Source: Duganella sp. BJB480 (GTDB taxonomy: Bacteria; Pseudomonadota; Gammaproteobacteria; Burkholderiales; Burkholderiaceae_D). Taken from it: a DNA stretch of 64,000 nt. The translations under genes were made by a program, and so were the position numbers. The stretch lies in NCBI GenBank assembly GCA_003416985.1, contig QVIN01000017.1:50354-114353 (forward strand). Direction: 5' to 3'. Numbering within the stretch: position 1 is the stretch's first letter; each line of letters begins with the position of its first letter. Below, in pieces: positions 1-64,000 of this stretch. The notes beneath the pieces are model-generated. The model saw nothing but the letters and a program-made list of their open reading frames with translations, made no database searches and had not been told where the DNA came from.

Positions 1-1331
1 CGGGATAACGGCACATAGATGAATAGTAAGGCGCCGAATAAGAAGTGGTGTGTCCATTCCTCAAAGGAGGACGATTTGCCCGTTGTGAGCTTTTGGAACT
101 CGGCATAGACGTCTGCTGATTTTTTGCGCTGGTGCAGTAACGCAGCCACTACGATTGATGCTTCCGGGAACTTCTCGTCGACAAAGTCCGTTGGCGTTAA
201 TGTGCCTGGGTTATTGCGAACCAAACCCGCATCAATGGTCTCAATCAAGCGCTTTTTGAGGGATGGCTCCTTGAGCACGCCGGCTGCAATTTCACTGATG
301 CTCACCGATGGGAGGACACGCTCCATTACCGACCGCAGTGCAGCGCGATACGATGCATTACCGCGTCGGTCGTTTAGTTTTGCCGGATCGCGCAACAATG
401 TCGGATCAATAGGGTTACCATCCAGAGAGATATTTTCCCTGATGAGTCTGAAGAAGAACAGCTCTGCAGCAAACATTTCAAAGTCATCGCCCTGCTCTTT
501 TTCGATGTCGATCGTACGAAAATCGGCTGGATCTTGAATGTATTCCGGTCCTGTGGTGCGACGATTTGGCATGCCATTGCGTTTCATGGCGACGTGGAAC
601 ACGAGCGGAGGCTGACTGAGCTTTAAAAGCGAGTTGACGAAGACTTGCTGATAATCCAAGAAGCTTTCGTATTCATCGACGAACACAGAGAATACTGATT
701 CCTTCAGATAGGGAAGCGTGTGAATAGTCTCGATTAATGCACCAATAAATGTACGAAGCGGATAGAAAATTGGTGCCGGAATCTCAGACGAGAGGTTGTT
801 GATCCAGCTTGATAATTTAAAGCGCGATTGCTTGATGTGTTTATGCATCGAGCGAAAATCTGTAGGGATAGCCGCATCAAAAGCTGCCAGGGCGGAAAAA
901 TCCAGATCTTCAAGATGCCCGTACTGGTCGGTGCGTTCGGGCGTGCAGTTGATGGTAGTCAGGCAGCCTAGCAATTCATCGGCGACCGATAAGCACAAGG
1001 CATGCTCGAAGGCCCGCTTCCATTGGACGTCATCAATGCCAGAGCCGACGAATGAGCTCAGGAACTGGATGTCGGTACGGATATACAGGCCGATTGTCTC
1101 AAATACCTCAGCAGGGAGTTCAGTGCGGTTTTTTGAGAACTGCGAATGATAAGACCAATAGCGCAGCAGCGTTGTTTTCCCGCAGCCGCGGCCGCCCACA
1201 ATGACATATGGTTTTCTGACATGCATTACCGGCAGCCGGTCGAAATATGGCGGCACTACGAAGTCGCCCCAAAGGTCAGCGCCCATCTCTTCAGCACGAT
1301 TACGGGAAAAAGCTTTGACAAGGCTACTCAT
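1..1331 (-). CDS. ORC/CDC6-like AAA ATPase of a predicted conflict system (partial, runs off left edge)
   Basis: Reading leftward from an ATG at 1331 the frame stays open for about 443 codons to the window edge, so the C-terminus is missing. A Walker A motif GGRGCGKTT lies at residues 46-54 and a Walker B-like FSVFVDEY at about 214-221. This layout resembles the ORC/CDC6-type AAA proteins that accompany PRTase-CE proteins in predicted bacterial conflict systems. It starts 2 bases after the stop of the phosphoribosyltransferase-like gene, so the two are almost certainly co-transcribed and translationally coupled. The role as an NTP-driven sensor or effector switch is inferred from family and context. 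Confidence 0.75.
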   Translation of the reverse strand, partial: MSSLVKAFSRNRAEEMGADLWGDFVVPPYFDRLPVMHVRKPYVIVGGRGCGKTTLLRYWSYHSQFSKNRTELPAEVFETIGLYIRTDIQFLSSFVGSGIDDVQWKRAFEHALCLSVADELLGCLTTINCTPERTDQYGHLEDLDFSALAAFDAAIPTDFRSMHKHIKQSRFKLSSWINNLSSEIPAPIFYPLRTFIGALIETIHTLPYLKESVFSVFVDEYESFLDYQQVFVNSLLKLSQPPLVFHVAMKRNGMPNRRTTGPEYIQDPADFRTIDIEKEQGDDFEMFAAELFFFRLIRENISLDGNPIDPTLLRDPAKLNDRRGNASYRAALRSVMERVLPSVSISEIAAGVLKEPSLKKRLIETIDAGLVRNNPGTLTPTDFVDEKFPEASIVVAALLHQRKKSADVYAEFQKLTTGKSSSFEEWTHHFLFGALLFIYVPLS

Positions 1332-1333
1332 AC

Positions 1334-2227
1334 TTATCGATCCAGAAGGGTTGTCCAGTTTTCGGTTTCATACCAATAAATCGGTAGCGTATTGTTGGGC
1401 GTGCTATGTTCAAATGCATAACACACTCCTTGCTGCTTATAGCCGAAGGGATGAACCTTTCCATTTAGAGGCATCCCAGCTTTTCTAAGCAACTCCAAAT
1501 ATTGTTCTTTCAATTGTGCGGCTACATTCGTCCGATAGCGCGAGTTGAGCCTGGTTCCGTCAAATAGGTGAAAATCGTCCGTAAGCACATCGCCGCAGAT
1601 GATTTCGACAAACGAGAAATCTCGACGAAGTATGTCGATTCCCGATTGATGTGCGGCTGCGACCAGATAAACTATCCTCAACTCTGGTCGATCCTTGTGC
1701 AATTGGCTCAGGTTACTGAGACTGACGAAATCCGAGAACTGGTCGCCGGAACCAAGGAAATCGTCGACGACGATCAGGGTCTTGACGCTCTTCGGTATTT
1801 CCGCGAATCGCTGTGGCCAGGCCAGCCAGTCGTCTTTAATGCGATACATGCGCTGCAGCAGTCGTAGCACGTAAAATCCACTCTTTGTGGGCGGCTGCTC
1901 CAGTGAAATGGCCGGCGCTAGCCGTACCCCGGGATCTTTTGACCTACTTAAAATCCCAACAAGCTCGCGGTCGTGTTGCATGTCGACGCACAATTCGGCG
2001 CATGTCATCAACGTCGACAGCATTGCCTTGAATTGTGGTTTTGATTTGAGGATCAGATTGTCCAGCAGGACCGCTCCAAGCAACTCAGCATCGTATTGTT
2101 CGAACTGGCGAATCCAGTTTGTGAGTCTTGCCTCTTCTACACTTTGCCAGATGCCTGACTGAATGAAATGATGCGCGCGATTGTGTACCTGCGAAATAAA
2201 TAAGCTCGAATCCTGTAACACACTCAT
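1334..2227 (-). CDS. PRTase-CE-type phosphoribosyltransferase-like protein
   Basis: This 297-residue protein carries a PRPP-binding-type signature LIVVDDFLGSGDQFSDF at residues 151-167, matching the hydrophobic-DD-x-x-x-SG loop of type I phosphoribosyltransferases. The N-terminal 100 residues are helical and unlike salvage enzymes. Together with the adjacent AAA ATPase it fits the PRTase-CE family described from comparative genomics as part of nucleotide-centred conflict systems. The start is an ATG preceded by AGGAAG at good spacing. The substrate is unknown; a nucleotide-modifying or nucleotide-releasing activity is an inference. It is first in a two-gene operon. Confidence 0.75.
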   Translation of the reverse strand: MSVLQDSSLFISQVHNRAHHFIQSGIWQSVEEARLTNWIRQFEQYDAELLGAVLLDNLILKSKPQFKAMLSTLMTCAELCVDMQHDRELVGILSRSKDPGVRLAPAISLEQPPTKSGFYVLRLLQRMYRIKDDWLAWPQRFAEIPKSVKTLIVVDDFLGSGDQFSDFVSLSNLSQLHKDRPELRIVYLVAAAHQSGIDILRRDFSFVEIICGDVLTDDFHLFDGTRLNSRYRTNVAAQLKEQYLELLRKAGMPLNGKVHPFGYKQQGVCYAFEHSTPNNTLPIYWYETENWTTLLDR

Positions 2228-2414
2228 GCACTTCCTCGCATTGGTTTCCGACGGCGTTGTTTGCTTGATTATCTTAGCGTCAAATAGAACGGATACATAT
2301 TGAACGAATTATGCTGCTGAAAATGCGTAAAATGTAACAACTATGTGCGTATCGCAATTTTTTGCATAAGCGATAGTTCTTGTTGTCCTGTTAGAACCTC
2401 AATCATCTAGCGGG

Positions 2415-2660
2415 TTAGCTAGAGTCCTTCAACTCTGCCTCCACCTGGCGCAGGATTTCTGAAGGATCTGTACCAAGTGCAGCAGCCAGCTTGAAGATCA
2501 TCCTCAGCGCCGGTTGGTTGATGCCTCGCTCGATCAGGCTGACATAGTTCCGCTCGATCCCGGCCGCAAGAGCAAGTTGCTCCTGTGTTAACCCAGCTTC
2601 CTTGCGAAGCTGGCGAAGAACCCGACCGAATAAGACCAATGGATCCAAAATTTCTCCCAA
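2415..2660 (-). CDS. XRE/Cro-C1 family helix-turn-helix regulator
   Basis: This 81-residue protein is almost entirely an XRE-type HTH: LRKEAGLTQEQLALAAGIE at about 19-37, followed by the recognition-helix segment NYVSLIERGINQP. The only start allowing full length is TTG at 2660, which lies inside a perfect palindrome; an internal TTG at 2648 is also possible and would put the whole operator upstream. It is divergent from the membrane protein gene at 2736. Autoregulation and control of the divergent genes through the intergenic palindromes are inferred from the layout. Confidence 0.85.
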   Translation of the reverse strand: MGEILDPLVLFGRVLRQLRKEAGLTQEQLALAAGIERNYVSLIERGINQPALRMIFKLAAALGTDPSEILRQVEAELKDSS

Positions 2661-2674
2661 TATATTGGGAGAAA
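2651..2674. promoter_or_regulatory. 24-bp perfect palindrome, probable operator of the XRE regulator
   Basis: The half-site TTTCTCCCAATA is followed directly by its exact reverse complement, giving a 24-bp perfect dyad. It overlaps the 5' end of the XRE regulator gene, a common position for an autoregulatory operator. Binding by this regulator is inferred. Confidence 0.6.
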
Positions 2675-2700
2675 TGGTGGCCTCACAGTATCATTAAGTC

Positions 2701-2718
2701 TTCACAGTATATTGTGAA
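2701..2718. promoter_or_regulatory. Second dyad (TTCACA-N6-TGTGAA), candidate operator/-10 region
   Basis: TTCACAGTATATTGTGAA is a near-perfect inverted repeat with 6-bp perfect arms. It contains TATATT, a plausible -10 element for the rightward gene at 2736. A partial direct copy (TCACAGTAT) lies just upstream at 2683-2691. A bound repressor here would block the rightward transcript. Confidence 0.45.
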
Positions 2719-2735
2719 TTTTTAAGGAAAATACA

Positions 2736-3146
2736 ATGACGGCAAGCGATTGGGTTTGGTACTTCGTGATGTATGGAGGCGGGGGAGCGCTAGTTTTATG
2801 GATTATTTGGGCGTTTATCCGGCATGATCTGGCGCAGCGGCGCCTCCTTGCAGAGCTCCTTGCTGGTGGTTTTAGGGTTGATCATCGAGTCGGCAGCACA
2901 ACCGTCGTGGTTTTTGATGACACCCTCCGTGAGATGGCGATCATCGTCGGGCCAATGTTGCACCGTTACTCTTATGCCCAGATCGATGGCTGGACTTATG
3001 AGTACCTCGACCGAAACGGTAGACAGATTCGAAACAAGCTCGTGATCACCGTGCTCGACACCCAACATCCCCGGCATGAAATTGACGTCTCCGCAACAGA
3101 GGCCAAGTTGTGGCTTGCCAAGATGCGCGCTATTCTGGTCCAGTAA
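2736..3146 (+). CDS. Small membrane-anchored protein of unknown function
   Basis: This 136-residue protein has one clear membrane segment near the N-terminus (WYFVMYGGGGALVLWIIWAF, about 8-27). A soluble domain rich in beta-strand-like stretches follows (DHRVGSTTVVVFDD, YSYAQIDGWTYEYLD, NKLVITVLD). It starts at ATG with AAGGA 7 bases upstream. No family is recognised. The metallophosphoesterase gene begins 28 bases downstream on the same strand, so the two probably form an operon controlled by the divergent XRE protein. Confidence 0.7.
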   Translation: MTASDWVWYFVMYGGGGALVLWIIWAFIRHDLAQRRLLAELLAGGFRVDHRVGSTTVVVFDDTLREMAIIVGPMLHRYSYAQIDGWTYEYLDRNGRQIRNKLVITVLDTQHPRHEIDVSATEAKLWLAKMRAILVQ

Positions 3147-3174
3147 TTCTACGTACCTGATCGGTCTCGTCATC

Positions 3175-3957
3175 ATGCGCCTACTCATTCTCTCTGACCT
3201 ACATCGCGAATTCTGGAAGAAGTACCAGGTTACATTCGCACTCGCCGAAAGCTCGCCGGACGTCGTTATCCTGGCTGGCGATATCGATACAAGTGGTGTG
3301 CGGGCGGTGCAATGGGCGGCTGAGGCGTTCCATGGTACTCCTGTTATCTACGTACATGGCAATCATGAGGGTTACGGCCATAACCTCGATGACGAAATTG
3401 AGAAGATCAGGGCAGCTGGTGTCGCCACCGACAATGTCAAGTTTCTCGATTGCGATGAGCATGTCGTCGGCAATGTACGCTTTCTGGGCGCCGCCCTATG
3501 GACGGACTTCAAGTTATTCGGTGATGACCGGCGATACTTTGCCATGACAAAGTCGGAAGAAGTGATGACGGACTACCGCCGCATCAGACTTGCCAGCAAA
3601 GGGTATGGCAAGCTGCGAGCGAAGGATACGGCGTTTTTTCACGAGAAGCATAAAAGGTGGATCGCTGAGAAGCTTGACGAGTCGCACGCAGGACCAACTG
3701 TGGTAGTCACCCACATGGCGCCCTCCATGCAATCGGTACCAGGCCAGTACGCGAACGATCTAACTTCGTCTGCTTACGCATCGAACCTGGACGATGTGGC
3801 CTCGAAGGCGAATCTATGGGTGCATGGGCATATGCACGAATCTTTCGACTATAGGATTGGCCAGTGCCGCGTAGTGTGCAATCCCTTCGGATACATGGCT
3901 AAGGATGGAAGCCCAGAAAATGAAAGCTTTAACGCGAGCCTTATTGTTGAAATTTGA
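3175..3957 (+). CDS. Calcineurin-like metallophosphoesterase
   Basis: The ATG at 3175 gives a 260-residue protein that begins directly with the first metal-binding motif (LSDLHREF, Asp8 and His10). The order of the remaining motifs is complete: AGDIDT, HGNHE, VTHMAPS and the C-terminal HGHMHES, which together supply the two-metal site of the superfamily. The substrate cannot be told; relatives act on nucleotides, phosphoproteins or phosphodiesters. An in-frame extension back to 3076 exists but overlaps the upstream gene and lacks the family start. Confidence 0.85.
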   Translation: MRLLILSDLHREFWKKYQVTFALAESSPDVVILAGDIDTSGVRAVQWAAEAFHGTPVIYVHGNHEGYGHNLDDEIEKIRAAGVATDNVKFLDCDEHVVGNVRFLGAALWTDFKLFGDDRRYFAMTKSEEVMTDYRRIRLASKGYGKLRAKDTAFFHEKHKRWIAEKLDESHAGPTVVVTHMAPSMQSVPGQYANDLTSSAYASNLDDVASKANLWVHGHMHESFDYRIGQCRVVCNPFGYMAKDGSPENESFNASLIVEI

Positions 3958-4094
3958 CGATCGTCGGTAAGCAGAGAGATCGTCACCGATTTCTAATCAG
4001 CCTTAGCTTCCGTAGTTGAATCCTATTTCGCGTCCTACTGATCCCGGCGGTATCCGACCAGAGAACGCCTTCGCCAAAATTGTCGGAGTGATTG

Positions 4095-4401
4095 AAAAGC
4101 TCTAAGCCTAGGTCGAAAACGAGCGGACCGACTGGCGCGACTGCAGCCACCGTCGTGTGCAACGGGCATCGGTTCTATTGGGAACACCTGGGTATGCTGG
4201 ACAGGCGGGACTACGCTTCTGACTGGCGTCGACGCGTGGCAGGGTATCGTGCGGACGGTCTTGCAGGAGTGCTGATTACCACCGATGACCTCGGGGGGGC
4301 TGAGCAATTCGCGTATCAGTTCGGTTATCGACGACCTTGTGAAGGGAACGCTTCAGGGCGACGGTGGCACCGAATTCTCTGACCATCACTATCGTCTGTG
4401 A
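4095..4401 (+). pseudogene. Remnant of a helicase-type protein C-terminus, frameshifted
   Basis: One frame reads CNGHRFYWEHLGMLDRRDY then GYRADGLAGVLITTDD. This resembles the YWEHLGMLDDPEY...LITTxD tail, a nuclease-like end found on large bacterial helicases. After a run of seven G at 4293-4299 the matching continuation (GGLSNSRISSVIDDLV) is found in the next frame, ending at a TGA at 4399-4401. The rest of the gene is absent upstream, so this is the scar of a lost helicase or restriction-type gene. The family identity comes from memory of the motif. Confidence 0.5.
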
Positions 4402-4454
4402 TGGCCGAGGTTTCACAGGTATCGTAGGCCAACTGCCCAGACCCGTGGAAGTGG

Positions 4455-4937
4455 CTAGCCCACGATAGTCAGTGGTAGGTTTTGGTTCCGATACTTTTTT
4501 CTGATGGACATGAGAAGATCCAGCTTCGCGCGACGATAAAGGCGCTGCCGGAGTGCTTCAGGGATATGCTTATGCCAGCCTGGAATGGGAATCATCTGTT
4601 CGATGGTTTTTTTGTCGAACCGGATGGCAATCATCCGTAGCATATTGGGTTGCGAGCCGCCTCGTATAAAGCACCGCCAGGGGAATTGATTATGGAGCTG
4701 GTTGGCGGATAAAGGTGGGGGCGTACTCGGATTGGTTGCTACCACCGGTCCGGCCCATTCTAAGATGAGCCTTGCTCCGCGGTTTTCGATGTTCTGCCCC
4801 AAGTTAAAGCCTGGCTGAAAGGCGAAACAATTTAGTCCATTGTCTAGATTTAATGGATTGATGGATGCCGGTCTAAATTGACCTGAATCCATGATGCATT
4901 TTGCGAAAAACGGTCCAGTGATGTGATATATCCGCAT
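4455..4937 (-). CDS. Unknown protein with an N-terminal YHIT...DSG motif
   Basis: From ATG at 4937 the product is 160 residues starting MRIYHITGPFFAKCIMDSG, followed by LNLDNGLNCFAFQPG and a basic C-terminus (RRAKLDLLMSIRKKYRNQN). The opening H-x-T and the spacing to D-S-G recall the start of DarT-like or ADP-ribosyltransferase-fold toxins, but the other catalytic residues cannot be verified by eye. An upstream in-frame TTG at 4991 would add 18 residues. The gene is isolated between a helicase remnant and an IS66 remnant, so it may be accessory cargo. Confidence 0.5.
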   Translation of the reverse strand: MRIYHITGPFFAKCIMDSGQFRPASINPLNLDNGLNCFAFQPGFNLGQNIENRGARLILEWAGPVVATNPSTPPPLSANQLHNQFPWRCFIRGGSQPNMLRMIAIRFDKKTIEQMIPIPGWHKHIPEALRQRLYRRAKLDLLMSIRKKYRNQNLPLTIVG

Positions 4938-5211
4938 GTTCCCAACTATTGCTCGATTGCGATCAGGGCTAAATAGTCCCCCTGTTACCAATTTTATTAT
5001 TGTAACATTGCTTAAACGTTGGGCTCTTGGAAAAATCGTTCATCAGAAGCTGAACTTACCCACGTTTGGATAGCCATTGCCCAGAATGTTGAAGTGTTGC
5101 TCAGCAGCGGGCTGGCTGCTGACTACTCGTGATATTTAGCAGGAATTGCCAAATCAGTTCAACCATTATGGGGGCAATTGCGAATGAAGCTGCACAACAA
5201 AGCGCCACAAA

Positions 5212-5964
5212 AGTTCAGTGCAACGGAGGGTACCGGAGCCAACAAGACGCTCCCCAGCAAATTGTTTTGTTTGACTACCAGATGACCCGAGGTGGAGAAC
5301 ATCCGCGCCGGTTCCTTAAGATCGGACAGGATGGGCACTCTCGGGATACATCCACGTGGACGGCTATGCTGGTTACAACGGACTGGATGGCACCGTTCGG
5401 GTAGGCTGTATGGCGCACGTCCGCCGGAAGTTTGCTGAAGTCATCAAGTTGCTGCCAGTAGGTATCACGGGAAGCCCGACCCAGATCGCAAATGACCTCA
5501 TCGGCAAGCTCTACGAAGTTGAGCGCCGGATCAAGGGACTGGACCACCATGTCCGACACAAGGTGCGGACGGAAGAAAGCGTACCGATCCTGCAAAAGCT
5601 CAAGGGCTGGTTGGACAAGACATATCCGACAGTGGCTCCGAAATCGGCGCTTGGCCGGGCTATGAGCTATGCATTGGATCAGTGGACGGAAGTCAGCCGG
5701 CTTGTTGAGGACGGCCGCCTGTCCATCGATAACAATATCGCGGAGCGCGATATCAAATCAGTCGCCATCGGTCGGAAAAACTGGATGTTCGCGGACAGTA
5801 TGGAAGGCATGCGCGCCAGCGCAACCATGTACAGCCTCGTTGCGACAGCAAAGGCCAATGGGCTCAACCCGTTTGAGTATCTGCGATATGTGTTCGAGAC
5901 GATGCCGAAGCTGAAGACTGCCGACGAACCTGAATCGCTGTTACCATGGAATATGCCGCGATAG
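5212..5964 (+). pseudogene. IS66-family transposase remnant (C-terminal part, frameshifted)
   Basis: A first frame carries the IS66 core VLFDYQMTRGGEHPRRFL (to about 5325). A second frame then continues with SGYIHVDGYAGYNGL, GCMAHVRRKFAEV and the DDE-end region IDNNIAERDIKSVAIGRKNW through to the conserved IS66 C-terminal tail (NPFEYLRYVF). The frame change falls between about 5323 and 5340. The N-terminal half and the accessory IS66 orfs are missing, so the element is dead. The catalytic Glu is retained in NNIAERD. Confidence 0.85.
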
Positions 5965-5999
5965 GGTTGATGAACCCCGTATAAACCGGATTAAGGGCG

Positions 6000-6476
6000 A
6001 TGATGTTTGAACTGACACGTCAGGAATGGTTGTCACTGGCAGGCCCCAGCTTAGCGGCAGTTGTCGCTGTAGTCGGATGGCTGATTGCCCACCGGCTTAC
6101 TGTTTCACGAGACCTATCCAATAAGAGACGCGATCTAATCGCTGCGTTCTTGCTGGAGGCATATCGCCGCTTGGAAGCAGCATCAAACCGCGAGGATAAG
6201 ACCGAAGACCAAGCAATAGCTTTTGAGTCTGCCATCGCAGATATCCAACTTCTGGGTACGGTCGGTGAGATAGAGGCTATTTCTAGCTGGCTTGATGCGC
6301 ACCTCGAAAAGAGCATCGATCAGATTTTGAAGCAGCAGCGTGACGACTTGCGGCAAGAGCTGGGGCTCCAACCTATCAATTCAGCTCCGCGATTCTTCCG
6401 TTTCACGCGCGAGTATGGTAGTGGTGATTGGCAAGGTTATCCCGTTGCCCGGACAGCGACAGTCCGAGTGGACTGA
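6000..6476 (+). CDS. Small membrane-anchored helical protein
   Basis: This 158-residue protein has one transmembrane helix near the N-terminus (GPSLAAVVAVVGWLIAHRL, about 14-32). A charged helical cytoplasmic part follows (RDLSNKRRDLIAAFLLEAYRR and an acidic stretch). No family is recognised. The next gene starts 41 bases after its stop and all neighbours to 10.3 kb run the same way, which suggests a shared transcript. Such membrane-tethered helical proteins often partner with abortive-infection factors, but that is inference. Confidence 0.7.
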   Translation: MMFELTRQEWLSLAGPSLAAVVAVVGWLIAHRLTVSRDLSNKRRDLIAAFLLEAYRRLEAASNREDKTEDQAIAFESAIADIQLLGTVGEIEAISSWLDAHLEKSIDQILKQQRDDLRQELGLQPINSAPRFFRFTREYGSGDWQGYPVARTATVRVD

Positions 6477-6517
6477 AACTAAAATCGTCGGAAAGAAAGC
6501 GACGACATGGACCAAAA

Positions 6518-7297
6518 ATGAATGAGCTCGACCTGATCAAATCCATTCCACCGGAGGTTGCCAAAGCAGCCTACCATGACGCCGTATCACCGGCTCTAAA
6601 GGAAACGGGGAAAATAGGTGAGGACTTAGTGAAGACGGTTCGTCTAGTCCTCTTTCCCTTACAATATGCCGCAACTCTTCAAGATCGGCTGGCAAGGCAT
6701 TTTCAGAAGTCCATCGAGCGGGTTCCAGAGGAGCGACGGGTCGCGCCAGTGGAGTCACTAGCGCTGCCGATTACCGAGCAGCTCAGATTTCACGACGAAA
6801 AGAGCGTTGTCGGAGATATGTTCGTTAGCCTTCTGGCACGGGCAATGGATAAGGAACGCGTCGGCGAAGCGCACCCGGCGTTTGTACAGATCGTTAGCCA
6901 GCTTGCCCCCGATGAAGCCGTACTGATCCGGCAAATTGCTGGAGCCCAGCCGTCTGCATATATGCGACCACAGAAGAAGGGAGTCGCCGTTCTTTTAACG
7001 GACGAACGAGAGGCGCTGATTGGCGCTTCTGGTATGTCGGAAGATCAGAAGCGCTACCTGCAATCCGTGACGGTGCGTCCGGAAGTATTAGCGCAACCTG
7101 AATTGGTCTACACGTATATCGAGCATTTGGTGTCCTTGGGAATTGTCTCTTACACCAACGAGCCTTGGGATGCCGAGTTCAAAAACGCAAACGCATCCGG
7201 CTTTGATTTTTGGTTCGTCGCCCTAAATGGTCTTGGCGAGCTGTTTCATCGCGCCTGCCTGTCTGACGATAAAGAAACCATAGCACCAACCCTATAG
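6518..7297 (+). CDS. Abi-alpha (DUF4393)-like protein
   Basis: The start at 6518 gives a 259-residue protein. An N-terminal helical stretch EVAKAAYHDAVSPALKETGK is followed by PLQYAATLQDRLARHFQ and the segment VGDMFVSLLARAMDKER...HPAFVQIVSQLAPDEA, which is characteristic of the Abi-alpha / DUF4393 family. The C-terminal part (LVSLGIVSY and following) resembles the winged-helix-like end of that family. Members are linked to abortive phage infection. No catalytic motif is visible. It is second in a rightward run of small genes. Confidence 0.65.
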   Translation: MNELDLIKSIPPEVAKAAYHDAVSPALKETGKIGEDLVKTVRLVLFPLQYAATLQDRLARHFQKSIERVPEERRVAPVESLALPITEQLRFHDEKSVVGDMFVSLLARAMDKERVGEAHPAFVQIVSQLAPDEAVLIRQIAGAQPSAYMRPQKKGVAVLLTDEREALIGASGMSEDQKRYLQSVTVRPEVLAQPELVYTYIEHLVSLGIVSYTNEPWDAEFKNANASGFDFWFVALNGLGELFHRACLSDDKETIAPTL

Positions 7298-7313
7298 AAA
7301 TAAATCGGAAAAA

Positions 7314-7760
7314 ATGGCATTTCAAAGACAAGACGCCGAAGCATTAGAGATCGGTCGGGAACGCGGCCTCGTCCACACGAGCATCAGCAGCACTCAGCAT
7401 GGATGGAACGAAACTATCTACAAAGTCGAGTTCGGGCCTCATATCAAGCCTGATCTGACTGGTGGCGAGTTCAAAGCGATGCTGGAGGCGCTACTGCGGT
7501 TCAGTGGTTCACATTTAACAGTGATATGGATCGACATAACGACAGAAGTAGTGCATGAAGTTGTGATCGAAGCGATCGAGCGACTATGGCATTGCGAGCC
7601 GAAGCTCTACGTCACCATGGGGGAGCGGGCATTACATGCTCCGGCGAATCCATTGCCAGATCGATTGCAAGCTGCGGTCGAAAAGTCGGCATCCAACGGT
7701 AACATGTGGCACCCGGCATTACAGACCCAAGTCGACGGAAAACCTTCATATGGTCGTTGA
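7314..7760 (+). CDS. Hypothetical protein, 148 residues
   Basis: The ATG start lies 16 bases after the upstream Abi-alpha-like gene. The protein is soluble, with alternating strands and helices (TIYKVEFGPHIKPDLT, LTVIWIDITTEVVHEVVIEAIERLW). No signal peptide, membrane segment or known motif is visible. Collinearity and tight spacing suggest it belongs to the same transcription unit as the Abi-alpha-like gene. Confidence 0.6.
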   Translation: MAFQRQDAEALEIGRERGLVHTSISSTQHGWNETIYKVEFGPHIKPDLTGGEFKAMLEALLRFSGSHLTVIWIDITTEVVHEVVIEAIERLWHCEPKLYVTMGERALHAPANPLPDRLQAAVEKSASNGNMWHPALQTQVDGKPSYGR

Positions 7761-7801
7761 GAGTCGGTGGCGGCGGCCGTGATAAGCAGATGGGGAAAAT
7801 T

Positions 7802-8050
7802 ATGTCATCAAACAGTCAATTCACTATCGGACATGTTGAGCACATCGTGCAGAAAAGCAAGGAGATTGGTAGCGACGCCCTTACCGTTGTCGGCGTTCGG
7901 TCCGCCGAGATTTCCTGCGCTTGTGGTCACCATTGGATGGCCAGCGATGGGAACGGTTTGCGCAATGGCGTGATGGGTGGGCCTGTGGTCACGTGCCCAT
8001 CGTGTGGCGCGTCAGAGCAGGTGCACATCCGACTGTTCCGTGTACCTTAG
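7802..8050 (+). CDS. Small zinc-ribbon protein
   Basis: The ATG at 7802 is preceded by GGGGA at ideal spacing and gives an 82-residue protein; an upstream in-frame ATG at 7790 lacks a ribosome site. Two cysteine knuckles, ISCACGHHW and VTCPSCGAS, form a C-x-C...C-x2-C ribbon likely to bind zinc. Function is unknown; such ribbons often bind nucleic acid or act as adaptors. It lies 41 bases after the preceding gene in the same orientation. Confidence 0.6.
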   Translation: MSSNSQFTIGHVEHIVQKSKEIGSDALTVVGVRSAEISCACGHHWMASDGNGLRNGVMGGPVVTCPSCGASEQVHIRLFRVP

Positions 8051-8088
8051 GAAGAGTGCCTATTAGCTGATCAGAAAACAGGCAGGAA

Positions 8089-8598
8089 ATGACTGCGCTG
8101 AAGATAGCAGAACAGCGGCTAAAGCTGGCGGATGAATATCTCGCTGCTGCTAGTACCCTAATGGAAGCTGGCGGCTCGACAATGAATTCTCTTCCAGTGA
8201 TGTTCCTGCTCGCACATACCCTTGAACTGCTGCTGAAGGCTTACGTCAAGCTAGTGGCACCTAACGATAATAAGAAGTACCGTCACGACTTGAGCCAGCT
8301 GTGGAAGCGATCAAAGGCACTTGGTTTGCTGCGCGCGAAGACTGGTGCGCAGGCTGAAGTCGGCGTCATCGTAAACTATTTGAAGGAAGGTCATGAGGGA
8401 TACCAGTTTAGGTATTCTGAAAAGTCTCTTTCTCATTCCGGGCCTGTCATGACCTTGGACGCAATCCGAAAAGTACGCGAGGCTGTGTGGGCCGAGATCG
8501 CTGTTCGCCGTCAGCAGCAAATAGAGGATGCAGAAAGACAAGGGATGCGTATCGTATGGGTCCCCAGCGGGGTTCGAATTTCTATTGAGCGTGATTAG
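8089..8598 (+). CDS. HEPN-like helical protein
   Basis: This 169-residue protein is all-helical. LPVMFLLAHTLELLLKAYVKL (about 36-56) is followed by KKYRHDLSQLWKR, the arrangement seen in HEPN-domain proteins in which a helical bundle precedes an H-D-L motif. HEPN domains are often RNases in toxin-antitoxin and abortive-infection systems. The full R-x4-6-H catalytic motif is not obvious here; RHDL is the nearest candidate. It sits 38 bases downstream of the zinc-ribbon gene and 12 upstream of a small membrane protein. Confidence 0.6.
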   Translation: MTALKIAEQRLKLADEYLAAASTLMEAGGSTMNSLPVMFLLAHTLELLLKAYVKLVAPNDNKKYRHDLSQLWKRSKALGLLRAKTGAQAEVGVIVNYLKEGHEGYQFRYSEKSLSHSGPVMTLDAIRKVREAVWAEIAVRRQQQIEDAERQGMRIVWVPSGVRISIERD

Positions 8599-8610
8599 GG
8601 AAGGCAAATC

Positions 8611-8883
8611 ATGCGACTACTCACCGTGGCTTTGGCATTGAGTGGCTTCGTTGTTGGCCTCCTGGCCTCGCTCGACTGGTTTCGCGCGAGTCAGATTGAC
8701 GTTGAGCCAGTATGGGGTGATCGAGAGCCCGTTGATCAGGTGCTGTCGCAGGCTGGTTGGATTGCTGGCATTCTGACTGCAGCATCAGAATCTGGCAGAT
8801 TGAATCGCAGGGCGGCGCTTTTGACAGGTGTGGCAGTTATCCTGACCACGGGCTCAGGGCTAACGGGCCTATTTGTAAGCTGA
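8611..8883 (+). CDS. Small two-helix membrane protein
   Basis: This 90-residue protein has one hydrophobic helix at the N-terminus (VALALSGFVVGLLASL) and one at the C-terminus (LLTGVAVILTTGSGLTGLF), joined by a soluble loop of about 45 residues containing WGDREPVDQVLSQAG. The ATG has a GGAAGG-type ribosome site upstream. The gene is 12 bases from the HEPN-like gene, which suggests co-expression. No family is recognised. Confidence 0.6.
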   Translation: MRLLTVALALSGFVVGLLASLDWFRASQIDVEPVWGDREPVDQVLSQAGWIAGILTAASESGRLNRRAALLTGVAVILTTGSGLTGLFVS

Positions 8884-8922
8884 AAGAAGAAACTTTAGTT
8901 TTAGGGTAGAGGAATCTTGAGC

Positions 8923-9366
8923 ATGGCGGTAAGCAAAATGACTGTCGCAACCGAGTATTTAAATCGCGCGATCGAGTTGTATTTTCGTGGCGACTCAGAT
9001 TTCTCGGCGCTTCACCTTGCAGGTGCGGCGCAAGAGCTTCTTGGAAAATTTGTTGGGCGTGCTGGCAGGCAGTCCGCTCATAGCCAGCTTGTTGATGGCG
9101 CACTTCGCATCGCCAATGTCTTGCCCCCTACAGGCAAGCCTGCGACGGAAAAAGGCATTAAAGGGGTAATTAGCTTTGCAAAAAATCGAGTAAAGCACAT
9201 GGATGAAACAGGTGACGACATGATTGAATACGACGTTCGCAAGGCGGCGGCGGACATGCTGGATATTGCAATAGCGGAGTTCTACGAGCTATTTGACAGC
9301 GGTGCTGAGATTTCCATTTCGCCCGAGATCGAACGCTACAACCATCACAAAGCAGCGTCGGCATAG
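8923..9366 (+). CDS. Second HEPN-like helical protein
   Basis: ATG at 8923 (AGAGGA about 10 bases upstream; a TTG at 8917 is too close to it) gives 147 residues. The helical start ATEYLNRAIELYFRGDSDFSALHLAGAAQELLG and the later FAKNRVKHMDET recall HEPN-type bundles with a conserved N-x-x-KH element. This is the second HEPN-like gene within 350 bases, separated from the first only by a membrane protein gene. Nuclease activity is not demonstrated by the motif alone. Confidence 0.6.
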   Translation: MAVSKMTVATEYLNRAIELYFRGDSDFSALHLAGAAQELLGKFVGRAGRQSAHSQLVDGALRIANVLPPTGKPATEKGIKGVISFAKNRVKHMDETGDDMIEYDVRKAAADMLDIAIAEFYELFDSGAEISISPEIERYNHHKAASA

Positions 9367-9377
9367 GAGCCCAAGGT

Positions 9378-9761
9378 ATGAAGAACTGGATCAAAGTCGC
9401 CGCCCCTATTCTGACTGGGGCCATTCTCTGGCTGTTGGCGTTGGCATTCTTCAGTCTCGCTATCTGGTTGCTGATCGCGGACAAAACGGCGTCGGCGGGA
9501 ACCAGCGCAGGGTTTTGAACCATCATCCTTTTTCTGGCGAACTTGGACCGCATCGAATCCTTCAAAGGATTCGGGCTTGAAGCAAAAACCCGTGACCTTC
9601 GCGAAGCGATCGATGACGCTGAGAGCACCTTGGCGCGCCTTGAAAAAATGAGTGACGAGGTTACGTCGTTGGCCGAGGCCGTCAGCACAGTGCATGACCA
9701 ACTCGATGAAACGAGGACGCTGGCAAAGCGAGCACAAGCAATGGCTTTTATGGTCCAGTAA
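9378..9761 (+). pseudogene. Membrane/coiled-coil protein gene interrupted by an in-frame TGA
   Basis: From ATG at 9378 the frame encodes a hydrophobic N-terminus (LTGAILWLLALAFFSLAIWLLI), meets TGA at 9516-9518 (codon 47), and continues in the same frame with TIILFLANLDRIESFKGFG and a charged coiled-coil tail to 9761. The combination of two membrane helices followed by a helical tail looks like one protein, so the TGA is probably a nonsense mutation. Alternatively the two halves are separate products, the second starting at TTG 9543. It lies 11 bases after the HEPN-like gene. Confidence 0.55.
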
Positions 9762-9803
9762 TTGTCACTCGCCGCATTAAGAATGCCCTGAGGGAGACTG
9801 ATC

Positions 9804-10313
9804 ATGACGGTTCCGGTTCTTGATTTCAGCAAATCCGAGGTGGTGATCGGTGAACTGTTTGATCCCGATGAGAGCGTCCGAACAGAATTTCGTAATCGAT
9901 TTTCAGGTCAGGCTATCGCGTTTACTGAAGCCATATCGCCTGCATTTGCGCGATTCCAACAATTTTCCAGTGATGGACAACACTGTGTCCAAACGGCCCT
10001 AGTATGTGGCTTTGTCCATGGCGTGCTTGATGACCTGGTGACGTCAATGAAGCTTCTGCTCACGGGAAAGTTAGCGGCTTCCGGTAATTTGTTTAGGCGG
10101 GCAATTGAAGGCATCTGTATGGCGGTCATGTGCGCATCTCAGGGTACACTTTCAATTGGGGACAAGGAGGGCACTTATTGGCAGATGATTGCGGATGAAA
10201 AAAAGGAGGTTGAGGGCAATTTGGCGGCTAGGCAGTTCGTTAAAAATTTTGACCGACTGGGCTTAAATATTGAAGGCGCGGAGCAGCTAAAGGCGACCTC
10301 GAATACCGGCTGA
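9804..10313 (+). CDS. Hypothetical helical protein, 169 residues
   Basis: The ATG is preceded by GAGGGAG. The protein is helical, with a semi-hydrophobic core (HCVQTALVCGFVHGVLDDLVTSMKLLLTGKLAASGNLFRRAIEG, positions about 56-100). That section recalls HEPN-like or DUF5677-like bundles, in which repeated hydrophobic helices end in an arginine pair. The abrupt end at ATSNTG suggests possible C-terminal truncation. No catalytic motif is recognised. Confidence 0.5.
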   Translation: MTVPVLDFSKSEVVIGELFDPDESVRTEFRNRFSGQAIAFTEAISPAFARFQQFSSDGQHCVQTALVCGFVHGVLDDLVTSMKLLLTGKLAASGNLFRRAIEGICMAVMCASQGTLSIGDKEGTYWQMIADEKKEVEGNLAARQFVKNFDRLGLNIEGAEQLKATSNTG

Positions 10314-10409
10314 AGTCCTGCCGGCGTATGTGAAGCACTGACAAACCTTATCGCCGGGCAGTTGAAGTTTGTATGGTCTCGACAGTAAATTTACAAGGAC
10401 GGTTCGGAA

Positions 10410-11447
10410 ATGGCCATTTTGATTCCTGCCAAACGGCTTTATTATTTGCCGAAAGAAGTGCGCCTAGCGCACGAGTATTGCTTCTTCGTCCATGACGAGT
10501 TTGTCAGGATGCTTGCTGAATACGAGGCAGCTGAAGCGCACATCGTTTCATTTGAGTTTGAGAACAAAGCCCAGAGTAAGAGGTTCACAACTCTCGCTAA
10601 GAATCGCGATGCTGTGAGCGCGTTGAGAGAGTTGGGACTACATCATCAAGCCCGTAGAGTCGTGCTCAACACTATAACCATGGCTATGGTCGCGGACTGC
10701 GGTCACCACATCTATGAATCTCTTCGCTGTTTCGAGAAGCGAAAGATTGTTCCCGCCTTCAATCTTCTGCGCAAGCCGTTGATTGATAACTTGATGTATC
10801 TCTCGTGGATGGTCGCGGACGAGGATGGGTTTTACAACGCGTTTTCTTCAGGTGATCCAACAAAGATTACGCAGAAGATTATGGGGAATCGCCGCAAGGA
10901 GATACTTGCTAAAGCGATCAGCGAAACAGAACTTGTAGACGTCGTAACCGCTGATGAGATCCTCTCAATCGTTTTCGAGCCTAGCAATAGCTATGGACTC
11001 TACGGGTTTTTCCAGCATGCCGTGCATCTGGTTACCACCGACCGAATTGAAATTAGAACTTCGCCTGAAAATTTTAATTTTATATTCAAAGATCCCGCAG
11101 ACGATGACGTTTATGCGTTGTTATACACCTCGTTACCCACGATGTTGTTGTACATGGCCCATCTGATTTTGGCCTTGTATGAACGAATAAAGCCCATGGA
11201 TCAGGGTGGAAAAAAAGCTTTCGCATTTCGATCTGTACATGGCCACGGGCTATTGAAATCGGAAAGTTACTTTGATGCTCTCGCCAAAGGCATGAGCAAT
11301 GCTCTTGGTACTCGCATAAAATGTCCAACCTGTCATACGCCTTTAAAGTCTACTCGACATAATGCCGCGCGGTTACTGCTGAGTGAATCATTTCGATGCA
11401 CTCGCTGCCGGCGAGTTCAGCCTTTCCCCTTTTCTTGGATAATTTAA
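10410..11447 (+). CDS. Large helical protein with C-terminal zinc ribbon
   Basis: This 345-residue protein is helical through about 280 residues, with RRVVLNTITMAMVADCGHH, FNLLRKPLIDNLMYLSWMV and LPTMLLYMAHLILALYERI as the strongest helices. It ends in a ribbon made of IKCPTCHTPLKS and FRCTRCRRVQP (C-x2-C...C-x2-C). No signal peptide is visible. The helical part resembles, loosely, the preceding 169-residue protein in style. The function is unknown; the location in a run of defence-like genes is the only hint. Confidence 0.65.
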   Translation: MAILIPAKRLYYLPKEVRLAHEYCFFVHDEFVRMLAEYEAAEAHIVSFEFENKAQSKRFTTLAKNRDAVSALRELGLHHQARRVVLNTITMAMVADCGHHIYESLRCFEKRKIVPAFNLLRKPLIDNLMYLSWMVADEDGFYNAFSSGDPTKITQKIMGNRRKEILAKAISETELVDVVTADEILSIVFEPSNSYGLYGFFQHAVHLVTTDRIEIRTSPENFNFIFKDPADDDVYALLYTSLPTMLLYMAHLILALYERIKPMDQGGKKAFAFRSVHGHGLLKSESYFDALAKGMSNALGTRIKCPTCHTPLKSTRHNAARLLLSESFRCTRCRRVQPFPFSWII

Positions 11448-11869
11448 TTGCGCCAACTTGTCCGGTTTCGCGATGGGTTCTTCAGCGCGAAGATGGGTAT
11501 AGCGCTGCAGGATTTGCACCGACTTGTGCGTGTTGATAGCAGCTACAGGCTCTACATGGGGAGAAGTGAGGCTAGCCATGGGCTCTATTTTTCTTCCGCC
11601 TTCTTACTTCAACATCGCAGCTTCAAATTCCATGCTTCGCGGGGGATTAGTAATACGCTGGCCGTTGGAATGTCTCGATTCATGTTGTCTGCCGACTCTT
11701 TTGGGGCGTAGGCCTTCAGCGGCAAATCCAGTACGGCCACGCCTAGATGATGCTGCATCACATTGACAAGCAATGTCGCATCTAGCGGATCTGAAAGTGA
11801 CAATTCGTGAATTTTTCCTTTACGCAAGATGCTATTCTTCTTATGTTTACGCAACCAACTGTCAATCTC
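11448..11869. other. Intergenic stretch with integrase scar
   Basis: Apart from the recombinase tail at 11451-11540 no confident gene is seen. A leftward open frame of 92 codons (11609-11887) has no recognisable motif and overlaps the next gene's start, so I do not call it. Confidence 0.4.
11451..11540 (-). pseudogene. Tyrosine recombinase (integrase) C-terminal remnant
   Basis: The minus strand reads THKSVQILQRYTHLRAEEP, which matches the end of tyrosine recombinases: the GH-x-S/K stretch and the R-Y-x-H-L containing the catalytic tyrosine. The rest of the recombinase is not found upstream. This marks the site of a past integrative element between the genes at 10410 and 11870. Confidence 0.6.
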
Positions 11870-13087
11870 ATGACCAATCGGCCTCAATATCTCCAGGGGA
11901 TAGATCTCGAAGCAACCGTTCGGAAGCTAATCGCGAAGCACGAAGAACTGTTTTGGGCCGTAGCCTGGGGCTCAATGAGTTCGTTGGCAAAGCATCTGCT
12001 CAAGCATCAATCGAAGGTCAAACGCTTTGCTGTTGGCACACACTTTCATCAAACAGATCCAGACTTGCTTGAAGCACTGCAAGACGTTCCAGGGGCAAGG
12101 GTAGTGCCAAACAGTAGTGCGGGAACTTTTCATCCGAAGATTTATCTGTTTAAGTCTGGCAACGAGTTTTCGCTAGTGCTTGGTAGCCCCAATTTTACGC
12201 GTGCCGCGTTTAGTGTGAATCACGAAGCAGCGCTGTTCATTGAGGGCGTAACGTCAGATCAGCTGTTCATTGATGTTCGGGAGAGTATTGAGTCGATTTG
12301 GGATGAGGCTAAACCTATCCTCGATGGGTTCTTGCGTGCATATCGGTTAAAGTACAATGCAACACGATCAATGCGGAAAGATCTGGAGGAAGACCTTCCA
12401 ATCAATTTGCCATCTCCGAATTCAGAGTACAAAAATCTACTCGACGACAACTGGGCCGCATTTGTAGCGCGCGTCAAAGCTGACACCATTCATAACATTG
12501 AGGGGCGAGTGGCCATCATGGATCAGGCTAGAGTTTGGTTCTCGCAGATATCTCATTTTGCCGACATGACGGAAGGCCAACGTAAGGCCATCGCCGGCAC
12601 TTATGCGCGTAATGAAATTAAGCCATCAGAGGCTGGTAACCTCGATTGGGCTTGGTTCGGCTCTATGGTGGGAGCTGGCGTGTTTAAAGGATTGGTTAAG
12701 TCGAGTCCCGATAAAATAAGCGCTGCGTTGGATATGATTCCCCGCACAGGTATTGTCAACGAAACGGACTTCGAGGCATTCAAAATTAAATTCATTAATG
12801 CGTTCGAAGATTCCGAGCGTGGCGGAGGAGTTGCTACAGCTAGCCGTCTCTTAGCACTGAAGCGCCCCGACTATTTCGTGTGCGTGGACAGCGCCAACAA
12901 AAGCAAGTTGTCTGAAGCAATCGGAATCAAGATGAGCCACATAAACCTTGAGTCCTACTGGTCTCATATCATTCGCCCTTTGCTATGTAGCCCGTGGTGG
13001 AACTCTGCGCGTCCGAGTGGTGACTTAGACGGCCGAGTATGGGATTCGCGAATGGCCTGCATTGACGCTTTCTGTTACGAGCGATAG
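11870..13087 (+). CDS. Phospholipase D-type (HKD) nuclease-like protein
   Basis: The ATG at 11870 gives 405 residues. The N-terminal 150 contain FHPKIYLFKSGNEFSLVLGSPNFTR, an H-x-K...GS-x-N motif of the phospholipase D superfamily as found in restriction-type and helicase-linked nucleases. The C-terminal 200 residues are a separate domain (LDWAWFGSMVGAGVF, GGGVATASRLLALKRPDYFV) of unknown fold. A single HKD motif implies a dimeric active site. The gene stands alone next to an integrase remnant; a role in DNA restriction is inferred. Confidence 0.7.
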   Translation: MTNRPQYLQGIDLEATVRKLIAKHEELFWAVAWGSMSSLAKHLLKHQSKVKRFAVGTHFHQTDPDLLEALQDVPGARVVPNSSAGTFHPKIYLFKSGNEFSLVLGSPNFTRAAFSVNHEAALFIEGVTSDQLFIDVRESIESIWDEAKPILDGFLRAYRLKYNATRSMRKDLEEDLPINLPSPNSEYKNLLDDNWAAFVARVKADTIHNIEGRVAIMDQARVWFSQISHFADMTEGQRKAIAGTYARNEIKPSEAGNLDWAWFGSMVGAGVFKGLVKSSPDKISAALDMIPRTGIVNETDFEAFKIKFINAFEDSERGGGVATASRLLALKRPDYFVCVDSANKSKLSEAIGIKMSHINLESYWSHIIRPLLCSPWWNSARPSGDLDGRVWDSRMACIDAFCYER

Positions 13088-13555
13088 TGACGTTAGGAAG
13101 ACCCGCGGCGCTAGGTCGCGCGTGCACAGCCGCCCTGTGGCCGGCGCGGTGGTGATCAGGCCAATACGGTAGGAGGTGGCGTTGCTAGTACCGTCTGGAG
13201 TTTGGTTAACATCCGCCGACTTTCAGGAGAAAACCTCCAAGTGTAAAGCCACTCGGATGCACCACCAGCATCTTGCAAGATGGCGCACGGCGTGGCTCGA
13301 ACACAGCTCTTGGATCAAAGTGTACTTTATCGTGACAATCAGAGAGAGTTTCAAGATATGTATCGGGTAAGATGCTGTAGATGTACTGGCAGCAACGACG
13401 ATATACCGCTGTCTCCTTGATATTGGCATTGACGTCACAGGTTCCATCGCACGGACAGCACTTAAAATGCCGCCTTAATTCGATGAATAGACGATTAGCT
13501 ACGCATCCATCACACGAAGGCGGGCTCCGCAGATTGCCTTGATAGAAAGTGTGGC
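13088..13555. other. Non-coding or degraded stretch
   Basis: No open frame with a recognisable product or a good ribosome site is seen in these 468 bases. A plus-strand frame of 64 codons at 13176-13370 has no family resemblance. The stretch may hold the promoter of the protease gene that follows. Confidence 0.4.
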
Positions 13556-14737
13556 ATGTACAATCTGATCAATTTCTCTCGAACTCGCGCCTTTACTGAC
13601 TTTATGCGCGGTCTTGATAGTCAAGAAGGCGCAGCACGCTTAGTACACGGCGTCTTCATTGAATACCATCCTATATGGAGAGGGCTGGCGGATATCTATA
13701 AAGCTACCGGAATAGTATCGCCCATCCCCCCATGGAATCTTCGTCGAGACTACAACACGCTTCTCATTCAAGGACAACGTCACCAGGGACCTTACGACAT
13801 CGCCTTTCTTCCGTCGACGTGGACCAATGTTTGCGAGGATTCCAATAAGTCCAGTTCGCCCTTCCTCGTCAAGGTATACGTCGATCCGACTACGGCCGTT
13901 AGCAGGTCGCTGCGTCGAGACCTGGAACAATATGTCAGAACAGCGAGCTTGTTCGTAGTTCTAATTGATGCGCCGGTCGGCACACTGACGGCGCAGATCA
14001 CGGGCGGGGAAGAAATAGTCGTGCCCAGCCAAACTAGCCCAAGCCAAGGCACAGTTGGCGGCTACCTTCAAGACCAACATGGTGACCGCTGGGGAGTCAC
14101 TTGCGGGCACGTCGCGCAGCAAAAGCAAACAACGATCACGCTCAACGACGTCAAGGGTGCAGTATTGGCCAATGCAGGTACCGTCATTCACACGAACTAT
14201 GCCGATATCATCGCTCAGGGGGCCAACGGTCCTTGTAACGGCAATGTCCCTGCAATCGCTAACACCTTGAATGTGGATGCGGCGCTGTTTTCACCTGCTA
14301 GCGCGCACTCACCGTCTTCGATTGTGCATTCGCTAGGAACTGTTGACCAAATTTATGACAAAGCCGACTTGAACAGTGGCGACCCGGTCTCTATGAGCGC
14401 GGCCATCTCCGGCCGCGCTGACTACGTTATCGGCGGCTATGGATTTAGAGCCAGCCTGAAAATGCCGACGACAAACGACCGCTACTGCTTTTCAGATTTG
14501 TTTGATTTTTACGATCCGGGAGAATCAGATTTTTGGTCGGCTAAGCTATACCAACTCAAACTGACTTGGCCCTTACCTGGTGACTCGGGAGCGTGGGTGT
14601 GCCACCGCCATAGTGCCCAGCAATACGGATATTACGGTACCTTGATAGCTACGCGAGGTCCATCCGGTATTGCAATGTTTGCTGAATCCATGCGCCAATG
14701 GGCAGCCAATCAGGGACTGCAGCTTTCTCCCCTTTAA
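13556..14737 (+). CDS. Trypsin-like serine protease, cytoplasmic
   Basis: This 393-residue protein has a complete chymotrypsin-type triad in the right order: His185 in RWGVTCGHVAQ, Asp241 in LNVDAALF and Ser344 in LPGDSGAWV. The N-terminal 160 residues form a separate domain without signal peptide or membrane segment, so the enzyme should act inside the cell. Intracellular trypsin-like proteases of this kind are found as effectors in bacterial defence modules. The next gene, a membrane protein, starts 15 bases downstream, suggesting a two-gene unit. Substrate and trigger are unknown. Confidence 0.8.
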   Translation: MYNLINFSRTRAFTDFMRGLDSQEGAARLVHGVFIEYHPIWRGLADIYKATGIVSPIPPWNLRRDYNTLLIQGQRHQGPYDIAFLPSTWTNVCEDSNKSSSPFLVKVYVDPTTAVSRSLRRDLEQYVRTASLFVVLIDAPVGTLTAQITGGEEIVVPSQTSPSQGTVGGYLQDQHGDRWGVTCGHVAQQKQTTITLNDVKGAVLANAGTVIHTNYADIIAQGANGPCNGNVPAIANTLNVDAALFSPASAHSPSSIVHSLGTVDQIYDKADLNSGDPVSMSAAISGRADYVIGGYGFRASLKMPTTNDRYCFSDLFDFYDPGESDFWSAKLYQLKLTWPLPGDSGAWVCHRHSAQQYGYYGTLIATRGPSGIAMFAESMRQWAANQGLQLSPL

Positions 14738-14752
14738 TGAAGCGGAAAGCAA

Positions 14753-15235
14753 ATGAAGTCAGTGCGTAAGAAAATAGATCGATGGCTGCTGCGTAGATTC
14801 GGCGGCGCAGGAAGCCTCGGCATGTCCATGGCCAGCACATCGGGAAACCCGCCATCGCGCCGCGTTGAAATAGCGTGGCTTGGGGTATTGATCATCGTTG
14901 CCATTGTTTCCGTGGCGGTAGTGAGTACAATGCCGCCTTTGGGCGCAGAATGGCTACTTGCAATGGTTTGGGGTATTTTTATAGGCGGAACCCTACTCGT
15001 ATTCCTGCCATCGAAAGTGCTTATCACTATAGTTGGCGGCCTGTTCGGCGTCGGCGTAGTCGATCTAACCGGCGCTGCGAAGATCGTAGAGAGCTTTGCC
15101 AAAGCCGTGGCCAACATCATCAAAACGATAAATTCGGCATTGGCCGGTGAGGTTGTACTGCACGCAGCGCCAGTATGGGTCTTTTTTGTATTCGTGTTCG
15201 TGTGCTGCCTGCCGGCATATCGAAGCGAACAATGA
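14753..15235 (+). CDS. Multi-pass membrane protein partner of the protease
   Basis: This 160-residue protein has a basic N-terminus and four hydrophobic stretches: IAWLGVLIIVAIVSVAVVS, WLLAMVWGIFIGGTLLVFL, VLITIVGGLFGVGVVDL and the C-terminal VWVFFVFVFVCCLPAY. It follows the trypsin-like gene by 15 bases with a GGAAAG-type ribosome site, so co-translation is likely. A membrane effector activated by proteolysis, or an anchor for the protease, are the obvious readings, both inferred. Confidence 0.65.
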   Translation: MKSVRKKIDRWLLRRFGGAGSLGMSMASTSGNPPSRRVEIAWLGVLIIVAIVSVAVVSTMPPLGAEWLLAMVWGIFIGGTLLVFLPSKVLITIVGGLFGVGVVDLTGAAKIVESFAKAVANIIKTINSALAGEVVLHAAPVWVFFVFVFVCCLPAYRSEQ

Positions 15236-15300
15236 GCCGCGACTGCCGGCGATACTTTCAAAAATACCGATTTTGTCCTCGCGCAGCCAGCAAATTTTCC

Positions 15301-15530
15301 TTCACTCAGGAGAGCGTGCAGTGCGGGATGTTCAGCTTCTTCGCCGTCTCCCTGACCGGATGGCCTGCTGCCACAAGCTCCCGTGCCGTCTCCACCCAGC
15401 CCGGCGGCATTGAGCTGCGCCGTCCGCCCATCCTTCAGCGGCCGCTGTCCGCAGCCAGGCCGGCGCGCGCGCCCTGGGCAGGTCGCGCTCCATTTCCCCA
15501 TTTACGCCATGATGCTGAAAAAGAACCCGC
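15301..15530 (-). pseudogene. Serine resolvase/invertase remnant, multiply frameshifted
   Basis: Reading leftward, fragments in different frames line up with the C-terminal half of a Tn3-type resolvase: GFFFSIMA, then EMERDL, then ARAGLAADSGR, then the helix-turn-helix GWVETARELVAAGHPVRETAKKLNIPHCTLS. The order and spacing match the family even though at least three frame changes interrupt it. The catalytic N-terminal domain is missing. Confidence 0.65.
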
Positions 15531-15705
15531 TGGCAGCTGCGTCATCGCGGCCTGACTATGATCGCTTCGAAAAATAATAGGCTCGCCCTTCACTGGCCTC
15601 ATAACGATCTGTCGTCTTTTCAATTAAAATAACGGGATCGATTTTGCGAACAGCCCCACGACCGCAGCGATCCAACAACGATTTCCCACTTTTTTAGAAG
15701 AACAA

Positions 15706-16101
15706 ATGACACAAAAAGACGGCATTACCATTCCAATATTTCATGGAATTTTCAATGGCCACGAGTCGATTACTCATTTCATACACGACTTCGACCCTGC
15801 GCTATACGAACTGCTCCCCAATCTTTATGCGACCTGCATTGCGGACAACGGGAGATCACCACGAAAAATTGTCGCGGGGTTTTTTGTGAAAACGTCATAC
15901 CATCACGACGACGCCGAGTTCAGCGGAGCCCTACATGCCGCGATGATGACCATTCCAGCGCTCACATCCTTTGTCAATACACAATTCAGCCTACTGCCGG
16001 CAAGGCTAGAAGTTATTGGCAGCGAGCCGCTATCCGAACAAGAAATGCTTCGCACTCTCTTATCGCAGTCGCTAAAGCACAGCACTTTCGGGCACGCATA
16101 G
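15706..16101 (+). CDS. Hypothetical protein, 131 residues
   Basis: The ATG has AGAAGAA upstream. The soluble protein contains GHESITHFIHDFDPALYELLPNLY and a segment MMTIPALTSFVNTQF. No known motif, signal peptide or membrane helix is seen. It lies just right of a resolvase remnant, and the next gene in the same direction follows 56 bases later. Confidence 0.5.
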   Translation: MTQKDGITIPIFHGIFNGHESITHFIHDFDPALYELLPNLYATCIADNGRSPRKIVAGFFVKTSYHHDDAEFSGALHAAMMTIPALTSFVNTQFSLLPARLEVIGSEPLSEQEMLRTLLSQSLKHSTFGHA

Positions 16102-16157
16102 GTATCGTGTAGGTCCGTTCCCACCATTCTATTGGCTGAAGCGCTACACGATGTGAT

Positions 16158-16604
16158 ATGTCTGTTGAATCCAATCCTGTGATAGATCGCTGTGCCAGTC
16201 TCGCTTTGACGTTTAGCCGTGCGCGGCAATTGGCAATGGAACATGACCCAGACGACCCCAACTCATTGGCGCGAGTGCTTGGTCTGGACATCAATACACA
16301 TCAGCCAATTAGATCTCGTCGTTGGGTTTGGATGGCTGCCCAGGGAGCCAGTGTCAGTTATCGAGATGCGATGGATGAGCGCGACTTGATCGACGCGTTA
16401 TCGAGTGGTCACATCGAACGCCGGTACTTTGCACACATTTGCGCCTTCCTTGATGAGGTCCCGCTTCCTATTACGATCATGGCATGCGGCCAGGTCGCAC
16501 AACTCAGCCAAACCGCAATGACTATGATTTGGAAAAATGTCGCGGTACTGGCGCACCTAGTTGGGAGTCGTCGAGCGACATTCTGGGACTTGGACAACTA
16601 CTAA
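16158..16604 (+). CDS. Hypothetical protein, 148 residues
   Basis: This soluble, mostly helical protein contains RARQLAMEHDPDDPNSLARVLGLD and a C-terminal helix MTMIWKNVAVLAHLVG. No family is recognised. The stop codon is only 5 bases before a palindromic repeat that is also present downstream of gyrB, which may serve as its terminator. Confidence 0.5.
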   Translation: MSVESNPVIDRCASLALTFSRARQLAMEHDPDDPNSLARVLGLDINTHQPIRSRRWVWMAAQGASVSYRDAMDERDLIDALSSGHIERRYFAHICAFLDEVPLPITIMACGQVAQLSQTAMTMIWKNVAVLAHLVGSRRATFWDLDNY

Positions 16605-16609
16605 CCGGT

Positions 16610-16680
16610 GCTATCGAAACGCATCCCTAGATAAATTTCTCAGGGATGCGTCTCAAAATCTCAGGTTGGGTTCTGCTACA
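16610..16680. repeat. Palindromic repeat, copy A
   Basis: It begins GCTATCGAAACGCATCCCT, contains a perfect 10-bp stem ACGCATCCCT / AGGGATGCGT, and ends AAAATCTCAGGTTGGG then TTCTGCTACA. It aligns over its whole length with the sequence at 20443-20516, with a one-base gap and scattered substitutions. It may work as a terminator for the gene ending at 16604. Confidence 0.7.
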
Positions 16681-16960
16681 GCCATGCGCGATTGTAAAGT
16701 CCCCGGCGTCCGGCGGTTGGGTTCACACAGAACTGGGATTTCCACAGTGCGGCATTACCGCATCCGCCGTATAGCGTTATCAAATTTCTCAAAATTCTCT
16801 ATTCATACGCAATTATCGGCCCATAGTTGACAAAATTACTCCGGTAATCACCAATGGCTATTGAAAATTCGATACCACATCGCCACTTCAAATTTGTAAC
16901 AGGCAGTAACCAGCCAAAAGGAAATTGGGCCGTCGAGATTATCACATAACAAGGATAAAA
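16681..16960. other. Intergenic region upstream of the TIGR04141-like gene
   Basis: No gene is supported here. A consensus -35 hexamer TTGACA lies at 16827-16832 but no convincing -10 follows at normal spacing. The sequence is AT-rich near its right end, as expected for a promoter region. Confidence 0.4.
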
Positions 16961-18640
16961 ATGACCACACTGGGGAATTCAGCCATACCGGCAGCACCGC
17001 CATCCAGCGCCTTGTTGGTGTCGACCGTCGATTTATCGGTGCGTCTGCTGCATCCTGGTGTTTTGATCACGGACGTACTCAAGACTGGCCACGGCCTGCA
17101 AGTCCATCCCTGCCCAGCTGGTACGCTCTACTATCACACAACGCAACAGGAGCCGCCTGACTGGGCGAATTTCCTTGAACGCGGTGCACCAGGCATCAAG
17201 GCACAGCTGAATAGCCAACACTCGTCCGCGGTGCTGCTGCTCGAAGCCGGCCCGGCGAATGCCAAGCGTTTGTTTGCCTTCTGCTTTGGCCAAGGCCACC
17301 ATGCTGTGGAACAGGACTTCATCGAACGTCAGTTTGGCATGCGAGTCGTGCTCAACAGTGTCTCGCGTAAGGACCTGCGAGTGCTAGACAGTGCCAGCCT
17401 CGACTCGACCGTGATGCAGCGTCGCACCCAGGCTAGCCGTGAAAGCGATCTCAAGGATTTTGGCCTCGACACCCACCGTGAACTACTGCGGCTGGCATCG
17501 GGCACGCCCTCGGATACCAGTATCGCAAAGGCTGTTTCCGGCAAGGACGCGCTGCAAATCCGCAAGAAGCTTGCCTTCAACGATCTGCCCGTGTTGTGCG
17601 ATATGTTGTTAGACCTGTATAACGCGACTGACTATCTAAACGATTTCAAATTTATCGACCAGATCACCCCGGTCTACCGTGGGCAACTGACCGACGCACT
17701 CGATGATCTCGTGTTTGCCGAGCTGGAGCGCATGGTTGCTGGCGATGAATCTGAGCTGCACCTCGCTGTTCCCGACATTCTTCCTGCCGGCCCCGGCTCG
17801 GTGTTATCGTATTTTGGCGCCAATCTGCCGAGGAAGAAACAGCAATTCGAGGGTTTGTCGATCGCCGACTATGTCACCGAGCTGCAGGCTGGTGACTTTG
17901 AGTCAATTCTCAGCTTCGACGATATCCGGAATTCTCACCAGGTTAAGAGCAATAACGATGATGCTGATGCACCGTTCGGGCAATTGAAGGTGTACGACTG
18001 CATGGTGTATGAGACCAGCTACCAAAACCAGCAGTATGTCCTGTTTGACGGGCAGTGGTATAAGGTCAGTGACGATTATCACCGGGAGATCGAGCAGTAC
18101 TATCAAGAGCTTCTTAAGCCGGCATTTCTGGTCGCGTCGAGCGCAGCAAATGAGCAGGAACTGATTGCCGAATTAAGCCAGCCGTCCCATGCCGACCTGC
18201 TGTGTATCGACAAGACCAAGGTCAATCCCAGTGGTGTCACGGGGGCCAACCTAGAAGTCTGCGATTTCCTCTCACGTACTAGGCAGTTAATCCATCTGAA
18301 GGACTCCGAAACGTCTTCGCCGTTGAGCCACTTATGGAACCAGGGTTTGATTTCGGCAGAAACGCTGAAGCGCGACAGCGTTTTTCGCGCCGGTTTTCGG
18401 AGGGTTGCTGGCCGGCGCGAACGCGAGTTCGGTGTCACTGGATTTGTCGAATTGCTGCCGACGATGGGCCGCATCGTTCCTTCGGACTACACCGTGGTGT
18501 ATGGCGTACTGAAGAAAAAAGGCACCCGCTCCGGTGCGCTCGACATCCCTTTTTTCAGCAAAGTGGCACTGCGAGCGGCGGCAGACCGCATCAGCCTGAT
18601 GGGTTATCAGGTCGAACTGCATCTGATCGAAAAGCTGTGA
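16961..18640 (+). CDS. TIGR04141 / DUF6119 family sporadically distributed protein
   Basis: ATG at 16961 (AAGGA upstream) gives 559 residues. The arrangement, with an N-terminal segment HPCPAGTLYYHTTQQEPPDWANFL, then FCFGQGHH...IERQFGMRVVLN, and later QQYVLFDGQWYKVSDDYHREI, is that of the TIGR04141 / DUF6119 family. The family name reflects patchy occurrence, and members often sit in defence or mobile regions. The C-terminal VVYGVLKK...IPFFSKVALRAAADRI is also typical. Biochemical activity is not known. A membrane protein gene follows. Confidence 0.75.
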   Translation: MTTLGNSAIPAAPPSSALLVSTVDLSVRLLHPGVLITDVLKTGHGLQVHPCPAGTLYYHTTQQEPPDWANFLERGAPGIKAQLNSQHSSAVLLLEAGPANAKRLFAFCFGQGHHAVEQDFIERQFGMRVVLNSVSRKDLRVLDSASLDSTVMQRRTQASRESDLKDFGLDTHRELLRLASGTPSDTSIAKAVSGKDALQIRKKLAFNDLPVLCDMLLDLYNATDYLNDFKFIDQITPVYRGQLTDALDDLVFAELERMVAGDESELHLAVPDILPAGPGSVLSYFGANLPRKKQQFEGLSIADYVTELQAGDFESILSFDDIRNSHQVKSNNDDADAPFGQLKVYDCMVYETSYQNQQYVLFDGQWYKVSDDYHREIEQYYQELLKPAFLVASSAANEQELIAELSQPSHADLLCIDKTKVNPSGVTGANLEVCDFLSRTRQLIHLKDSETSSPLSHLWNQGLISAETLKRDSVFRAGFRRVAGRREREFGVTGFVELLPTMGRIVPSDYTVVYGVLKKKGTRSGALDIPFFSKVALRAAADRISLMGYQVELHLIEKL

Positions 18641-18751
18641 CGTCGCGTACCCTGACTTCGGCATTTACTGAATGACGAGCACGCCATCACCGCTGTGGTG
18701 GCCGCAAGCGTCGGTACAAATTTGTGTTCTCAATCAAAGAAAATCCTAATC

Positions 18752-19321
18752 ATGAACACTACATTACATATTGCAGCAGCCACCTTCGTGGTCTGCATTT
18801 TTATGAGTTACTGCGCTTACCAACTTGCTGGGGGATTGATGTATCGTAATCCAGGCTGGCTATTCGGTACCGGATGCGTGGTCGCAGCGCTAGGGGTTGT
18901 CACAAAAGCCCTTCCCCTCTTAGCGCAGGAAGGCTGGGTTGGTCCCGGTGCCAAAGGGCTCGATATTGCGGCTGCGGCTGTTGACCCTACCCTCATGGCA
19001 TTGGCAAGTGGTCTGATCGGCGCTGCATTCGTGCTCAACGTTCAATGGCAGTACGAACACGAACGTGAGAACTTGCTGGAGACGCTGAAAATGGTGGAGG
19101 ACAATTTGCAGGAAGAATTGCGGCGTGGTTCCATGGGTGAGGAATATCGCGACTCGTGGCACGAGTCAATCGCACTGCGTACTAAACATTTGCGTCAACT
19201 CCGTAAGCGTCTCAAGCGGCTGAACGGCGGGCAAAAAGTGAATACTGATTCGTCTCAGAACGTATCCGTGAACATTCCTGCTTGCCGTTGCAATCATGAT
19301 CGTTCGCAGTGGTCGGATTGA
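18752..19321 (+). CDS. Membrane protein with coiled-coil C-terminus
   Basis: ATG at 18752 gives 189 residues. Two hydrophobic stretches near the N-terminus (LHIAAATFVVCIFMSYCAY and FGTGCVVAALGVVTKALPLL) and a third at VDPTLMALASGLIGAAFVLNV precede a charged coiled-coil region (ENLLETLKMVEDNLQEELRR ... LRKRLKRLNGG). It lies 111 bases after the TIGR04141-like gene and inside the same repeat-bounded interval, so the two may form a module. No family is recognised. Confidence 0.6.
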   Translation: MNTTLHIAAATFVVCIFMSYCAYQLAGGLMYRNPGWLFGTGCVVAALGVVTKALPLLAQEGWVGPGAKGLDIAAAAVDPTLMALASGLIGAAFVLNVQWQYEHERENLLETLKMVEDNLQEELRRGSMGEEYRDSWHESIALRTKHLRQLRKRLKRLNGGQKVNTDSSQNVSVNIPACRCNHDRSQWSD

Positions 19322-19575
19322 TCCGGCATCTGTTCTTACGTTAAGCCCATAATGACCAACCACGTACAGTTCTCGGTTCGTAGCAAAAGCAAGCCCCCTT
19401 TCTAGGCAGTTCGATCATTGTTCGAAGATTGCTGCATGCCGTTATGTCTAGGCCAGCCGCCGGATCGACAAAGAGGACTGCACCAAGACCAGGCAGGTCT
19501 GGACCGAAATTATCCAGGTTGTCCTCGATTACTATCCAGTGCTCGTTGGTTCTTCAGTGACATTGCTTTGGGAAG

Positions 19576-20151
19576 TTATATCAAGCCATGCCTTGTACAC
19601 GTGCACACTGCAATGATCGCAAGTTCCAAGTTGCCTGAGGCAACGAATTCGCGAATACGATCCGCAACCTGTTTCTGTAAATCCTTACTCAGCCGTGATT
19701 CAAGGTAGCCGTGGCATTCGCTCATGATGTACTGCACTTGTACCAAGTGCGCCTCCAGCTCCACTCGCTGAGTGAGGTACGCCAAGTAATTGTTGCCATC
19801 GAATTGTACGTATTTTGACTCCTCTTCGGCCGTTGTGTGCTGCAAAAAATGCACGCATTCGTGGATGATCGGATCATCGCGCCCCTGTGCTCTGAAACGC
19901 TCAGGAATCGTAATCCGATATGCGTCCCAGGCGACTGACTGTCTCCCTGGTATGGAGTAGTTTTTTTTCGCGCCAACGTTGGCATAGCCTGAGGTATCCT
20001 CCCAGCCTATAGTGAAAAGCCGTCTTCCGCCGTAAGTGTTCCCATTGCTGTAGTAGTCGTCGAAATTATCTGTCTCCGAGTATGTGTCGCGAACGCGAAT
20101 TCCCAGTTCGGACATCAGAGCGAGCGTTTTCTTCAGGTAGTGGTCTTCCAT
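19576..20151 (-). CDS. Putative zinc metallopeptidase-like protein (HExxH)
   Basis: This 191-residue protein contains IIHECVHFLQH (about residues 94-104), an H-E-x-x-H zinc site, with a downstream candidate ligand in RVELEAHLVQVQY (about 131-143). This looks like a small zincin. The N-terminus (KKTLALMSELGIRVRDTYS) lacks a signal peptide, so it should be cytoplasmic. It opposes the two upstream genes and ends 254 bases from them. Family membership and substrate are unknown; relatives of this shape include IrrE-like and toxin-like peptidases. Confidence 0.6.
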   Translation of the reverse strand: MEDHYLKKTLALMSELGIRVRDTYSETDNFDDYYSNGNTYGGRRLFTIGWEDTSGYANVGAKKNYSIPGRQSVAWDAYRITIPERFRAQGRDDPIIHECVHFLQHTTAEEESKYVQFDGNNYLAYLTQRVELEAHLVQVQYIMSECHGYLESRLSKDLQKQVADRIREFVASGNLELAIIAVCTCTRHGLI

Positions 20152-20422
20152 TTAGGTCTTGTGAGTTGAGTATTCCCGTGCGGCTAAGTGATCTGACATG
20201 GCCCGTCTGCTCTCATGCAAAAGCTCCAACGCGGTCGCGGCAAGGTGACACTCGAATTCCTCACCACGAAGCTCGAAGTGAACAGTAGGACTGCATGAAA
20301 GTCAAAAGCCACCCGATGGTGGCTTTTGACTCTATACCAAAGTGGCATCACCGACTTTAGGTCCCTGCAATAAGTAGGGGCGGGAGAGGGATCACGATGG
20401 GCTACAGTTTCATTATACAGGT
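20152..20422. other. Intergenic stretch between the accessory region and gyrB
   Basis: No gene is supported. It contains a strong hairpin (20301-20330) and then runs into the second copy of a palindromic repeat at 20421. Confidence 0.4.
20301..20330. terminator. Strong hairpin, probable bidirectional terminator
   Basis: GTCAAAAGCCACC and its exact reverse complement are separated by CGAT, a 13-bp perfect stem with a four-base loop. The A-tract and T-tract inside the stem make it work in either direction. Confidence 0.7.
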
Positions 20423-20516
20423 AGCAGGCTGTCCCACTCAGAGCTATCGAGACGCATCTTTGGATGAAAATCTCAACGGATGCGTCCCAAAATCTCAGGT
20501 TATGGCTCCTGCTACA
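20421..20516. repeat. Palindromic repeat, copy B, abutting gyrB
   Basis: The unit is bounded by GTAGCAGG (20421-20428) and its inverse CCTGCTAC (20508-20515). An inner stem GACGCATC / GGATGCGTC sits within. Positions 20443-20516 align with copy A at 16610-16680. It ends 6 bases past the gyrB stop, so it may act as the gyrB terminator. Its small size and inverted ends suggest a MITE- or REP-like element. Confidence 0.65.
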
Positions 20517-20522
20517 CTATTA

Positions 20523-23042
<2,520 letters not shown>

Positions 23043-23081
23043 TTATCGATTACTGGTGTTCTGACGGCGGCTGCAAAAAAC

Positions 23082-24188
23082 TTAGATACGCATCGGCATG
23101 ACGACGTACTTGAAGTCGGCATTGTCCGGGATCGAGATCAGCGCGGACGAGTTCGAATCGCCCAGCGCGACGTTGACCTGGTCGCACTTCAGGTTGTTCA
23201 ACACGTCCAGCAGATAGGTCACGTTGAAGCCGATGTCGACGCTGTCGCCGCCGTAGTCGATTTCCAGTTCTTCCACGGCCTCTTCCTGGTCCGCGTTGGT
23301 CGAGCTGATCTTCATGCTGCCCGGCGTGATGATGCAGCGCACGCCCTTGAACTTATCGCTGGTCATGATGGCGGCGCGTTGCAGCGAACGCAGCAGCTCA
23401 TCGCGGCCGATCGTGAATTCGTTCTTGTAGCCTTTCGGGATCACGCGCGTGTAGTCGGGGAACTTGCCCTCGACCAGCTTGGAGATCAGCTCGATGTCGG
23501 CGAAGGTCAGCTTGACCTGGTTGGCGGCGATGTCCAGCTGCACGGTCTCGTCGTTCTCTTCCAGCAGGCGCTGCAGTTCGATGATGGTCTTGCGCGGGAT
23601 GATCACTTCCTGGCGCTCGAACGATTGCTCGGTCTCGACCTGGCAGAACGCCAGGCGGTGGCCGTCGGTGGCCACGGCGATCACGTTCTTGCCGTCCAGG
23701 ACCAGCAGCAGGCCGTTCAGGTAGTAGCGGATGTCCTGCTGCGCCATCGAGAAGTGCACCATGTTGAACAGGTGCTTCAGCGTCTTCTGCGGCAAGGTGA
23801 CGGAGGCGCTGTAGCTCTCGGCCTGCTGCACGGTCGGGAACTCCTCGGCGGCCAGGGTCTGCAGCGCGAAGCGCGACTTGCCGGTCTGGACCGTCAGGCG
23901 CTTGTTCAGCAGCGTCATCGTCACGTCGCCCGATTCAGGCAGCGCGCGCAGGATGTCGAGCAGCTTGCGCGCGGCCACGGTGGTGCCGGTCACTTCGCTG
24001 CCGGAGCCGATCTCGGCGTTGGTGGTGATCTGGACTTCCGTGTCGGTCGACAGGAAGGATACGCTCTCGCCCTCTTTGCGGATGAGGATATTGGCCAGAA
24101 TCGGCATAGTGTGCCGACGCTCGACAATACCGCTCACGATCTGCAGTGGCCGGAGAAGGGTATCTCGGGTGGTTTTGACCAATTGCAT
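23082..24188 (-). CDS. dnaN: DNA polymerase III beta sliding clamp
   Basis: This 368-residue protein is the usual length for the three-domain clamp that holds polymerase III on DNA. It starts MQLVKTTRDTLLRPLQIVSG and ends with the typical YVVMPMRI, both characteristic of beta clamps. GAGGA lies 6 bases before the ATG. It sits 105 bases downstream of dnaA and is transcribed with it. Confidence 0.98.
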   Translation of the reverse strand: MQLVKTTRDTLLRPLQIVSGIVERRHTMPILANILIRKEGESVSFLSTDTEVQITTNAEIGSGSEVTGTTVAARKLLDILRALPESGDVTMTLLNKRLTVQTGKSRFALQTLAAEEFPTVQQAESYSASVTLPQKTLKHLFNMVHFSMAQQDIRYYLNGLLLVLDGKNVIAVATDGHRLAFCQVETEQSFERQEVIIPRKTIIELQRLLEENDETVQLDIAANQVKLTFADIELISKLVEGKFPDYTRVIPKGYKNEFTIGRDELLRSLQRAAIMTSDKFKGVRCIITPGSMKISSTNADQEEAVEELEIDYGGDSVDIGFNVTYLLDVLNNLKCDQVNVALGDSNSSALISIPDNADFKYVVMPMRI

Positions 24189-24293
24189 AGATTATCCTCA
24201 ATAGTAAAGATTAAACGATATTTTTATAACTATATTGCCTTGTGAGCAGCCGTGCTTTTTTGCCTAGATCATAAAGGCATTCCTATCGTCCGG

Positions 24294-25691
24294 CTAGCCT
24301 TTCAGCGTTTGCTCCAGCACGTGCAGCTCGTGGTTGCATTCCGGGTTCTTGGTGCGGTCCAGCGCGATCTTGCGTACGGCGTGCAGCACGGTCGTGTGGT
24401 CGCGGCCGCCGAACAGTTCGCCGATCTCCGGCAGGCTCTTCTGCGTCAGCTCCTTGGCCAGGTACATCGCGATTTGGCGCGGCCGCGCGATGTTGGCCGG
24501 GCGACGCTTGGAGTACATGTCGGCCACCTTGATGTTGAAGAAGTCCGCCACCGTCTTCTGGATGTTCTCCACCGAGATCTGGCGGTTCTGCACCGACAGC
24601 AGGTCCTTCAGTGCTTCCTTGACGATGTCGATCGTGATGTCCTTGCCGTGAAAGCGCGAGTACGCCAGGATCTTGCGCAGCGCGCCTTCCAGCTCGCGCA
24701 CGTTCGAGCGCAGGTGCTTGGCCACGAAGAAGGCGACGTCGTCCGAGAACGTGACCCCTTCCTGCTTGGCTTTCTTGAGCAGAATCGCCACGCGCATTTC
24801 CAGCTCGGGCGGCTCGATCGCCACCGTCAGGCCGGAATCGAAGCGCGAGATCAGGCGGTCGTCCATGCCGGTGATTTCCTTCGGATAGGTATCCGAGGTG
24901 ATGATGATCTGCTTCTTGGCCGCGATCAGCGCTTCGAACGCATAGAAGAACTCTTCCTGCGTGCGGCTCTTCCCGCCGAAGAACTGGATATCATCGATCA
25001 GCAGCATGTCGAGCGAGTGATAGTAGTGCTTGAAGTCGTCGAAGCCCTTGCGCTGGTAGGCCGTCACCACGTCGCGCACGTACTGCTCGGCGTGGATGTA
25101 GCGGATCTTGGCGCCCGGCTGGTCGGCCATCACCTGGTTGCCGATCGCGTGGATCAAGTGGGTCTTACCCAGGCCCACGCCGCCGTAGAAGAACAGCGGG
25201 TTGTACGACACGCCCGGGTTGTTGGCCACTTGAATAGCGGCGGCGCGCGCCAGCTGGTTGGCCTTACCGGTGACGAAGCTGTCGAAGGTGAGGTCGGTGT
25301 TGATGCGGCTCTGCTCGCGGCGCGGCGCGGCCGAGGCCGGCAGCTCGGGCACCGACGGCACCGGGTCGTTCGCGCGGGCGTTGCCGTTCGGCGCGCCGTC
25401 GTTGTAGTCGGGGGCGGGCACCACGGTGGCCGGCTTTTTCGGCAGCGCCAGGCGCGGGTCGAGCACGAACTGCACCTCGGTCGGCGCTTCCCAGTACTGG
25501 CACGCCAGCGCGGTGATGCGGCTGGCGAACTGGGTCTTCACCCAGTCCAGCTTGAACCGGTTGGGCGCGGCCACACGCAACTTGCCCGCCTCGTAGTCGA
25601 GGGGGATGAGCGGTTTTATCCACGCGCTGAACTGTTGCGGCGTCAGCTCCAGCTCCAGCTGGGCGGAGCAGGTCTGCCAAAAATTTTCCAT
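24294..25691 (-). CDS. dnaA: Chromosomal replication initiator DnaA
   Basis: This 465-residue protein has all four DnaA domains. The helicase-loading domain I is at the N-terminus ([20 protein letters not shown]), followed by a proline- and alanine-rich linker at about 85-130. The AAA+ domain has Walker [10 protein letters not shown] (170-178) and Walker [10 protein letters not shown]. The C-terminal DNA-binding helix region contains [20 protein letters not shown] and [11 protein letters not shown], the DnaA signature. It binds DnaA boxes in the adjacent origin to open DNA. A DnaA box upstream of the gene suggests autoregulation. Confidence 0.98.
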
Positions 25692-25782
25692 GAATCTTTA
25701 TCTATTCTTTACTGCTGATCAGGGTGTCGGTGAACCTGGGTTCGCCACACGTAACGCGCTATTCTACTCTCGCCGGCGCAAG

Positions 25783-25791
25783 TTATCCACA
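25783..25791 (+). promoter_or_regulatory. DnaA box TTATCCACA
   Basis: Exact match to the consensus DnaA box, about 90 bases upstream of the dnaA start. A near-match TTATCCACG lies inside dnaA at 25616-25624. Confidence 0.8.
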
Positions 25792-25909
25792 GGCACGACG
25801 CTTATTTTCGCAGTCCCGGCGGCCGAACGGCGGCGGCCGGAGGCCATCAGTTGTTGACAAGCGGGAGCTAAATGTTGATAATTCAGGGTTCCCCGCCCGT
25901 ATTCCTAGT

Positions 25910-25918
25910 TTATTCACA
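25910..25918 (+). promoter_or_regulatory. DnaA box TTATTCACA
   Basis: Matches TTATNCACA. A degenerate inverted copy TGTTGATAA lies at 25873-25881, giving a small cluster. Confidence 0.65.
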
Positions 25919-26077
25919 TGAACGTCAATATGGAGTAAGCGTGGATTTAGCGGGCGATGAGATGGACCCAGCTTGTGCCGGTAGCGTTGGCATGGGTGCG
26001 CGAAGTGTCATTGGCACCAAAAACTGACGGGGCCACAACCCGATTTTGCATTTTTTTCTGCTTTTAGCGAGACCAAC

Positions 26078-26212
26078 ATGAAACGTACTTACCAACCTTC
26101 CGTTGTACGCCGTAAGCGTACCCACGGCTTCCGCGCACGTATGGCTACCCGTGGTGGCCGTCAAGTGCTCAACGCACGTCGCGCCAAAGGCCGCAAGCGT
26201 CTGGCTGTATAA
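26078..26212 (+). CDS. rpmH: 50S ribosomal protein L34
   Basis: The 44-residue basic protein begins [18 protein letters not shown] and ends GRKRLAV, the complete L34 sequence. L34 is a small component of the large ribosomal subunit. The gene starts the rightward operon rpmH-rnpA-yidD-yidC beside the origin, the arrangement found across bacteria. The rnpA frame opens 9 bases after its stop. Confidence 0.98.
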
Positions 26213-26221
26213 GCCAACTGC

Positions 26222-26689
26222 TTGTTAGCTGATCGCGTGGAAAGCTGTATTTCAAGCGGCTCGACAGGCGAAGGTTCACACGACTTCGCGCGCGTTCGGC
26301 GTATCGTTAAAACGGATGAATTTTCATCCGTTTTTCGTTTGCGCCCTACCCAAAAAAGCGCGCACTTTGTGCTTTACACCCGTCTGAATGAATTGCCGCA
26401 TGCGCGGCTGGGCGTCGTTGTGGCCAAGCGGTTTGCGCCGCGCGCCGTCACGCGCAACACGATCAAGCGCGTCACCCGCGAACTGTTCCGCCAGACCAGC
26501 CTGCCGGCGATCGATTGCCTGATCCGCCTGGCCAAGCCGGTCAACAGCAAGGACGGGCCGGCCACCACCGCCAAGCTGAAAGCGGCTTTGCGGGTGGAGC
26601 TGGCACGCCTGTTCGCGCAGGCCAAGACGGCAAAGCCGCCCAAACCGGCCTTGCCTTCGGCGCCGCCGCCTCCATCTGAGGCCCCATGA
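26222..26689 (+). CDS. rnpA: Ribonuclease P protein component
   Basis: This is the protein subunit that assists the RNase P RNA in 5' tRNA maturation. The conserved features are [40 protein letters not shown] and a basic helix. The first in-frame start is TTG at 26222; GTG at 26237 is also possible, as neither has a clear ribosome site. A proline-rich C-terminal tail ([18 protein letters not shown]) extends past the usual end. Its stop overlaps the yidD start by four bases (ATGA). Confidence 0.93.
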
Positions 26690-26949
26690 AAACTCTGCTA
26701 CGCTTGCTGCTGCGCTTTTACCAGTTGGCCATCAGCCCGCTGATGGCGCCGAGTTGCCGCTTTCATCCAAGCTGCTCGAACTACGCGCTGGAAGCGTTGC
26801 AGGTGCATGGCGCCGCGAAGGGCAGCCTGCTGGCGGTCAAGCGCGTGTGCCGCTGCCATCCGTGGAATCCGGGCGGGCATGATCCCGTTCCTCCTGCGGA
26901 CGGCAAAACGAATTCCTCTACGACCGCTTGCGGTTGCAACCACTCCTGA
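26686..26949 (+). CDS. yidD: Membrane protein insertion efficiency factor YidD
   Basis: This 87-residue protein has the YidD signature: [29 protein letters not shown], then [19 protein letters not shown]. It is a small membrane-associated helper of the insertase encoded next. It overlaps rnpA by four bases and precedes yidC by 11 bases. Confidence 0.95.
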
Positions 26950-26960
26950 CAAATAGCCTA

Positions 26961-28658
26961 ATGGATATCAATAAACGTACCATCCTGTGGATCGTGTTTG
27001 CCGTGTCGCTGGTAGTTCTCTGGAACAACTGGATGGTCTCGACAGGCAAGCCTTCCATGTTTGCTCCCGCCCCGGCGCAGACCGCCAAGGCCCCGGAAGC
27101 GAAGAAATCCGAACTGCCGGCCGCCTCCGCGACCGCGGCTGCCGGCGCCGCCGCACTGCCGGGCGCGCCCGCCGCGGCCGAGCCGTTCAAGAGTGAGCGC
27201 ATCACCGTCACCACCGATCTGTTCCGTGTCGACGTCGACACCCTGGGCGGCACCATCAAGCGCCTGGAGCTGCTGAAGTTCAAGGACGGCGTGGACCCGA
27301 CCAAGAACCAGGTGCTGTTCGACGTGGACGCCGGCACCGGCAAGACCTATCTGGCCCAAACCGGCCTGATCGGCGCGCCCGGCCTGCCGAACCACCAGAC
27401 CGGCTTCGTGGCCAAGCCAGGCCCGCGCATGCTGGGCGACGGCAACCAGGTGCAACTGGTGCTGGAAGCGGAATCGGCCGGCGTCAAGCTGACCAAGACC
27501 TTCACCTTCAAGCGCGGCGACTACGTGATCGACGTGCGCCACGACGTGGCCAACGTCGGCGCCGCCCCGGTCAAGCCTGAGCTGTACCTGCAGCTGGTCC
27601 ACGACGGCAACAAGCCGGCCGGCGACTCCTACTTCAACAGCAGCTACACCGGCCCGACGCTGTACACCGCCGAAGACCACTACAAGAAGCTGAAGTTCGA
27701 CACGCTGGAAAAAGAAGCCGCCGAAGCCGCCAAGACCGGCAAGGACGCCGTGCAGGATCACCCGACCAAGGCCGACAATGGCTGGTTCGCGATCTCGCAG
27801 CACTTCTTCGTCTCGGCCTTCGTCCCGCAGGACAAGCTGGCGCGCACCATCTTCACCAAGAAAGTGACGACCAACCAGTACGCGATCGGCACCATCCAGC
27901 AGCTGGGCACGCTGGCGCCGGGCGCCACCGTGAGCAACGAGGCCAAGCTGTACTCCGGCCCGCAGCAAGCCAAGCTGCTGGAGCAGGTTACCCCTGGCCT
28001 GGAACTGGTCAAGGACTACGGCTGGCTGACCATCATCGCCAAGCCTATCTTCTGGGTCATGGACCACATCCACCAGGTGCTGGGCAACTGGGGCTGGACC
28101 ATCATCGCCTTCACCATCCTGATCAAGCTGGCGTTCTTCCCGCTGTCGGCCGCCGGCTACCGCAGCATGGCCAAGGTCAAGCTGGTCACGCCGAAGATGC
28201 AGGCCATCCGCGAGCGCTACAAAGGCGATCCGGCCAAGATGAACCAGGCCACCATGGAACTGTACAAGGCCGAGAAGATCAACCCGCTGGGCGGCTGCCT
28301 GCCTATCCTGGTGCAGATGCCGGTCTTCATCGCCCTGTACTGGGTGCTGCAGGCGTCGGTCGAGATTCGCGGCGCGCCGTGGATCGGCTGGATCACCAAC
28401 CTGGCCGCGCCGGATCCTTGGTACATCCTGCCGGTGCTGTACGCGATCTCGATGTTCATCACCACCAAGCTGAACCCGGCTCCTGCCGATCCGATGCAAG
28501 CGAAGATGATGCTGTTCATGCCGCTGGCGTTCTCGGTCATGTTCTTCTTCTTCCCGTCCGGCCTGGTGCTGTACTGGGTCGTGAACAACGTGCTGTCGAT
28601 CGGTCAGCAGTACGTGATCTCCAAGAAGTTCGCGCCGCCTGCGGCCGCCAACTCCTGA
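26961..28658 (+). CDS. yidC: Membrane protein insertase YidC
   Basis: This 565-residue protein has an N-terminal anchor (RTILWIVFAVSLVVLWNNW). A large periplasmic domain with an alanine-rich linker at about 35-75 follows, then a C-terminal insertase core: LIKLAFFPLSAAGYRSMAKVK, LGGCLPILVQMPVFIALYWVL and FFPSGLVLYWVVNNVLSIGQQ. It inserts and folds inner-membrane proteins with and without SecYEG. The start ATG at 26961 fits the family start MDINKRT. It is closed by a terminator. Confidence 0.97.
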   Translation: MDINKRTILWIVFAVSLVVLWNNWMVSTGKPSMFAPAPAQTAKAPEAKKSELPAASATAAAGAAALPGAPAAAEPFKSERITVTTDLFRVDVDTLGGTIKRLELLKFKDGVDPTKNQVLFDVDAGTGKTYLAQTGLIGAPGLPNHQTGFVAKPGPRMLGDGNQVQLVLEAESAGVKLTKTFTFKRGDYVIDVRHDVANVGAAPVKPELYLQLVHDGNKPAGDSYFNSSYTGPTLYTAEDHYKKLKFDTLEKEAAEAAKTGKDAVQDHPTKADNGWFAISQHFFVSAFVPQDKLARTIFTKKVTTNQYAIGTIQQLGTLAPGATVSNEAKLYSGPQQAKLLEQVTPGLELVKDYGWLTIIAKPIFWVMDHIHQVLGNWGWTIIAFTILIKLAFFPLSAAGYRSMAKVKLVTPKMQAIRERYKGDPAKMNQATMELYKAEKINPLGGCLPILVQMPVFIALYWVLQASVEIRGAPWIGWITNLAAPDPWYILPVLYAISMFITTKLNPAPADPMQAKMMLFMPLAFSVMFFFFPSGLVLYWVVNNVLSIGQQYVISKKFAPPAAANS

Positions 28659-28677
28659 TCACCCACTGATGTTGCAG

Positions 28678-28708
28678 AAAAGCCCGTGTTAATCGCGGGC
28701 TTTTTTTT
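28678..28708 (+). terminator. Rho-independent terminator after yidC
   Basis: AAAAGCCCG pairs with CGGGCTTTT across a nine-base loop and is followed by T residues. It closes the rpmH-yidC operon just before mnmE. Confidence 0.85.
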
Positions 28709-28725
28709 ACCTTACAATTCCCCCT

Positions 28726-30105
<1,380 letters not shown>

Positions 30106-30113
30106 GCAACTCG

Positions 30114-30146
30114 AGGTTCAGGCCGCCAAGGGGGCGGGCTGAACCT
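30114..30146. terminator. Hairpin between converging mnmE and HigA-type genes
   Basis: AGGTTCAGGCCGCC pairs with GGGCGGGCTGAACCT with one mismatch. It has no T-run but sits between the two converging stops, overlapping the end of the antitoxin-like gene. Confidence 0.4.
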
Positions 30147-30429
30147 GCATGGGGCATTCCAGGAAGCGTTGCTCGGCTTGCCAGACATCGTAGGCGCTTT
30201 GCTCCGCCAGCCACAGGCGCGCCTCGCCACCGCGCTCAATGCCGAGCCATGCCTCGATACGTAAAGCCATTTCAGGCGAAATGGCAGCGCGGCCGTTGAG
30301 GACGCGGGACAGCGTGACGCGGTTGACGTCCAGTTGCTGCGCCGCTTCGGTAACGGTCAATCCCAGTGCGGGCAGAACGTCATCGCGCAAGGTCAGCCCC
30401 GGATGCGGCGGATTAAACATGCGTGCCAT
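30118..30429 (-). CDS. HigA-type antitoxin/XRE regulator (orphan)
   Basis: ATG at 30429 gives 103 residues starting MARMFNPPHPGLTLRDDVLPALGLT, the hallmark of HigA antitoxins, with HTH segment VTEAAQQLDVNRVTLSRVLNG. HigA normally neutralises the HigB toxin encoded just upstream; no HigB gene is present here, so it is an orphan regulator. A good promoter lies directly upstream. In-frame codons back to 30459 fall at or before the predicted transcript start, so the shorter start is preferred. Confidence 0.8.
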   Translation of the reverse strand: MARMFNPPHPGLTLRDDVLPALGLTVTEAAQQLDVNRVTLSRVLNGRAAISPEMALRIEAWLGIERGGEARLWLAEQSAYDVWQAEQRFLECPMQVQPAPLAA

Positions 30430-30464
30430 GAATGGCGCCCTGTGAAACGTCTTTATCATGAATG

Positions 30465-30493
30465 AGTGTAGTGCGTTATGTTACGCGCTTCAA
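30465..30493 (-). promoter_or_regulatory. Sigma-70-type promoter of the orphan HigA gene
   Basis: On the minus strand TTGAAG and TACACT are separated by exactly 17 bases, placing the start near 30458, about 30 bases before the chosen ATG. Confidence 0.5.
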
Positions 30494-30618
30494 TACCAAG
30501 CGGGCGCGAAAGCGGCCACCGCCACGCCGGTCGCCGCACGGTTGCGAGAATTCGATAGACTTCGAGTTGTTGACTTTCCTATAATACGGCCAAGATCCCA
30601 CTCGCGAAACGCCCCTCC

Positions 30619-32583
30619 ATGTTCAAACGCCTCCTGTCCGCCCTGTCCGGTAAAAAAACCGAAGCTTCCGACTCCCCACCAGTGACGGAAGCCCGCCCGG
30701 GCGGCAAGGAACTGATCACCGTCTATGACGTCTACGGCCATGAACTGAACATCACGCGCAACGAGTGGCACGACAAGATGTTCCTGCCGAGCCTGAAGCA
30801 GAACTGGAACGACCCGGACGAACTCTACCGCTTGATATTCTCGGGCCTCGACGACGGCTTCCCGGCCGATCTGCAGCGGGCTGCGCAGCGCTTGCTGGAA
30901 ATCGAGACCATGCCCGAACGCGGCCACACCATGCTGGGTATCGTGCTGTTGAGGAACGGCCAGTTCGACGCGGCCGAAGCCACGCTGCGCGCCGGCATGG
31001 AGAAGGTCGGCGAGACCGGCACGCTGCTGACCAATCTGGCCAAGGTGCAGGCCGAGCGCGGCGACGAGGCGCAGGCGGATGAAACGCTGTGGCGCGCGGT
31101 CCAGGCCGATCCGAACCAGGAAAACGGCTTGATGTGGTGGGCGTCGATCCAGCGCGAGCGCGATGGCGAGCCCGCCTATTTGAAGGCGCTGCAAACCGCC
31201 GCCGCCTTGCCGGGCAGCTGGTGTCCGCAATTGTGGCTGGCGCGCCATCATCTGGAGAAAGAGGAATTCGCGGCGGCGCGCGCGCTGTACGAGGACGTGC
31301 TGCAAGGCGGCCGATACGATCGCGGCGCGCTGACGATGATGTCCAGCGACATGGGCAGCAGCGGCCAAATCCCGCTGATGCTGGAACTGGTGGGCCCGGC
31401 CTTCGACGAGCATCACCACGATCCGATGGCCGGCCTCAACCTGCTGCGCGCCTGCCAGGCACTCGGCAAGTTGGAGGCGGGCGAGGCGCTGCTCAACCGC
31501 ATGTACGCGCTGGGCCTCCCGCCCATCAAGCAGCACCTGGATCAGTTCGCCGAAGTGTTTGAGCGGATGCGCGCGGAATCCGCGCACGCCACGCCGCTGG
31601 ACGAAGCGGATATGGAAGTCGTCCACATGTCGTTGACCCGGCCGATCTGGCAATACGGCCTGCGCGATGCGGACTGGCTGTTCGCAGGCAAGCCCGACAG
31701 CGCCCCGGAGATCGGCTTCTTCGCGCTCACGAAAATCACCGACGGAACCGGGCGCGTCGAATCCCAGCGCGAAGACGATCTGGGACGCGAGTCCCGCGCG
31801 ATTCCCCTCTACCTCGCGGAAGCCGCGCATTACTGGAGCGCCTACGCAGCCAGCTGCAACATCCTGATCGTGGAAGGCAACGGTCCGGTCCTGTCGGGCA
31901 CCGAAACCGACGCCCAGGCGCTCTTCGACATCATGCCGGCGAGGATGAAATATATCGTCACCGGCGAAGTCGGCTGCACAGGCGAAGGCCAGTCCGCCCG
32001 CTGGAGCCTCGCGCTGCACCTGTGGGACTGCGGCACGCGGACCAAACAGGTGAGCGAACGCGGCAGCGCGACGGAAGACGAATTGAGCGCCCTGGTGCTG
32101 TCGCTGGAAGAGCGCCTGCTGGCGCACATCGGCCACAAGCGCGAGCGGCCGCTGGACGCCTTCTACCAGCGCCCCACGTTCCAAGTCATGGGGGCGTATT
32201 TGACCGAGCTGGGCCAGTCCTTCATGCTGCACTTGCTGGCCAGCGGGCACATGCCCAAATCCGCGATGTGGGGCGAACGCTCGATGCTCGACTGGCCGCT
32301 CACCATGGCGTTGCACTGGTCCGCGGCCGACGTTCCCAAGCTGATGTACCTGTCCACCCTCGGCAAGGCGCGCGGCTACCAATCGCACGTGCTGCCGGAA
32401 TACAAGGAGCGCAGTCTGGAACTGCTGCGCGACACCGGGGAGGCGGACAGCGTGGCCTCCCGCGTGGCGCCGTTCGTGTGGGCGCTGTTCGGCATGACGG
32501 ACGAGCTCGGGAAATTCATCCAGGACCAGCCAGCCGACGCCAACCCGGCCTACGTGGCCTGGCTGAAGCGCATTGCGGAGTAA
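30619..32583 (+). CDS. Tetratricopeptide-repeat protein, large, cytoplasmic
   Basis: This 654-residue protein has TPR-like helical pairs in its first half (HTMLGIVLLRNGQFDAAEATL, NLAKVQAERGDEAQADETLWRA, WLARHHLEKEEFAAARALYED). The C-terminal 350 residues (YWSAYAASCNILIVEGNGPVL and later) are of unknown fold. There is no signal peptide, so it should be a cytoplasmic scaffold. It is followed by a GST gene 3 bases downstream, an apparent two-gene operon. Confidence 0.7.
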   Translation: MFKRLLSALSGKKTEASDSPPVTEARPGGKELITVYDVYGHELNITRNEWHDKMFLPSLKQNWNDPDELYRLIFSGLDDGFPADLQRAAQRLLEIETMPERGHTMLGIVLLRNGQFDAAEATLRAGMEKVGETGTLLTNLAKVQAERGDEAQADETLWRAVQADPNQENGLMWWASIQRERDGEPAYLKALQTAAALPGSWCPQLWLARHHLEKEEFAAARALYEDVLQGGRYDRGALTMMSSDMGSSGQIPLMLELVGPAFDEHHHDPMAGLNLLRACQALGKLEAGEALLNRMYALGLPPIKQHLDQFAEVFERMRAESAHATPLDEADMEVVHMSLTRPIWQYGLRDADWLFAGKPDSAPEIGFFALTKITDGTGRVESQREDDLGRESRAIPLYLAEAAHYWSAYAASCNILIVEGNGPVLSGTETDAQALFDIMPARMKYIVTGEVGCTGEGQSARWSLALHLWDCGTRTKQVSERGSATEDELSALVLSLEERLLAHIGHKRERPLDAFYQRPTFQVMGAYLTELGQSFMLHLLASGHMPKSAMWGERSMLDWPLTMALHWSAADVPKLMYLSTLGKARGYQSHVLPEYKERSLELLRDTGEADSVASRVAPFVWALFGMTDELGKFIQDQPADANPAYVAWLKRIAE

Positions 32584-32586
32584 ACC

Positions 32587-33252
32587 ATGATCCTCTACCA
32601 CAGCATCGCCGCGCGTTCCTTCCGTCCCTTGTGGATGCTGGAGGAATTGGGATTGCCGTACGAACTGCGCATGATGGCCTTCCCGCCGCGCGTGCACGAC
32701 AAGTCCTACCTCGACATCAATCCCTGCGGCACCGTGCCGGCCTTCTTCGACGGCGACCTGCGGATGACGGAATCGGCGGCGATCTGCCAGTATTTGGCCG
32801 AGCGCCATCCGGCGGCGCGGCTGAACGTCGCGCTGGACGAGGCGGACTACGGCGCGTGGCTGAACCACCTGCACTTCGGCGAAGCCACGCTGACCTTCCC
32901 GCAAACGCTGGTGCTGCGCTACAGCCGCTTCGAATCGCCGGAGCGGCTGCAGCCGCAGGTGGTGGAGGATTATTCGCGCTGGTTTTTATCGCGCCTGAAA
33001 ACGCTGACGCCGCGCCTGGAGTGCAACGAATTCCTGTGCGCGGGCCGCTTCACGGCGGCCGACGTCTCGGTCGGCTACGCATTGCTGCTGGCCGAGCAGT
33101 TGGGGCTGCACACATCGTTCACGCCGGCCGTCGCCGCCTACTGGCAGCGGCTGCGCCAGCGTCCCGCCTTCCTGCGCGCGCAGGCCGCCGAGCAGGCCGC
33201 CGCGTCGGCGCAGGGCGTGCCGCTGCGGCCGGCAACAGAGCTTCCCGCCTAG
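32587..33252 (+). CDS. Glutathione S-transferase family protein
   Basis: This 221-residue protein has an N-terminal thioredoxin-like domain (ILYHSIAARSFRPLWMLEELGLPYEL, and NPCGTVPAFFDGD with the cis-proline) and the usual all-helical C-terminal domain. The signature TESAAICQYLAERHP binds glutathione. It starts 3 bases after the TPR gene, so the two are likely co-translated. The specific substrate cannot be told. Confidence 0.9.
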   Translation: MILYHSIAARSFRPLWMLEELGLPYELRMMAFPPRVHDKSYLDINPCGTVPAFFDGDLRMTESAAICQYLAERHPAARLNVALDEADYGAWLNHLHFGEATLTFPQTLVLRYSRFESPERLQPQVVEDYSRWFLSRLKTLTPRLECNEFLCAGRFTAADVSVGYALLLAEQLGLHTSFTPAVAAYWQRLRQRPAFLRAQAAEQAAASAQGVPLRPATELPA

Positions 33253-33320
33253 GCTGTAGGAACTCTTGCCGATGGCGCTGCTCAGCAGCGCGGACCAGTT
33301 GGACGACAGGGCATTCAGCA

Positions 33321-34310
33321 TCAAGCCGCCTGCTCGGCGGGCTTGTGGACGATCACGCAGTCGCGGCCGGCGTGCTTGGCGGCGTACAGGCAGGAGTCGG
33401 CGGCGGCCAGCATGGTGGCGGCGTCGCACAGGCCGTGCTTGTCGTAGCTGGCCACGCCGATGCTCATCGTCACATGCGGGCGGGTGGCGGCCGGCGCGTG
33501 GGTGATCTCTAGCGCGGCGATGCGGGCGCGGATCGCCTCGGCGTGCTGGGCCGCCTGCTCGGGGCCGGTGTCCGGCAGCACGGCGGCGAACTCCTCGCCG
33601 CCGTAGCGGGCGGCCAGGTCGGCCGGGCGCTGCAGCATGGCGGCGAACGCTTCCGCCACCAGCGTCAGGCAGGCGTCGCCCTGCTGGTGGCCGAAGTGGT
33701 CGTTGTAGGCCTTGAAGGAATCGATGTCCATCAGCAGCAGCGACAGCTGGCTGTTGTTGCGCTGGGCGCGCCGCAGTTCGCGGTCCAGCGCGACGTCGAA
33801 GTGGCGGCGGTTGGCGATGCCGGTCAGGCCGTCCACGTACGATTGCGCGCGCAGCGCCTCGGCCTGGCCGCGCAGCTGGCGCTCGCGGCCGACGGTGGTG
33901 CTGATGTCGCTGACCTCGATCAGGCAGAAACGCTCCTTGCCCTCGGTGAACGGCGTCACCGACACCGCCTGCTCGACGCGCTCGCCGCCCCAAGTGCCGG
34001 CCGGGTACAGCGGGAAGGGCGAGCGGTTCAGCGCCGGCGACAGCTGCTGCGGCAGCTTGCTCTGCATGGCGCTCTGCACCGCCTGCTCCAGGCGCTGGCC
34101 GCGCAGCTCGGGGAACAGGTCGAACAGGTCGCTGCCCTGCACGCGCTGGGCGGACAGGCCGGAGTGGCTGGCCAGCCACTGGTTCCACATGACGATGCGG
34201 CCGTCGGCGTCGAGCACCATCAGGCCCAGGTTGGCCAGCCCGAGCACGCGCGCGGACAGGTGGGTGTGGCTGCCGGCGGCCGGCGGGGTGGCGATGGGCT
34301 TTGCTTGCAT
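33321..34310 (-). CDS. PAS-GGDEF diguanylate cyclase
   Basis: This 329-residue protein has an N-terminal PAS-like sensor (about 20-145: LGLMVLDADGRIVMWNQWLA, DLFDLFPELRGQ) and a GGDEF domain (about 160-320). The active-site loop reads YGGEEF. An inhibitory I-site RPAD stands five residues before it, so the enzyme should make cyclic di-GMP and be subject to product inhibition. There is no membrane helix. It lies beside other cyclic-di-GMP genes on the same strand. Confidence 0.92.
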   Translation of the reverse strand: MQAKPIATPPAAGSHTHLSARVLGLANLGLMVLDADGRIVMWNQWLASHSGLSAQRVQGSDLFDLFPELRGQRLEQAVQSAMQSKLPQQLSPALNRSPFPLYPAGTWGGERVEQAVSVTPFTEGKERFCLIEVSDISTTVGRERQLRGQAEALRAQSYVDGLTGIANRRHFDVALDRELRRAQRNNSQLSLLLMDIDSFKAYNDHFGHQQGDACLTLVAEAFAAMLQRPADLAARYGGEEFAAVLPDTGPEQAAQHAEAIRARIAALEITHAPAATRPHVTMSIGVASYDKHGLCDAATMLAAADSCLYAAKHAGRDCVIVHKPAEQAA

Positions 34311-34383
34311 GGGCTCTCTTCCTGGCGTGACCGTGGAGTGACCCTGCGATTATAAGCGCAGCCGCGCCGCGCGGGGGAGCGGG

Positions 34384-36153
34384 TCAGCCGCCCGCCGCCA
34401 GCACCGGCGCCGGCTCGGCCAGGCCGTGCAGTTGCCAGTAGTGGCGGAAGGCGGCGCCGATGTTCTCGCGCAGCGTGCGGTTGTCCCACGGCTTGGTGTA
34501 GAAGCGGTACAGGGCGCCGCGGTGGACTGCCTCCATGATGGCGCCCAGGTCGTTGTGGCCGGTCAGGATGATGCGGAAGGTGTCCGGGTACATCTGCCGG
34601 ACCTGGTCGAGCAGCTCGGTGCCGCGCATTTCCGCCATGTGCTGGTCGCACAGGATCAGCTGCACCGGATGCCGCGCCAGCAGCGCCAGGGCCTGGGCCG
34701 CGCCGTTGGCGGCCAGCACCCGGTAGCCGTCCGCGCGCAGCAGGCGCTGCAGCGCGTTCAGCACGTTGGGCTCGTCGTCGATGATCAGCAGCGTGCGCTC
34801 GGCAACGGTGCCGACGCCCTCCGGCACGCCGAGGGGCAGGTCGTCGCGCAGCAGGCCTTCCAGCTGCGCGGCCGGCAGCGGCCGGCTGTAGTGGTAGCCC
34901 TGGATCTGGTCGCAGCGCTGGCGCCCCAGGTAGGCCAGCTGGGCCTCCGTCTCCACGCCCTCGGCCACCACCTCCAGCTTCAGGCTGTGCGCCATGGCGA
35001 TGATGGTGTCGACCACGGCGGCATCGTCGGGATTGCTGGTGACGTCGCGGATGAAGGAGATGTCGATCTTCAGCGCGTCGACCGGGAAGCGCTTCAGGTA
35101 GGCCAGGCTGGAGTAGCCGGTGCCGAAGTCGTCGATGGCGATGCGTACGCCCATCGCGCGCAACGCGGCCAGGGTGGCGGCGGTGCGGCCGGGGTCGTCC
35201 ATCATGGCGCTCTCGGTCACCTCCAGCGACAGCAGGCCGGGGGCGATGCCGTGGCGGGCGAGGGCCTGGGCCACGATGTCCTCCAGCCGGGTGTCGGCGA
35301 ACTGGCGGCTGGCGACGTTGACGGCGATCCCCAGCGGACGCTCGCCCAGCGCGGCCCAGGCGGCGATCCGGCGGCAGGCCTGGTCGATGACCCAGGCGCC
35401 GACCGGCACGATCAGGCCGCTGCGCTCGAGCAGCGGCAGGAACTCGGACGGCGCCACCTGGCCGTGGCCGGGCCGGTTCCAGCGCAGCAGCGCCTCGGCG
35501 CCGGTGATGCGGCCGCTGTCGATGCGGACCTTGGGCTGGTAGTACAGCTCGAACTCGCCCTGGGCGCAGGCGTGGCGCAGCGCGTGCTTCAGCTGGTGGT
35601 GGTCGCGGGCGTCGCATTGCATGGCGTCGGTGAAATGGCAGCAGCGGTCGAGGCCGGCCCGCCTGGCCTGCTGCAGCGCCAGGCCGGCGTAGCGCAGCAG
35701 CGTGGCGGCGTCGTCGGTGTCGGCCGGGCAGGCGGCGATGCCGATGCAGGCCGTCAGCGTGGCCGGGCCGCCGGGCAGGTCGAAGGGCTGGTGCAGCGCT
35801 GTGCGGATCAGCTCGGCGACCTCGCCGGCCTGGCGCAGCTGCGCCAGCGCCGGCAGCAGCAGCGCGAATTCGTCGTTGCCGAGCCGGCCGATCGCCGCGC
35901 GCGCCGGCGCCAGCAGGCCCAGGCGCCGGGCGAACTGGCGCAGCACGGCGTCGCCGGCGACGTGGCCGTGCCGGTCGTTGATGGCGCGGAATCCGTCCAG
36001 GTCGATCAGCAGCAGGGCGCTGGCGCGCGGCCAGGCGGCCGGCAACTGGCGCGCCAGCGTGTGGGTGAACAGCTGGCGGTTCGGCAGCCCGGTCAGGCTG
36101 TCGTGGCCGGCGCCGGCCGGCGGCTGCGCCGGTGGTGCGGGGGGCGGGGTCAT
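34384..36153 (-). CDS. GGDEF-EAL-REC cyclic-di-GMP phosphodiesterase/response regulator
   Basis: This 589-residue protein has an N-terminal GGDEF domain with a degenerate loop (GNDEF), an EAL domain with GAEALLRWNRP, DDFGTGYSSLAYLKRF and EGVETEAQLAYLG, and a C-terminal receiver domain (LLIIDDEPNVLNALQRLLRA, ILCDQHMAEMRGTEL, LTGHNDLGAIMEA, YTKPWDN). The EAL motifs look intact, the GGDEF loop does not, so phosphodiesterase activity is likely. The receiver being C-terminal is less usual. Its start overlaps the stop of the upstream receiver gene by four bases. Confidence 0.92.
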   Translation of the reverse strand: MTPPPAPPAQPPAGAGHDSLTGLPNRQLFTHTLARQLPAAWPRASALLLIDLDGFRAINDRHGHVAGDAVLRQFARRLGLLAPARAAIGRLGNDEFALLLPALAQLRQAGEVAELIRTALHQPFDLPGGPATLTACIGIAACPADTDDAATLLRYAGLALQQARRAGLDRCCHFTDAMQCDARDHHQLKHALRHACAQGEFELYYQPKVRIDSGRITGAEALLRWNRPGHGQVAPSEFLPLLERSGLIVPVGAWVIDQACRRIAAWAALGERPLGIAVNVASRQFADTRLEDIVAQALARHGIAPGLLSLEVTESAMMDDPGRTAATLAALRAMGVRIAIDDFGTGYSSLAYLKRFPVDALKIDISFIRDVTSNPDDAAVVDTIIAMAHSLKLEVVAEGVETEAQLAYLGRQRCDQIQGYHYSRPLPAAQLEGLLRDDLPLGVPEGVGTVAERTLLIIDDEPNVLNALQRLLRADGYRVLAANGAAQALALLARHPVQLILCDQHMAEMRGTELLDQVRQMYPDTFRIILTGHNDLGAIMEAVHRGALYRFYTKPWDNRTLRENIGAAFRHYWQLHGLAEPAPVLAAGG

Positions 36154-36551
36154 GGTGGCGGTCCTCCGGTGGGGGATGACGGCTTGGCGCAGGCCATGCC
36201 GATGGCGTCCAGGATGGCCTGGTCGTCGACGGGTTTGTTCAGGTAGGCCAGCGGCTGGCGCAGTTGCGCCTGCGCCTGCTCGGCGGCGGTCTGGTGGCCG
36301 GTGATGATGATCACGCCGACCGCGGGCGCCAGCGTGGCCAGCCGCGCCTGCACCTCCAGCCCGGACAGGCCCGGCATGTGCATGTCCAGCACCACGCAGC
36401 AGGGATGGCCATCGTCCAGCGCGGCCAGGAACTCGGCGCCGCCGGCGTAGGCCCGTGCCGCGATGCCGGCCGAGCGCAGCAGGCGCAGCAGCGCGCGCCG
36501 CACCGCCTCGTCGTCGTCGACCACCGCCACCCAGGGAAGAGAGGTATCCAT
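36150..36551 (-). CDS. Single-domain response regulator
   Basis: ATG at 36551 gives 133 residues: one receiver domain with phospho-acceptor region VVLDMHMPGLSGLEVQ, acidic pocket VVDDDEA and the switch TGH / LNKPVDD. It has no output domain. It is coupled to the following GGDEF-EAL-REC gene (ATGA overlap) and could relay phosphate to it. A longer upstream reading is possible but lacks family support. Confidence 0.85.
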   Translation of the reverse strand: MDTSLPWVAVVDDDEAVRRALLRLLRSAGIAARAYAGGAEFLAALDDGHPCCVVLDMHMPGLSGLEVQARLATLAPAVGVIIITGHQTAAEQAQAQLRQPLAYLNKPVDDQAILDAIGMACAKPSSPTGGPPP

Positions 36552-36612
36552 GCAGCCACGATAGCCCGCCGGCCGCCGCGCCGCTATTGGACCTTGGGCC
36601 AACAGCGGGCGG

Positions 36613-37218
36613 CTAGCCGCGGCGCGCGCGGTCGACCAGCCGCACCAGTGCGGTCGGCGAGCGCACTTGCATCTTCGCCATCACGCGCGCGCGGTGCACC
36701 TTGACGGTCTTCTCCACCGTGCCCAGCGCGGCCGCCACCTGCTTGTTCAGCAGGCCTTCCACCAGCAGCTCCAGCACCTCGGTCTCGCGCGGGGTCAGCG
36801 TGGCCAGACGCTGGCGGATGGCGGCCAGTTCGGCGTCGTCGCCGCGCTGCCGGCGCTGCTGTGCCAGCGCGGCCTCGATGGCGGCGATCAGGCGCGCGTC
36901 GTCGACCGGCTTGGTCAGGAAGTCGGCCGCGCCCAGCTTCATCGCCCGCACGCCGCTGTCGATGTCGCCGTGGCCGGTCAGGAAGATGATGGGCAGCTGC
37001 GGTGCGCGCGCGGCCAGCGCCTGCTGCAGCGCCAGCCCGTCCATGCCGGGCATGGACAAATCCAGCACCAGGCAGCCGTCGGCGTCGCCGGCCAGCGCGT
37101 CGAGGAAGTCCTGGGCGCCGGCGTAGGCGCGCACCGTGTAGCCGGCCGCGCCCAGCAGCCGCGCCAGCGCCTTCAACACGGCCGGCTGGTCGTCGACCAG
37201 GTGGACCAGGCCGCTCAT
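36613..37218 (-). CDS. FixJ-type response regulator (REC-LuxR HTH)
   Basis: ATG at 37218 gives 201 residues: an N-terminal receiver domain (LVHLVDDQPAV, LVLDLSMPGMDG, FLTGHGDIDSGVRAMKLGAADFLTKPV) and a C-terminal LuxR-type HTH (LTPRETEVLELLVEGLLNKQVA and VEKTVKVHRARVMAKM). It should be the transcription-activating partner of the histidine kinase whose stop overlaps its start. The phospho-acceptor is the Asp in LVLDLSMPG. Confidence 0.92.
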   Translation of the reverse strand: MSGLVHLVDDQPAVLKALARLLGAAGYTVRAYAGAQDFLDALAGDADGCLVLDLSMPGMDGLALQQALAARAPQLPIIFLTGHGDIDSGVRAMKLGAADFLTKPVDDARLIAAIEAALAQQRRQRGDDAELAAIRQRLATLTPRETEVLELLVEGLLNKQVAAALGTVEKTVKVHRARVMAKMQVRSPTALVRLVDRARRG

Positions 37219-39395
37219 GGCGCGTCCGCCAGCGGCAGGCGCAGATGGAAGCTGGCGCCGCCGTCCGGGTTGTTGTGCGCCCACAGCGTGCCCTGGTGGG
37301 CGGCGGCGATGCCGCGGCAGATCGACAACCCCAGCCCCATGCCGCGCGCCTTGGTGGTGGTGAAGGGGTCGAAGATGCGCGGCAGCAGATCGGGCGCGAT
37401 GCCGGCGCCGTGGTCGATCACGCTAAGCAGCGCGGCGTCGCCGTCGCGCGCGCAGCGCAGCACGATCACGCCGTCCGAGGCCGGCGGCGCGGCCTGGGCG
37501 TCGCAGGCGTTCATCAGCAGGTTGATCAGCACCTGCTGCAGCTGCACCGGATCGGCCAGGATGGCCAGCGGCTCGTCGCCCGGCTCGGCGCGCACCGACA
37601 GGCCGCGCTGGATCACGTCGTTGCGCACCAGGCGGATCACGCCGTCGGCCAGCTCGCGCGCGTCGAGCCGCTGGCGCGGCATGTCCTGCTTGCCGAACAG
37701 GCGGCGCAGGCGCTGGATGATGTCGCCGGCGCGCTTGTCCTCGGCCACGATGTCGATCAGGATCTCGGCCACCTCGGGCAGGTCGGGCTCCGGCTGGGCC
37801 AGGAAGCGCCGGGCCGCCTGGGCGTTGCTGAGGATGGCCGTGAGCGGCTGGTTCAGCTTGTGCGCCAGCGCGCCCGACAGCTCGCCCAGCATGGCCACCC
37901 GCGCCAGGTGGGTGACCTCCTTCTGTTTTTGCAGCAGATCGAGCTCGGCCTGCTTGCGCGCCGTGATGTCGAGCGAGACGCCGCGCACGCGCAGCGGCCG
38001 GCCCTGCTCGTCGAACTCGACGCTGCCGTGCGAGCCGATCCAGCGCGGCGCGCCGCCGGCCGGCAGCAGCCGGTATTCCATGTCGTAGCGCGGCGCGCCG
38101 TGCAGCGTGTCGTGCAGCGTGCGCTGCACGGCGGCGCGGTCGTCCGGATGCACCCTGGCCAGCAGCGCCTCCATGCTCAGCGGCTGGTCGGCGTCGAAGC
38201 CGAACAGCGCGCGCCACTGGTCCGAGGCCCAGATGGCGTCGCCGGGCAGGTCGCGCGTCCAGATGCCGAGGTGGGCCGCGTTGGCCGCCAGCGCCAGTTG
38301 CTGTTCGCTTTCGCGCATGCCGGAGCGGGCCCGCTGCACGCTGAGCGCGGCCTCGCGCAGCGCGTTGCCCAGCTGGTTGGCCTCGCGGAAGTGCAGCGGC
38401 GGGATGACCGGGATGGCGCCGGCGCCGACCGCGCGCGCCGGCGCCACCAGCGCCTGCACCGAGCGGGCGATGCGTCCGCCCAGCAGCCACGCCAGGCCCA
38501 GGCCGGCGGCCAGCGCGGCGGCGGCGGCCGACACCAGCCAGGCCAGCGTGGCGGTCAGGCGGGCGGTCAGCTCGGCGCGCGGGATGCCCAGCACGGCGCT
38601 CCAGCCGGTGCGCGGCGAGCGGCTGTAGACCACGTACACGTCCTGGCCGTCCAGCGTGCGCGAGTCCATGCCGGCCTCGCTGGCGCCGGCCAGCTGGCGG
38701 CGCAGCGCGGGGCTGACCTGCCGGCCGGCATAGGTGGCCAGCTCGTGGCTGCGGGTGACCACCCGGCCGTCGGTGTCGAGCACGCTGGCGCGCCAGTGGG
38801 CCGGCAGTTGCTGCTCGCCCAGCACGTGCAGCAGGCGCTCCGGCGTGTAGACGGCGTTGAGCGTCATGACGATGGCGCCGTCGCGCCGCACCGGCACGCC
38901 GACGCTGAAGATGGGCTTGCCGTTGAGCGGACCGGTGAACATGTCGGACACGCCCGGCTCGCCGTTGGCCAGGATGCGCTGCAACAGCGGCGCCCGCCCC
39001 AGCCGCGCCAGCGGCGCGCCGTAGGGGCGGCGGGTCGACAGCAGCAGGGTGCCGTCGGTGTCGAGCAGCACGATGCTGTCGGCGCCGAGCTGCCCGACCA
39101 GGCCGGCGGCGCGCCGGTGGAAGCCGGCCAGGTCGCCGTCGTGCAGCAGGGTGGAGGTGCTCAGGATCCGCAGGGCCAGCTGGGTGGCCGCGATGTCGCG
39201 GTCGGTGGCGGCGATGATGGCGTGGGCGCGCGCCACGGTGTTGTCGATCAGCTGGGCGCGCTCCCGGTGGTAGAAGTTGACGATCAGGATGGCGGCCACC
39301 ATGGCCACCGGCAGCACGCAGGCCAGCACCAGCAGCGCCAGGCTGGCGCGCACGCCGGGAGCGTGGGGCCGGGGCGGGACGGGCGCGGGTGTCAT
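37215..39395 (-). CDS. Membrane-bound PAS sensor histidine kinase
   Basis: This 726-residue protein has a membrane helix at about 20-42, a periplasmic cache-like sensor to about 270, a second helix at about 285-310, a PAS domain at about 365-480, a HisKA domain and a C-terminal HATPase domain (INLLMNACDA, DHGAGI, GMGLGLSICRGI). The H-box reads ALAHKLNQPLTAI with His512 followed by lysine; the family norm is glutamate at that place. It is coupled to the FixJ-type regulator by a four-base overlap, so the two form a FixL/FixJ-like pair. The signal is unknown. Confidence 0.9.
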   Translation of the reverse strand: MTPAPVPPRPHAPGVRASLALLVLACVLPVAMVAAILIVNFYHRERAQLIDNTVARAHAIIAATDRDIAATQLALRILSTSTLLHDGDLAGFHRRAAGLVGQLGADSIVLLDTDGTLLLSTRRPYGAPLARLGRAPLLQRILANGEPGVSDMFTGPLNGKPIFSVGVPVRRDGAIVMTLNAVYTPERLLHVLGEQQLPAHWRASVLDTDGRVVTRSHELATYAGRQVSPALRRQLAGASEAGMDSRTLDGQDVYVVYSRSPRTGWSAVLGIPRAELTARLTATLAWLVSAAAAALAAGLGLAWLLGGRIARSVQALVAPARAVGAGAIPVIPPLHFREANQLGNALREAALSVQRARSGMRESEQQLALAANAAHLGIWTRDLPGDAIWASDQWRALFGFDADQPLSMEALLARVHPDDRAAVQRTLHDTLHGAPRYDMEYRLLPAGGAPRWIGSHGSVEFDEQGRPLRVRGVSLDITARKQAELDLLQKQKEVTHLARVAMLGELSGALAHKLNQPLTAILSNAQAARRFLAQPEPDLPEVAEILIDIVAEDKRAGDIIQRLRRLFGKQDMPRQRLDARELADGVIRLVRNDVIQRGLSVRAEPGDEPLAILADPVQLQQVLINLLMNACDAQAAPPASDGVIVLRCARDGDAALLSVIDHGAGIAPDLLPRIFDPFTTTKARGMGLGLSICRGIAAAHQGTLWAHNNPDGGASFHLRLPLADAP

Positions 39396-39727
39396 GGGCG
39401 GGCGGTTTATCGGCGGCGTCGGATCGGCGGAGGGATGGGACGATTGTAAGGATTCCGGCCGCCGCTGCCAACGCCGGCCGTGCCGAATCGCGGAGCGATG
39501 TTGCCAGTTGAACTCACTATCATGGACGACTTTTCAATTAAAAAATATTTCCTCACTCGGCGGGGAGCGCGGCGGGTCCACGCGGCGTCGTTTTTTGGCG
39601 TTTCGACGCATGAGGCGGCCACGCCGAACCTGCTATCATGGGTTGGTTGAGAATTCTCATGCGTGGGATATTCCGCTGAAGTAATCTTGCAACGTTGACC
39701 TGTGCTTTGCCTGGAAAGGAGGCGATC
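39396..39727. other. Divergent intergenic region
   Basis: No gene is seen between the histidine kinase start and the small zinc-finger gene. It should contain promoters for both directions; the segment near 39530-39550 is AT-rich. Confidence 0.4.
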
Positions 39728-39934
39728 GTGGAACCGACACAAGAGAGCGTACCGGACGACGGCGCCGGCGCCGCGCCGCCCGTCACGGCGGCCACGGCCG
39801 CCGCCCGCACCCGCCACAGCCTGCCCCCCAAGGGCGCCTGCTGGTACTGCGACAAACCGTTGGACAATGTGCGCCGCTTCTGCGACAAGGAGTGCGCCGA
39901 CGCCTTCGACGAGGAAAAGGAATACACCCGCTGA
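39728..39934 (+). CDS. Small zinc-finger protein
   Basis: A GTG start at 39728 with AGGAGG about 7 bases upstream gives 68 residues. The N-terminal half is low-complexity; the C-terminal half has Cys38, Cys41, Cys52 and Cys56 in ACWYCDKPLDNVRRFCDKEC, a zinc-binding knuckle. Function is unknown. It converges with the Hpt gene, whose stop lies two bases after its own. Confidence 0.75.
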   Translation: MEPTQESVPDDGAGAAPPVTAATAAARTRHSLPPKGACWYCDKPLDNVRRFCDKECADAFDEEKEYTR

Positions 39935-39936
39935 CT

Positions 39937-40506
39937 TCAGGGCGCGCCGGCCCGCAGGCGCGCCAGCGCCGTCTCGAAATCGAACTGGTGGGCCGCCGCC
40001 GTCACCTGTTCGAACACCGCCACGCCCAGCCCGGCCGCCAGCGCCGTGGCCGACTGTTCCAGCACATCGATCGCCGCGCCGTCGCCCTCGTCGAGCAGGC
40101 GCGCCAGCTGCCGCACCAGCGCGCGCGCGCCCGGCGCCGGCCGCGCGGGCGCGGGCGGCACCTCGCGCGGCGCCTCGGCCGCCAGCAGCGCGCCGGTCTC
40201 CTCCAGCAGACGCTCCAGCGCCTGCGCCAGCGGCGCCAGCGGCGCGTCGCCGCGGGCCGCCTCCAGCGCCCCCGCCAGCCGCGCCACCTGCTGCGCGCCG
40301 ATCATGCCGGCCGCGCCCTTGAGCGTGTGGACGATGGCCAGCGCGCGGTCGCGCTCGCCGGCGGCCAGCGCCGCGCCGGCCTCGGCCGCCGCGCCGCGGT
40401 AGCGCTGGCGGAAGCTGCGCAGGATGTGCAGGTACAGCGTGTAGTCGCCCATCAGCCGGTGCAGGCCGGCGGCCACGTGCAGCACCTCGTCGTCGGCCGG
40501 GTTCAT
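39937..40506 (-). CDS. Hpt-domain phosphotransfer protein
   Basis: This 189-residue protein has an Hpt-type helical bundle with the phospho-acceptor motif AIVHTLKGAAGMIGA (His60) in its first half. The second half is another helical segment without an obvious histidine motif. Such proteins shuttle phosphate between receiver domains. It overlaps the start of the next gene upstream by four bases (ATGA). The partner is unknown; the receiver proteins nearby are candidates. Confidence 0.8.
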   Translation of the reverse strand: MNPADDEVLHVAAGLHRLMGDYTLYLHILRSFRQRYRGAAAEAGAALAAGERDRALAIVHTLKGAAGMIGAQQVARLAGALEAARGDAPLAPLAQALERLLEETGALLAAEAPREVPPAPARPAPGARALVRQLARLLDEGDGAAIDVLEQSATALAAGLGVAVFEQVTAAAHQFDFETALARLRAGAP

Positions 40507-41465
40507 CGCGTGGTGAAGGACCAGCTGCGGGTGACCGGCACGCCGGCCGCCAGGCCGCTGAAGCTGACGTCGTAGACCGTGCCGCCCTTGAGCGGCGCCA
40601 GCGGGATGATGGCGGCCACGGTCTCGCCGGTGTTGCTGTCGGTGGCGTGGCTGAGCAGGCGCACGCTGAGCGCGGCGCCGCCGCGCGGCGCCACCGTGAA
40701 GCTTTGCACGGTGATGCCGACGCCGTCGCGGATGGTGTCCGAGTGCACGCTGATCGGATAGCCCACCTCGTTCTGGTTGGGCACCGGGTCGGGCGATTCG
40801 CTGTCGCTGAAGAAGTTGGTCGGCACGCCGGTCTGGTTGGCGGCCGGGTAGTTGACGATGCGGCCCACGCCCAGGCCCGCGCCATAGCCGGCCACGGCGG
40901 TCAGGTCGGCGGTGAAGTAGGTGTAGTTGGCGCTGGTGGTCGCCGCGCCCGTGCCGACCTCCTTGAACACCGGCTCGAACATCACGAAGCGGTGGTAGAT
41001 CGCGGTGATCAGCTCCTCGGCCTGGTAGAAGCCGGAGGCGTTGCCGGTGGCGGAGATGACCTCGCCGATGGCGTACGGCTTGGTGGCCTGGTAGCCGGCG
41101 TTGGTCAGGCGGTCGAGCAGCGTGGCGCCGGTGAAGCCGGGCAGGCCGGGCGTCTGTTCGTGGGTGACGGTGTTGTTCAGGCGCTGGTAGTCGGAATGGC
41201 CCTGGGCGGCGGCGTCGATGCGGGCGTTGCGCGCCAGCGTGGACAGGCCGAGCTGGGCGCGCCGGTAGTTGATCCAGTTGAACCCGTCCAGCGCGGTGTT
41301 GCCGGTGAAGGCGGGCGCGCCCGGCGACTGGCTCAGGTCGGGCGGGGTGCCGGTGGCGGCGGTGCTGGCGCCGCCGCCACCGCCACCGCCGCCGCAGGCG
41401 GACAGCAGCATGGCGAGCAGCAGGGCTGGAAGGATGAGGGCGCTGCGTCGTCGGTGAATAGCCAT
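40503..41465 (-). CDS. CAP-domain (SCP-like) lipoprotein
   Basis: This 320-residue protein has a lipoprotein signal ending in LLSAC (Cys24), a glycine-rich linker and a CAP-like domain (LDGFNWINYRRAQLGLSTLARNARIDAAAQGHSDYQ, then EQTPGLPGFTG and AGYQATKPYAIGEVIS). The C-terminal 90 residues form an immunoglobulin-like end (SVRLLSHATDSNTGE, VYDVSFSGLAAG). It should be anchored at the cell surface or in the periplasm. The CAP fold is widespread; a specific role cannot be given. Confidence 0.8.
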   Translation of the reverse strand: MAIHRRRSALILPALLLAMLLSACGGGGGGGGASTAATGTPPDLSQSPGAPAFTGNTALDGFNWINYRRAQLGLSTLARNARIDAAAQGHSDYQRLNNTVTHEQTPGLPGFTGATLLDRLTNAGYQATKPYAIGEVISATGNASGFYQAEELITAIYHRFVMFEPVFKEVGTGAATTSANYTYFTADLTAVAGYGAGLGVGRIVNYPAANQTGVPTNFFSDSESPDPVPNQNEVGYPISVHSDTIRDGVGITVQSFTVAPRGGAALSVRLLSHATDSNTGETVAAIIPLAPLKGGTVYDVSFSGLAAGVPVTRSWSFTTR

Positions 41466-41621
41466 GAAAACTCCTGTGCGGTGGGCCGCCGGCCTGCGGC
41501 TGGCTGGTCCAATTCTATGTCAGATTTCGGTTGGGCAGCATCCGGTATGAGCCAGGAGGACGCGCTGTTAAAATGGTAAGCTTGCCGCTTTGCCGCCCGC
41601 AGCGAACCACGCGGAACTTTT

Positions 41622-42416
41622 TTGATTGCCTCCAATTTGAAGCCATTACACCACGCGCGCGTGCAGCGCGCCAAATTCGCCCTGCCCAGCATGGTCACGC
41701 TGATGTCGATCGCCTGCGGTTTCGGCAGCATCGTCATCTCGGTCGACAACGCCATGGTCGGCTCCGCCCACGACTACCGCCTGGCCGCCGTGCTGCTGGT
41801 GCTGGCCGGCGTGTTCGACGCGCTCGACGGCCTGGTGGCGCGCGCCACCAACACCTCGTCCGCCTTCGGCATGCAACTCGACTCCCTGGCCGACATGATG
41901 AACTTCGGCTGCGCGCCGGCGCTGCTGCTGTACTGCTACGGCTTCGTGCAGCTGGGCGTGGACCATCCGCAGCTGCTGCGCGTGGGCGGCATCGCCAGTT
42001 TCTTTTTTGTGGCCTGCGGCGCGCTGCGCCTGGCGCGCTTCAATGTCAATGTCGGCCGCACCGATCCGCGCTACTTCGTCGGCATGCCGAGCACGGCGGG
42101 CGCGGCCTGCGTGGCCTCGGTGGTGGTGGCCTGGCCGGACCCGGCGGCCTCCGTGCCGCATGGCGGCCTGATCGTCGCGCTGCTGTTCGTGGTGGGCGGG
42201 CTGATGGTGACGACCGTGCGCTTCCCCAGTTCCAAGCAAAAGAAAAGCATGGGCGCGCTGGTGCTGCTGCTGGTGAACCTGGGCCTGCTGGCCTGGCTGC
42301 GCACCTTGTACTTCGCGCTGTTCTTCGCGGTCTACATCACCGCCACGCTGGCGCTGAACCTGGCGTGGAAGCGCGGCTGGCGCGGCATCGCGCCGCCGCT
42401 GGTCTACCCGGACTGA
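41622..42416 (+). CDS. pssA: CDP-diacylglycerol--serine O-phosphatidyltransferase
   Basis: This 264-residue integral membrane protein has the CDP-alcohol phosphotransferase motif DALDGLVARATNTSSAFGMQ followed by LDSLAD, matching D-x2-DG-x2-AR-x8-G-x3-D-x3-D. It makes phosphatidylserine, the precursor of phosphatidylethanolamine. Several hydrophobic stretches follow (LIVALLFVVGGLMVTTV, LYFALFFAVYITATLAL). The start is TTG at 41622. It is divergent from the CAP lipoprotein gene. Confidence 0.95.
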   Translation: MIASNLKPLHHARVQRAKFALPSMVTLMSIACGFGSIVISVDNAMVGSAHDYRLAAVLLVLAGVFDALDGLVARATNTSSAFGMQLDSLADMMNFGCAPALLLYCYGFVQLGVDHPQLLRVGGIASFFFVACGALRLARFNVNVGRTDPRYFVGMPSTAGAACVASVVVAWPDPAASVPHGGLIVALLFVVGGLMVTTVRFPSSKQKKSMGALVLLLVNLGLLAWLRTLYFALFFAVYITATLALNLAWKRGWRGIAPPLVYPD

Positions 42417-42419
42417 CGC

Positions 42420-43346
42420 CTACGCCACCTCGTGGCCGCGCGCGGCGCGCAGGATGGCGAACCACTGCTCGCGGCTCAGGCTGAACTGGGTGGCCTGCAC
42501 CGCCTCGGCCACCGCCTCGATGCGGCCCGAGCCGGTCAACGGCAGCGGCCGGCTCGGCAGCTGCATGATCCACGCATACACCACGCTGCCGAACGGGCGC
42601 CCCAGCGCGTCGGCCACCTGCTGGATCGCGGCCCGCACGCGTTCGCCGTCGGCGTCGTCGCGGCTGAACAGGCGGCCGCCGGCCAGCGCCGACCAGATCA
42701 TCGGCGCCACGCCCAGGTCCTGCAGGCCGTCGAAGGTCTGGTCGAACATCGGCGCCACGTGCAGCGGCGAGAACTCCACCTGGTTGGTCGCCAGCGGAAT
42801 GCGGCGGTGCAGGCACTCGAACTGGTGGCGGCTGAAATTGGACACGCCGAAATGCTTGACCTTGCCGTCCGCGCGCAGGCGCTCGAAGGCGCCGGCGATC
42901 TCGTCGAAATCCATCAGCGGATCGGGGCGGTGGATCAGCAGCAGGTCCAGGTGGTCGGTGCGCAGCTGGCGCAGCGAGTGCTCGGCCGAGGCGATGATGT
43001 GGCCGGCGCTGGTGTCGTAGTGCTGGATGGTGTGCGCCGGCCGCGCCGGGGTCACCAGCTTGATGCCGCACTTGCTCACCAGCTGCATGCGCGCGCGCAG
43101 CGACGGCTGCAGCGCCAGCGCCTCGCCGAACAGCGCCTCGACGCCGTAGCCGCCGTAGATGTCGGCATGGTCGAAGCTGCTCACGCCCATGGCCAGGCAT
43201 TGCTCGATGAAGCCCAGTCGCTGCTGCGGCGTCAACTTCCATTCGTTCATGCGCCACATGCCGGCCACGATGCGCGACAGGGCCGGTCCGCCCCGGCTGG
43301 TGGCGACGGCGGGACAGGTCAGGTCGGTGGGCGGGGTGTGGCTCAT
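42420..43346 (-). CDS. Aldo/keto reductase
   Basis: This 308-residue protein has the family tetrad: Asp and Tyr in SSFDHADIYGGYG, Lys in QLVSKCGIK and His in LLLIHRPDP, plus the NADPH-side LPLTGSGRIE region. It should reduce carbonyls with NADPH; the physiological substrate is unknown. Its sequence is closest to the YdhF-type subgroup. It converges with pssA and is divergent from the EAL/HDOD gene. Confidence 0.9.
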   Translation of the reverse strand: MSHTPPTDLTCPAVATSRGGPALSRIVAGMWRMNEWKLTPQQRLGFIEQCLAMGVSSFDHADIYGGYGVEALFGEALALQPSLRARMQLVSKCGIKLVTPARPAHTIQHYDTSAGHIIASAEHSLRQLRTDHLDLLLIHRPDPLMDFDEIAGAFERLRADGKVKHFGVSNFSRHQFECLHRRIPLATNQVEFSPLHVAPMFDQTFDGLQDLGVAPMIWSALAGGRLFSRDDADGERVRAAIQQVADALGRPFGSVVYAWIMQLPSRPLPLTGSGRIEAVAEAVQATQFSLSREQWFAILRAARGHEVA

Positions 43347-43513
43347 GGGCGCGCTTTCAGTGGGGAAGGGTGGCAGGGATTATAGCGACAAGCTTGCAGG
43401 ATAGGCACGCCGCTGCTTGTTCGGCTGGAAATGAATTTTTCTGTGGCAAGTGCTTTTCGCCGGGATTTTCGTTGTATGATCGGCTCAGACAGTGGGTGAT
43501 GGAGGGTGAGCAA

Positions 43514-44848
43514 GTGGGCTTCTTATCGTTTCTGAAATCCAAGCCGGAGGCCGCTCCGGAGCCGGCCGCCGCGCCCGCCAAGGCGGCCGCGCCCGTGGCC
43601 GCGCCGGCGCACGAGGGCGATCCCGAGGCCATCGTGGTGCGCTCGGAAATCGTCGACGAGCGCCACCGCCTGTGCGGCTACCGTTTTTCCGTGCCCTTCG
43701 GCGGCAACCGCGCGCCGCTGCCCGAGCCGGTGCAGATCGAGACCCTGGTGGCCGCGCGCCTGCCGCAGTTCGCGCAGACCCGCATGGCGCTGGTGCAGGT
43801 GAGCGTGGACGCGGTGGTGTTCGACCGCCACCTGCCGCTGGTGGCGCCGCACACCGTCTTCCTGCTGGACCGCAACCAGGCCGCCGGCCTGCCGGTGGAC
43901 CAGGTCGCCGGCCGCATGACGGCGCTGCGCCAGACCGGCTGCAAGCTGGCGCTGCGCGGCATCAGCCTGGACCCGGCCGACGCGCCGCTGCTGGCGCTGT
44001 GCGACATCGCCATGCTGTCGCTGGGCGAGCACACGCTGGCCGATTTCCAGTCCCTGATCAAGCAGTTGCGCATGCGCTATCCCGACCTGAAGCTGGCGGT
44101 GGACGGCGTCGAGACCTGGGACGAGCAGCGCATGTGCCTGTCGTGGGGCTGCAATTACTTCATGGGACACTTCCTGACCACCAGCGACAAGGTGGACCCG
44201 GACGCCAAGATCGACCAGAGCCGCATGACCTCGATCGAGCTGCTCAACCTGCTGCGCAGCGACGCCGAGCTGCCGGCCATGATCGAGGTGGCCAAGCGCG
44301 ATCCAGGCATGACCTACCAGGTGCTGCAATGGGCCAACGCGCCGAGCAACGGCCAGACCACCAAGGTGACCAGCCTGCAGCAAGCCTTCATGGTCCTGGG
44401 GCGCAACCAGCTGTACCGGGGCTTGACGGTGTCGATGTTCCGGCTGGGCGGCGGCGCCAACGAGGCGCGCGACGAATCGCTGCTGGAGGTGGCGCTGACC
44501 CGCGCGCGCTTCCTGGAAACCTGCAGCAAGCTGCCGCAGGCCAAGCGCGACGAATTGTTCCTGGTGGGATTGCTGTCGCTGTTCGACGTGCTGCTGGGCG
44601 TGCCGATGGCCAACCTGGTCGACAAGATGCACCTGTCGGACGACATCCGCGACGTGCTGCTCAGCAAGGGCGGCGCCTACGGGCCCTACCTGACGATGGT
44701 GATGCTGCTGGAACGCGACAGGGTCCAGCGGGCGCTGGAGATCGCTGAAAAGCTGGAGCTCGATGTGGAGGGGCTGGCCACGGTGGGCCAGGCGGCCTTC
44801 AAGTGGGCGCAGGAATCGCTGCAGCACACCCACGCCGACGACGAATAA
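43514..44848 (+). CDS. EAL/HDOD signalling protein (YuxH-like)
   Basis: GGAGGG stands 7 bases before GTG at 43514, which decides this start over an ATG at 43499 and gives 444 residues. An alanine-rich linker leads to a divergent EAL-like domain (CKLALRGISLDPADAP, LKLAVDGVETWDE). A HDOD domain follows (MTSIELLNLLRSDAELPAMIEVAKRDPGMTYQVLQW). This fits YuxH-like proteins, in which the EAL part has usually lost catalysis. It probably acts as a signalling scaffold. Confidence 0.88.
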   Translation: MGFLSFLKSKPEAAPEPAAAPAKAAAPVAAPAHEGDPEAIVVRSEIVDERHRLCGYRFSVPFGGNRAPLPEPVQIETLVAARLPQFAQTRMALVQVSVDAVVFDRHLPLVAPHTVFLLDRNQAAGLPVDQVAGRMTALRQTGCKLALRGISLDPADAPLLALCDIAMLSLGEHTLADFQSLIKQLRMRYPDLKLAVDGVETWDEQRMCLSWGCNYFMGHFLTTSDKVDPDAKIDQSRMTSIELLNLLRSDAELPAMIEVAKRDPGMTYQVLQWANAPSNGQTTKVTSLQQAFMVLGRNQLYRGLTVSMFRLGGGANEARDESLLEVALTRARFLETCSKLPQAKRDELFLVGLLSLFDVLLGVPMANLVDKMHLSDDIRDVLLSKGGAYGPYLTMVMLLERDRVQRALEIAEKLELDVEGLATVGQAAFKWAQESLQHTHADDE

Positions 44849-44851
44849 CAA

Positions 44852-44940
44852 CTGGGGTCAAGTCTGACATTCGGACACGAGCTCTTCCGTAGCGAGCGCA
44901 ACGGTACAGCCCGTGTCCGAATGTCAGACTTGACCCCCAG
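44852..44940. repeat. REP/MITE-like long inverted repeat
   Basis: An arm at 44852-44879 (starting CTGGGGTCAAGTCTGACATT) is matched by its reverse complement at 44912-44940 with a single-base bulge in the C-run, separated by about 32 bases. The perfect part of each arm is 26 bases. It fills the space between two converging stop codons and may also terminate both transcripts. Similar GGGGTCA-bearing repeats are common in this bacterial group. Confidence 0.8.
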
Positions 44941-44943
44941 GGT

Positions 44944-46089
44944 TTATTTGAGCCAGAGGCGGATCGAATCCCAGGCGCGGCCGAAGATCGACGCTTGATC
45001 GACGGTTTCCAACGCCACCACCGGCAACTCCAGCAGCGGCTTGCCATCCACCATCATCTTCAGCGAACCGACGCGGCTGTTCTCGGCCAGCGGCGCGACC
45101 AGCGGATCCTTGCGTTCCAGCAGCGGCTTCATCTTGGCGGCAACGCCCTTCGGCACCGTCACCAGCACGTCGTTGGCGAAGCCGATCTTGACCGCGTTCT
45201 TCGAACCCTTCCAGATCTCCGGCGTGGCGATGGCCTGGCCCTTGGAGTACAGCTTGACCGTGTCGAAGTTCTGGAAGCCCCAGTTCAGCAGCTTCTGGCT
45301 TTCCTGCGTGCGCGACTGGTCGGACGTGGTGCCCAGCACCACCGACACCAGGCGGCGCTCGCCGGCGCCGTTCGGACGGTGTGCCGACGCGATCATGCAG
45401 TAGCCGGCCGCCTCGGTGTGGCCGGTCTTCATGCCGTCCACGGTCGGATCCAGCCACAGCAAGCGGTTGCGGTTCGGCTGGGTGATCTTGTTGTAGGTGA
45501 AGCTCTTGACCGAGTCGATCTTGTAGAACTCCGGGTAGTCCAGGATCACGCGCTTGGCCAGCACCGACAGGTCTTGCGCGGTCGAATAGTTCTCCGGGCT
45601 CGGCAGGCCGTGCGGGTTGGCGAAGTGGGTGTTGGTCAGGCCCATGCGCTGGGCTTCCTTGTTCATCATCACCACGAAGGCGGACTCGTCGCCGGCGACC
45701 GCCTCGGCCAGCGCCACGGCCGCGTCGTTGCCCGACTGGACCATCAGGCCGTACAGCAGGTCGTTGATGCTGACCGGCGTGGCCGGGTCGATGAACATCT
45801 TGGAGCTGCTCGAGTCGACCTTCCAGGCCTTGGTCGAGACGTTGACCATCTGTTTCAGGTCAATTTTCTTGTCGCGCAGCGCGCCGAAGGTGACGTAGGC
45901 CGTCATGATCTTGGTCAGCGAGGCCGGCTCGATGCGGGCGTTCGGGTCCTGCGAGGCGATGATCTGGCCGCTGGTGGCGTCCAGCAGCAGCCAGGACTTG
46001 GCGGCGATGGTCGGCGGCGGCAGGGTTTGCGCGACGGCGGCGGACATCAACATCACACTGGTGGCCAGTGCCGCGATAAATTTTTTCAT
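44944..46089 (-). CDS. dacC: D-alanyl-D-alanine carboxypeptidase (PBP5/6 type)
   Basis: This 381-residue protein has a signal peptide (MKKFIAALATSVMLMSAAVA), and the penicillin-binding motifs SLTK (Ser57), SGN and KTG in the right order. It ends in an amphipathic helix (IFGRAWDSIRLWLK) that anchors PBP5 to the membrane. It trims the pentapeptide of peptidoglycan in the periplasm. The exact dac gene name is uncertain, since PBP5 and PBP6 cannot be told apart here. Confidence 0.9.
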   Translation of the reverse strand: MKKFIAALATSVMLMSAAVAQTLPPPTIAAKSWLLLDATSGQIIASQDPNARIEPASLTKIMTAYVTFGALRDKKIDLKQMVNVSTKAWKVDSSSSKMFIDPATPVSINDLLYGLMVQSGNDAAVALAEAVAGDESAFVVMMNKEAQRMGLTNTHFANPHGLPSPENYSTAQDLSVLAKRVILDYPEFYKIDSVKSFTYNKITQPNRNRLLWLDPTVDGMKTGHTEAAGYCMIASAHRPNGAGERRLVSVVLGTTSDQSRTQESQKLLNWGFQNFDTVKLYSKGQAIATPEIWKGSKNAVKIGFANDVLVTVPKGVAAKMKPLLERKDPLVAPLAENSRVGSLKMMVDGKPLLELPVVALETVDQASIFGRAWDSIRLWLK

Positions 46090-46137
46090 GGGATGCTTTA
46101 TTCGGTGAAAAGTTGAAGGCGTGGGAATTATAGGGGT

Positions 46138-46809
46138 TTAATCCGCGCTTGCGGTGTCCGTTTCCGTCTCGGCAACATCGGGCGTGCGGTGCCACAGCTG
46201 CGTGACCCAGCCTTTGATGTGCTGCAGCTTGCGGTGGAAGAAGTGGTCGGCGCCAGGGATCACGATCACCGGAATGTCCTGCGGCCGCAGCCAGTCCAGC
46301 ACGTCGATCAGCGGGATGGTGTCGTCGTTTTCTCCGTGGATCAGGATGGTGTCGGCAGGCACCGGCGCCATCTCCCATTTCTTGGCCGCGCTGCCGACCA
46401 GCACCAGGCGCTCAGCCGGCGTGCCGGCGGCGGCCAGGCGCTGCGCCAGCTGCGACTGCACGAAGGTGCCGAACGAGAAGCCCGACAACGCCACCGGCAG
46501 GCCCGGATACTTGGCCGTCATCCACGCGTGCAGCAGGGCCATGTCGTCGGTCTCGCCGTGGCCGTGGTCATGCACGCCCTCCGAGGCGCCGACGCCGCGG
46601 AAGTTGATGCGCGCCACCACATAGCCCAGGTTGACGAAGGTGCGCGCCAGCGTGACGGCGACCTTGTTGTCCATGGTGCCGCCGTACAGCGGATGCGGAT
46701 GGGCCACCAGCGCGATGCCGCGCGGCGTGCTCTTCGGATAATCGAGGATGCCTTCCATTTGGCCGGCGCCGCCGGCCAGGGTGAATTTTTCGTTCTTGTT
46801 CATGTTCAT
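46138..46809 (-). CDS. Alpha/beta hydrolase
   Basis: This 223-residue protein has the family's HPHPLYGGTMDNKV segment, the nucleophile elbow GFSFG, and downstream Asp and His (ILIHGENDD, PGADHFFH) as triad candidates. It should be a soluble serine hydrolase. The start overlaps the stop of the ferredoxin gene by one base (TGATG). The carboxypeptidase gene follows 48 bases later. Confidence 0.85.
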   Translation of the reverse strand: MNMNKNEKFTLAGGAGQMEGILDYPKSTPRGIALVAHPHPLYGGTMDNKVAVTLARTFVNLGYVVARINFRGVGASEGVHDHGHGETDDMALLHAWMTAKYPGLPVALSGFSFGTFVQSQLAQRLAAAGTPAERLVLVGSAAKKWEMAPVPADTILIHGENDDTIPLIDVLDWLRPQDIPVIVIPGADHFFHRKLQHIKGWVTQLWHRTPDVAETETDTASAD

Positions 46810-47126
46810 CAGATCTTGAGACGGTCGACAACCTTGCCCTGCACCAGGTGGGTGTCGATGATTTCATCGATGTCGCTGGTGTCGACGTAGGTGTACCAGG
46901 TGCCTTCGGGATAGACCACCAGCACCGGGCCTTCTTCGCAGCGGTCCAGGCAGCCGGCCTGGTTGATGCGGACCTTGCCCTCGCCGTTGATGTTGAGTTC
47001 CTTGCAGCGCTTCTTGGCGTGCTTCTGCGCGGTTTCCGCGCCGTGGTCGCCGCAGCTGTTGCGGCCGTCGTCACGCTTGTTCATGCAGAAGAAGACGTGG
47101 TGTTTGTAGTAGGGAGTATCGCTCAT
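46809..47126 (-). CDS. Thioredoxin-like [2Fe-2S] ferredoxin
   Basis: This 105-residue protein has Cys14, Cys25, Cys59 and Cys63 in VFFCMNKRDDGRNSCGDHG and INQAGCLDRCEEGP, the ligand pattern of the thioredoxin-like [2Fe-2S] ferredoxin family. It should be a small electron carrier; the partner is not known. It overlaps the hydrolase start by one base, suggesting translational coupling. Confidence 0.9.
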   Translation of the reverse strand: MSDTPYYKHHVFFCMNKRDDGRNSCGDHGAETAQKHAKKRCKELNINGEGKVRINQAGCLDRCEEGPVLVVYPEGTWYTYVDTSDIDEIIDTHLVQGKVVDRLKI

Positions 47127-47176
47127 GGCTGTACCTCGGGGAAAATGTAGCCGCTATGATACCCGCTTAGGCTTAG

Positions 47177-48334
47177 TCACGGCTTATTGAGCTTGTGAGA
47201 AGGCAGCCACAGGAACCATACCGCGAAGAAGGGCCACAGCAAGGTCAGGAACTGCGCCGCGCCGTTGAAGTTGAGGAACTTGCCCTGCACCCAGGTCTGC
47301 AAGGTGGCGACGAAATACGGGTTGGCCGGCGTGGTGTTGACGATCACCAGGCTCAGCAGCAACGTGGCCACGGCCAGCCGCCGCTGCGCCACATGCGGCG
47401 CGAAGGCCAGGCCGGCCAGCATGATGGCGCCGATCAGGAAGCCGCCCTCGGCGCCCGGCGTGACCCAGACGAAGGCGTTCTCCGGCGAGAACAGCAGCGC
47501 CGTCGCCAGCGCCTTGACGACGATGGCGGCGCCTATCATGCCGCCCACCAGCAGCCCGCGCGGGGCCGGCTTGCGCAGCAGGCACAGCAGCGTCAGCGCG
47601 GCGCCCACCATGCCGCAGGCGGTGATGATGGTTTCCGACAGCCAGTATTGTTCCACCGTCAGGATGGTATCCGGGCGGGCATAGCTGGCCAGGTCGATGT
47701 CGGTGTCGAGCAGCTGCGACAGCCACTCCGACAGGATGGGCAGCAGCTGCCCCAGGCCGAACAAAAAGCTCTGCGGATACATCTGCGCCAGCGGCCACAG
47801 GGCCAGCAGCACCAGGCCCTGGCTGGCGTGCGGCGCGAACCAGGCCTGGCGCAGCCGCTGCAGCTGGCTGCGGTCCAGCAGGCGGCGCACGGTCAGCACG
47901 CCGATCACCGCGCCCATCGCGCAGCCGGCGGCGTTGGTGTAGAAGTCCAGGTTGGACGAGACGCGGCTCGGCAGGTAGGTCTGCACGCCCTCCATCAGGC
48001 CGGACAGCAGCACGCCGCCGGCGGCCGCCATCAGCCACGCGACGATGCCCCTGAAGCGCGGGTACAGCGAGTAGACGATCAGCGTCCCCAGCGGCATGTA
48101 GCCGATCACGTTGGTGATGGCGTCGAACTTGGTCCAGTAGCGCGGCATGCTGGTGTTTTCCAGGAAGATCAGCGGCGACAATCCCTGGTTGTGCCAGCCC
48201 GAGAACGGGAACCAGCTGGCGTAGACGATCAGCAGCACATAGGCCAGCAGCGCCGCCCGCGTGAACGGCGACGGCTTGCTGGCCGGCGCCTCGGCGGGTG
48301 GAGGCGCCGGCGCGGCTGGCGTGGAGTCCGTCAT
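47177..48334 (-). CDS. VanZ-family membrane protein
   Basis: ATG at 48334 gives 385 residues with about ten hydrophobic stretches. The first third matches the VanZ-like pattern (LLIVYASWFPFSG, DAITNVIGYMPLGTLIVYSL, SGLMEGVQTYLPSRVSSNLDFYTN). Its start overlaps the stop of the transporter lipoprotein gene by four bases, tying it to that operon. A role in envelope structure is inferred; the remaining membrane part has no family I can name. Confidence 0.85.
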   Translation of the reverse strand: MTDSTPAAPAPPPAEAPASKPSPFTRAALLAYVLLIVYASWFPFSGWHNQGLSPLIFLENTSMPRYWTKFDAITNVIGYMPLGTLIVYSLYPRFRGIVAWLMAAAGGVLLSGLMEGVQTYLPSRVSSNLDFYTNAAGCAMGAVIGVLTVRRLLDRSQLQRLRQAWFAPHASQGLVLLALWPLAQMYPQSFLFGLGQLLPILSEWLSQLLDTDIDLASYARPDTILTVEQYWLSETIITACGMVGAALTLLCLLRKPAPRGLLVGGMIGAAIVVKALATALLFSPENAFVWVTPGAEGGFLIGAIMLAGLAFAPHVAQRRLAVATLLLSLVIVNTTPANPYFVATLQTWVQGKFLNFNGAAQFLTLLWPFFAVWFLWLPSHKLNKP

Positions 48335-48939
48335 TCCTTCTGCGGCGGCAGGGTCGCCAGCCAGGCCAGCACGTCGGCGGTGACGGCGTCGGTGGCTGTC
48401 GCCAGCGCCTGGGCGCCGCCGGCGGCGTCCGGGCTCGGGGCCGGGCTGCTGCGGGTGAAGGTTTTCTGGTCCACCAGCTTGTGGTTGCGGAACAGCGAGG
48501 CGCGCAGGTCGACCACGCCGGTGCTGCTGGTGGCGCTGTCGAAGTTCTGCGCGAAGTCGTTGACCTCCATGCGCAGCACGGTCGGGCTGGCGGCGGCGTC
48601 GGTGGTCGACAGCACCTTGACGCCGGCCTGCGCGATGCGCGCCTTCATGCGCTGGGTCATCAGCTGGAACGGCGTGGCGGTCCACTGGTTGTAGGCGTAG
48701 GGGCGCGACTGGCGCGCGTCCGCGTACAGCAGGCGGTATTGCATGCGTTCCGTGTCGAGCGCGTTGGGGCCGGCGATGTCGGCCACGATCAGGGCGCCGA
48801 TGGCCGCAGGCGCCGGCGCGGGCGCCTGCGGCAGCGGGCCGAAATCGTATTGCGCGGTCGACTGGCCCTTGCTGGCGCAGGCGCCCAGCAGGGCGGCGAC
48901 GGCGGCGATGGCGATGGCGTTGCGGATGGCGGAAGTCAT
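48331..48939 (-). CDS. ABC-type transport auxiliary lipoprotein (PqiC/DUF330-like)
   Basis: This 202-residue protein begins with a lipoprotein signal ending LLGACASK. It contains QYDFGPLP and YADARQSRPYAYNQWTATPFQLM, typical of the auxiliary lipoproteins of MCE transporters. It should be attached to the outer membrane and complete the lipid-transport path. It is fourth in a leftward set with permease, ATPase and MCE genes. Confidence 0.85.
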   Translation of the reverse strand: MTSAIRNAIAIAAVAALLGACASKGQSTAQYDFGPLPQAPAPAPAAIGALIVADIAGPNALDTERMQYRLLYADARQSRPYAYNQWTATPFQLMTQRMKARIAQAGVKVLSTTDAAASPTVLRMEVNDFAQNFDSATSSTGVVDLRASLFRNHKLVDQKTFTRSSPAPSPDAAGGAQALATATDAVTADVLAWLATLPPQKE

Positions 48940-48950
48940 CTCAGTGATCC

Positions 48951-49889
48951 TTATTTGGACGAGGCGGAAAAGCCTTCTTCGCCGGGGCCGGGCGGCGTGC
49001 CGGGCGAACCGAAGATCAGGCTTTGCGGACGGTCGTTAATCTTGTTCATGGTCTTGCGCAGCGCGCGCATCGAGGCCTTGGTGTCGTCGGACAGCGAGTT
49101 CACCTGCGGCAGCGTGTCGAGTTCAATGCCGCCGGCCACCGCCTCCACCGAGCCGCCGATGCGGTCGGCGGTGGCGGCGATGCGGGCGATCGGGCCGTCC
49201 GGCGCCTGCAGGGTTTTCACGAGCCGGTCCGAATCGTTGGCCAGCGTGTTGAAGGAGTTCAGCGTGTGCTGCGTTTGTTCGGCCAGCGCCGGCAGCCTAG
49301 CGATGGTCGGCTCCAGCTTGGACGGCAGTTCGCGGTAGGCGTTGGCGGTGGCGCTGACGTCGGAGAACGCGGCGAGGATGGTCTTCTGGTTCTCGGGGCT
49401 GAGCAGCGTATTGAGCTTGCGCGTCACTTCCTCGGACTGGGTCAGGATCTCCTTGCCGCGCTTTTCCAGCTGGTCGAAGAAGCCGGCGCGCAGCGGAATG
49501 CGGGCCGGGTTGTCGCTGTTGGTGGCCAGCAGCGGCGAACCGACCTTGTCGTCGTCGAGCTGGATGAAGGCGATGCCGGTCACGCCCTGGTAGCCCAGCG
49601 TGGCGAAGGTGGTCTTGGTGATCGGCGCGTCGGTGTTGATGTTGAGCGTGACGAGGATCTGTCCGGCCACCTTGGGATCGAAGGCGATGCCGCCGACCTT
49701 GCCCACCTCCAGCCCGCGATAGCGCACCGGCGCCTGCGGGTTCAGGCCAGGCACCGATTGCGCGGTGGCGATCACGTAGGGGATGCGTTCGACGCGGTCG
49801 CGGTTGAACCACAGCCCGAACAAAATGGCCGCGATCAGCAGCGTGATCGTGAAGAAGCCGGTGGTGAGTGCGTGGGATCGGTTTTCCAT
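48951..49889 (-). CDS. MlaD/MCE-family substrate-binding protein
   Basis: This 312-residue protein has an N-terminal membrane anchor (TTGFFTITLLIAAILFGLWF, about 9-28) and the MCE domain (AQSVPGLNPQAPVRYRGLEVGKVGGIAFDP). The helical remainder probably forms the lipid-conducting part. It acts between the inner-membrane ABC complex and the outer-membrane lipoprotein. It overlaps the ATPase gene's stop. Confidence 0.92.
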   Translation of the reverse strand: MENRSHALTTGFFTITLLIAAILFGLWFNRDRVERIPYVIATAQSVPGLNPQAPVRYRGLEVGKVGGIAFDPKVAGQILVTLNINTDAPITKTTFATLGYQGVTGIAFIQLDDDKVGSPLLATNSDNPARIPLRAGFFDQLEKRGKEILTQSEEVTRKLNTLLSPENQKTILAAFSDVSATANAYRELPSKLEPTIARLPALAEQTQHTLNSFNTLANDSDRLVKTLQAPDGPIARIAATADRIGGSVEAVAGGIELDTLPQVNSLSDDTKASMRALRKTMNKINDRPQSLIFGSPGTPPGPGEEGFSASSK

Positions 49890-50746
49890 CAGTGGTGCTC
49901 CGTATTGGTTTTTTCGTCCAGCGCTTCCAGCGCGCGGCGGCCACGGTCGCCGAGGAAGAACTGCTTGATGAACGGGTGGTCGATGGTCAGCAGGTCGCGC
50001 AGGGGGCCGAGCGCGATCACGTGTTTTTCGGCCAGCACGGCGATGCGGGTCGACAGGGCGAACAGCGTATCGAGATCGTGGGTGACCATCACCACCGTCA
50101 GCCCCAGCTCGCGGTGCAGCGATTTGATCAGCGAGACGAAGGCCTCGGACAGGTCGGGATCGAGGCCGGCGGTCGGTTCGTCGAGGAACAGCAGGCGCGG
50201 TTCGAGCGCCAGCGCGCGCGCCAGCGCCACCCGCTTGACCATGCCGCCGGACAGGTCGGACGGCATCTTGTTGGCGTGCTCCGGGCCCATGCCGACCATG
50301 TTCATCTTCAGCAGCACGGCGTCGCGCACCAGGTCCTCGGGCAGCGTGCCCAGTTCACGCATCGGCTGGGCGATGTTCTCGAACACCGTCAGCGCCGAAT
50401 ACAAGGCGCCCTGCTGGAACAGCATGCCCCAGTGATTGCGCAGCTGCTGCAGCTGCTCGGAGCCGATCTCGCTGATGTCCTCGCCGAACACGCGCACGCA
50501 GCCGCGCGCCGGCGTCTCCAGCCCGAGCATCTGGCGCAGCAGCGTGGTCTTGCCGGTGCCGGAGCCGCCGACGATGGACAGGATCTCGCCCTGCACGATC
50601 TCCAGGTTCAAGTCCTGGTGCACCACGGTGCGGCCGTACTTGGTCCACAGGCCGGTGATCTCGACGATCGGCACGCTGCCGTCGAGCGTCAGTTCGCCGG
50701 TGCCGGGGCCGCAGGCTTTTTCGGGGACGAGCGCTGGATTGGCCAT
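49889..50746 (-). CDS. Lipid-transport ABC ATPase (MlaF-like)
   Basis: The ATG at 50746 gives 285 residues with Walker A GGSGTGKTTLLRQM, signature LSGGMVKRVALARALAL and Walker B LLFLDEPTAGLD. It powers the MCE transporter. The start overlaps the permease stop by one base. The sequence MKMNMVGMGPEHANKMPSDLSGG is typical of the lipid-transport subgroup. Upstream in-frame sequence is read-through of the permease region and is not used. Confidence 0.93.
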   Translation of the reverse strand: MANPALVPEKACGPGTGELTLDGSVPIVEITGLWTKYGRTVVHQDLNLEIVQGEILSIVGGSGTGKTTLLRQMLGLETPARGCVRVFGEDISEIGSEQLQQLRNHWGMLFQQGALYSALTVFENIAQPMRELGTLPEDLVRDAVLLKMNMVGMGPEHANKMPSDLSGGMVKRVALARALALEPRLLFLDEPTAGLDPDLSEAFVSLIKSLHRELGLTVVMVTHDLDTLFALSTRIAVLAEKHVIALGPLRDLLTIDHPFIKQFFLGDRGRRALEALDEKTNTEHH

Positions 50747-51873
50747 CAGAACCCCACGCCGCTGAAGACGATCGCGAACACGGCGTCCGCCAGGATCACC
50801 GCGGTGATCGCCGTGACCACCGAGGTGGTGGTGCCGCGCCCCAGGCTCTCCGTGTTCGGCTTGATGCGCAGGCCGAAGTGGCAGGACACCAGCGCGATCA
50901 GGATGCCGAACACCGTGCCCTTGCCCAGGCCGATCATATAGTTCGCCAGCGGCACCGCGTCCGGCAGCTTGAGGATGAAGTATTGCGGCGACAGGTTCAG
51001 CTCCACCTTGGCCGACACCATGCCGCCCAACAGCGCGATGGTGTCGGTCCAGATCACCAGCAGCGGCATGGCGATGGCCAGGGCCAGCACCTTGGGCATG
51101 ATCAGGCGGAAGCCGTGCGAGATGCCCATCACCAGCATGGCGTCGAGTTCCTCGGTCACGCGCATCACGCCCAGCTGCGCGGTGATGGAGGAACCGGAGC
51201 GGCCGGCCACCAGGATCGCCGCCAGCAGCGGCCCCAGTTCGCGGATGATGCTCATGCCCAGCAGGTTGACCAGGAAGATGTCGCCGCCGAAGTTGCGCAG
51301 CTGCTGCGCCGACAGGTAGGAGAACACCACGCCGATCAAAAAGCCGACCAGCGCCGTGATGCCCAGCGCCTGGAAGCCGGCGTGGAAGATGTTCGCGGAG
51401 ATTTCCTTCCACGGCCCGCGCATCGGCGCGCGCGCGAAGCGCCACAGTTCCTGCACCACCTGGCCGATCAGCGAGGTGAGGGCGATCAGGTGTTCGAAGA
51501 ACAGCAGCATCGCGAAGCCGAGCTTCATCACCCACGTCAGGCGCTGCGGACGGGCCGCCGGCAGTTCGAGCTTGCCGGTCGATTCGAGACGGTTGAAGAA
51601 TTCTTCCTGGCCCGGCGCCAGTTGCAGGTCGGCCGGGCGGGTCTTGCCCCAGGCGTTCCACAGCAGCTGGGCGCCGATGTGGTCCATGCTGTCGATCGCC
51701 GTCAGGTCCCATTTGACGCCGTCGGCCTTGAGGGTCTTGATCAGTCCCGTAATGGTGGCCATGGTCTTGCCCTGGGCCAGAGCGTGCACTTGCCAGGTGC
51801 CGCCTGCGGCGACCGAAGGCCCCTTGGCGGCACCGGGATTGAGAGTGAGAGTGGGCTCTTTGGCGATAGGCAT
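50746..51873 (-). CDS. STAS-MlaE lipid ABC transporter permease
   Basis: This 375-residue protein has an N-terminal STAS-like region (about 20-110: KWDLTAIDSMDHIGAQLLWNAWG) fused to an MlaE permease with several helices. The family signature NLLGMSIIRELGPLLAAILVAGRSG and FRLIMPKVLALAIAMPLLVIW are clear. The fusion of STAS to MlaE is a known variant in proteobacteria. It is the first gene of the leftward transporter operon that continues to the VanZ gene. Confidence 0.93.
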   Translation of the reverse strand: MPIAKEPTLTLNPGAAKGPSVAAGGTWQVHALAQGKTMATITGLIKTLKADGVKWDLTAIDSMDHIGAQLLWNAWGKTRPADLQLAPGQEEFFNRLESTGKLELPAARPQRLTWVMKLGFAMLLFFEHLIALTSLIGQVVQELWRFARAPMRGPWKEISANIFHAGFQALGITALVGFLIGVVFSYLSAQQLRNFGGDIFLVNLLGMSIIRELGPLLAAILVAGRSGSSITAQLGVMRVTEELDAMLVMGISHGFRLIMPKVLALAIAMPLLVIWTDTIALLGGMVSAKVELNLSPQYFILKLPDAVPLANYMIGLGKGTVFGILIALVSCHFGLRIKPNTESLGRGTTTSVVTAITAVILADAVFAIVFSGVGF

Positions 51874-51939
51874 TGCGTCAGTTTAAGGGAGTTTGGCCCT
51901 GGCCGCCACCAGTGCTTGCGCGGCGGGCAGCGGCCCCGC

Positions 51940-53412
51940 TCACGCGGCCAGCCTGCGGGCCTGGCGTTTGGGCGCCGGCGTCTCGGTGGCCTTGGGCTTG
52001 GCGCCGGCGTAATCGCTGGCCAGCAGCGCCTCGGCGGCCTCCTTGTCCATGCCCTGGCTGTGCAGGTATTTCGCCACCATCGCCACCAGGCGTTCCAGCG
52101 CGATGCGGTGGGTGGCGTCGGTGTTCGCGTACAGCCAGTCCGAGAAGGCCATGAAGCGGCCGAAGGCGTCGTCGCCCAGCAGCACCGGCAGCGTGTGGCC
52201 GAAGCGGCCGGAATTGGCCACCAGGTCCCAGTAGCGCGCAAAGCGCACCAGGCGCTGCATGGTCGGGAAGTCGATGTCGCGATTGGCCAGGATGGTGTAG
52301 GGCGCGTACGGCTCGAACACCAGGCCGTATTCCTGCGTGTGGCGGATGATCGGCGTGCCGCGCAGCCGCTTGAGGATGCCGAACTGGATCTCGTGCGGAT
52401 TGAGCGCCCACAGCTTGTTGAAGCCTTCGGCGAAGCTCTCCACCGTCTCGCCGGGCAGGCCGGCGATCAGGTCCACGTGCATGTGGGCGTTGGAGTGGTC
52501 GGTCAGCCAGCGGATGTTGTCGGCGGCTTTCTGGTTGTCCTGCTTGCGGCTGACCAGCGTCTGCACCGCCGGGTTGAAGCTCTGGATGCCGATCTCGAAC
52601 TGCAATGCGCCGTGCGGGAATTTGCCGATGCCCTCTTTCAGTGCGTCCGGCAGGTGGTCCGGCACCAGCTCGAAGTGGGCGTAGACCGGATCGTCCGGGT
52701 TCGCCTCCAGCTTATCGAGGAAGAACTGCATGATCTTCAGGCTGGTCTTGATATTCAGGTTGAAGGTGCGGTCGACGAACTTGAACAGCCGCGCGCCGCG
52801 CGCGTGCAGCGCCTCCATCTCGGCCAGGAAGTGGTCGAGCGCGAACGGCCACGCCGTCTTGTCCAGGGCAGACAGGCAGAACTCGCACTTGAACGGGCAG
52901 CCGCGCGAGGCTTCCACGTAGATGGTGCGGTTCTTGATGTCGTCGTCGGTGTAGAGCGAGTAGGGCAGCTTGATCTCGGCCATCGGCGGCTGCACGCCGG
53001 CGTGGATCTTCATCAGCGGCTTGGGACCGTTGAGGATCTCGCCGCACAGCTTGGGGAACGTGACGTCGCCCCAGCCGGTGATCAGGTAGTCCGCCAGCTT
53101 GACGATTTCCTGCTCGTTCGATTCGTAGGACACCTCCGGACCGCCCAGCACCACGGTCACCTGCGGCGCCACGCGCTTGAGCATGGCGACGACCTTGGTG
53201 GTCTCCTCGACGTTCCAGATGTAGATGCCGAAACCGACGATCTTCGGCGCGTGCGCCAGGATGCGTTCGACGATCTCGGTGGTCTTGGCGCCGATGACGA
53301 ATTCCTGCAGGCGCGTCCGCTCCTGCAGCTCGCCCATGTTCGCCAGCAGATAGCGCAGGCCCAGCGAGGCGTGGGTGTAGCGGGCGTTGAGGGTGGTGAG
53401 CAGGATGGACAT
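51940..53412 (-). CDS. B12-binding radical SAM protein (DUF4080 type)
   Basis: ATG at 53412 gives 490 residues. The N-terminal 150 form a B12-binding-like Rossmann region (KIVGFGIYIWNVEETTKVV, VTVVLGGPEVSYES). The radical SAM cluster is C172, C176 and C179 in ASRGCPFKCEFCLSAL. The C-terminal quarter fits the DUF4080 region. It should use S-adenosylmethionine chemistry; the substrate is unknown. It is divergent from the yfaA-type operon. Confidence 0.9.
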   Translation of the reverse strand: MSILLTTLNARYTHASLGLRYLLANMGELQERTRLQEFVIGAKTTEIVERILAHAPKIVGFGIYIWNVEETTKVVAMLKRVAPQVTVVLGGPEVSYESNEQEIVKLADYLITGWGDVTFPKLCGEILNGPKPLMKIHAGVQPPMAEIKLPYSLYTDDDIKNRTIYVEASRGCPFKCEFCLSALDKTAWPFALDHFLAEMEALHARGARLFKFVDRTFNLNIKTSLKIMQFFLDKLEANPDDPVYAHFELVPDHLPDALKEGIGKFPHGALQFEIGIQSFNPAVQTLVSRKQDNQKAADNIRWLTDHSNAHMHVDLIAGLPGETVESFAEGFNKLWALNPHEIQFGILKRLRGTPIIRHTQEYGLVFEPYAPYTILANRDIDFPTMQRLVRFARYWDLVANSGRFGHTLPVLLGDDAFGRFMAFSDWLYANTDATHRIALERLVAMVAKYLHSQGMDKEAAEALLASDYAGAKPKATETPAPKRQARRLAA

Positions 53413-53480
53413 GACGGGCGTATGGATCGGCGAAACCGCTATTTTACGCTTTCGTACCGTGCGCGCCCTTGGTTGCTGAG

Positions 53481-53509
53481 TTGGCATGTTATTATTTATA
53501 ACTTATTAC
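53481..53509 (+). promoter_or_regulatory. Candidate promoter of the yfaA-type operon
   Basis: TTGGCA and TATTAC are separated by 17 bases, 20 bases before the first gene's ATG. An overlapping alternative pair (TTGCTG at 53473, TATAAC) cannot be excluded. Confidence 0.4.
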
Positions 53510-53529
53510 TAACTTGGCAATCGTCGCCC

Positions 53530-55116
53530 ATGAATAAAAAAATACTGGTCGGATCGCTCGCCGGAGGCGCGGTGGTGTTGGCCGCGGTAGCCGCCTACCG
53601 GCTCCTGGGCTGGAATCTCATGGGGGACGTCAACAGCTTGAAGCTGGACTTGTCCCGGCCGGACGCGCTGGTGATGACCAAGAGCCTGTCGTCGCTGCCG
53701 CGCGACCTGCTGACGGTGCCGCTGGCGCGTGACGTGCTGCGCGAGGAATTCCTGTTCTATTACGAGCAAAGCGAGGACCGGCTTGGCCTCAAGGGCAGCC
53801 TGCGGCGCATCGCCTACGAACATGAACTGGGCTGGGGCGACCAGCTGCTGCGCATGGTGCTGGACCAGCCGGCGGAAGTGGCCCTGTGGCGCGACGCCGA
53901 CGGCTCGCTCAAGCACTTCGCCATCGCCGTCTCGCGCAACCAGCTGACACGCTTGCTGGAGGAGGCGGGCAAGGTCGCGCTCAAGGACACGCAAATGAGC
54001 GTGGCCGGGGAGCTGCGCGTCGACGGCGACAAGGTGCCGGTGTATGCGCTCAACTACGCCTACAACCGCACCATGCTGTTCGCCGCGCACGGCCAGCGGC
54101 TGGTGATCCTGTCGCATCCAGGCATGCTGTATGGCGGCGCGCAGGGCAAGAGCGCCGACAGCGCGGCCGGCAAGACCGTGGCCAGCCTGCTGGCGTCGGA
54201 CCAGTCCAAGCAGAACATCTTCCATCCGCAGTTCCATCTCGACCAGGCGGCGCCCGATGGCCACAGCATCGCCGTCAAGGCGGACTTCCTGTCCTTCGGC
54301 TACCAGCCCTTCTTCGGCGCACTGGAAGCGCTGCGCTTCGATTTCAGCAAGGGCGCGTGGCGCTCCGAGGTGCTGGTCAACGCGGACAAGCTGCACAAGG
54401 GCGGCTACGACAACGCCGCCCTATGGCCGGTGCTGCCGCACGATCCGAGCGCCTGCTTCAGCGTGCCGGTGGACTGGGACGCGCTGCAGCCGATGCTCAA
54501 GCAAATGAGCGGCAAGACCTCCGAACCGGTGCTGCCGCTGGCCACCCAGCTGCAAGGCCCGGCCGCCGCGTGCTGGTATGGCGGCTCGCGTTTGCATACG
54601 CCGGTCTTCGTGGCCACGCGCCAGGCGAAAGCGGGCGGCGAGGCGCTGTACGGCAGCCTGTTCACGGCGGCCATCGGCGGCAAGGACGCGGTCCGCAAGA
54701 CGGAAGCGAAGGGCGTCACGCGCTGGGAGCGCACCGTGGCGACCTCGATGGGCGAGGCCAAGCCGGCGCTGGCGGTGGCTGGCGACACGGTGGTCTTCTC
54801 CGCCGACGGCAAGCTGGTGGACCAGGTGCTGGCGGTGCGTCGCAAGCAGGCACCCGCCGCCGCCGACCTGCTGCCGGACGCCGGCCATACGGTGGGCCTG
54901 ATCGCGCCGGCCTCGCTGGCGCAGCTGATCGAGCGCGAAGCCTACGACACGCTGCCGGCCGCTCATGAGCCGGTGCTGCGTGCCGCGGCCAATGAACACC
55001 TGGCGCCGCGCCTGGCCGCGCTGAAGAAGTATCCGCCGTACCGCATGGTGCTCAAGCGCCTGCCGGCCAGCGGCACCGCATGGGAAACGCTGGAATGGCA
55101 GGCGGTCCAGCGATGA
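53530..55116 (+). CDS. yfaA: DUF2138 family protein (YfaA-like)
   Basis: This 528-residue protein has an N-terminal membrane anchor ([21 protein letters not shown]). Conserved blocks include [42 protein letters not shown] and [17 protein letters not shown], as in the DUF2138 family. It is the first gene of an operon in the same order as E. coli yfaA-yfaT-yfaS-yfaQ-yfaP. Its stop overlaps the next start (ATGA). It probably resides at the inner membrane and assists the macroglobulin. Confidence 0.85.
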
Positions 55117-55775
55117 TGCAAAGGCGTTCCGCGTTGCGCTGGCTGGCATGCGCCGGCGCGGCGGCCGCGTCCCCTGCCTGGGCCTTGCGCGAGGCGGCGG
55201 AGGCGTCCACGCGGCTGTCGCAGGCGCAGAGCCGCGCCTTCCAGGCGTGGATGCTGCGCATCGTCACGGCGCAGATCGAACGCGGGCCGTCGCCGCGCTG
55301 GACCCACCGCGATTGCGCGGGCCTGGTGCGCTTCGCCGTCAACGAGGCGCTGGCCGTGCACGACGCGCGCTGGCTGCGCGCCAACGGCATCGCCAGCGAC
55401 CGCCGCCTGCCGCCCGAACTGGAGCTCGACGCCGGCCAGGCCGCGCTGCGCAACCGCTGGGTGCAGACCGGCGGCACGGTCGGCCACTTCGTCACGGCGC
55501 TGGCGCTGGTGCAGCACAACAGCCGCTTCGTCGCGCGCGAGATCAGCCAGGCGCTGCCCGGCGACCTGCTGTTCTTCGACCAGGGCGACGAACAACACCT
55601 GATGGTCTGGATGGGGGCGAGCATCGCCTACCACACCGGCACCGTTACCCCCGACGACAATGGTCTGCGGACCGTCGATATCAAACAACTCACGACCTGG
55701 AAGGACACGCGGTGGCAACCTGCGTCCAACAATCCCAATTTCGCCGGTGTATTCCGGCTGTCATTTCTGTCATGA
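55113..55775 (+). CDS. yfaT: DUF1175 family protein (YfaT-like)
   Basis: ATG at 55113 gives 220 residues with a signal peptide ([18 protein letters not shown]). Features include [19 protein letters not shown], an NlpC/P60-like C-A-G-L segment, and [21 protein letters not shown]. The pattern with Cys then His is like a papain-type cysteine peptidase, which fits DUF1175. It should act in the periplasm. Four-base overlaps join it to both neighbours. Confidence 0.85.
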
Positions 55776-58700
55776 AGCTGCTGCTCGCCAGTGTGCTGTC
55801 CCTGTTCCTGATCGGAAGCGCCGTGGCGCAGCCGGAGCCGAGCTATTACACGCCGTTCAAGGGCGAGCCGTTCTTCCTGCTGTCCGACGCCACTTATGGC
55901 AGCGCCGACGAGGCGCGCGTGCGCCTTGAGGTGCCGGGGCGCGACATGGGCCGCATGAATCTCGAAGCCTATTCCGGCGCCGACATCGTGTTGTACCGCG
56001 TGCCCGAGCCGATGGCCTTCCTGAAGAAGCAGCCCAACCTGCACCGCATCCAGGTGGAGGGCAATTTCCAGGGCGAGGGCCTGGCCAACACGCTGAGCTT
56101 CTTGTGGGACAGCTGGTGGAAGCAGTCGCGCCTCTTCTGGCGCAAGCTGTTCTCGGCCGAGGCGCGCCTCTCGGTGACCAGTGAGCATCCGAAGCTGGCC
56201 ACCAACGACGCGATCCGCCGGCCGACGGTGTTCGTCAATAACCCGCAGTACAAGCCGATCAAGGGGATGGAGCTGGTCGACAGCTTCCGTTATCCGATCT
56301 GGCAGGCCGCGCCGATCGCGCCGCCCAAAGGCGTGAAGCTCGACGGATCGAGCAGCGACTTCGTCGTCCCCGGCGCCGGCAACGTGATGATCCCGCTCGG
56401 CAAACGCAAACCGGGCCTGTACCTGGTTGAAGCCATCATCGGCCAGCACCGCGCCACCACGCTGGTGTTTGTGTCGGATACGATGGCCGTGACCAAGGTG
56501 TCGTCCGGCCAGATGCTGGTGTGGGCCGCGCGGCGCGACAATAGCGCCGCCGTCGCCGGCGCCAGCGTGGCCTGGACCGACGGCACCGGCGTGCTGCAAT
56601 CGGCCACCACCGGCGCCGACGGCGTCGCGTCGATGGAGCGCGGCAGCCCTGAACATACCTATGTGTTGGGCGAGGACCGCGCCGGCGGCGTGTTCGTGTC
56701 CGAGAACTTCTACTACGACAGCGAGATCTATAACACCAAGCTGTATGCCGTCACCGACCGGCCGCTGTACCGCCCCGGCGACGAGGTCAATGTCAAGTTC
56801 ATGGGACGGGAGTTCACGTCGGCGCGCGCCTCGCAGGCTGCCGCGGCGGCGCCCATCGGCCTGACCGTGTTCGATCCGAACGGCACGCCGCTGTTGACGC
56901 AAACGCTGCAGCTGTCGGGCGATACCGGCGCCGACACCCGCTTCCGCCTGCCGGAGCAGGCCACCGCCGGCGGCTATGAGCTGCGCTTCACCTATAAGGA
57001 CGGCGTCTACGGCGCGGCCTTCCGCGTGGCCGAATACATCAAGCCTCACTTCGAGATCAACATTCAGCCGTCCAAGCCGGAGTTCAAGACCGGCGAGGCG
57101 GTCAAGGGCAGCATCGCGCTGCGCTACCCGGACGGCAAGCCGGTGAAGAACGCCACCATGACGCTGTCGCTGCGCAGCCAGCAAAACAGCATGGTGGACG
57201 GCGAGCTGCGTTACAGCGGCTTGTTCCCGGTGTCGCTCAAGACCGAGGAAGTGGTCAGCGACAGCAGCGGCAATGTGGACTTCTCGCTGCCGCCGGCCGC
57301 CGATCCTTCTCGCTACATCTTGACCGTGCTGGCCACCGACGGCGCGGCCTACCGCGTCAAGGTCACGCGTGAGCTGATGATCGAGCGTTCCAGCACCACC
57401 TATACTTTGAAGCCTGCGCGCCAGTTCTCCGATCCGGGGCAGAAGGTGCATTTCGACCTGGTGGCCGACGGCCAGGGTTCGGCGCGCCCGGTGCGCTGGG
57501 AGATGGTGCAGCTGGAGCGGCAGACCAAGACGTCCGGCGCCTTCGATCCGGCCGCCAAGGGATGGGACGTGACCTTCCCGGATTCCGGCTCCTACCAGCT
57601 GTCGCTGCGCGACGAGCGTGGCAACCTGCTGGCGGCGGCCAGCCACTGGGTCAGCGGCGACGGCGTGCAGGCCACGCCGGGCAGCATTGAGATTGTGCTC
57701 GACCGCGCGCGCTATCGCCCTGGCGAGACGGCCGAGGCGCTGATCACCTTCTCCGACAAGGTGGACCAGGCGCTGCTCACGCTGGAGCGCGACAAGGTTG
57801 AACAATATGGCCTCATGGCCGGCAGCGCCGACTGGTACAAGGCGCAGCGCGTGGGACCGAAGCAGTGGCGCGTGCGGATACCGGTGAAGGAGGAGCATGG
57901 CCCCAACATGACCTTCTCGGTGGCCTACACCCGCAATGGCGATTTCGTGTTCGAGAACGCCGGCCTGCAGGTGATCGAGCCGCGCATCGCGCTGCAGTTC
58001 AAGACCGACAAGGAGGTTTACCAGCCCGGCGAGAAGGTGACGCTGGACGTCAAGGCCACGCTGGACGGCAAGCCGCTGAGCACCATGGTGGCGCTGGGCG
58101 TGGTCGATGAGATGATCTACGTGCTGCAGCCGGAGATCGCTCCGGAGATCGGCGACTTCTTCTACCATCCGCGCCGCAACAACGTGCGCACCACGGCCAG
58201 CCTGTCGTTCATCAGCTACGACATGGCGCAGGGCCGCAGCGGCGGCGCGCCGGCGCGGCACAACTACAATGAGCGCGGCGTCAAGGTACTGGAGCGGCCG
58301 CGCCGCGACAACATCGACACGGCCTACTGGGCGCCGTCGCTGAAGACCGATGCGGACGGCAACGCGCGCGTCAGCTTCACCATGCCGGACGCATTGACGC
58401 GCTGGCGCATCACCGGCCGTGCGATGGATGCGCAAGGGCGCGTGGGCCAGCGCACCGGCTATCTGCGTTCGGACAAAAACTTCTACGCCAAGTGGACCGC
58501 GCCAGACTGGATGCGCGCCGGCGACGCGCCGCGCGCCACGGTGGCGGTGTTCAACCAGACCAGCGCCGCGCAGACGCTGGAAGTGATTCTGTCCGGTGGT
58601 ACGCAGCCGAAGACCGAGAAGCTGAGCGCCAAGCCCGGCGTCAATTATGTCGAGTTCCCGCTGGCGGCGGTCTCCGGCGCCTTGCGCCTGGAGCTCAAGC

Positions 58701-60304
58701 AGGACGGCAAACTGGTCGACGCGCTGGACACCACGATGCAAACCCTGCCTGCGGCCTGGCTCAGCCCACGCACGCTGACGTTGCCGCTGACCGGCGCCGA
58801 GACCGCGTTCAAGCTGCCCGCCGATGCGCGCAATATCCGCGTTTCGTTCGCGCAGGGCGCGGCCAGCCACTTCGCGCGCATCGCCGATGACTTGATCGAG
58901 TACCCGTACGGCTGCGTGGAGCAGACCGCGAGCCGCTTGATTCCGTTGACGCTGGCCCTGCAAAGCATGCCGGCGGACGCCGCGCAGCTGCGCGAACGCC
59001 TGCAAGCCACGCTCACCGCGCAGCGCCTGCGACTGGTGGCGATGGCCGGACCCAACGCGGTCTTCGGCTGGTGGGGCAACGCCACGGCGGGCAGCGCGCT
59101 GATGACGGGCTACGCCTATTACGCGGACTGGTATGCGTCGCGCGCGTTGCGCATCGAGCTGCCGCCCGAGCACTGGAATAGTCTGTTGACCGTGTACAGT
59201 GAGCAGGGCCTGAAGGATGCGCCGATCGACCGCGCGCTGGTGCTGTGGATGGCCCGCGACATCGGCCTGCCCACCAAGACGCTGGCCTCGGGCCTGGTCG
59301 ATGACATGGCCGCCGTCACGCTGGCAGGCAAGCCGCATGCGGGCGGCGACACCGGCAGCCTGCTGCTCGGCGCCGGCGATGACCGCGAAGCGCAAGCTAT
59401 AGCGCTTGGCTTGACGTCGGTGGTCGCAAGCCAGAACGGCGTGGCGTTGCCGCCGGCCCTGCAGCAGCAGGTCATCGCGGCGTGGAGTGTGTTGCGCTCG
59501 TCGAAGGCACCGGTGGCGCAAGCCTTGCTGATGCTGGCCGGCGAAGTGCCGCCGTCGCAGGCCGACGCGGTACTGTCCAGCGTTCGCGCGGATATGCCGA
59601 CGCTGGACCGTTCGATGACGCTGTTGTGGGTGCAGAAAAAACTGGGCGGCGCATCGTTCGGCAAGGCGCCGGCGCTGGCGTTGGACGGTCCTTGGCAAAA
59701 ACTGGAGAGCCGCAGCGGGCAGCCGGTCTGGCGCTGGAACGACGCCAAGGCCCTGCCGGAGCAGCTCAAGTTGGCGGCGGCATCGGGCGCCGCGCCTACG
59801 GGCACGGTGGCCGTGGTGCAGTACGACAGCCGCGCAGCGGAAGCGTCCACCTTGCCGGTCACCGTCGAGCGCCGCATCCTGCGCATGAAGCAGGGTAAGG
59901 ACGGCTACACCACGGAACTGGTCAAGCCGGGCGAGGCGCTCAGCACCGCCGAGCTTTATCTGGATGAGATCACGCTGAAACCTGCGCCCGGCTCCAAGCA
60001 TCGCTTTGGCTTGCTGGAGGTGGCGCTGCCGCCCGGCGCGATGGTCGAGTCGACCACCTGGGGCATGGTGATGGCCGGTGAAAAACCGACGCCGCTGGAG
60101 CGCGCGCGCCATGCCGAGCGCCGTGACGGCTACGCGGTGCCGGTCGATCCGCTGGAGGAGACCGTAACGGTGCGCCACCTGCTGCGCTTTGCGCAAAAGG
60201 GCAGCTACGTGCTGCCGCCGACGCGCTTCCACCGCATGTATCAGCCGGAGCAGAAGGCGCTGGAAGGCGCCGGCAAGACCATGCGCGCGCTGAAGGTGGA
60301 ATGA
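55772..60304 (+). CDS. yfaS: Bacterial alpha-2-macroglobulin (YfaS/MagD-like)
   Basis: This 1510-residue protein starts with a signal peptide ([20 protein letters not shown]). It then has the MG-type repeats of alpha-2-macroglobulins: [20 protein letters not shown], a second [14 protein letters not shown] block and [16 protein letters not shown], followed by the domain starting [23 protein letters not shown]. The thioester region reads [16 protein letters not shown] (Cys1048), so a C-x-E-Q motif is present. These proteins trap proteases in the periplasm. Its gene overlaps those on both sides by four bases. Confidence 0.92.
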
Positions 60305-62025
60305 TGCGCAAGTCGGCGCTTTCCCGCGTACTGCGTCCGGCGGCTGTATTGGCCTTGTTGGCCGTGCAGCCGCTGGCCGTGTCGTCGCGGGCGGCGTCGC
60401 TGGACGTGGCCTGGTGGCGCGATGGGAAAACCGAAGTGCTGCAATTGCGGCAGGGCGGTCCCGCGCCGCAACCTTTCGACGGCAGCCGCCAGGTGCCGCT
60501 GGCCAGCTTGTGGAAGCTGTTCGTCTATATCTACGCGGACGACAGCCATGTGCCGATGCCGGACTATCGCTGCGGCGGCCGCGATCCGGAGGAAGTCTAT
60601 TGTTGCGAGGCGGGGCAGAGCGTAGGCCGCGATGCGGCGCTGGCGCAGTCCTGCGGACCGTTCTTTTCTCCGCGCCGGCTGATGATCGCGCCGGCGTCGT
60701 GGCGCGATTATTGGACGCGCCGTCTTGGCGCCGCTCCCTCCGGCGAACTCGCATGGCTGGCCGATCCCGCGCAGTTGACACCGGAACGGCTGGTGCGGCT
60801 CGACAGCTTGCTGCGCGCACTGTCCAGCATACCGGCCGCCAGCCGCGCCGATGCCGAGGCGGCGCTGCTGCGCGTGGTGCTGGATGGCCGGGGCGCCGGC
60901 ACGGCGCGCTGGTTCGGCAGCCAACTGCGGGTGAAGACCTATTCCTGGCATCAGCCCACGCAAGCGGGCAAGGAGCGCGAACGCCTCGGCGGCGCGGCTG
61001 GCTGGCTGGCCGACGGCACTCCGGTGTGGTTCGGTGGCGCCGGTGGCAGCAGCAACGTGCTGCAGCAGTGGGCGCCGCGACTGGCCGCCAATCTGCCGCC
61101 GGTGCAGGCGGCTGAGGACAGCGGTTGCGTCGTCGTCGACTACTTCAAGCGCTATCCGATCAGCAGCGTGCGCGGCGCGGATGGTCCGGCTGCGGCGGGC
61201 CCGCTCAATGGCCGCTTCCAGGTGCGCTTCGAGAACGGCAAGAACCTGGCCTTGCGCAGCGCCGGCGAGACGATGCTGCAAACCGGTGGCGACGGCCGCC
61301 CGCAACTGCGCGGCCGCTTCGGCGTCAATGAATACGTGGCGCGGGTGATCGACCGCGAGGCCAGCGCCGACGAGCCGGAAGCGGCCAAGGCGCTGGCCAT
61401 CGCCGCGCGCAGCTATCTGCGGCAGAACGCGCAGAGCGTGGCCGGCTGCCAGCAAATCGCCGACAGCAGCGCGACGCAGCGCGTCAGCCCCAGTCCCGCC
61501 ACGCCGGCGGCGCTGGCCATCGCGCGCTGGACCGACCAGTTGATTGTCGACGGCGTGCCGGTGCGATATCACCGCGACCAAGCATCCGATGGCACGCTGG
61601 TGTGGACCGACGCGGTCCGGCAGGCGAAGCAGGGTAAGCTTTACGATGAATTGCTGGCGGCGGCCTATCCCGGCGGCGCGCTGAGCACCGCTGGCAACGC
61701 CGGCGTGCGCTGCAAGCGTCTGGGGCAGAACGAGGAGTGGCTGGCGCGCGCCCTGTCACGCTGGCAGCGTGTGCTGCTGGGCGAGGCTGGTTACGAGGCG
61801 CCGCCGCAGCCGCCGCTGGTCTGCGCGCTTGCCTCCGGCGCGCCGTATTCGGAGCAGTCGCGCAACCGCATCTTCATGCGCCCGCTGACCACGCGCGAAG
61901 ACCGCATCACGCTGGCCCATGAATACCTGCATCTTGGTCTGCGCCGCCATCCGCGCGGCCAGGATGAAGACTATGTTGAGCGCTTGGCGCGCCGGCTGGT
62001 CGACCTTAACCTGGAGACGCTGTGA
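60301..62025 (+). CDS. yfaQ: DUF2300 family periplasmic protein (YfaQ-like, SpoIID-like segment)
   Basis: This 574-residue protein has a signal peptide (SRVLRPAAVLALLAVQPLAVSSRAAS). A middle part contains VNEYVARVIDREASADEPEAAKALAIAARSYL, which resembles the SpoIID signature of peptidoglycan-acting proteins. The C-terminal part has TLAHEYLHLGLRRHP, an H-E-x-x-H zinc-like motif. It belongs to the conserved operon with the macroglobulin gene. Its function is not known; a link with cell-wall processing is inferred. Confidence 0.82.
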   Translation: MMRKSALSRVLRPAAVLALLAVQPLAVSSRAASLDVAWWRDGKTEVLQLRQGGPAPQPFDGSRQVPLASLWKLFVYIYADDSHVPMPDYRCGGRDPEEVYCCEAGQSVGRDAALAQSCGPFFSPRRLMIAPASWRDYWTRRLGAAPSGELAWLADPAQLTPERLVRLDSLLRALSSIPAASRADAEAALLRVVLDGRGAGTARWFGSQLRVKTYSWHQPTQAGKERERLGGAAGWLADGTPVWFGGAGGSSNVLQQWAPRLAANLPPVQAAEDSGCVVVDYFKRYPISSVRGADGPAAAGPLNGRFQVRFENGKNLALRSAGETMLQTGGDGRPQLRGRFGVNEYVARVIDREASADEPEAAKALAIAARSYLRQNAQSVAGCQQIADSSATQRVSPSPATPAALAIARWTDQLIVDGVPVRYHRDQASDGTLVWTDAVRQAKQGKLYDELLAAAYPGGALSTAGNAGVRCKRLGQNEEWLARALSRWQRVLLGEAGYEAPPQPPLVCALASGAPYSEQSRNRIFMRPLTTREDRITLAHEYLHLGLRRHPRGQDEDYVERLARRLVDLNLETL

Positions 62026-62819
62026 TTTCCCGCATCCGATTGCTCAACGCCGCCGGGCTGCTGCTGGCATGCCAGCTGGCGCACGCGCAGGACAAAAGCA
62101 TGACCACGCCGATAGGCGGCTGGAACCGCGCCGGCCTGACCGACCGCTCGGAGGAGCTGGCGGTCAACTACCCGTACGCACTGGTGGACCGCGGCGCGCA
62201 ACGTGGACGGCGCATGATCCAGGGGCAGCTTGATAAAGTGGGAAAGGGCAGGGCTTTTCATAAGCTGGTGGTCAACGGTAATCCGACGCCGTTGTACACG
62301 GACGAGGATGGGCGCTACGCCCGCGCATATTCGTTCGGCTCCGGTTCCAACAGCGTGGAGATCCGCTCGCCGGACGGCAAGGCGGTCAAGCGCGTGCAGT
62401 TTTATGAAGCAGACCGCAGCAAGCCGCAGCCGATGATACGCATCATCGCCGCGTGGGACGACAGCCAGGCGGAAGTCGACCTGCACGTGATCACCCCGGA
62501 CGGCCAGCACGCGTTCTTTGGACAGCCGGCGCTGAGCAATGGCGGCGGTCTGGACGCCGACACCGTCGATGGGCCGGGGCCGGAGAACTTCGTGATGACG
62601 TCGCCGATGCACGGCTTGTACCAGGTATGGATCAACTACTGGGGCAACTTCGGCGCCGACGGCTATCACTTCGACGAAAACACGCGGCAGCGGCCCGTCA
62701 TCACCAGCCGCATCACGCTGGTCTTCAATGAGAACACCCCGCGCGAGCGGCGCGAATCGTTTGTCGTGCCCTTGCGCGGCATCGGCGAGCTTACCCTCGT
62801 CAAAACCTTCAGGTACTGA
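62022..62819 (+). CDS. yfaP: DUF2135 family protein (YfaP-like), copy 1
   Basis: GTG at 62022 overlaps the upstream stop and gives 265 residues. A signal peptide is followed by an immunoglobulin-like part (RAYSFGSGSNSVEIRSPDGK) and the DUF2135 part (IIAAWDDSQAEVDLHVITPDG, FVMTSPMHGLYQVWINYWG). E. coli ends the operon with one such gene; here a second copy follows two bases later. Confidence 0.85.
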   Translation: MISRIRLLNAAGLLLACQLAHAQDKSMTTPIGGWNRAGLTDRSEELAVNYPYALVDRGAQRGRRMIQGQLDKVGKGRAFHKLVVNGNPTPLYTDEDGRYARAYSFGSGSNSVEIRSPDGKAVKRVQFYEADRSKPQPMIRIIAAWDDSQAEVDLHVITPDGQHAFFGQPALSNGGGLDADTVDGPGPENFVMTSPMHGLYQVWINYWGNFGADGYHFDENTRQRPVITSRITLVFNENTPRERRESFVVPLRGIGELTLVKTFRY

Positions 62820-62821
62820 GC

Positions 62822-63574
62822 ATGAATCTGCGCTGGCTATTGTTAATGTTATTACCGCTTTGGGCGCAGGCCCAGGTCTCCATCGATTCGCCCAAGGGCG
62901 GCTGGCGCAATTCCGCCGGCGCGCGCGAGGACTATACGCAGCCGGTGCATTATCCTGCGGCCTCCGTCAGCCTGCAGCCGGGCCAGAGCGAAACGGCGCA
63001 GATACGCGGCCGCATCGCCGGTGCGCCCAAAGGCAAGCCGGCCACGCTGGTGGTCAATGGCGTGGCGATGCCGCTGGAAGTGGCGGAGGATGGCACATAT
63101 GGACGGCCGTATGGTTTCGGCAGCGGCTCCAATAGCGTGGAGGTGCGCGCGCCGGACGGCAAGAGCCGCGCCCGTGCGCAGTTCGTCGACAGCTATCAGG
63201 GGAAGACGCAGGCGCGCTTGCGCGTGGTGCTGTCCTGGGATAGCGCCGGCACCGATCTCGATCTGCATGTGGTGACGCCGGACGGCGGTCACGCCTGGTA
63301 CGGCAACCGCGTATTACAAGACGGCTCGGCCTTGGACGTGGACGTGACGACCGGCTACGGGCCGGAGATCTTTTCCAGCGCCGCGCCGCAGAAGGGTAAT
63401 TATCACGTCTACGTTAACTACTTCGGCAGCGGCGCGGATACGTCCACGCTTACCGTCGCGCGGGTCTCCATCATTACCAATGAAGGCACGCCGCGTGAAA
63501 GGCTACAGACCTATCAAGTGCCGATGCGTGCAACTGGCGAACTGACGCTGGTGAAATCATTCGTGTTTCCGTAA
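62822..63574 (+). CDS. DUF2135 family protein (YfaP-like), copy 2
   Basis: This 250-residue protein has a signal peptide (LRWLLLMLLPLWAQAQ) and parallels copy 1 block by block: PYGFGSGSNSVEVRAPDGKS, VVLSWDSAGTDLDLHVVTPD, FSSAAPQKGNYHVYVNYFGS and a shared ending GELTLVKSFVFP against GELTLVKTFRY. The two arose by tandem duplication. It begins two bases after copy 1, so it is the last gene of the operon. Confidence 0.85.
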   Translation: MNLRWLLLMLLPLWAQAQVSIDSPKGGWRNSAGAREDYTQPVHYPAASVSLQPGQSETAQIRGRIAGAPKGKPATLVVNGVAMPLEVAEDGTYGRPYGFGSGSNSVEVRAPDGKSRARAQFVDSYQGKTQARLRVVLSWDSAGTDLDLHVVTPDGGHAWYGNRVLQDGSALDVDVTTGYGPEIFSSAAPQKGNYHVYVNYFGSGADTSTLTVARVSIITNEGTPRERLQTYQVPMRATGELTLVKSFVFP

Positions 63575-63576
63575 AT

Positions 63577-63601
63577 AGCCCTTGCGGAACCCACAGGGGC
63601 T
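63577..63601 (+). terminator. Weak terminator-like hairpin after the macroglobulin operon
   Basis: AGCCCTTG pairs with CAGGGGCT (one G-T wobble) across a nine-base loop, followed by TTTGCTAT. Confidence 0.4.
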
Positions 63602-63667
63602 TTGCTATAGTTCGCCCCCTCGCAGAACACAGCACACGTTGCTGAGTTAGGTGAGAAAAAGAAGGGG

Positions 63668-63696
63668 TTGACGAAACGGTCTAAACGCTTCATACT
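63668..63696 (+). promoter_or_regulatory. rRNA operon promoter
   Basis: TTGACG and CATACT are separated by 17 bases, with an A-rich segment just upstream that could act as an UP element. Transcription would start near 63703, about 250 bases before the 16S gene. Confidence 0.6.
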
Positions 63697-63950
63697 CTTT
63701 CTTCTTCGCTGACGGACACAACGCTCCGCAGCAAACGCAGTACCGAATAAAGTTCTTTAAAAATTAACAGTCGATAAGTGTGGACGTTTGATGAAAGTGC
63801 ACAGTGAACTCGTTTCGCTGATACTTAAAATATCAAATGTTCACAAGAAGTAATGAAATAGGCGCTACGAAAGTAGTGGCCTGTCAGTATTTTGAGTGAG
63901 CGACCCGTCAGCAATGACGGTGACACGAAAGTGTCAAATAAACAGAGATT

Positions 63951-64000
63951 AAACTGAAGAGTTTGATCCTGGCTCAGATTGAACGCTGGCGGCATGCCTT
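63951..64000 (+). rRNA. rrs: 16S ribosomal RNA, 5' end (partial)
   Basis: The sequence AAACTGAAGAGTTTGATCCT and the following CTGGCTCAG and GAACGCTGGCGGCATGCCTT are the standard start of bacterial 16S rRNA, cut by the window edge. Confidence 0.98.

Follow-up and report, generated by a model that had tools for sequence, protein, structure and literature searches.

The window, the 64,000-nucleotide stretch of Duganella sp. BJB480 DNA that was analysed, begins inside a gene for an ORC-CDC6-like AAA ATPase, upstream of which, at a spacing of 2 bp, lies a gene for a PRTase-CE protein. The initial annotation had read this spacing and both family names correctly and had predicted a two-gene conflict system. 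The missing C-terminus of the ATPase was read from the same genome, and genes for a CARF6 protein and an N6-adenine methyltransferase were found beyond the window edge, so that the two-gene appearance of the locus is due to the edge having cut the system. The four genes occupy about 5 kb (Table 1). Genes of the ATPase and CARF6 overlap by 4 bp; the methyltransferase gene is convergent to the CARF6 gene, and their tails overlap by 17 bp. Promoter and terminator scans were no richer than shuffled sequences (3 sites versus a mean of 6.0, and 6 sites versus 6.6, respectively), and co-transcription is accordingly deduced from gene overlap and conserved order.

Table 1. Genes of the operon and its neighbour; base 1 of the window corresponds to base 12355 of L002
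Feature	Window	L002	Strand	Product	Remarks
PRTase-CE gene	1334..2227		minus	297 aa	complete, ATG start; first gene of operon
ORC-CDC6-like AAA ATPase gene, part in window	1..1331		minus	443 of 654 aa	cut by window start
ORC-CDC6-like ATPase, whole gene		11721-13685	minus	654 aa	
CARF6 gene		10822-11724	minus	300 aa	outside window, same contig
N6-adenine methyltransferase gene		9621-10838	plus	405 aa	outside window, same contig
Helix-turn-helix protein gene		9181-9561	minus	126 aa	outside window; possible regulator

The HTH_3 score of the helix-turn-helix protein, 22.8 bits, is just below the cut-off of 23, and its relatives were found in 7 of the 75 loci described below, L002 included. Within the window, an Abi_alpha gene is located near the operon. 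A copy of the locus in Duganella levis aligns over 13,296 bases with 95.1% DNA identity. In each of the four genes, nonsynonymous substitutions between the two copies are much less frequent than synonymous ones, and all four are under purifying selection.

Protein families encoded by the operon

The PRTase matches the Pfam family PRTase-CE (PF24390) with 156.1 bits (cut-off 27), residues 36-297 being aligned on positions 2-253 of the 253 of the profile. The PRPP-type loop, VVDDFLGSG, is intact, and its residues D155, D156 and G161 are identical in all 57 aligned homologues. The protein is homologous to the PRTases of type III-A retrons (best value 2e-25 among five PADLOC PRTase_III-A models listed). 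A sequence search of solved structures gave weak matches to uracil PRTases and PyrR, with a best E-value of 0.0067. DS-32 (NF053875), named anti-phage by NCBIfam, is likewise a PRTase-like protein, but membership in it was rejected, the score being 12.4 bits at a cut-off of 250. In L027 and L081 the PRTase is split in two frames and was left as is.

The ATPase, in full length, matches the family ORC-CDC6-like (PF24389) with 345.8 bits (cut-off 27) over positions 2-571 of the 571 of the profile. Both Walker motifs reported earlier are present: six of the eight positions of Walker A, GGRGCGKT, are the same in 58/58 homologues, C50 is found in 56 of the 58, and position 47 is occupied by glycine in 45 and by lysine in 13; Walker B, D219-E220, is found in all 58. 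Nothing was found for the ATPase in the sequence search of solved structures, and in a Foldseek search with its model none of the matches reached E 0.001. Among the weak matches, ORC and STAND proteins score better, namely, the Drosophila ORC (7jgr; probability 1.00, E 0.0049, 17 A rmsd) and the STAND protein MalT (probability 0.99).

The product of the third gene matches, along almost its entire length, the CARF6 model PDLC01920 of PADLOC-DB (1.8e-71); the source of this family is presumably a census of CARF proteins. Its AlphaFold2 model (pLDDT 92.4) has a CARF-like fold: Foldseek gave a probability of 1.00 to Cam1, Card1 and Csm6, the TM-score reaching 0.59 with respect to Cam1 as the target. 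When ranked by E-value, the first matches are unrelated proteins, whose rmsd is at least about 16 A. A set of residues is invariant across CARF6 homologues. The sequence search of solved structures gave one match at E 0.34, nothing credible.

The methyltransferase belongs to the TaqI/BseCI/HsdM-like enzymes (N6_Mtase match 2.3e-09), its C-terminal half shows weak matches to type I specificity subunits, and the NPP motif was found in 57 of 57 homologues. Catalytic residues of the PRTase loop, the Walker motifs and the NPP motif are invariant across the aligned homologues, the alignments excluding sequences of unusual length, those containing X, those of L002 or L009-L012, and those at least 90% identical to one kept.

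Conservation and exchange of genes across loci

A total of 75 loci were collected by similarity to the ATPase or CARF6; G416, which exceeds the PF24389 cut-off only together with its neighbours, was left out. The order PRTase-ATPase-CARF6 is kept in every one of these loci not cut by a contig end, and a DNA methyltransferase is present in 69, the other six being cut by contig ends. The PRTase and ATPase genes are adjacent in 74 loci, so that the initial annotation is not refuted by a lack of the pair elsewhere; the exception is L019, whose contig begins inside the ATPase gene. The two-gene system was rejected in view of the constant position of CARF6 and the presence of the methyltransferase, the constant unit being PRTase-ATPase-CARF6. 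Of the neighbour clusters of 66 representative loci, the 14 largest yielded no recurring nuclease, the small clusters being partly annotated. In 7 of these 66 loci a dUTPase_2 gene adjoins the operon.

Along the ATPase tree, the methyltransferase gene changes its place 8 times; L059 and L064 (two methyltransferase matches each) were excluded from this tree and from the pair table. In the pairs L045/L071 and L021/L022 the methyltransferases are unrelated, despite an identity of 62-78% in the other three genes. Within the genus of the window, the slot is occupied by an N6_N4-type enzyme in L125 and by a C5 enzyme in L128. Among close relatives exchange is the exception, found in 2 of 28 pairs with ATPase identity of at least 0.69. 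Such exchangeability and mobility would be expected if the enzyme serves only to mark DNA.

In remote relatives, the PRTase slot is occupied by a protein of the Pfam family HD-CE (PF24391) or by a metallophosphatase, and no PRTase was detected by profiles in these two classes. The consecutive accessions PF24389, PF24390 and PF24391 suggest that one study named the three families together. In a further class, HAD/PRTase (L118, L119, L121), PfkB enzymes were also found in two of the three loci. Profiles detected no methyltransferase in the stretch read of these three loci or of the metallophosphatase loci L115 and L116. Proteins of variant or remote loci likewise match the CARF6 models (10 of 10), and the combination of CARF6 with the ATPase is what stays constant in the wider set.

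Possible function and relation to known systems

The locus is interpreted, with moderate confidence, as a defence operon of four genes that is licensed by methylation. It would be of the restriction-modification kind, except that a sensor-switch together with a nucleotide-active enzyme would stand in for the nuclease. A conflict system stays the likeliest reading, as initially proposed, whereas its two-gene extent does not hold; we infer the defence role from gene context. The methyltransferase, assigned to its class by homology, would mark a short sequence in host DNA. The ATPase, alone or with the methyltransferase, may assemble on unmarked foreign DNA, and CARF6 together with the ATPase would act as a putative ligand-gated regulator. 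The released PRTase would then use PRPP or nucleotides and thereby stop phages from growing, probably at the expense of the host cell; this substrate and toxicity are suggested by the type III-A retron PRTases and by the replacement of the PRTase by HD and metallophosphatase enzymes. The fixed gene order, the methyltransferase in 69 of 75 loci and its exchanges, the invariant catalytic residues, purifying selection, the presumed toxicity of retron Ppe1, the dUTPase_2 neighbour, the occurrence on conjugative plasmids and the nearby Abi_alpha gene were counted in favour of the defence operon; the methyltransferase-free remote relatives, the rarity of exchange, the weak ATPase Foldseek matches and the lack of defence by retron Bpu1 were counted against it.

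Like type II and type I restriction-modification systems, the operon has an exchangeable TaqI/BseCI/HsdM-like methyltransferase, but no recurring nuclease partner was identified in the neighbour clusters annotated. BREX, according to PMC12839542, combines an ORC/Cdc6-type ATPase with an N6-adenine methyltransferase and has no obvious nuclease, and the same holds for the four-gene operon. Unlike in BREX, the methyltransferase is small, CARF6 and a PRTase are added, and none of the four genes matches PglZ; identity with the BREX-1 PglX-type methyltransferase (NF033452) was rejected at 17.5 bits versus a cut-off of 500. Among the matches listed there was no paper on the four-gene system, and a CARF census may already note the linkage.

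That the operon derives from a type III-A retron, be it as a remnant or as a variant, is hardly credible. Such an origin is favoured by the homologous PRTase matching the PRTase_III-A models and by L127, from a genome of the same genus, where a PRTase-CE gene lies beside a reverse transcriptase gene. However, the only RVT_1 match of the window's genome is on another contig (C11), the 16 kb of L002 contain no Rfam match at the gathering score, although Rfam may lack the type, and the fixed partners differ from those of retrons; retron identity was rejected on the RVT_1 and Rfam results. According to PMC12548924, retron Ppe1 of type III-A was not transformable into E. coli and was presumed toxic by its authors, and Bpu1, the other type III-A retron tested, gave no defence against the phage panel. 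Ordinary nucleotide salvage or a regulatory PRTase is just as improbable: the PRPP loop and the weak likeness to uracil PRTases and PyrR would suit it, but PRTase-CE was found in 6 of 60 genomes and the CARF6 subfamily in 2 of 398, the window's own included in both counts, and the ATPase and CARF6 are constant partners. A salvage enzyme was rejected on this patchy distribution and partnership, and the earlier statement that the PRTase has no salvage context was right.

The membership of the third gene in the CARF family, whose proteins are ligand sensors, raises the question of the source of the ligand. In 36 host genomes, Csm1-type Cas10 above the cut-off was absent (0/36), and SMODS (CD-NTase) above the cut-off was found in 6, as judged by the Csm1 and SMODS profiles; one of the six is the window's own genome, with a borderline 29 bits. 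The Csm1 profile was used as the test for Cas10 because the matches of PF22335, present in 26 of the 36 hosts (18 above the cut-off, maximum 38.5 bits), look like GGDEF proteins; the control E. coli also exceeds the cut-off of PF22335. That CARF6 responds to cyclic oligonucleotides made by CRISPR type III or CBASS elsewhere in the cell is therefore quite improbable: the six SMODS hosts, the borderline one included, would agree with it, but 30 of the 36 hosts have no SMODS, and none has Csm1, above the cut-offs. The same counts make a local signal source attractive. The PRTase, or the HD, metallophosphatase or HAD/PfkB enzymes, might make or trim a nucleotide-like signal bound by CARF6, with CARF6-ATPase on foreign DNA as the executor, for example by a BREX-like non-cutting block of replication. 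The constant CARF6-ATPase core and the association of the PRTase with HAD, and in part PfkB, which resembles a small nucleoside pathway, agree with this. The signal source would, however, have to differ between classes, given the HD and metallophosphatase loci, and the operon would be left without a known killing domain; we consider such signalling possible but unlikely.

Classical restriction-modification can act as an addiction module. Similarly, the methyltransferase might be an antidote, with PRTase-ATPase-CARF6 killing cells that lose the element and with upkeep of the plasmid or island as the main role. Plasmids are frequent carriers (the ATPase occurs in 150 PLSDB records, of which 135 are typed as conjugative), but the operon is also present on many chromosomal-looking contigs of named isolates, and addiction alone leaves the CARF6 gene unexplained, which makes a purely selfish role improbable. 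Addiction and defence are compatible and not exclusive.

A further reading, in which the operon would represent a new signalling branch of bacterial immunity, is offered tentatively, as one with a rather low chance of being correct. In this putative nuclease-free, restriction-modification-like system, unmarked DNA would be recognised through the ATPase, and a PRPP-derived nucleotide made by the PRTase would be sensed by CARF6, representing CARF signalling without Cas10 or CD-NTase, and ATPase-CARF6 would be an unchanging core, to which the methyltransferase and the enzyme slot are added as modules that can be swapped.

If the favoured interpretation is true, the operon joins DNA marking, as in restriction-modification and BREX, CARF sensing, as in CRISPR and CBASS, and PRTase effectors, as in type III-A retrons, three strands of immunity usually studied apart. 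Both the role of retron-type PRTases and the CARF ligand in cells where no Cas10 or CD-NTase is recognised would then become testable in one compact operon. The interpretation also makes the two-gene pair a truncated part of a broader, modular family.

The four-gene operon of Duganella sp. BJB480 and its genomic setting

The window comprises bases 50354–114353 of contig C8 (genome of 7.27 Mb). The initial annotation described a PRTase-like gene followed 2 bases later by an AAA ATPase gene, and this arrangement was confirmed; the missing C-terminus of the ATPase was obtained from L002, the adjoining leftward stretch of the same contig, which also carries genes for a CARF6 protein and an N6-adenine methyltransferase (see table). 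Across 13,296 bases containing the operon, identity to Duganella levis is 95.1%; therefore, the host is a close relative of this species. The four genes are under purifying selection: dN/dS relative to D. levis is 0.06 for PRTase, 0.01 for ATPase, 0.05 for CARF6 and 0.06 for methyltransferase, with 13/3, 38/1, 42/8 and 32/6 synonymous/nonsynonymous differences, respectively.

The G+C content is 48–54% in the first 20 kb of the window versus 60–74% in nearly all the rest. Since the low-GC stretch ends beside the putative gyrB and dnaN genes, an island seems to have been inserted next to gyrB. The Abi_alpha, PLD-like and DUF6119 genes within it form a defence-island-like context. Because a trio of Tns-like genes lies nearby, about 4–8 kb beyond the ATPase gene and outside the window, a Tn7-like element may carry the operon as cargo. 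Plasmid records with ATPase relatives (L012 and others) number 150, including 130 from Klebsiella; copies almost identical to the Klebsiella operon were found in 4 of 5426 E. coli genomes, in each case on a plasmid of a conjugation-type strain.

Coordinates of the operon genes, their surroundings and related genes in other loci
Feature	Location	Strand	Remarks
PRTase-CE gene (PF24390)	window 1334–2227	minus	complete
ORC-CDC6-like AAA ATPase gene	2 bp after PRTase-CE gene, exits window	minus	654 aa whole; PF24389, 345.8 bits
CARF6 gene	L002		300 aa; start overlaps ATPase stop by 4 bp
N6-adenine methyltransferase gene	L002		convergent; its end overlaps CARF6 gene by 17 bp
TnsC/TniB-, TnsB-, TnsA-like genes	L002:3804–7743	minus	TniB 86 bits, over Pfam cut-off; TnsA and TnsB matches under theirs
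Low-GC stretch (first 20 kb) with the adjoining gyrB and dnaN	window 1–24188
IS66-type transposase fragment, putative	window 5356–5964		by eye
Abi_alpha	window 6428–7297		113.6 bits
PLD-like	window 11807–13087		weak match, under cut-off
DUF6119 protein	window 16925–18640		439 bits
gyrB	window 20523–23027		recognised by eye
dnaN	window 23082–24188		recognised by eye
PRTase-CE as the end of a 610-aa protein	L126:7071–8903
1239-aa ATPase relative	L120:7494–11213		flanked by two C5-methyltransferase-like genes

Constancy of the gene set and exchange of the methyltransferase

A species-genome collection searched with an ATPase-only alignment yielded 67 loci, viral contigs searched likewise yielded three, and L002 with four plasmid loci (ATPase or CARF6 similarity) brought the set to 75; after near-copies were set aside, 66 were left at <90% ATPase identity. 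All ORFs of the 75 loci were then searched with profiles of PRTase, CARF6 and methyltransferase built from five of the loci. The proposed PRTase–ATPase pairing recurs elsewhere: PRTase was found in 74 loci, and in the exception, L019, the contig starts inside the ATPase. The proposal of a two-gene system proved too narrow, since CARF6 is present in 70 of the 75 loci, the remaining five having a contig end inside the ATPase, and methyltransferase in 69. In each locus without a methyltransferase match (L028, L034, L060, L066, L075 and L077), the contig breaks off on one or both sides of the operon, and these cases do not count as absences. PRTase, ATPase and CARF6 genes lie in that order on one strand in every locus having all three; the methyltransferase gene mostly adjoins them, but is found 1.1–1.6 kb downstream of them in five loci and, in L052, 2.8 kb upstream.

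Among the named hosts are members of Pseudomonadota, Bacteroidota, Planctomycetota, Thermodesulfobacteriota and Campylobacterota; going by name, two MAGs add an Acidobacteriota member (L019) and a methanogen (L075, 23% identity). The distribution is patchy: of 398 genomes from the phylum, counting the window's own, 14 have a PF24389 match over the cut-off and two match the CARF6 subfamily model.

Catalytic residues are conserved, namely, D155, D156 and G161 of PRTase (57/57 sequences), G46, R48, G49, G51, K52, T53, D219, E220 and E222 of ATPase (58/58), and N102, P103 and P104 of methyltransferase (57/57). The 300-aa product of the third gene gave no match in a Pfam search and matched the PADLOC CARF6 model PDLC01920 (1.8e-71). 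Its AlphaFold2 model (pLDDT 92.4, alignment of 56 sequences) matched the CARF proteins Cam1, Card1 and Csm6 with a Foldseek probability of 1.00; the hits ranked first by E-value were unrelated proteins with rmsd of about 16–24 Å and were disregarded. Residues D31, Y111, E113, P114, Y117, G162, R167, P190, P248, K252 and P253 are invariant in 56/56 sequences, most of them at or just past the ends of predicted strands E106–117, E156–161, E182–189 and E244–249, which would be where Rossmann-type folds bind ligands.

The methyltransferase of the operon (METHYLTRANSFERASE) is a module. Among 65 loci, its gene is downstream and convergent in 27, upstream on the same strand in 21 and downstream on the same strand in 17, and the ATPase tree (a quick tree, no bootstrap) needs eight changes of placement, the minimum possible being two. 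Judging by identity, the close relatives L045/L071 (ATPase 78%, PRTase 69%, CARF6 70%; two parts of the methyltransferase 19% and 25%) and L021/L022 (69, 66 and 62%; 23 and 28%) hold unrelated methyltransferases. Of the 28 pairs at ATPase identity of at least 0.69, these two are the exceptions, the enzymes being related in the other 26 (pairwise identities are listed for 45 of 192 pairs). When all pairs among the 65 loci are compared, the correlation with ATPase identity is 0.93 for CARF6 identity, 0.89 for PRTase identity and 0.75 for methyltransferase identity. In the window's own genus, the same slot holds an N6_N4-type enzyme in genome G031 (L125) and a C5-cytosine enzyme in G029 (L128). 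In its catalytic part, the methyltransferase of the Duganella sp. BJB480 operon is similar, by family profile, to M.TaqI, M.BseCI and HsdM; its C-terminal part has a weak likeness to type I specificity subunits.

When 1257 neighbouring ORFs (≥90 aa, within 5 kb, 66 loci) were clustered, a helix-turn-helix protein recurred most often (12 loci), followed by a dUTPase_2 protein (8 loci); a second helix-turn-helix protein, an IS3-like transposase (by eye) and a 578-aa P-loop protein occur in four loci each. No recurring nuclease was identified among the 14 largest clusters. The dUTPase_2 gene, confirmed by Pfam in both loci tested (L038, 3.1e-25; L026, 2.9e-19), adjoins the operon in L025, L026, L032, L038, L040, L060 and L076 (and L071), either preceding PRTase or following CARF6. 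In 7 of the 8 it shares the strand of the PRTase or CARF6 gene and is no more than about 55 bp away from it. A connection with uracil or dUTP may be hinted at by this arrangement.

The wider ATPase family and the source of a signal

Of 13 further genomes in which PF24389 passes its cut-off, 12 neighbourhoods (L113–L124) were examined. Our own profiles found a CARF6-type neighbour in eight and none in L120, L122, L123 and L124, where the ATPase matches at 86.6, 40.9, 32.7 and 29.1 bits, respectively; PADLOC confirmed CARF6 in 10/10 proteins tested (from L075, L114, L115, L117, L118, L119, L125, L128, L142 and L143). Along with ATPase and CARF6, methyltransferase and PRTase occur in L113, L125, L128 and the 75-locus set; C5 methyltransferase and HD-CE (PF24391) in L114, L142, L143 and L144 and, with the C5 genes >3 kb off, in L117; HAD and PRTase in L118, L119 and L121; and metallophosphatase in L115 and the matching L116 from another genome of the same genus. 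These profiles found no methyltransferase in the stretches covered at the HAD or metallophosphatase loci. A methyltransferase was found in 3 of the 8 CARF6-bearing neighbourhoods, and what stays constant across the wider set is a core of ATPase and CARF6; going by family names, the enzyme slot is filled by differing nucleotide- or phosphate-active enzymes. In L124, the ATPase relative, with no CARF6 match, adjoins a methyltransferase of the operon's family (1e-100). The HAD-like loci, with PfkB in L119 and L121 and not found in L118, may encode a small pathway for nucleosides next to a CARF sensor.

The HAD/PfkB class favours an alternative in which PRTase, or the enzyme replacing it, makes or trims a nucleotide-like signal bound by CARF6; this is considered rather unlikely. 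An exchangeable methyltransferase is what would be expected if this enzyme marks DNA and no one particular mark is required, as in the proposed methylation-licensed, restriction-modification-like defence.

CARF domains bind cyclic oligoadenylates made by Cas10. In 36 hand-picked genomes (33 reached via loci, plus G000, G029 and G031), Csm1-type Cas10 exceeded the cut-off in none, four having matches of ≤24.1 bits, and SMODS in six, including the window's own at a borderline 29 bits; these counts cover Csm1 among the Cas10 forms and SMODS among the CD-NTase families, in the 36 picked genomes alone. The PF22335 search was uninformative. Given 0/36 and 6/36, a constant signal supply by Cas10 or CD-NTase (SMODS) systems is unlikely in most hosts.

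Relation to known systems and proposed mechanism

A 2020 CARF census, a 2015 paper on nucleotide-centric systems and a 2020 paper on immune components reportedly bear on the system. No description of the four-gene system was found in the literature searched; PADLOC has CARF6 models and Pfam three accessions in a row, which shows that the proteins have already been noticed, so the linkage of the genes may already be in print. In the DefensePredictor paper (PMC13092281), a PRTase appears in a figure legend; passages of PMC7159879, PMC4012209, PMC5512222, PMC8195603 and PMC9503650 provide background only. The window PRTase is not a member of the NCBIfam DS-32 PRTase-like anti-phage protein family (12.4 bits against a cut-off of 250).

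In the methylation-licensed defence, methyltransferase would mark self, ATPase, perhaps with methyltransferase, would read unmarked DNA, CARF6 would gate the response and PRTase would be the effector. The BREX ATPase BrxC is placed in the ORC/Cdc6 clade and acts together with a methyltransferase, according to PMC12839542. The proposed effector role of PRTase leans on analogy with type III-A retrons, because their PRTase is homologous to that of the operon. According to PMC12548924, E. coli could not be transformed with retron Ppe1, toxicity being presumed by the authors, and Bpu1 gave no defence against their panel. In L127, from the same-genus genome G004, a PRTase-CE gene neighbours a reverse transcriptase gene; this locus is likely a type III-A retron, and the genus would therefore have both kinds of PRTase system.
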